The notes under the pieces: model-generated | The model's database searches: none | What the model was told of the DNA's origin: nothing | What the model saw: only the letters and a program-made list of their open reading frames with translations | Assembly: GCA_026987255.1 (NCBI GenBank) | Contig: JALSNA010000191.1 | Coordinates: 1 to 13,695, forward strand | Direction: 5' to 3' | Source: Hyphomicrobiales bacterium | Lineage (GTDB): Bacteria; Pseudomonadota; Alphaproteobacteria; Rhizobiales; Aestuariivirgaceae | DNA length: 13,695 nucleotides | Translations under genes and position numbers: made by a program | Shown here: piece by piece, positions 1-13,695 of the stretch | How positions within the stretch are numbered: position 1 is the stretch's first letter | Layout: every line of letters begins with the position of its first letter

Positions 1-80
1 GGGGGAGCGGGCCGGCGCGACGCACTTCCGTGCAAAATGCGCCCGCGGGCCGGCGCGACGCGCCTCAGCGCAAAATGATA

Positions 81-142
81 GGCCCATGCCCCCGCCCAAC
101 CGTCTTGCCTATAATCTGGGCGGTTGGGTGGGGGCGTGGGCC
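81..142. repeat. Long palindrome L1 of the array
   Basis: Arms 81-101 and 122-142 pair over 21 consecutive positions. Two of the pairs (87-136 and 94-129) are G-U if the + strand is transcribed; all others are Watson-Crick. Pairing can continue inward for about four more pairs. The loop contains TATAAT at 110-115. The right arm includes the GGGCC that starts the next S element. Confidence 0.9.
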
Positions 143-171
143 GGAGCGACGCACCTCCGTGCACAAAGAAA

Positions 172-234
172 GGCTCGAGCCCCCTCCCATCCACCTTGCG
201 TATAATCCTGGGTGGATGGGAGGGGGCGCGGGCC
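172..234. repeat. Long palindrome L2 of the array
   Basis: Arms 172-195 and 211-234 pair at 23 of 24 positions; the only mismatch is 178/228, and 175-231 is a G-U pair. The 15-nt loop contains TATAAT at 201-206. The arm sequence differs clearly from L1 and from L3/L4, yet complementarity is kept. Confidence 0.9.
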
Positions 235-263
235 GGAGCGACGCGCCTCAGCGCACAAAAACA

Positions 264-325
264 GGCCCACTCCCCCTCCCGGACGCCTCACCTATCCTCT
301 GGGTGGCCGGGAGGGGGCGTGGGCC
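264..325. repeat. Long palindrome L3 of the array
   Basis: Arms 264-282 and 307-325 pair at 18 of 19 positions, with a mismatch at 271/318. Some further pairing is possible inward of 284/305. The loop shares the CTGGG end seen in the other L loops, but has CTATCCTCT in place of TATAATCT. Confidence 0.9.
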
Positions 326-354
326 GGTGCGACGCACCTTCGTGCATAAAGAAA

Positions 355-416
355 GGCCCACTCCCCCTCCCGGATGCCTCCCCCACAATCTGGGCGGCCG
401 GGAGGGGGAGAGGGCC
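355..416. repeat. Long palindrome L4 of the array
   Basis: Arms 355-373 and 398-416 pair at 18 of 19 positions, with an A/A mismatch at 360/411. The left arm is identical to that of L3, while the right arm differs at two positions, one of which repairs the L3 mismatch. The loop ends in ACAATCTGGG, related to the loops of L1 and L2. Confidence 0.9.
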
Positions 417-496
417 GGTGCGCCGCACTTCCGTGCAAAAAAGCGGGCGCGGGCCGGCGCGACGCACCTCCGTGCACAAAGCCCCCCGCGCTTTCA

Positions 497-1402
497 TCAG
501 GCCGGGAAGGTGCGGGGGCGTTTCTGGGCCAGCATGACACCGGCCAGGGTGAGAGCGGCAAAGAGCATCTGCACGGAATTGAGCCGCTCGCCCAGCCACA
601 GCCAGCTGATGAGAACGGCCAGCACCGGGATCAGGTTGAGCATGACCGAGGCGCGCGCCGCCGTCAGGCGCGAGATCCCGGCGTTGTAGAGCCCATAGGC
701 CAGCACCGTCACGCCGATGCCCAGATAGAGCAGCAATCCGCCATTGCGCGGCGTGCTCAGAACCGCCCGGTCCGGGCCGAACAGATCGAAGGCCCCGGGC
801 AGGAAGAAGACCGCGCCCGTCATCATCTGGATGCCGGTGAGCAGCCAGATGTCATAGCGCCTGCTCATGCGCTTGACGATCAGCATGTATCCGGTGGCCG
901 CCACCATGGCCAGGAACTCCATGAAGTTGCCCAGCCACGGGTGCGGCGCGGACAGATCGGGGCCTCCAGCCAGTGTCAGGCCGATGACCCCGGCGATGGA
1001 GAGCAAGAGCCCGGCGCTCATGTTGCGGCTCATCGGCTCATGATAGAAGATCACCCCGCCCAGCGCCGCCAGCAGCGGAAAGACCGCCACCACCATGCCC
1101 GCCTGCGAGGCCGAGGTCAGGGTCAGGGCGTGCATCTCCAGGGAGAAATACAGGCATGGCTCGAACCCGGCCAGCGCCAGCAGCCACCAGATATCGCCCT
1201 TGCGCCGCTCGGCGCGCTTCCAGCCACGCGCCACGAAGGGCAAAAGGATGATCGAGGCGATGATCATGCGCGCCCAGATCATGGCCATCGGGTGCATGAC
1301 GCCGAGCAGCGCCTTCATCACCGGAAAGGCGCTGGCCCACAGCAGGACAGAGCCGAAAACGGCCAGCAGAACCGCCGCCTCGCCCACCGGCCGCACCGTC
1401 AT
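497..1402 (-). CDS. EamA-family (DMT superfamily) membrane transporter
   Basis: Encodes a 301-residue, almost wholly hydrophobic protein with about ten predicted membrane segments in two halves, the usual length and layout of EamA/DMT exporters. Seen near the start is the family pattern LLWASAFPVMKALL. Later comes the second-half sequence ARASVMLNLIPVLAVLISWL, followed by LGERL; this 'pro-val-leu ... GE' pattern is typical of the second EamA repeat. The substrate cannot be read from sequence; relatives export amino acids and other metabolites or are uncharacterised. I chose the ATG at 1402 because AGGGAG lies five nt upstream. An in-frame ATG at 1420 (GGGAG about 11 nt upstream) and a TTG at 1444 are alternatives. 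The gene lies directly below the terminator that ends dnaJ, so it should be transcribed separately. Its 3' end abuts the hairpin array, which would form its 3' UTR if transcription continues. Confidence 0.88.
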   Translation of the reverse strand: MTVRPVGEAAVLLAVFGSVLLWASAFPVMKALLGVMHPMAMIWARMIIASIILLPFVARGWKRAERRKGDIWWLLALAGFEPCLYFSLEMHALTLTSASQAGMVVAVFPLLAALGGVIFYHEPMSRNMSAGLLLSIAGVIGLTLAGGPDLSAPHPWLGNFMEFLAMVAATGYMLIVKRMSRRYDIWLLTGIQMMTGAVFFLPGAFDLFGPDRAVLSTPRNGGLLLYLGIGVTVLAYGLYNAGISRLTAARASVMLNLIPVLAVLISWLWLGERLNSVQMLFAALTLAGVMLAQKRPRTFPA

Positions 1403-1442
1403 CTGCGCTCCCTGACTCATGCCGCCGAAATCTCCCGTAAAC

Positions 1443-1480
1443 AAAAAAGCCCCGGCACGGTGGGCGTGCCAGGGATTTTT
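1443..1480 (-). terminator. Rho-independent terminator of dnaJ (potentially bidirectional)
   Basis: GGCACG and CGTGCC form a 6-bp stem, extended by CCC/GGG with one bulged base. It is flanked by A6 at 1443-1448 and T5 at 1476-1480. Read on the minus strand it gives a GC-rich hairpin followed by TTTTTT about 110 nt after the dnaJ stop. It could also work on the + strand, but no + strand gene ends here. Confidence 0.85.
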
Positions 1481-1590
1481 GTCAACGGGACTTTTGTGCC
1501 ATCCGCCTGCTTCGAGTCCTGCGCCTCTCTTTCAGCAACAGGAAAGCGGGTCCATTTGTTCGCGGCAGGATGGAGCAGCTGGAAGCCCTT

Positions 1591-2736
1591 TCATTCCCCC
1601 AGCGATTCCCAGAACTTTTTCGCCTTGGCGAAGAAGCCTTCGGACTTGGGCGAGTTGTCGCGCGCTTCTGCTTCGAACTCGCGCAAAAGCTCCTTCTGGC
1701 GCTCCGTCAGGTTGACCGGCGTCTCCACGTCCACCTGGATGTAGAGATCGCCCCGGCGCGAGGAATTGAGCACCGGCATGCCCAGCCCCTTGAGGCGGAA
1801 CTGGCGGCCGCTCTGGGTGCCCGCCGGAATGGCCACCTTGGCTTTCTTGCCCTCGATGGTGGGAGCCTCGAAATCTCCCCCCAGCGCGGCGGTGACCATG
1901 GAGATGGGAATGCGGCAGAACAGATCGGCCCCGTCCCTTTGGAAGAACTCGTGCGGGCGGATGGACAGGAAGATATACAGATCGCCCGCCGGGCCGCCAC
2001 GCAGCCCCGCCTCGCCCTCTCCGGCCAGGCGGATGCGCGTGCCATCCTCCACCCCGGCCGGAATCTTCACCTGCAAGGTGCGTTCCTTGGCCACCCGGCC
2101 GGCGCCGGAGCAGGCATCGCATGGGTCGGAGATGATCTGGCCCTGGCCGTGGCATGACGGGCAGGTGCGCTCGACGGTGAAAAAGCCCGACTGGGCGCGC
2201 ACGCTGCCATGGCCGCGGCAGGTGGGGCAGGTGCGCGGCGACGATCCGGCCTTGGCGCCGGAGCCTGAGCAGGCCTCGCAGGTCACCGCCGTATGCAGCT
2301 TGATGGTCGCGGTCTTGCCGAAAAAGGCCTCCGGCAGGGTGATTTCCAGATTGTAGCGCAGATCGGAGCCGCGCTGGGCCCGCGCCCCGCCGCGGGGCCG
2401 CCCGCCGCCCATGAAGTCCCCGAACATCTCCTCGAAGATGTCGGACATGGAAGCGCCGAAATCGGGCCCGAATCCGCCACCGCCGAAGGGCCCGCCGCCG
2501 CCGCCGCCGTTTTCGAAGGCGGCATGGCCGTAGCGGTCATAGGCGGCGCGCTTTTGCGGATCCTTGAGCACCTCGTAGGCCTCCGCCACCTCCTTGAAGC
2601 GCTGCTCGGCATCCGGATCGTCGCGGTTGGCGTCCGGGTGATATTTCTTGGCCATGCGCCGGAAGGCCACCTTCAGCTCCTTTTCGGAGCAGCTGCGCGA
2701 AACGCCGAGGATTTCATAGTAGTCTCGTTTGGCCAT
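1591..2736 (-). CDS. dnaJ: Chaperone protein DnaJ (Hsp40, type I)
   Basis: Co-chaperone that delivers unfolded proteins to DnaK and stimulates its ATPase in the cytoplasm. The 381-residue product has the full type I architecture. The J domain is at residues 1-70 with the HPD triad at 33-35. A Gly/Phe-rich linker follows at about 77-98. Four CxxCxGxG zinc motifs are seen ([32 protein letters not shown]), then the C-terminal substrate-binding region. The length is normal for the family. The start at 2736 gives [10 protein letters not shown], the standard DnaJ N-terminus, with AAGGCGGGG just upstream; in-frame ATGs at 2754 and 2757 lack a good ribosome binding site. The gene follows dnaK in the same direction after 140 nt, the usual dnaK-dnaJ order, with a hairpin between them and a terminator after it. 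A run of six CCG triplets at 2492-2509 encodes part of the glycine run. Confidence 0.98.
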
Positions 2737-2825
2737 CTGGGCCCCGCCTTGCATCATCTGGGTAAACCGTCCGGAAAACTGTCTGGTTATGGTGGAATTC
2801 GCCCCTCAAGGCAAGATGCGCGAAA

Positions 2826-2857
2826 GCCCCCGCCCCCTGTTGCAAGGGAGCGGGGGC
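2826..2857. terminator. Strong GC hairpin between dnaK and dnaJ, possible partial terminator
   Basis: GCCCCCGC (2826-2833) and GCGGGGGC (2850-2857) form a perfect 8-bp stem. One mismatch and four further pairs follow, with a 6-nt loop. On the minus strand only TTT follows, so as a dnaK terminator it looks leaky. A likely role (inference) is to protect the dnaK 3' end or lower dnaJ expression relative to dnaK. On the + strand TTTT follows at 2861, but no + strand gene ends here. Confidence 0.6.
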
Positions 2858-2876
2858 CGGTTTTCGTCAGCGCCTC

Positions 2877-4796
2877 TTACGACTTCTTGTCGTCATCGAC
2901 TTCCTCGAAGTCGGCATCGACGACATCGTCGCCGCCGGCCTCGGCCGAAGCGCTCTGCTCGCCGCCACCTGCGGAGGCCGCGGCTTCGGCCTGCTCGGCC
3001 TTGTAGGCCGCCTCGCCGATCTTCATGGCCGCCTGGGCCAGCTCGGTGGTCTTGGCCTTGATGGCTTCCGCATCATCGCCCTCGGAGGCCTTCTTGAGCT
3101 CTTCGATGGCCGCCTCGACGGCCTTCTTGTCCTCCTCGGAGACCTTGTCGCCCATGTCGGCGAGGGTCTTTTCGGTCGAGTGGATCAGGCCCTCGGCCTG
3201 GTTCTTCGCCTCGATCAGCTCCTTGCGCTTGCGGTCTTCCTCCGCGTGCGCCTCGGCCTCCTTGACCATCCTCTCGACCTCCTCGTCGGACAGCCCGCCG
3301 GAGGCCTGGATCTTGATCTGCTGCTCCTTGCCGGTGGCCTTGTCCTTGGCCGAGACATGGACGATGCCATTGGCGTCGATGTCGAAGGTCACCTCGATCT
3401 GCGGCACGCCGCGCGGCGCCGGCGGGATGCCCACCAGGTCGAACTGGCCGAGCAGCTTGTTGTGGGCGGCAATCTCGCGCTCGCCCTGGAAGACCCGGAT
3501 GGTCACCGCGTTCTGGTTGTCTTCCGCCGTGGAGAAGATCTGGCTCTTCTTGGTCGGGATGGTGGTGTTGCGGTCGATCAGCCGGGTGAACACGCCGCCC
3601 AGCGTCTCGATGCCCAGGCTCAGCGGCGTCACGTCGAGCAACAGCACGTCCTTGACATCGCCGGTCAGCACGCCGCCCTGGATGGCCGCGCCCATGGCCA
3701 CCACCTCGTCCGGGTTCACGCCCTTGTGCGGCTCCTTGCCGAAGAACTCCTTGACCGTCTCGATGACCTTGGGCATGCGCGTCTGGCCACCAACCAGGAT
3801 CACCTCGTCGATGTCCTTGGCAGACAGGCCGGCGTCCTTCAGGGCCTTCTTGCACGGCTCGATGGAGCGCTCGATGAGATCGTCCACCAGGCTTTCCAGC
3901 TTGGCGCGGGTCAGCTTGACCTGCAGATGCTTCGGCCCGGAGGCATCGGCGGTGATGAACGGCAGGTTGACCTCCGTCTGGGTGGAGGAGGACAGCTCGA
4001 TCTTGGCCTTCTCGGCCGCCTCCTTGAGCCTTTGCAGGGCCAGCTTGTCTTCGCGCAGGTCGATGCCCTGCTCCTGCTTGAAGGTATCGGCCAGGTAATC
4101 GACAATGCGCATGTCGAAGTCCTCGCCGCCCAGGAAGGTGTCGCCATTGGTGGATTTCACCTCGAAGACGCCATCGCCGATCTCCAGGATGGAGATGTCG
4201 AAGGTGCCGCCGCCCAGGTCATAGACCGCGATGGTGCCCGCATCCTTCTTGTCCAGGCCATAGGCAAGCGCTGCCGCCGTCGGCTCGTTGATGATGCGCG
4301 GCACGTCCAGCCCCGCGATCTTGCCGGCGTCCTTGGTGGCCTGGCGCTGGGAGTCGTTGAAGTAGGCCGGAACGGTGATGATCGCCTGCTTGATGTCCTC
4401 GCTCAGGGCGCGCTCGGCGGTTTCCTTCATCTTGGTGAGGATGAAGGCGGAGATCTGCGCCGGCGAATATTTCTTGCCGCGCGCCTCCACCCAGGCATCG
4501 CCATTGTCCGCCTTGACCACCTTGTAGGGCACCAGCTCGATGTGCTTTTTCACGATCGGGTCATCGAAGCGCCGTCCGATCAGGCGCTTGATGGCGAAGA
4601 TGGTGTTCTCCGGGTTGGTGACCGCCTGGCGCTTGGCGGGGATGCCCACCAGCACCTCGCCCTCGTCGGTGAAGGCGACGATGGAGGGCGTGGTGCGCGC
4701 GCCCTCGGCGTTTTCCAGAACCTTGGCGTTCTTGCCATCCATGACCGCCACGCACGAGTTCGTGGTGCCAAGGTCAATGCCGATAATCTTGCCCAT
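2877..4796 (-). CDS. dnaK: Molecular chaperone DnaK (Hsp70)
   Basis: ATP-dependent chaperone for nascent and stress-damaged proteins, working with DnaJ and GrpE in the cytoplasm; grpE is not in this window. The 639-residue length is typical. The N-terminal ATPase domain shows IDLGTTNS at 7-14, the [11 protein letters not shown] segment around 170-180 and DLGGGTFD at 193-200. It is followed by the linker [13 protein letters not shown], the beta substrate-binding domain, a charged helical lid and an acidic tail rich in D/E ending DDDKKS. The start is fixed by the conserved [10 protein letters not shown] and by AAGGAGG nine nt upstream. The gene heads dnaK-dnaJ. A leader of about 150 nt runs back to an RpoH-type promoter at 4954-4985 and contains hairpins at 4902-4930 and over the ribosome binding site. 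A long open frame on the opposite strand is a compositional shadow. Confidence 0.99.
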
Positions 4797-4805
4797 TTAC
4801 AGTAT

Positions 4806-4821
4806 CCTCCTTGCGGACAGG
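4806..4821 (-). promoter_or_regulatory. dnaK Shine-Dalgarno, possibly inside a small hairpin
   Basis: On the minus strand the Shine-Dalgarno AAGGAGG (4812-4806) sits nine nt before the ATG. Just upstream, TCC (4817-4815) can pair with GGA (4810-4808) around a GCAA tetraloop. CC (4821-4820) can pair with the following GG, leaving two bulged bases. This weak stem would cover the ribosome binding site and could melt at higher temperature. The pairing is visible; the thermosensor role is inference. Confidence 0.4.
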
Positions 4822-4901
4822 CCGGTTGATTGAAATCCCCTCTGCGGCGGTTTCGTCCGGTTCGGCCCGTCTCCCGTGGTTGAAGTGGTTATCCTGAATT
4901 C

Positions 4902-4930
4902 ATCCGGCCCCGGATCAATCCGTGCCGGAT
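4902..4930. other. Hairpin in the dnaK leader
   Basis: ATCCGGC (4902-4908) pairs with GCCGGAT (4924-4930). Inside, CGGAT (4911-4915) pairs with ATCCG (4918-4922). The result is a 12-pair stem with a small internal loop. It lies in the dnaK 5' leader, about 25 nt below the predicted -10 element. It could be an RNA structure or a protein-binding dyad. Confidence 0.5.
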
Positions 4931-4953
4931 TGCCCAAGGCCCCTGTTCGGGTG

Positions 4954-4985
4954 CTTATATAGGTATGGCAAAAAAGCCCATCAAG
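4954..4985 (-). promoter_or_regulatory. RpoH (sigma-32)-type heat-shock promoter of dnaK
   Basis: On the minus strand the -35 CTTG is at 4985-4982. After 18 nt comes CCTATATAAG at 4963-4954. This fits in full the alphaproteobacterial heat-shock consensus as I recall it, CTTG-N17/18-CYTATNTNNG, described for groE and dnaK operons. The predicted transcript start near 4947 leaves a leader of about 150 nt. The -35 is only 18 bp from the alkB start codon, so the two genes share this promoter region. Confidence 0.8.
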
Positions 4986-5002
4986 CGCGCGCGGGAAAAT
5001 AA

Positions 5003-5635
5003 ATGACGGAAATTTCATCCCCTGACTGGCCACAAGGCTTGCGGCTTTTTCCCGCCGCCCTGGATGCGGTGGCGCAGGCGGAGCTGCTGGACGCGGTGGT
5101 GGAGCTGATAGGCGAAGCGCCCTTCTTCACCCCGCGCATGCCGCGCTGGGGGCGGCCCTTTTCGGTGCGCATGAGCAATTTCGGCCCCCTGGGCTGGGTT
5201 TCGGACATCTCCGGCTACCGCTACCAGCGCCATCATCCGGAGACGGACAGGCCCTGGCCGCCCATGCCGCAAGCCCTGCTGGAACTGTGGGACACTTTCG
5301 CCCGCTGGCCGGCGCCGCCGCAGGCCGCCCTGGTCAACCATTACCGCCCCGGGGCGCGCATGAGCCTGCATGTGGACCGCGACGAAAGGGACCTGCGCGC
5401 CCCCATCCTGTCCATTTCACTGGGCGATGACGCCTTGTTCCGCATCGGCGGGCCGCAAAGGCGCGATCCCACCTGCTCGTTGCGCCTGCGCGCGGGCGAC
5501 ATATTGCTCATGGCCGGGGCCGCGCGGCGCTGTCATCACGGCATCGACCGCATCTATCCGGGCACAGCCAGATTGCCGCGCGCCATCGGCGAGGGGCGCA
5601 TCAACATCACCCTGCGGCGGGTGGACAAGGGCTGA
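5003..5635 (+). CDS. alkB: DNA oxidative demethylase AlkB
   Basis: Fe(II)/2-oxoglutarate dioxygenase that removes methyl groups (1-methyladenine, 3-methylcytosine) from alkylated single-stranded DNA and RNA. The 210-residue protein matches the normal family length. Seen are the iron ligands H123 and D125 in SLHVDRDE, preceded by NHYRPGARM, and the distal H179 in CHHGID. The 2-oxoglutarate and substrate signature RINITLR is at 199-205. The sequence RDLRAPILSISLGDDALFRIGG closely follows E. coli AlkB. No ada or other Ada-regulon gene is adjacent. It is divergent from dnaK and starts 18 bp from its -35 element. I see only a poor ribosome binding site (GGGAAAATAA), so translation may be weak or start from a short leader. 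A possible -10 is the AT-rich TTATATAG at 4955-4962. The gene converges on manC with 23 nt between stop codons. Confidence 0.95.
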   Translation: MTEISSPDWPQGLRLFPAALDAVAQAELLDAVVELIGEAPFFTPRMPRWGRPFSVRMSNFGPLGWVSDISGYRYQRHHPETDRPWPPMPQALLELWDTFARWPAPPQAALVNHYRPGARMSLHVDRDERDLRAPILSISLGDDALFRIGGPQRRDPTCSLRLRAGDILLMAGAARRCHHGIDRIYPGTARLPRAIGEGRINITLRRVDKG

Positions 5636-5658
5636 TGATGTCTTCCGCCGGCCTTGCT

Positions 5659-7086
5659 TCAGGAGGGCGCCTCTTCCTCCTTGCGGCCATAGGCATCCTC
5701 GTAACGCACGATGTCATCCTCGCCCAGATAGGCCCCGGATTGCACCTCGATGAGCACGGCGGGAAGCTTGCCGGGGTTCTCCAGCCGGTGGCGATTGCCA
5801 ATGGGAATATAGGTGGATTCATTTTCCGCCAGCAGGAAGGTTTCCTCCCCGTTGGTGACCCGCACCGTGCCGCGCACCACCACCCAGTGCTCGGCGCGGT
5901 GATGGTGGCTTTGCAAGGATAGCTTGGCCCCCGGCTTGACCATCAGCGTCTTGACCTGAAAACGCTCCCCGGCCGCCAGCTTTTCATACCACCCCCAGGG
6001 GCGGTAGACCCGCGCATGCATGATGGCCTCCGAGCGCCCCTGCGCCTTGAGCTCTTCCACCAGCTTGCCGACATCCTGGGCATGATCCCTGGAGGCCACC
6101 AGGACGGCATCCTTGGTTGCCACGGCGAGAATGCCCTCAAGGCCGATGACCGAAAGGCAGGCCCCGTCCACGCTGTGCACATAGCTGTCGCGGGTATCGC
6201 GCAGCATGACATCACCGCGCGCCACATTGCCGCAACCGTCCTTGTCCATCATCCGCCAGATGGCCGGCCATGCGCCAAGGTCGTCCCAGCCGGAATCCAA
6301 GGGCACGCAGCGGATGTTGCCGGCCTTTTCCATGATGGCGTAATCCAGCGAGATGGCCGGGCACTGCTCATAGGCGGCCTTGTCCAGGCGCAGGAAGTCC
6401 AGATCCTCGCGGGCCTTCTCCAGCGCCGCGCGGCAGGCGCAGAGTATCCGGGGCGCATGAGTCCGGAAGGCGGCGATCATGGCATCGGCGCGGAACAGGA
6501 ACATGCCGGCGTTCCAGTAGTGATTGCCCGCCTCCAGATAGGCTTGCGCCGTCTGCCGTGAGGGTTTTTCGGTGAAGGCGGAAACCCTCAGCGGCACATC
6601 GCCATCTTCGGTGGCGATGTAGCCATAGCCGGTTTCCGGCCCCGTGGGGCGGATGCCGAAGGTCACGATGTGTCCCGCCTGCGCCGCTTGCATGCCGCGC
6701 CGCACAGAGCGGGCGAAACCGGCGGCGTCACTCACCACGTGGTCCGATGGCAAAAGCAGCAGCAGCCTGCGCTCATCAAGGCGCGCCGCGTGCAGCGCCG
6801 CGATCAGGGCGGCAGGCGCGGTGTTGCGCCCCACCGGCTCCAGGATGATGGTGTCCACGGGCCGGGCGATGGCGGCGGCCTGCTCGGCGGCCAGGAATCG
6901 ATGGTCATTGTTGCACAGGATGGAGGGAGTGGCGAAAGCGGCATCGTCCAGCCGCAGAAGGGTTTGCTGAAAAAGCGAATTGCCGCCGGTGAGCGGCAGA
7001 AACTGCTTGGGGTAGGCCTTGCGCGACCATGGCCACAGACGGGTGCCGGAGCCGCCGGACAATATGACAGGATGAACCTTGGGCAT
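5659..7086 (-). CDS. manC: Mannose-1-phosphate guanylyltransferase / mannose-6-phosphate isomerase
   Basis: Bifunctional type II enzyme (also called AlgA, XanB or CpsB). It makes GDP-mannose from mannose-1-phosphate and GTP and, in many relatives, also isomerises fructose-6-phosphate to mannose-6-phosphate. The product feeds lipopolysaccharide, capsule and exopolysaccharide synthesis. The 475 residues contain the nucleotidyltransferase signature GGSGTRLWPWSRKAYPK at 11-27, EPVGRNTAPA at 83-92, LPSDH at 112-116 and FTEKP at 171-175. A C-terminal cupin isomerase domain follows from about 360, with the metal-ligand cluster QSHHHRAEH at 392-400 and the conserved RLENPGKLP and IEVQSGAYLGEDDIVR. 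The start at 7086 gives the usual N-terminus and has GGGAG six nt upstream. Upstream lies a near-consensus sigma-54 promoter. No other polysaccharide gene is in the window, so it appears to be a stand-alone unit. Confidence 0.96.
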   Translation of the reverse strand: MPKVHPVILSGGSGTRLWPWSRKAYPKQFLPLTGGNSLFQQTLLRLDDAAFATPSILCNNDHRFLAAEQAAAIARPVDTIILEPVGRNTAPAALIAALHAARLDERRLLLLLPSDHVVSDAAGFARSVRRGMQAAQAGHIVTFGIRPTGPETGYGYIATEDGDVPLRVSAFTEKPSRQTAQAYLEAGNHYWNAGMFLFRADAMIAAFRTHAPRILCACRAALEKAREDLDFLRLDKAAYEQCPAISLDYAIMEKAGNIRCVPLDSGWDDLGAWPAIWRMMDKDGCGNVARGDVMLRDTRDSYVHSVDGACLSVIGLEGILAVATKDAVLVASRDHAQDVGKLVEELKAQGRSEAIMHARVYRPWGWYEKLAAGERFQVKTLMVKPGAKLSLQSHHHRAEHWVVVRGTVRVTNGEETFLLAENESTYIPIGNRHRLENPGKLPAVLIEVQSGAYLGEDDIVRYEDAYGRKEEEAPS

Positions 7087-7111
7087 GAAACGCTCCCGGA
7101 TTGACGCAACA

Positions 7112-7133
7112 AAAGCATGCCGCATGCGGCTTT
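7112..7133. repeat. Nested palindrome in the manC leader
   Basis: GCCGCATGCGGC (7119-7130) is a perfect 12-bp palindrome. Around it AAAGC (7112-7116) and GCTTT (7129-7133) give an alternative stem. It lies between the predicted sigma-54 start and the manC Shine-Dalgarno, so it could be an operator or a leader hairpin. Confidence 0.5.
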
Positions 7134-7154
7134 GCAACACTGCCAGGGAGCACA

Positions 7155-7170
7155 AGCAACAAGCATGCCA
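7155..7170 (-). promoter_or_regulatory. Sigma-54 (-24/-12) promoter of manC
   Basis: The minus strand reads TGGCATG-CTTG-TTGCT, matching the consensus TGGCACG-N4-TTGCW with one change. The invariant GG and GC are exactly ten nt apart. Transcription would start near 7144, about 58 nt before the ATG. No other promoter in the stretch down to the merR terminator is as good. It implies control of manC by an enhancer-binding activator encoded elsewhere. Confidence 0.65.
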
Positions 7171-7260
7171 GATACCGGGCCGCTATTGGCCTTTTGCACC
7201 AGGGGCGTCCTTGACGGTCACAGGGGAGGGCAAGGCATCCAGCTTCGTGACGGCCCACGA

Positions 7261-7298
7261 AAAAAACCGCCGGAGGCCATGTGGCTCCGGCGGTTTTT
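7261..7298 (-). terminator. Rho-independent terminator of the MerR regulator (bidirectional form)
   Basis: CCGCCGGAG (7267-7275) pairs perfectly with CTCCGGCGG (7285-7293); CCA/TGG can pair inside it. The stem is flanked by A6 at 7261-7266 and T5 at 7294-7298, so it is active in either direction. It lies 20 nt after the regulator's stop codon and separates it from manC. Confidence 0.92.
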
Positions 7299-7317
7299 CG
7301 TTCACAACCTGGCCGCC

Positions 7318-7749
7318 CTATTTCTTTTCCTGCGCCAGGCGCTCCTTGAGCATGCCATCGACGATTTCACAGGTGCGCTCCAGGTCGGAAATGGCCTCTT
7401 CCAGCTCCACCCGCTGCTGGCGCAGGGCCACCAGGCGTTCGGCCATCTTGCGCGAGGCCAGCTTGAGCTGCGCCAGCTGGCCGTCCTTGAGATTGTACAG
7501 ATCAAGCATTTCCTTGATCTCGGCCAGGGTGAAACCGACCTTCTTGCCGCGCAGGATCAGTTTCAGACGCGCCCGGTCACGGTAATTGAAAATGCGCGTC
7601 CAGCCACGGCGCGAAGGGTGCAAGAGCCCTTTTTGCTCATAGAAGCGCAAGGCGCGCGGCGTGACATTGAACTCGCGGCACAACTGGGTGATGGAATAGG
7701 TTTCGCTGCGCCGGTCTTTCTTGTCCTTGGTTTCGTGCCCCTCTGCCAT
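7318..7749 (-). CDS. MerR-family transcriptional regulator
   Basis: A 143-residue regulator. The N-terminal winged helix-turn-helix spans about residues 17-85. Key features are YSITQLCREFNVTPRALRFYEQKGLL, followed by TRIFNYRDRARLKLILRGKKVGFTLAEIKEML, the MerR pattern. A long coiled coil for dimerisation follows at about 88-140. There is no cluster of metal-binding cysteines (only two Cys), so it is not a classic metal sensor. The wording of the DNA-binding domain resembles the LiuR-like group of proteobacterial MerR regulators, but no branched-chain amino acid catabolic gene is adjacent and the target is unknown. The start at 7749 is preceded by AAGGAG nine nt upstream. The in-frame ATG at 7806 has no ribosome binding site and would add a charged tail unlike the family. 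Promoter and operator-like repeats lie at 7801-7906, suggesting autoregulation. Confidence 0.9.
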   Translation of the reverse strand: MAEGHETKDKKDRRSETYSITQLCREFNVTPRALRFYEQKGLLHPSRRGWTRIFNYRDRARLKLILRGKKVGFTLAEIKEMLDLYNLKDGQLAQLKLASRKMAERLVALRQQRVELEEAISDLERTCEIVDGMLKERLAQEKK

Positions 7750-7800
7750 GGTTTTCAACTCCTTTTCGGGGCCGCCGGTCCTTTTTCCGGTTTCTTGTCT

Positions 7801-7906
7801 GGTCATGACCGGATGTGACGGCTTGGCCCTTGATTTTTACTGTTGCAACTAGTGGTCAGTTGATTTGACCAGAGCCCTCATTAATGAGACCGTGGCCAAA
7901 GGTCAA
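7801..7906 (-). promoter_or_regulatory. Putative promoter and operator cluster of the MerR gene
   Basis: On the minus strand TTGACC (7906-7901), 17 nt and TAATGA (7883-7878) make a plausible sigma-70 promoter. The -10 lies inside the perfect palindrome CTCATTAATGAG (7877-7888). GGTCA-type half-sites recur: the palindrome GGTCATGACC at 7801-7810, an inverted pair TGGTCA/TGACCA (7853-7858, 7866-7871), and GGTCAA at 7901-7906. A weaker + strand promoter (TTGATT at 7860-7865, 16 nt, TAATGA at 7882-7887) could share the palindrome and fire toward podJ. Which protein binds is inference. Confidence 0.45.
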
Positions 7907-7999
7907 CCAGAAATGCGGCTGCGTCAAGACGGCCTGCAATTTATTCCGTCTACTGAATGTTCCCTCGTGTCAAGCATTTTGTGCGCATTTTATGGACAA

Positions 8000-8109
8000 T
8001 TTACCAAACGTTAATTTCGTCAAGACGCCTTTTTGCCCGCCCCTTTCCCCTCGCAAGAACAAACCTTCCGGCCTTTAAGGGAATCTTTACCAAAGTCGTT
8101 AACCTTTGG
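8000..8109 (+). promoter_or_regulatory. podJ upstream region with CtrA-like and GANTC sites
   Basis: TTTA-N7-TTAA at 8000-8014 is one base from the CtrA box TTAA-N7-TTAA. GAATC at 8081-8085 is a CcrM methylation site (GANTC). A second related stretch at 8087-8104 repeats TTTACCAAA followed by GTTAAC. There CCAAAG (8090-8095) and CTTTGG (8104-8109) form an inverted repeat around TCGTTAAC. I see no clear -35/-10 pair. The rest of 7907-8190 holds no gene that I can support. Confidence 0.35.
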
Positions 8110-8190
8110 CGGACAGAACATGCGCCTCCCTTGGCATTGCGCCGGGCAGCGGGCGGCATCGGCAGGCACATTTTGGATTGCGAGAGTATC

Positions 8191-11100
8191 ATGGGCACGA
8201 AGGCGGCAAGGACCTGGAGCGTCAAGGGCATTGACTCAAGCGCGCGCGCGGCGGCCAAGAGGGCGGCGCAGGCGCGCGGCATGACGCTTGGCGAATGGCT
8301 GAACGAGATGATTTTGACCCGGGCGGATGATACGGATGCCAAGGGACGGCCACCACGCCGGGCCAGCCGTTGCGCCGATGACGATATCGCTGGCAAGCTG
8401 GACGATCTGGCCACCCAGTTGCGCGCCCTGAGCCGTCGGGATCAGGACACCGCGGTTGCCCGCTTTGCCGCTCTCAGTGATGAAGAGGCCGCCGCCATGA
8501 GCGCCCTGGCCGAGCGTGTGGAGCGCAATGAGCAGCACTTGGCCCAGAGCCTTCGGACCATCAACCAGCGCCTGGATGAATTGGCGGCGCGCATGGCCGA
8601 ACAGGATGAAGCCGCGCCCGCGCCGCAAAGGCCCGAGGATGTCCCCGGCTATGCGGAGCTGGAGACGGCGCTGCGCAATGTGGTCGATCATCTGGAGGTC
8701 TCCGAAAACCGCACAGCACAGACCCTGGCGCGCCTTCAGGAGCGCCTGGAGCAGGTGGCGGCCCAGGCCGCCGAAGCGGCGCAAGACAGACCCGATGAGC
8801 AAAGCGCCCGGGCTTTCATGGATCTGGAAAGCCGCCTTGAGCAACTCAACAGCCGCCTTTCCTCCCTTCAGGCCGAGGCCGGCGAACAGGTGCGCGCCTA
8901 TGTCGACGAGCACATGGGGGCGCTGGCGGAGCGCGTCAATGCCGTGCACATGGTCTCCCAGGCCCTGCCGGAGAAGATGGAAAGCATGATCGGCCAGGTG
9001 ACCGGCGAAAAGCTGAGCGAGGCCGAAGCCCGCCTGGAAGGCATGGTCAGCTCCCTGCGCGGCAAGCTGGAGGACATGGCCACAAATGCCCTCGATGTCA
9101 GCCGCATCGATTCGGAGATGGAAAGCCTCAACCGCAAGCTGGACGATCTGTCCGCCCGCGCCGCCTCCATGAGCGACGTGGAGGCCATGCGCCAGGCCAT
9201 TGGCCAGCTCTCGGCGGCGGTGGAAGGCAAGGCGGACCGCGCCGAGGTGGACAGCCTGAATGCCCGTATCGACGCTCTTTTAGAGCAAATGGAAAAGGAG
9301 CGCGCCGAGGGCGGATACCTGCCGCAGATTTCCGCCCTGGAAACCAAGGTGCGCGAGTTGGAAGAGGCCATGCGCGAGGCGGCGGCCAATGCCGCCGGGC
9401 CGGATGCGGTCGCGGCGCTTCAGGCCCATGTCGCGGGGCTCGATTCGCGCCTGCAACAGGCCGAGCAGCAAGTTTCCGCCATGCCCGCGTTGCAAAACGC
9501 CATTGCCACCTTGCAGCAGTCCCTGGAGGGCGTCCACGAGGCCTCCCGCCAGACGGCGGAAGAGACGGCCATGCGCATCGCCGCCGACATGGCGCCATCC
9601 GCTCCTGCGGATTCCAGCGCCGAGATTGCCGCCCTCAAGCAGGGGCTGGAGGCCATCAGGGCCTCCTCCGAGACGGCCAATGCGCAGACCAAGGACACCC
9701 TGGCGGCCGTTCACGAGACTCTGGAGCACATCATCGGCAAGCTCAATGCGCTGGAAGAGGCCCAGGCGCGCGAACAGCAGGAGAAAGCGGCGCAAACTCA
9801 ACCGCAGCCGCAGCCCGAAACCGCCCCGGCTGCCCACGATGCCCTCAGCGCGGCCCATGCCGCCGGCATCGACCTGACCATGCCCGAAATGCCGGATTTG
9901 CATGCCCCACAGGCGGCGGCCCCCGAGGCGGCGCAGCAGGATATGGGCAACATGGCGGCCGCCGCCATGCCTGGCAATGACACCGCCGCGGCGCACGAGC
10001 CGCAGACCGGACAGCCGCAGATCAAGGAAGACTTCATCGCCGCCGCCCGGCGCGCCGCCATGGCGGCATCCGGCAGCGCCGGTGAAGCCGGGGAAAGCGC
10101 CGGTGGTCTGCTGGGCAGGCTGCGCGGCAAGGCGCGCCAGGAAAAGCATGACCCTTCCGTGATTGCCCGGCCGCAGGCCACCGCGGACACCGGCCGGGGC
10201 ATGCCCGGTGGCCACCCCCTGCCCGGTTCCGCGCCGCTGCAGGATGCCGGGGAGGAGAAAAAGGGCCTGTTCAGCCTCTCCTTCCTCAATCGCGGCAAGA
10301 AGGATGCCGCAGACAAGCCACAGGACGCCGCCAGTGGTGACAGTGGTGACAAGGGGCAGGCCGATGGTGGCAAGCGCCGCCTGGTGCTTGCCGGACTGGT
10401 GCTCCTGATGGCCGCCGGCGCCTTCTTCGTCAACCAGCGCAGCGCCCAGCCTCCCCGCGTGCAGACTCCGGCCATCGAGACCCCGGCCAGCGAATCCCCC
10501 GCCTCCGGTCCGGCCGGCAAGGCGCAGGCCCCCGGCGCACACTCTCCGCAGAAGACACCGCAGGATCCGGAAGCATCCTCCGGAGCCAGAGATCCCGCCG
10601 CCAGGGCCGCACCCGGCAAGAAGGCCGATGCCGGTTTTGCCGGTGAACTGAGCCAGAAGCTCGCCTCTTTGGGCAATGGCACGGCCGCCCGGAGCGCAGC
10701 GGATGCATCCGGCGGCGCTGAGCCCTTCGCGACCGCCTCCTTAGGTCAGGTGGCCGCCGTCAGCCCGGCCAACGGCCCGCGCGCCATGTCCATTCCGGCG
10801 GCCATCGGCACCCCCGCCTTGCGCATGGCCGCCTCCAGCGGCGATCCCAAGGCGCAGTTCATCGTTGCCAGCGCCTGGTTGCGCGGGCGCGGCGTCAAGC
10901 GCGATTTCGCCAAGGCGGCGCAGTGGTATGCCAAGGCCGCCGCCAAGGGCCTTGCCGTGGCGCAATACCGCCTGGGCACGCTCTATGAGCGCGGCCGCGG
11001 CCTGCCCCATGACATGGCCAAGGCCCGTCACTGGTATGAGCAGGCAGCCAGGGCGGGCAACGTCAAGGCCATGCACAATCTGGCCGTTATTCTCGCCAAC

Positions 11101-11688
11101 AACACCGCCGGCAAGGCCGATTATGCCGCCTCCGCCCATTGGTTCCGCATGGCCGCCGAACATGGCCTGCGCGACAGCCAGTACAACATGGCGGTGCTCT
11201 ATCAGCGTGGCCTGGGCGTCAAGGCCGATCTGGCCGAGGCCTACAAGTGGTTCGCCCTGGCGGCGCGCAGCGGCGACATGGACGCCGCCCAGCGCAAGGC
11301 TGCCCTCGCAGGCTCGCTGGGCGCACAGACGAAGGCCGCCATGGACCGCCAGATCAACAGCTGGAAACCGCGCAAGGCCATCCAGGAGGCCAATGTCGTC
11401 ACCATCGACAAGCCCGAATGGCGCATCCGGAGCAGCGCCGCAAAAAGCGCCGAAAGGCTCGATGCCGCCTCCGCCATGCCCCTGACGCGCACCCAGACGA
11501 TCCGCAAGATGCAGGAACTGCTGACCCGCCTGGGCTATGATGCAGGCCCCGCCGATGGCAAGATGGGCAACCGCACCGCCAATGCCATCCGCCTGTTCCA
11601 GCTGCAATCGGGCCTGCCGGTCAATGGCCAGCCCTCGGCGCAGGTTCTGCAGCTGTTGCAGGCCCGCGCCGCCAGCCCCAGCGCCTGA
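8191..11688 (+). CDS. podJ: Polar organelle development protein PodJ (localization factor)
   Basis: Membrane-spanning scaffold that in Caulobacter and relatives marks one cell pole and recruits pole-specific proteins. The product is 1165 residues, longer than my recollection of Caulobacter PodJ (about 970). In order: an N-terminal motif with WSVKGID and GMTLGEWLNEMIL (residues 9-43), a PodJ hallmark; a long cytoplasmic coiled coil at about 90-530, rich in Glu, Gln, Arg and Ala; a Pro/Ala-rich stretch with EDFIAAARRAAMAA near 620; one membrane segment at about 731-748 after KRR; a Pro/Ser-rich periplasmic linker; four Sel1/TPR-like repeats at about 878-1035 (for example AQFIVASAWLRGRGVKRD); and a peptidoglycan-binding domain at about 1096-1158 with GYDAGPADGKMGNRTANAIRLFQ. 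The start at 8191 gives the conserved N-terminus. Its ribosome binding site is weak (GAGAG four nt before), and the open frame extends upstream to 7957 without homology-like sequence. Transcription appears independent of neighbours. Confidence 0.93.
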   Translation: MGTKAARTWSVKGIDSSARAAAKRAAQARGMTLGEWLNEMILTRADDTDAKGRPPRRASRCADDDIAGKLDDLATQLRALSRRDQDTAVARFAALSDEEAAAMSALAERVERNEQHLAQSLRTINQRLDELAARMAEQDEAAPAPQRPEDVPGYAELETALRNVVDHLEVSENRTAQTLARLQERLEQVAAQAAEAAQDRPDEQSARAFMDLESRLEQLNSRLSSLQAEAGEQVRAYVDEHMGALAERVNAVHMVSQALPEKMESMIGQVTGEKLSEAEARLEGMVSSLRGKLEDMATNALDVSRIDSEMESLNRKLDDLSARAASMSDVEAMRQAIGQLSAAVEGKADRAEVDSLNARIDALLEQMEKERAEGGYLPQISALETKVRELEEAMREAAANAAGPDAVAALQAHVAGLDSRLQQAEQQVSAMPALQNAIATLQQSLEGVHEASRQTAEETAMRIAADMAPSAPADSSAEIAALKQGLEAIRASSETANAQTKDTLAAVHETLEHIIGKLNALEEAQAREQQEKAAQTQPQPQPETAPAAHDALSAAHAAGIDLTMPEMPDLHAPQAAAPEAAQQDMGNMAAAAMPGNDTAAAHEPQTGQPQIKEDFIAAARRAAMAASGSAGEAGESAGGLLGRLRGKARQEKHDPSVIARPQATADTGRGMPGGHPLPGSAPLQDAGEEKKGLFSLSFLNRGKKDAADKPQDAASGDSGDKGQADGGKRRLVLAGLVLLMAAGAFFVNQRSAQPPRVQTPAIETPASESPASGPAGKAQAPGAHSPQKTPQDPEASSGARDPAARAAPGKKADAGFAGELSQKLASLGNGTAARSAADASGGAEPFATASLGQVAAVSPANGPRAMSIPAAIGTPALRMAASSGDPKAQFIVASAWLRGRGVKRDFAKAAQWYAKAAAKGLAVAQYRLGTLYERGRGLPHDMAKARHWYEQAARAGNVKAMHNLAVILANNTAGKADYAASAHWFRMAAEHGLRDSQYNMAVLYQRGLGVKADLAEAYKWFALAARSGDMDAAQRKAALAGSLGAQTKAAMDRQINSWKPRKAIQEANVVTIDKPEWRIRSSAAKSAERLDAASAMPLTRTQTIRKMQELLTRLGYDAGPADGKMGNRTANAIRLFQLQSGLPVNGQPSAQVLQLLQARAASPSA

Positions 11689-11734
11689 CCGGAACGGCAG
11701 GAAGGGGCTTTCGCACACCGGAACGATCCGCCTC

Positions 11735-11767
11735 CCTCCATTCCCGGCAGGCCGCCGGGCATGGAGG
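11735..11767. other. Stable hairpin after podJ
   Basis: CCTCCAT (11735-11741) pairs with ATGGAGG (11761-11767), and CCCGGC pairs with GCCGGG inside. This gives 13 pairs with one internal mismatch and a 5-nt loop. It starts 46 nt after the podJ stop. There is no T-run, so it may stabilise or end the podJ transcript in another way. No other feature is visible in 11689-11852. Confidence 0.6.
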
Positions 11768-11852
11768 CCGCTTGTCTCCACATGGCCACCAAATCGCGCT
11801 GCAAACCCTGCCCCTTTTCCCGCCCCGGCAATGGTGGCATGCTGGCGGGGTC

Positions 11853-12239
11853 ATGATCCGCACGAACGCCATTGTCGCCGTCATTCTGGCCCTGCCCCTG
11901 TGGCTGGCCGCCTGGCTGGCCCATGCCGCGCCGCCTTTTGCGCCCTGGGCCGCCATTGCCCTGTCATGGGGCGCTGTGCTCATTGTCTGGCGCGCCGCCG
12001 CGGCGGCACTGAAAACGCAAGGGTCATGGCGCAAGGGCGCCCTGGCGGGCATGGGGCTTGCCGCCCTGCTTTTGCCCTTTGCGCCGCTGGCGGCCGCCCT
12101 GGCCGTCCTGGCCTGCTGCCTGCTGATCCTTGCCGCACTCATGATGGGGCGCGGCTGCCATGCCTGTGGCCCAGAGCCCCTTTGCGCCACCTTGGCCCTG
12201 CCGCCCGTGCTGTGGCTGGAGCTGGTGGTGCTGTTCTGA
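11853..12239 (+). CDS. Small hypothetical membrane protein
   Basis: A 128-residue protein that I do not recognise. It is very hydrophobic and rich in Ala and Leu, with about four possible membrane segments: residues 5-22, 27-47, about 61-90 (one or two) and the C-terminal 110-128. A short polar loop contains GCHACG and a further Cys near LC. The first segment could serve as a signal anchor. The ATG at 11853 follows GGCGGGG, a weak ribosome binding site placed very close to it; a TTG at 11772 is the only longer option and adds non-membrane sequence. It lies between podJ and trxB in the same direction, 164 nt after podJ and 158 nt before trxB. The open frame with membrane-like composition supports a real gene, but GC-rich DNA can produce such frames by chance. 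Confidence 0.55.
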   Translation: MIRTNAIVAVILALPLWLAAWLAHAAPPFAPWAAIALSWGAVLIVWRAAAAALKTQGSWRKGALAGMGLAALLLPFAPLAAALAVLACCLLILAALMMGRGCHACGPEPLCATLALPPVLWLELVVLF

Positions 12240-12341
12240 CCGGCCCTGTGGCATTGCCGGGCAGGCCTCCTTGAGGGCCTCTTGCAAAAAAGGGACTTGA
12301 GTCCGCCCCTGCGGCGCGCCATCTTGAAGGCAGTTTTTCCA

Positions 12342-12377
12342 ATGCGCCAGATGGAGTCGTCTGGCGCATCAGCCAGA
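12342..12377 (+). promoter_or_regulatory. Two mutually exclusive hairpins before the trxB ribosome binding site
   Basis: ATGCGCCAGA (12342-12351) and TCTGGCGCAT (12360-12369) form a perfect 10-bp stem with an 8-nt loop. A second GCCAGA at 12372-12377 can instead pair with TCTGGC (12360-12365) over a 6-nt loop. The Shine-Dalgarno AGGAGG starts five nt later, at 12382. The loop contains GAGTC, a GANTC methylation site. It could be an RNA switch in the leader or a DNA operator dyad. Confidence 0.5.
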
Positions 12378-12397
12378 CATCAGGAGGCCCACCGGTC

Positions 12398-13342
12398 ATG
12401 TCCATTCGTCACGAGAACGTCATCATCATAGGCTCCGGCCCGGCCGGATACACCGCCGCCATCTATGCCGCCCGCGCCATGCTCTCGCCGCTCATCATCT
12501 GCGGCATCCAGCCCGGCGGCCAGCTGACCATCACCACCGACGTGGAGAACTATCCCGGCTTCGCCGATCCCATCCAGGGCCCCTGGCTCATGGAGCAGAT
12601 GCGCGAACAGGCCGAGAAGATGGGCGCGGCCATCATCTCCGATCACATCACCAGGGTGGACCTCTCGGCCCGTCCCTTCCGCCTCACCGGCGATGGCGGG
12701 CAGGAGTATTCGTGCGATGCGCTGATCATCGCCACCGGCGCCCAGGCCATGTGGCTGGGGCTCGATTCGGAAGAGAAGTTCAAGGGCTTTGGCGTCTCCG
12801 CCTGCGCCACCTGCGATGGCTTCTTCTACAAGGGCAAGAAGGTCATCGTGGTCGGCGGCGGCAACACGGCGGTGGAGGAGGCCATCTACCTGACCAATTT
12901 CGCCAGCGAGGTGATTCTCGTCCACCGCCGCGACGAGCTGCGCGCCGAGAAGGTGTTGCAAAAACGCCTGCTGGACAATCCGAAAATCACCGTCATGTGG
13001 GATACGGTGCTCGAAGAGGTCCTGGGCGAGGACATGCCCAAGTCCGTCACCGGCGCCAGGCTGAAGAACGTCAAGACCGGCGAGGTCACCACCATGGAGG
13101 TGGACGGCATCTTCATCGCCATAGGCCACAAGCCCTCCACCGAGCTTTTCGACGGCCAGCTGGAGCTCAAGCGCGGCGGCTATATCAAGACCGCCTGCGA
13201 TTCCACCGCCACCTCCGTGCCCGGCGTCTTCGCCGCCGGTGACGTGGCCGATGACCGCTTCAAGCAGGCGGTGACCGCCGCCGGCATGGGCTGCATGGCG
13301 GCCATCGAGGTGGAGCATTTCCTGGCCGAATCCGAGAGCTGA
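12398..13342 (+). CDS. trxB: Thioredoxin-disulfide reductase TrxB
   Basis: Cytoplasmic flavoenzyme that passes electrons from NADPH through FAD and a redox disulfide to thioredoxin. The 314-residue length is standard. Seen are the FAD-binding GSGPAG at 12-17, the active-site CATC at 136-139 followed by DGFF, the NADPH-binding [10 protein letters not shown] at 153-162 with [10 protein letters not shown] at 176-185 (the arginines select NADPH), and the second FAD motif [19 protein letters not shown] near the C-terminus. The start at 12398 has AGGAGG ten nt upstream. The preceding 158 nt carry a strong inverted repeat, so expression may be controlled there. No thioredoxin gene is present in the window. 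A possible weak terminator follows: CGCC/GGCG at about 13376-13390 and then T7 at 13392-13398. Confidence 0.98.
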
Positions 13343-13409
13343 AGGCCGCAAGAGGGCATCGTTCTTTCGCTTGCGCCGCAGGAAAAGGCGATTTTTTTCA
13401 AGGACAAGA

Positions 13410-13435
13410 GCCAATGGCGAAAAATCGCCATTGGC
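13410..13435. other. Perfect inverted repeat downstream of trxB
   Basis: GCCAATGGCGA (13410-13420) and TCGCCATTGGC (13425-13435) form an 11-bp perfect stem with an AAAA loop. No T-run follows on either side within a few bases, so it is not a standard terminator. It could be an operator for the next gene or a transcript-end hairpin for trxB. Confidence 0.6.
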
Positions 13436-13640
13436 GCGCCCTTGCAAGAAGTTCAAACCCGGATTTGCCCGCCGCTCCCATGGCCCGGCTCACCCTTCCG
13501 GTGCGCCTCCGTGTTCAGTCCGGCATTTTTTTGCGACGGAATCAGCCATCTGTATCCGTTTCATGTCCGGATGCGCCCTTCCGCCCCGGGTGCATCCCGC
13601 CCCAGGCGATCCCCTCAAGGGGCAAATAAGGAGACAGGAC
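13436..13640 (+). promoter_or_regulatory. Leader of the last gene with small inverted repeats
   Basis: GGATGC (13569-13574) and GCATCC (13592-13597) form an inverted repeat, as do CCCC and GGGG (13611-13622, loop TCAA), which lies just before the ribosome binding site AAGGAG (13628-13633). A weak promoter (TTTGCG and, 17 nt later, TATCCG, about 13529-13557) is possible. No protein-coding gene is supported here. Confidence 0.3.
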
Positions 13641-13695
13641 ATGACACGCACAGGCAAGATTCTCATTGCTTTTTCGGCCCTTGGCATGCTCGGCG
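13641..13695 (+). CDS. Partial CDS, probable secreted protein or lipoprotein (N-terminus only)
   Basis: The ATG at 13641 is preceded by a good ribosome binding site, AAGGAG, seven nt upstream. The 18 visible residues are MTRTGKILIAFSALGMLG: a short basic start and then a hydrophobic stretch, as in a signal peptide, possibly leading to a lipobox. The reading frame is cut by the window edge, so the family cannot be identified. Confidence 0.6.
   Translation, partial: MTRTGKILIAFSALGMLG

Follow-up and report, generated by a model that had tools for sequence, protein, structure and literature searches.

The first 482 nucleotides of the window, as we call the whole stretch of 13,695 nucleotides analysed here, carry an array of alternating small (S) and long (L) hairpins. 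The array is probably one copy of a dispersed, non-autonomous family of palindromes that resembles REP sequences and BIMEs in its make-up, behaves like the Rickettsia palindromic elements (RPEs), and would spread and grow along the lines proposed below. Its elements are multicopy and dispersed, differ between species, include in-frame insertions in genes, and keep their arms paired. To the known repeats it adds a Hyphomicrobiales-linked, REP/RPE-like family with insertion differences between species and two linked hairpin modules.

The array in the window and its copies in the genome

At positions 1-482 the array is made up of seven S and four L units in alternation (Table 1). All S units read on the + strand and follow one another at 38, 91, 92, 91, 91 and 39 nt; an earlier note, made from the letters of this DNA, had given the same counts and spacings. 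The L palindromes, about 62 nt each, lie in the interval between S2 and S6, and the S consensus is GGGCCGG-n-GCGACGC-r-C-y-TC-m-G-y-GCA. Because the 3' arm of each L has as its end the GGGCC head of the following S, the two modules overlap. Five of the S stems are GCAC/GTGC, and the change to GCGC/GCGC in two copies was confirmed. Pairing of the L arms, previously put at 21/21, 23/24, 18/19 and 18/19 with different arm lengths, holds under a 24-pair stem definition in which G-T counts as paired (Table 1). The remark that the reading frame is not conserved also fits, because most S spacings are not multiples of three. The window begins within the array, at a contig end, and the array's leftward extent lies beyond the contig; at the other side, 20 nt separate the end of S7 from the stop codon (at 497) of a convergent EamA gene.

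Table 1. Units of the hairpin array and the adjoining gene, in window positions.
Feature	Positions	Strand	Description
S1 hairpin	9..34	+	GCAC/GTGC type
S2 hairpin	47..72	+	GCGC/GCGC type
L1 palindrome	81..142	+	AACC/GGTT arms, 24/24 pairs
S3 hairpin	138..163	+	GCAC/GTGC type
L2 palindrome	172..234	+	ATCC/GGAT arms, 23/24 pairs
S4 hairpin	230..255	+	GCGC/GCGC type
L3 palindrome	264..325	+	GGAC/GGCC arms, 22/24 pairs
S5 hairpin	321..346	+	GCAC/GTGC type
L4 palindrome	355..416	+	GGAT/GGCC arms, 22/24 pairs
S6 hairpin	412..437	+	GCAC/GTGC type
S7 hairpin	451..476	+	GCAC/GTGC type, final unit
EamA-family transporter gene	497..1444	-	3' end towards array

A single S-L unit folds with z = -5.96 against dinucleotide shuffles (200 shuffles, none as stable), and the 482-nt array with z of -11.9 on the + strand and -10.7 on the - strand (100 dinucleotide shuffles each, none as stable). 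Since the array is stable on both strands, as is expected of palindromes, the fold is silent on which strand would be the working one. Rfam returned 64 matches for window positions 1-1500 up to E=10, mostly to miRNA families and none reaching the gathering score. A terminator and promoter scan of positions 1-600 found neither, with a terminator loop limit of 3-8 nt that may exclude L, and the plasmid and phage collections gave no match. The four L core strings were not matched in the texts of the literature searched, and the Thermopetrobacter literature searched holds no paper on repeats by title. The claim that no named family matches therefore stands for Rfam over positions 1-1500 and for the L core strings in the literature, although the kind itself is known, from REP sequences and BIMEs and from the Rickettsia palindromic elements.

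The own genome (2,496,469 bases in 529 contigs) contains the array sequence by BLAST at 62 places or more, with 40 of 70 candidates scored, the window included and some counted on both strands. A covariance model built from an alignment of 33 own-genome S-L monomers (A1) gave at least 135 matches, with both strands counted and many of them one element read twice. Allowing up to three mismatches to the S pattern, we counted 76 S units in the 41 own contigs examined, including the window; neighbouring S less than 130 nt apart (46 pairs) were spaced at 89-92 nt in 33 cases and at 30-40 nt in 13. Of the 38 contigs that bear elements, 29 have one no more than 150 nt from an end, so that assembly was probably interrupted at the repeats and the true copy number is then higher. 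In some own arrays, inspected by eye, a third hairpin, GTGCGCAAA-CCCC-TTTGCGCAC, replaces the S stem behind the usual GGGCCGGnGCGA head. At L043:105-394, three L units alternate with another small hairpin (GAGAAAATCCCCCGCGGATTTTCTC) that is not S, the head being still GGGCCGGAGCGA.

Pairing and covariation of the L arms

Across the 28 pairs of alignment A1, 94.4% of cells are paired, against 89.7% in shuffles; 63 cells carry a two-sided change, against 28.9; and covariation scores 0.226 where shuffles give 0.144. All three values were out of reach of every one of 500 shuffles. Seven pairs show a two-sided change and 20 further pair types occur, neither number being above that of the shuffles. 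Within the own genome, two-sided changes are mostly three linked arm types plus mosaics: at columns 53-54/80-81, 29 of the 33 monomers are AA/TT, GG/CC or AT/AT and the other 4 are mosaic. Linked types are found in S as well, GCAC-nTCC-GTGC accounting for 43 of the 76 units and GCGC-nTCA-GCGC for 23. Because the own-genome changes are those of linked L arm and S types, what had been read in the window as compensation is mostly subfamily membership.

Across species, the covariation of L is strong. The cross-species alignment A4 (119 distinct rows), which was fitted to the model and in which some elements entered twice, once per strand, has 94.6% of cells paired, two-sided changes in 20 of 28 pairs, and a covariation score of 0.326, compared with 0.126 in shuffles and at most 0.056 in slid controls. 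Removal of overlaps from both-strand matches kept 76 of 116 and 73 of 121 elements in two sets, the second built from 52 chosen loci; even in the de-duplicated table of this second set (73 elements), three or more Watson-Crick types persist at several L pairs. The proposal that pairing is kept while sequence drifts is thus upheld across species and loses most of its force in the window. On the + strand of the A1 L stems, G-U outnumbers A-C by 52 to 12 cells and by 11 to 5 columns, which hints that + is the strand that folds, the cells not being independent and 7 of the 12 A-C cells falling in two mosaic-affected columns.

Placement and insertion differences between genomes

The model finds matches in 8 of 10 genomes of the same genus, in 3 of 13 from the other genera of its family and in 2 of 16 from elsewhere in the order. 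With stricter filters and a threshold of E<=1e-6, a sample of the order yielded 16 matching genomes out of 297, among them the own genome and two congeners. These counts are lower bounds, and absences hold at the search depth used (the best 150 candidates at most in the own genome, 103 in the genus and family survey and 13 in the order sample). With the own-genome matches, they answer the model search of genome and relatives suggested in the earlier note, which had named a lack of further copies among the outcomes that would speak against it. Thermopetrobacter HyVt-550 and Hyphomicrobiales MAGs are among the named records with matches. At the other-genus loci inspected (L069-L073) the L palindrome is solitary, without S, and in two of them (L069 and L070) it is lengthened outward, by eye, to GCACCGGCCC...GGGCCGGTGC. 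We infer that the S head is this outer arm of L. Two loci from a pattern scan, in records titled Gemmatimonadetes (L032, 19.7 bits) and Acidobacteria (L037, 22.5 bits), fitted the model weakly and were taken as chance. At L064, about positions 970-1181, an element directly adjoins a putative tRNA gene, as judged by eye.

Placement was counted on the fetched loci with a retrained gene caller, whose strands and frames agree with those of three window genes verified with Pfam and with our reading of the remaining window ORFs, and whose gene starts may be off. Arrays or elements lie inside called genes in 0 of 41 cases in the own genome, 3 of 26 in G003 and 1 of 21 in G004, the G003 figures coming from 20 regions and those of G004 from 21 loci chosen among the better-scoring matches. 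Both flanks were seen in 49 cases, of which 25 have tandem neighbours, 14 convergent and 10 divergent ones; over every pair of adjacent genes in these loci, the split is 262 tandem, 49 convergent and 48 divergent. Flanking genes read in the S direction in 40 of 55 cases in the own genome, 20 of 41 in G003 and 18 of 37 in G004. Further in-gene candidates at L010, L050, L043, L106 and L172 were judged by eye to be gene-calling artefacts. Two G003 elements, L106:2726-2830 and 3784-3848, are situated between phage-like or gene-transfer-agent genes, with neighbours that match Pfam Phage_phiJL001_Gp84_N and GTA_TIM.

The EamA locus itself offers an empty site. G009 (L081) and G005 (L082), whose EamA proteins are the closest to that of the window (79% and 75% identity), carry DnaJ, EamA and then a convergent regulator-like gene, recognised by reading its sequence, with a gap between the last two of 35 nt in G009 and 25 nt in G005 and no element; both genomes have 0 covariance-model matches at the search depth used. 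In G002 (L083) an EamA homologue is likewise followed by a similar regulator-like gene, and three genomes of the genus have no EamA match. The comparison is one-sided, as a search of the 41 own contigs did not turn up the regulator-like gene and the far flank of the array lies beyond the contig.

Insertions within genes can be followed through orthologs. A G003 gene (L104) encodes a RACo-type protein by Pfam (RACo_C_ter, Raco_middle, RACo_linker and Fer2) that is interrupted around residues 536-580 by an S-L-S insert. The insert is common to G003 and G008 and is lacking in seven other orthologs, in a comparison that left out G006 (partial match only) and G009 (no match). Between G003 and G008, 2 of its 24 stem pairs are changed on both sides with pairing kept, and the unpaired stem positions number three in G003 and two in G008; the insert peptide is, by eye, more diverged than its flanks. 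Such coding inserts let one watch a palindrome keep much of its pairing as the peptide it encodes diverges. A second G003 gene (L102) encodes a vWA-domain protein by Pfam, which we take to be NorD-like, with two inserts. Site 1 is occupied in G003 only, being empty in seven orthologs and outside the reach of the G008 contig; site 2 is occupied in G003 and G004 and empty in seven orthologs, G008 among them. G001 and G006, with matches of only 33-39% (one of 23%), were left out of this comparison. The RACo and vWA reading frames stay open through the inserts, which lie mid-ORF, and no target-site duplications were established for them. The divergence of the in-gene copies raises the possibility that the family has ceased to move.

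These observations also bear on other explanations of the hairpins. It is unlikely, in our judgement, that they are mainly RNA elements of the + (S) strand (attenuators, processing sites or stabilisers of mRNA 3' ends) and owe their retention to that role. The strong covariation across species and the excess of G-U on the + strand would suit it, as would the direction of the own-genome flanking genes (binomial p 0.001, with flanks that are not independent), but there is no such direction bias in G003 or G004, the EamA gene reads the window array antisense, element sites vary from species to species, the in-gene copies are placed mid-ORF, and the G-U excess is far weaker by columns. We favour even less the idea that each L is an intrinsic terminator of the - strand followed by a T-rich tract, which we hold to be very improbable. 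The - strand linker (up to 8 nt) after L does average 81% T, with a minimum of 62.5%, over the 33 monomers, and the EamA gene is directed into the window array on that strand. Yet the scan of positions 1-600, within its loop limit, found no terminator; only 15 of the 55 own flanking genes read that way, 8 of them ending into the array; solitary L palindromes at L069, L070, L072 and L073 have no T tract; and copies occur within genes.

That the arrays are an artefact of a fragmented assembly has a negligible chance of being right. The crowding of elements at contig ends would agree with it, but real repeats themselves yield contig ends at repeats, and S-L units are present in independently assembled named MAGs and within longer contigs.

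Likeness to known repeats and a proposed route of spread

Di Nocera et al. (2013, PMC3733652) distinguish two REP superfamilies, tagged CGTC and GTAG. CGTC REPs predominate in alpha-Proteobacteria, apparently without a dedicated transposase, and are defined by an unpaired CGTC at one end, a stem of 8-9 bp with A-T first pairs and a loop of 4-5 nt; they are mostly head-to-head dimers, with head-to-tail arrangements negligible. The paper also places some REPs within genes, R. conorii RPE-4 and RPE-6 included, describes large clusters of Neisseria and Wolbachia elements, and leaves open how CGTC REPs spread without a transposase. As in the superfamilies so described, S-L elements are multicopy, mostly intergenic hairpins with some in genes. 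By that definition of CGTC REPs, only the 4-nt loop of S fits: the S stem has 4 bp (GCRC/GYGC) preceded on the + strand by GAC, not CGTC, the L stems have about 24 bp, and the S-L units run head to tail in a single orientation. The S-L consensus is also without GTAG, and Y1_Tnp (PF01797, RAYT-type), the only transposase family searched for, was found in none of 11 genus genomes by a search that detected it in 5 of 14 control genomes, which sets the elements apart from the GTAG/RAYT REPs and from REPINs.

Composite palindromic arrays of regular spacing between genes recall BIMEs and REPINs; in BIMEs, however, REPs alternate in orientation, whereas here two different hairpins alternate and all seven S share one orientation. 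With the Rickettsia palindromic elements, as described in PMC5656822 and PMC3733652, the family shares palindromes in frame within alphaproteobacterial protein genes, and the RACo and vWA genes of G003, G008 and G004 hold in-frame insertions without counterpart in orthologs, as is typical of RPEs. Unlike RPEs, the S-L elements are mostly intergenic, form tandem arrays and occur in Hyphomicrobiales-linked genomes; the likeness drawn here is one of insertion behaviour. We have not filed them in a REP superfamily because the defining tags are absent, though the workings are alike; the best reading of the sequences is that they are probably of the REP/RPE kind, new in their two linked hairpins and one-orientation arrays.

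If the array is indeed one copy of such a dispersed palindrome family, its history would have begun with a solitary L, sometimes with the outer arm GGGCCGGTGC, which was joined by a small hairpin S beginning with that arm. Placement and the one syntenic locus compared show that the S-L unit lies mostly between genes, and the orthologs show that it occasionally lies in frame within them. Arrays may lengthen by adding units head to tail, through local duplication or recombination: mean identity is 0.831 within arrays and 0.811 between them, a value as high arising in 142 of 5000 permutations, a small excess that, together with the mosaic arms, weakly suggests such growth. To judge from the insertion patterns, mobility would be provided in trans, through an enzyme that reads the hairpin or through a recombination route. 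Pairing may be retained because the hairpin is needed for spreading, because one arm or copy is corrected from another, or because the transcript has a function, three possibilities that the present data do not separate. A bolder and rather doubtful version makes the family a palindromic DNA parasite of the genus that spreads, enters ORFs in frame and assembles its two hairpins into ordered arrays with no Y1 transposase, by a route so far undescribed, for example hairpin-templated single-strand insertion, while arm-to-arm correction keeps its arms paired. Because no Y1 transposase was found, the family offers a natural system for asking how transposase-less REPs spread and why their arms stay paired.

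Other palindromes accompany some copies. One that resembles a CGTC REP (GGATCCCCGC..GCGGGGATGACG) lies at L015:352-377 on the - strand and at L019:35-60 on the + strand, about 20 nt ahead of the first S in both of these own-genome arrays, which have the left flank in common. Further long palindromes near S, distantly related or unrelated to L by eye, are present at L048 (about 4920-5010) and L054 (about 7730-7770).
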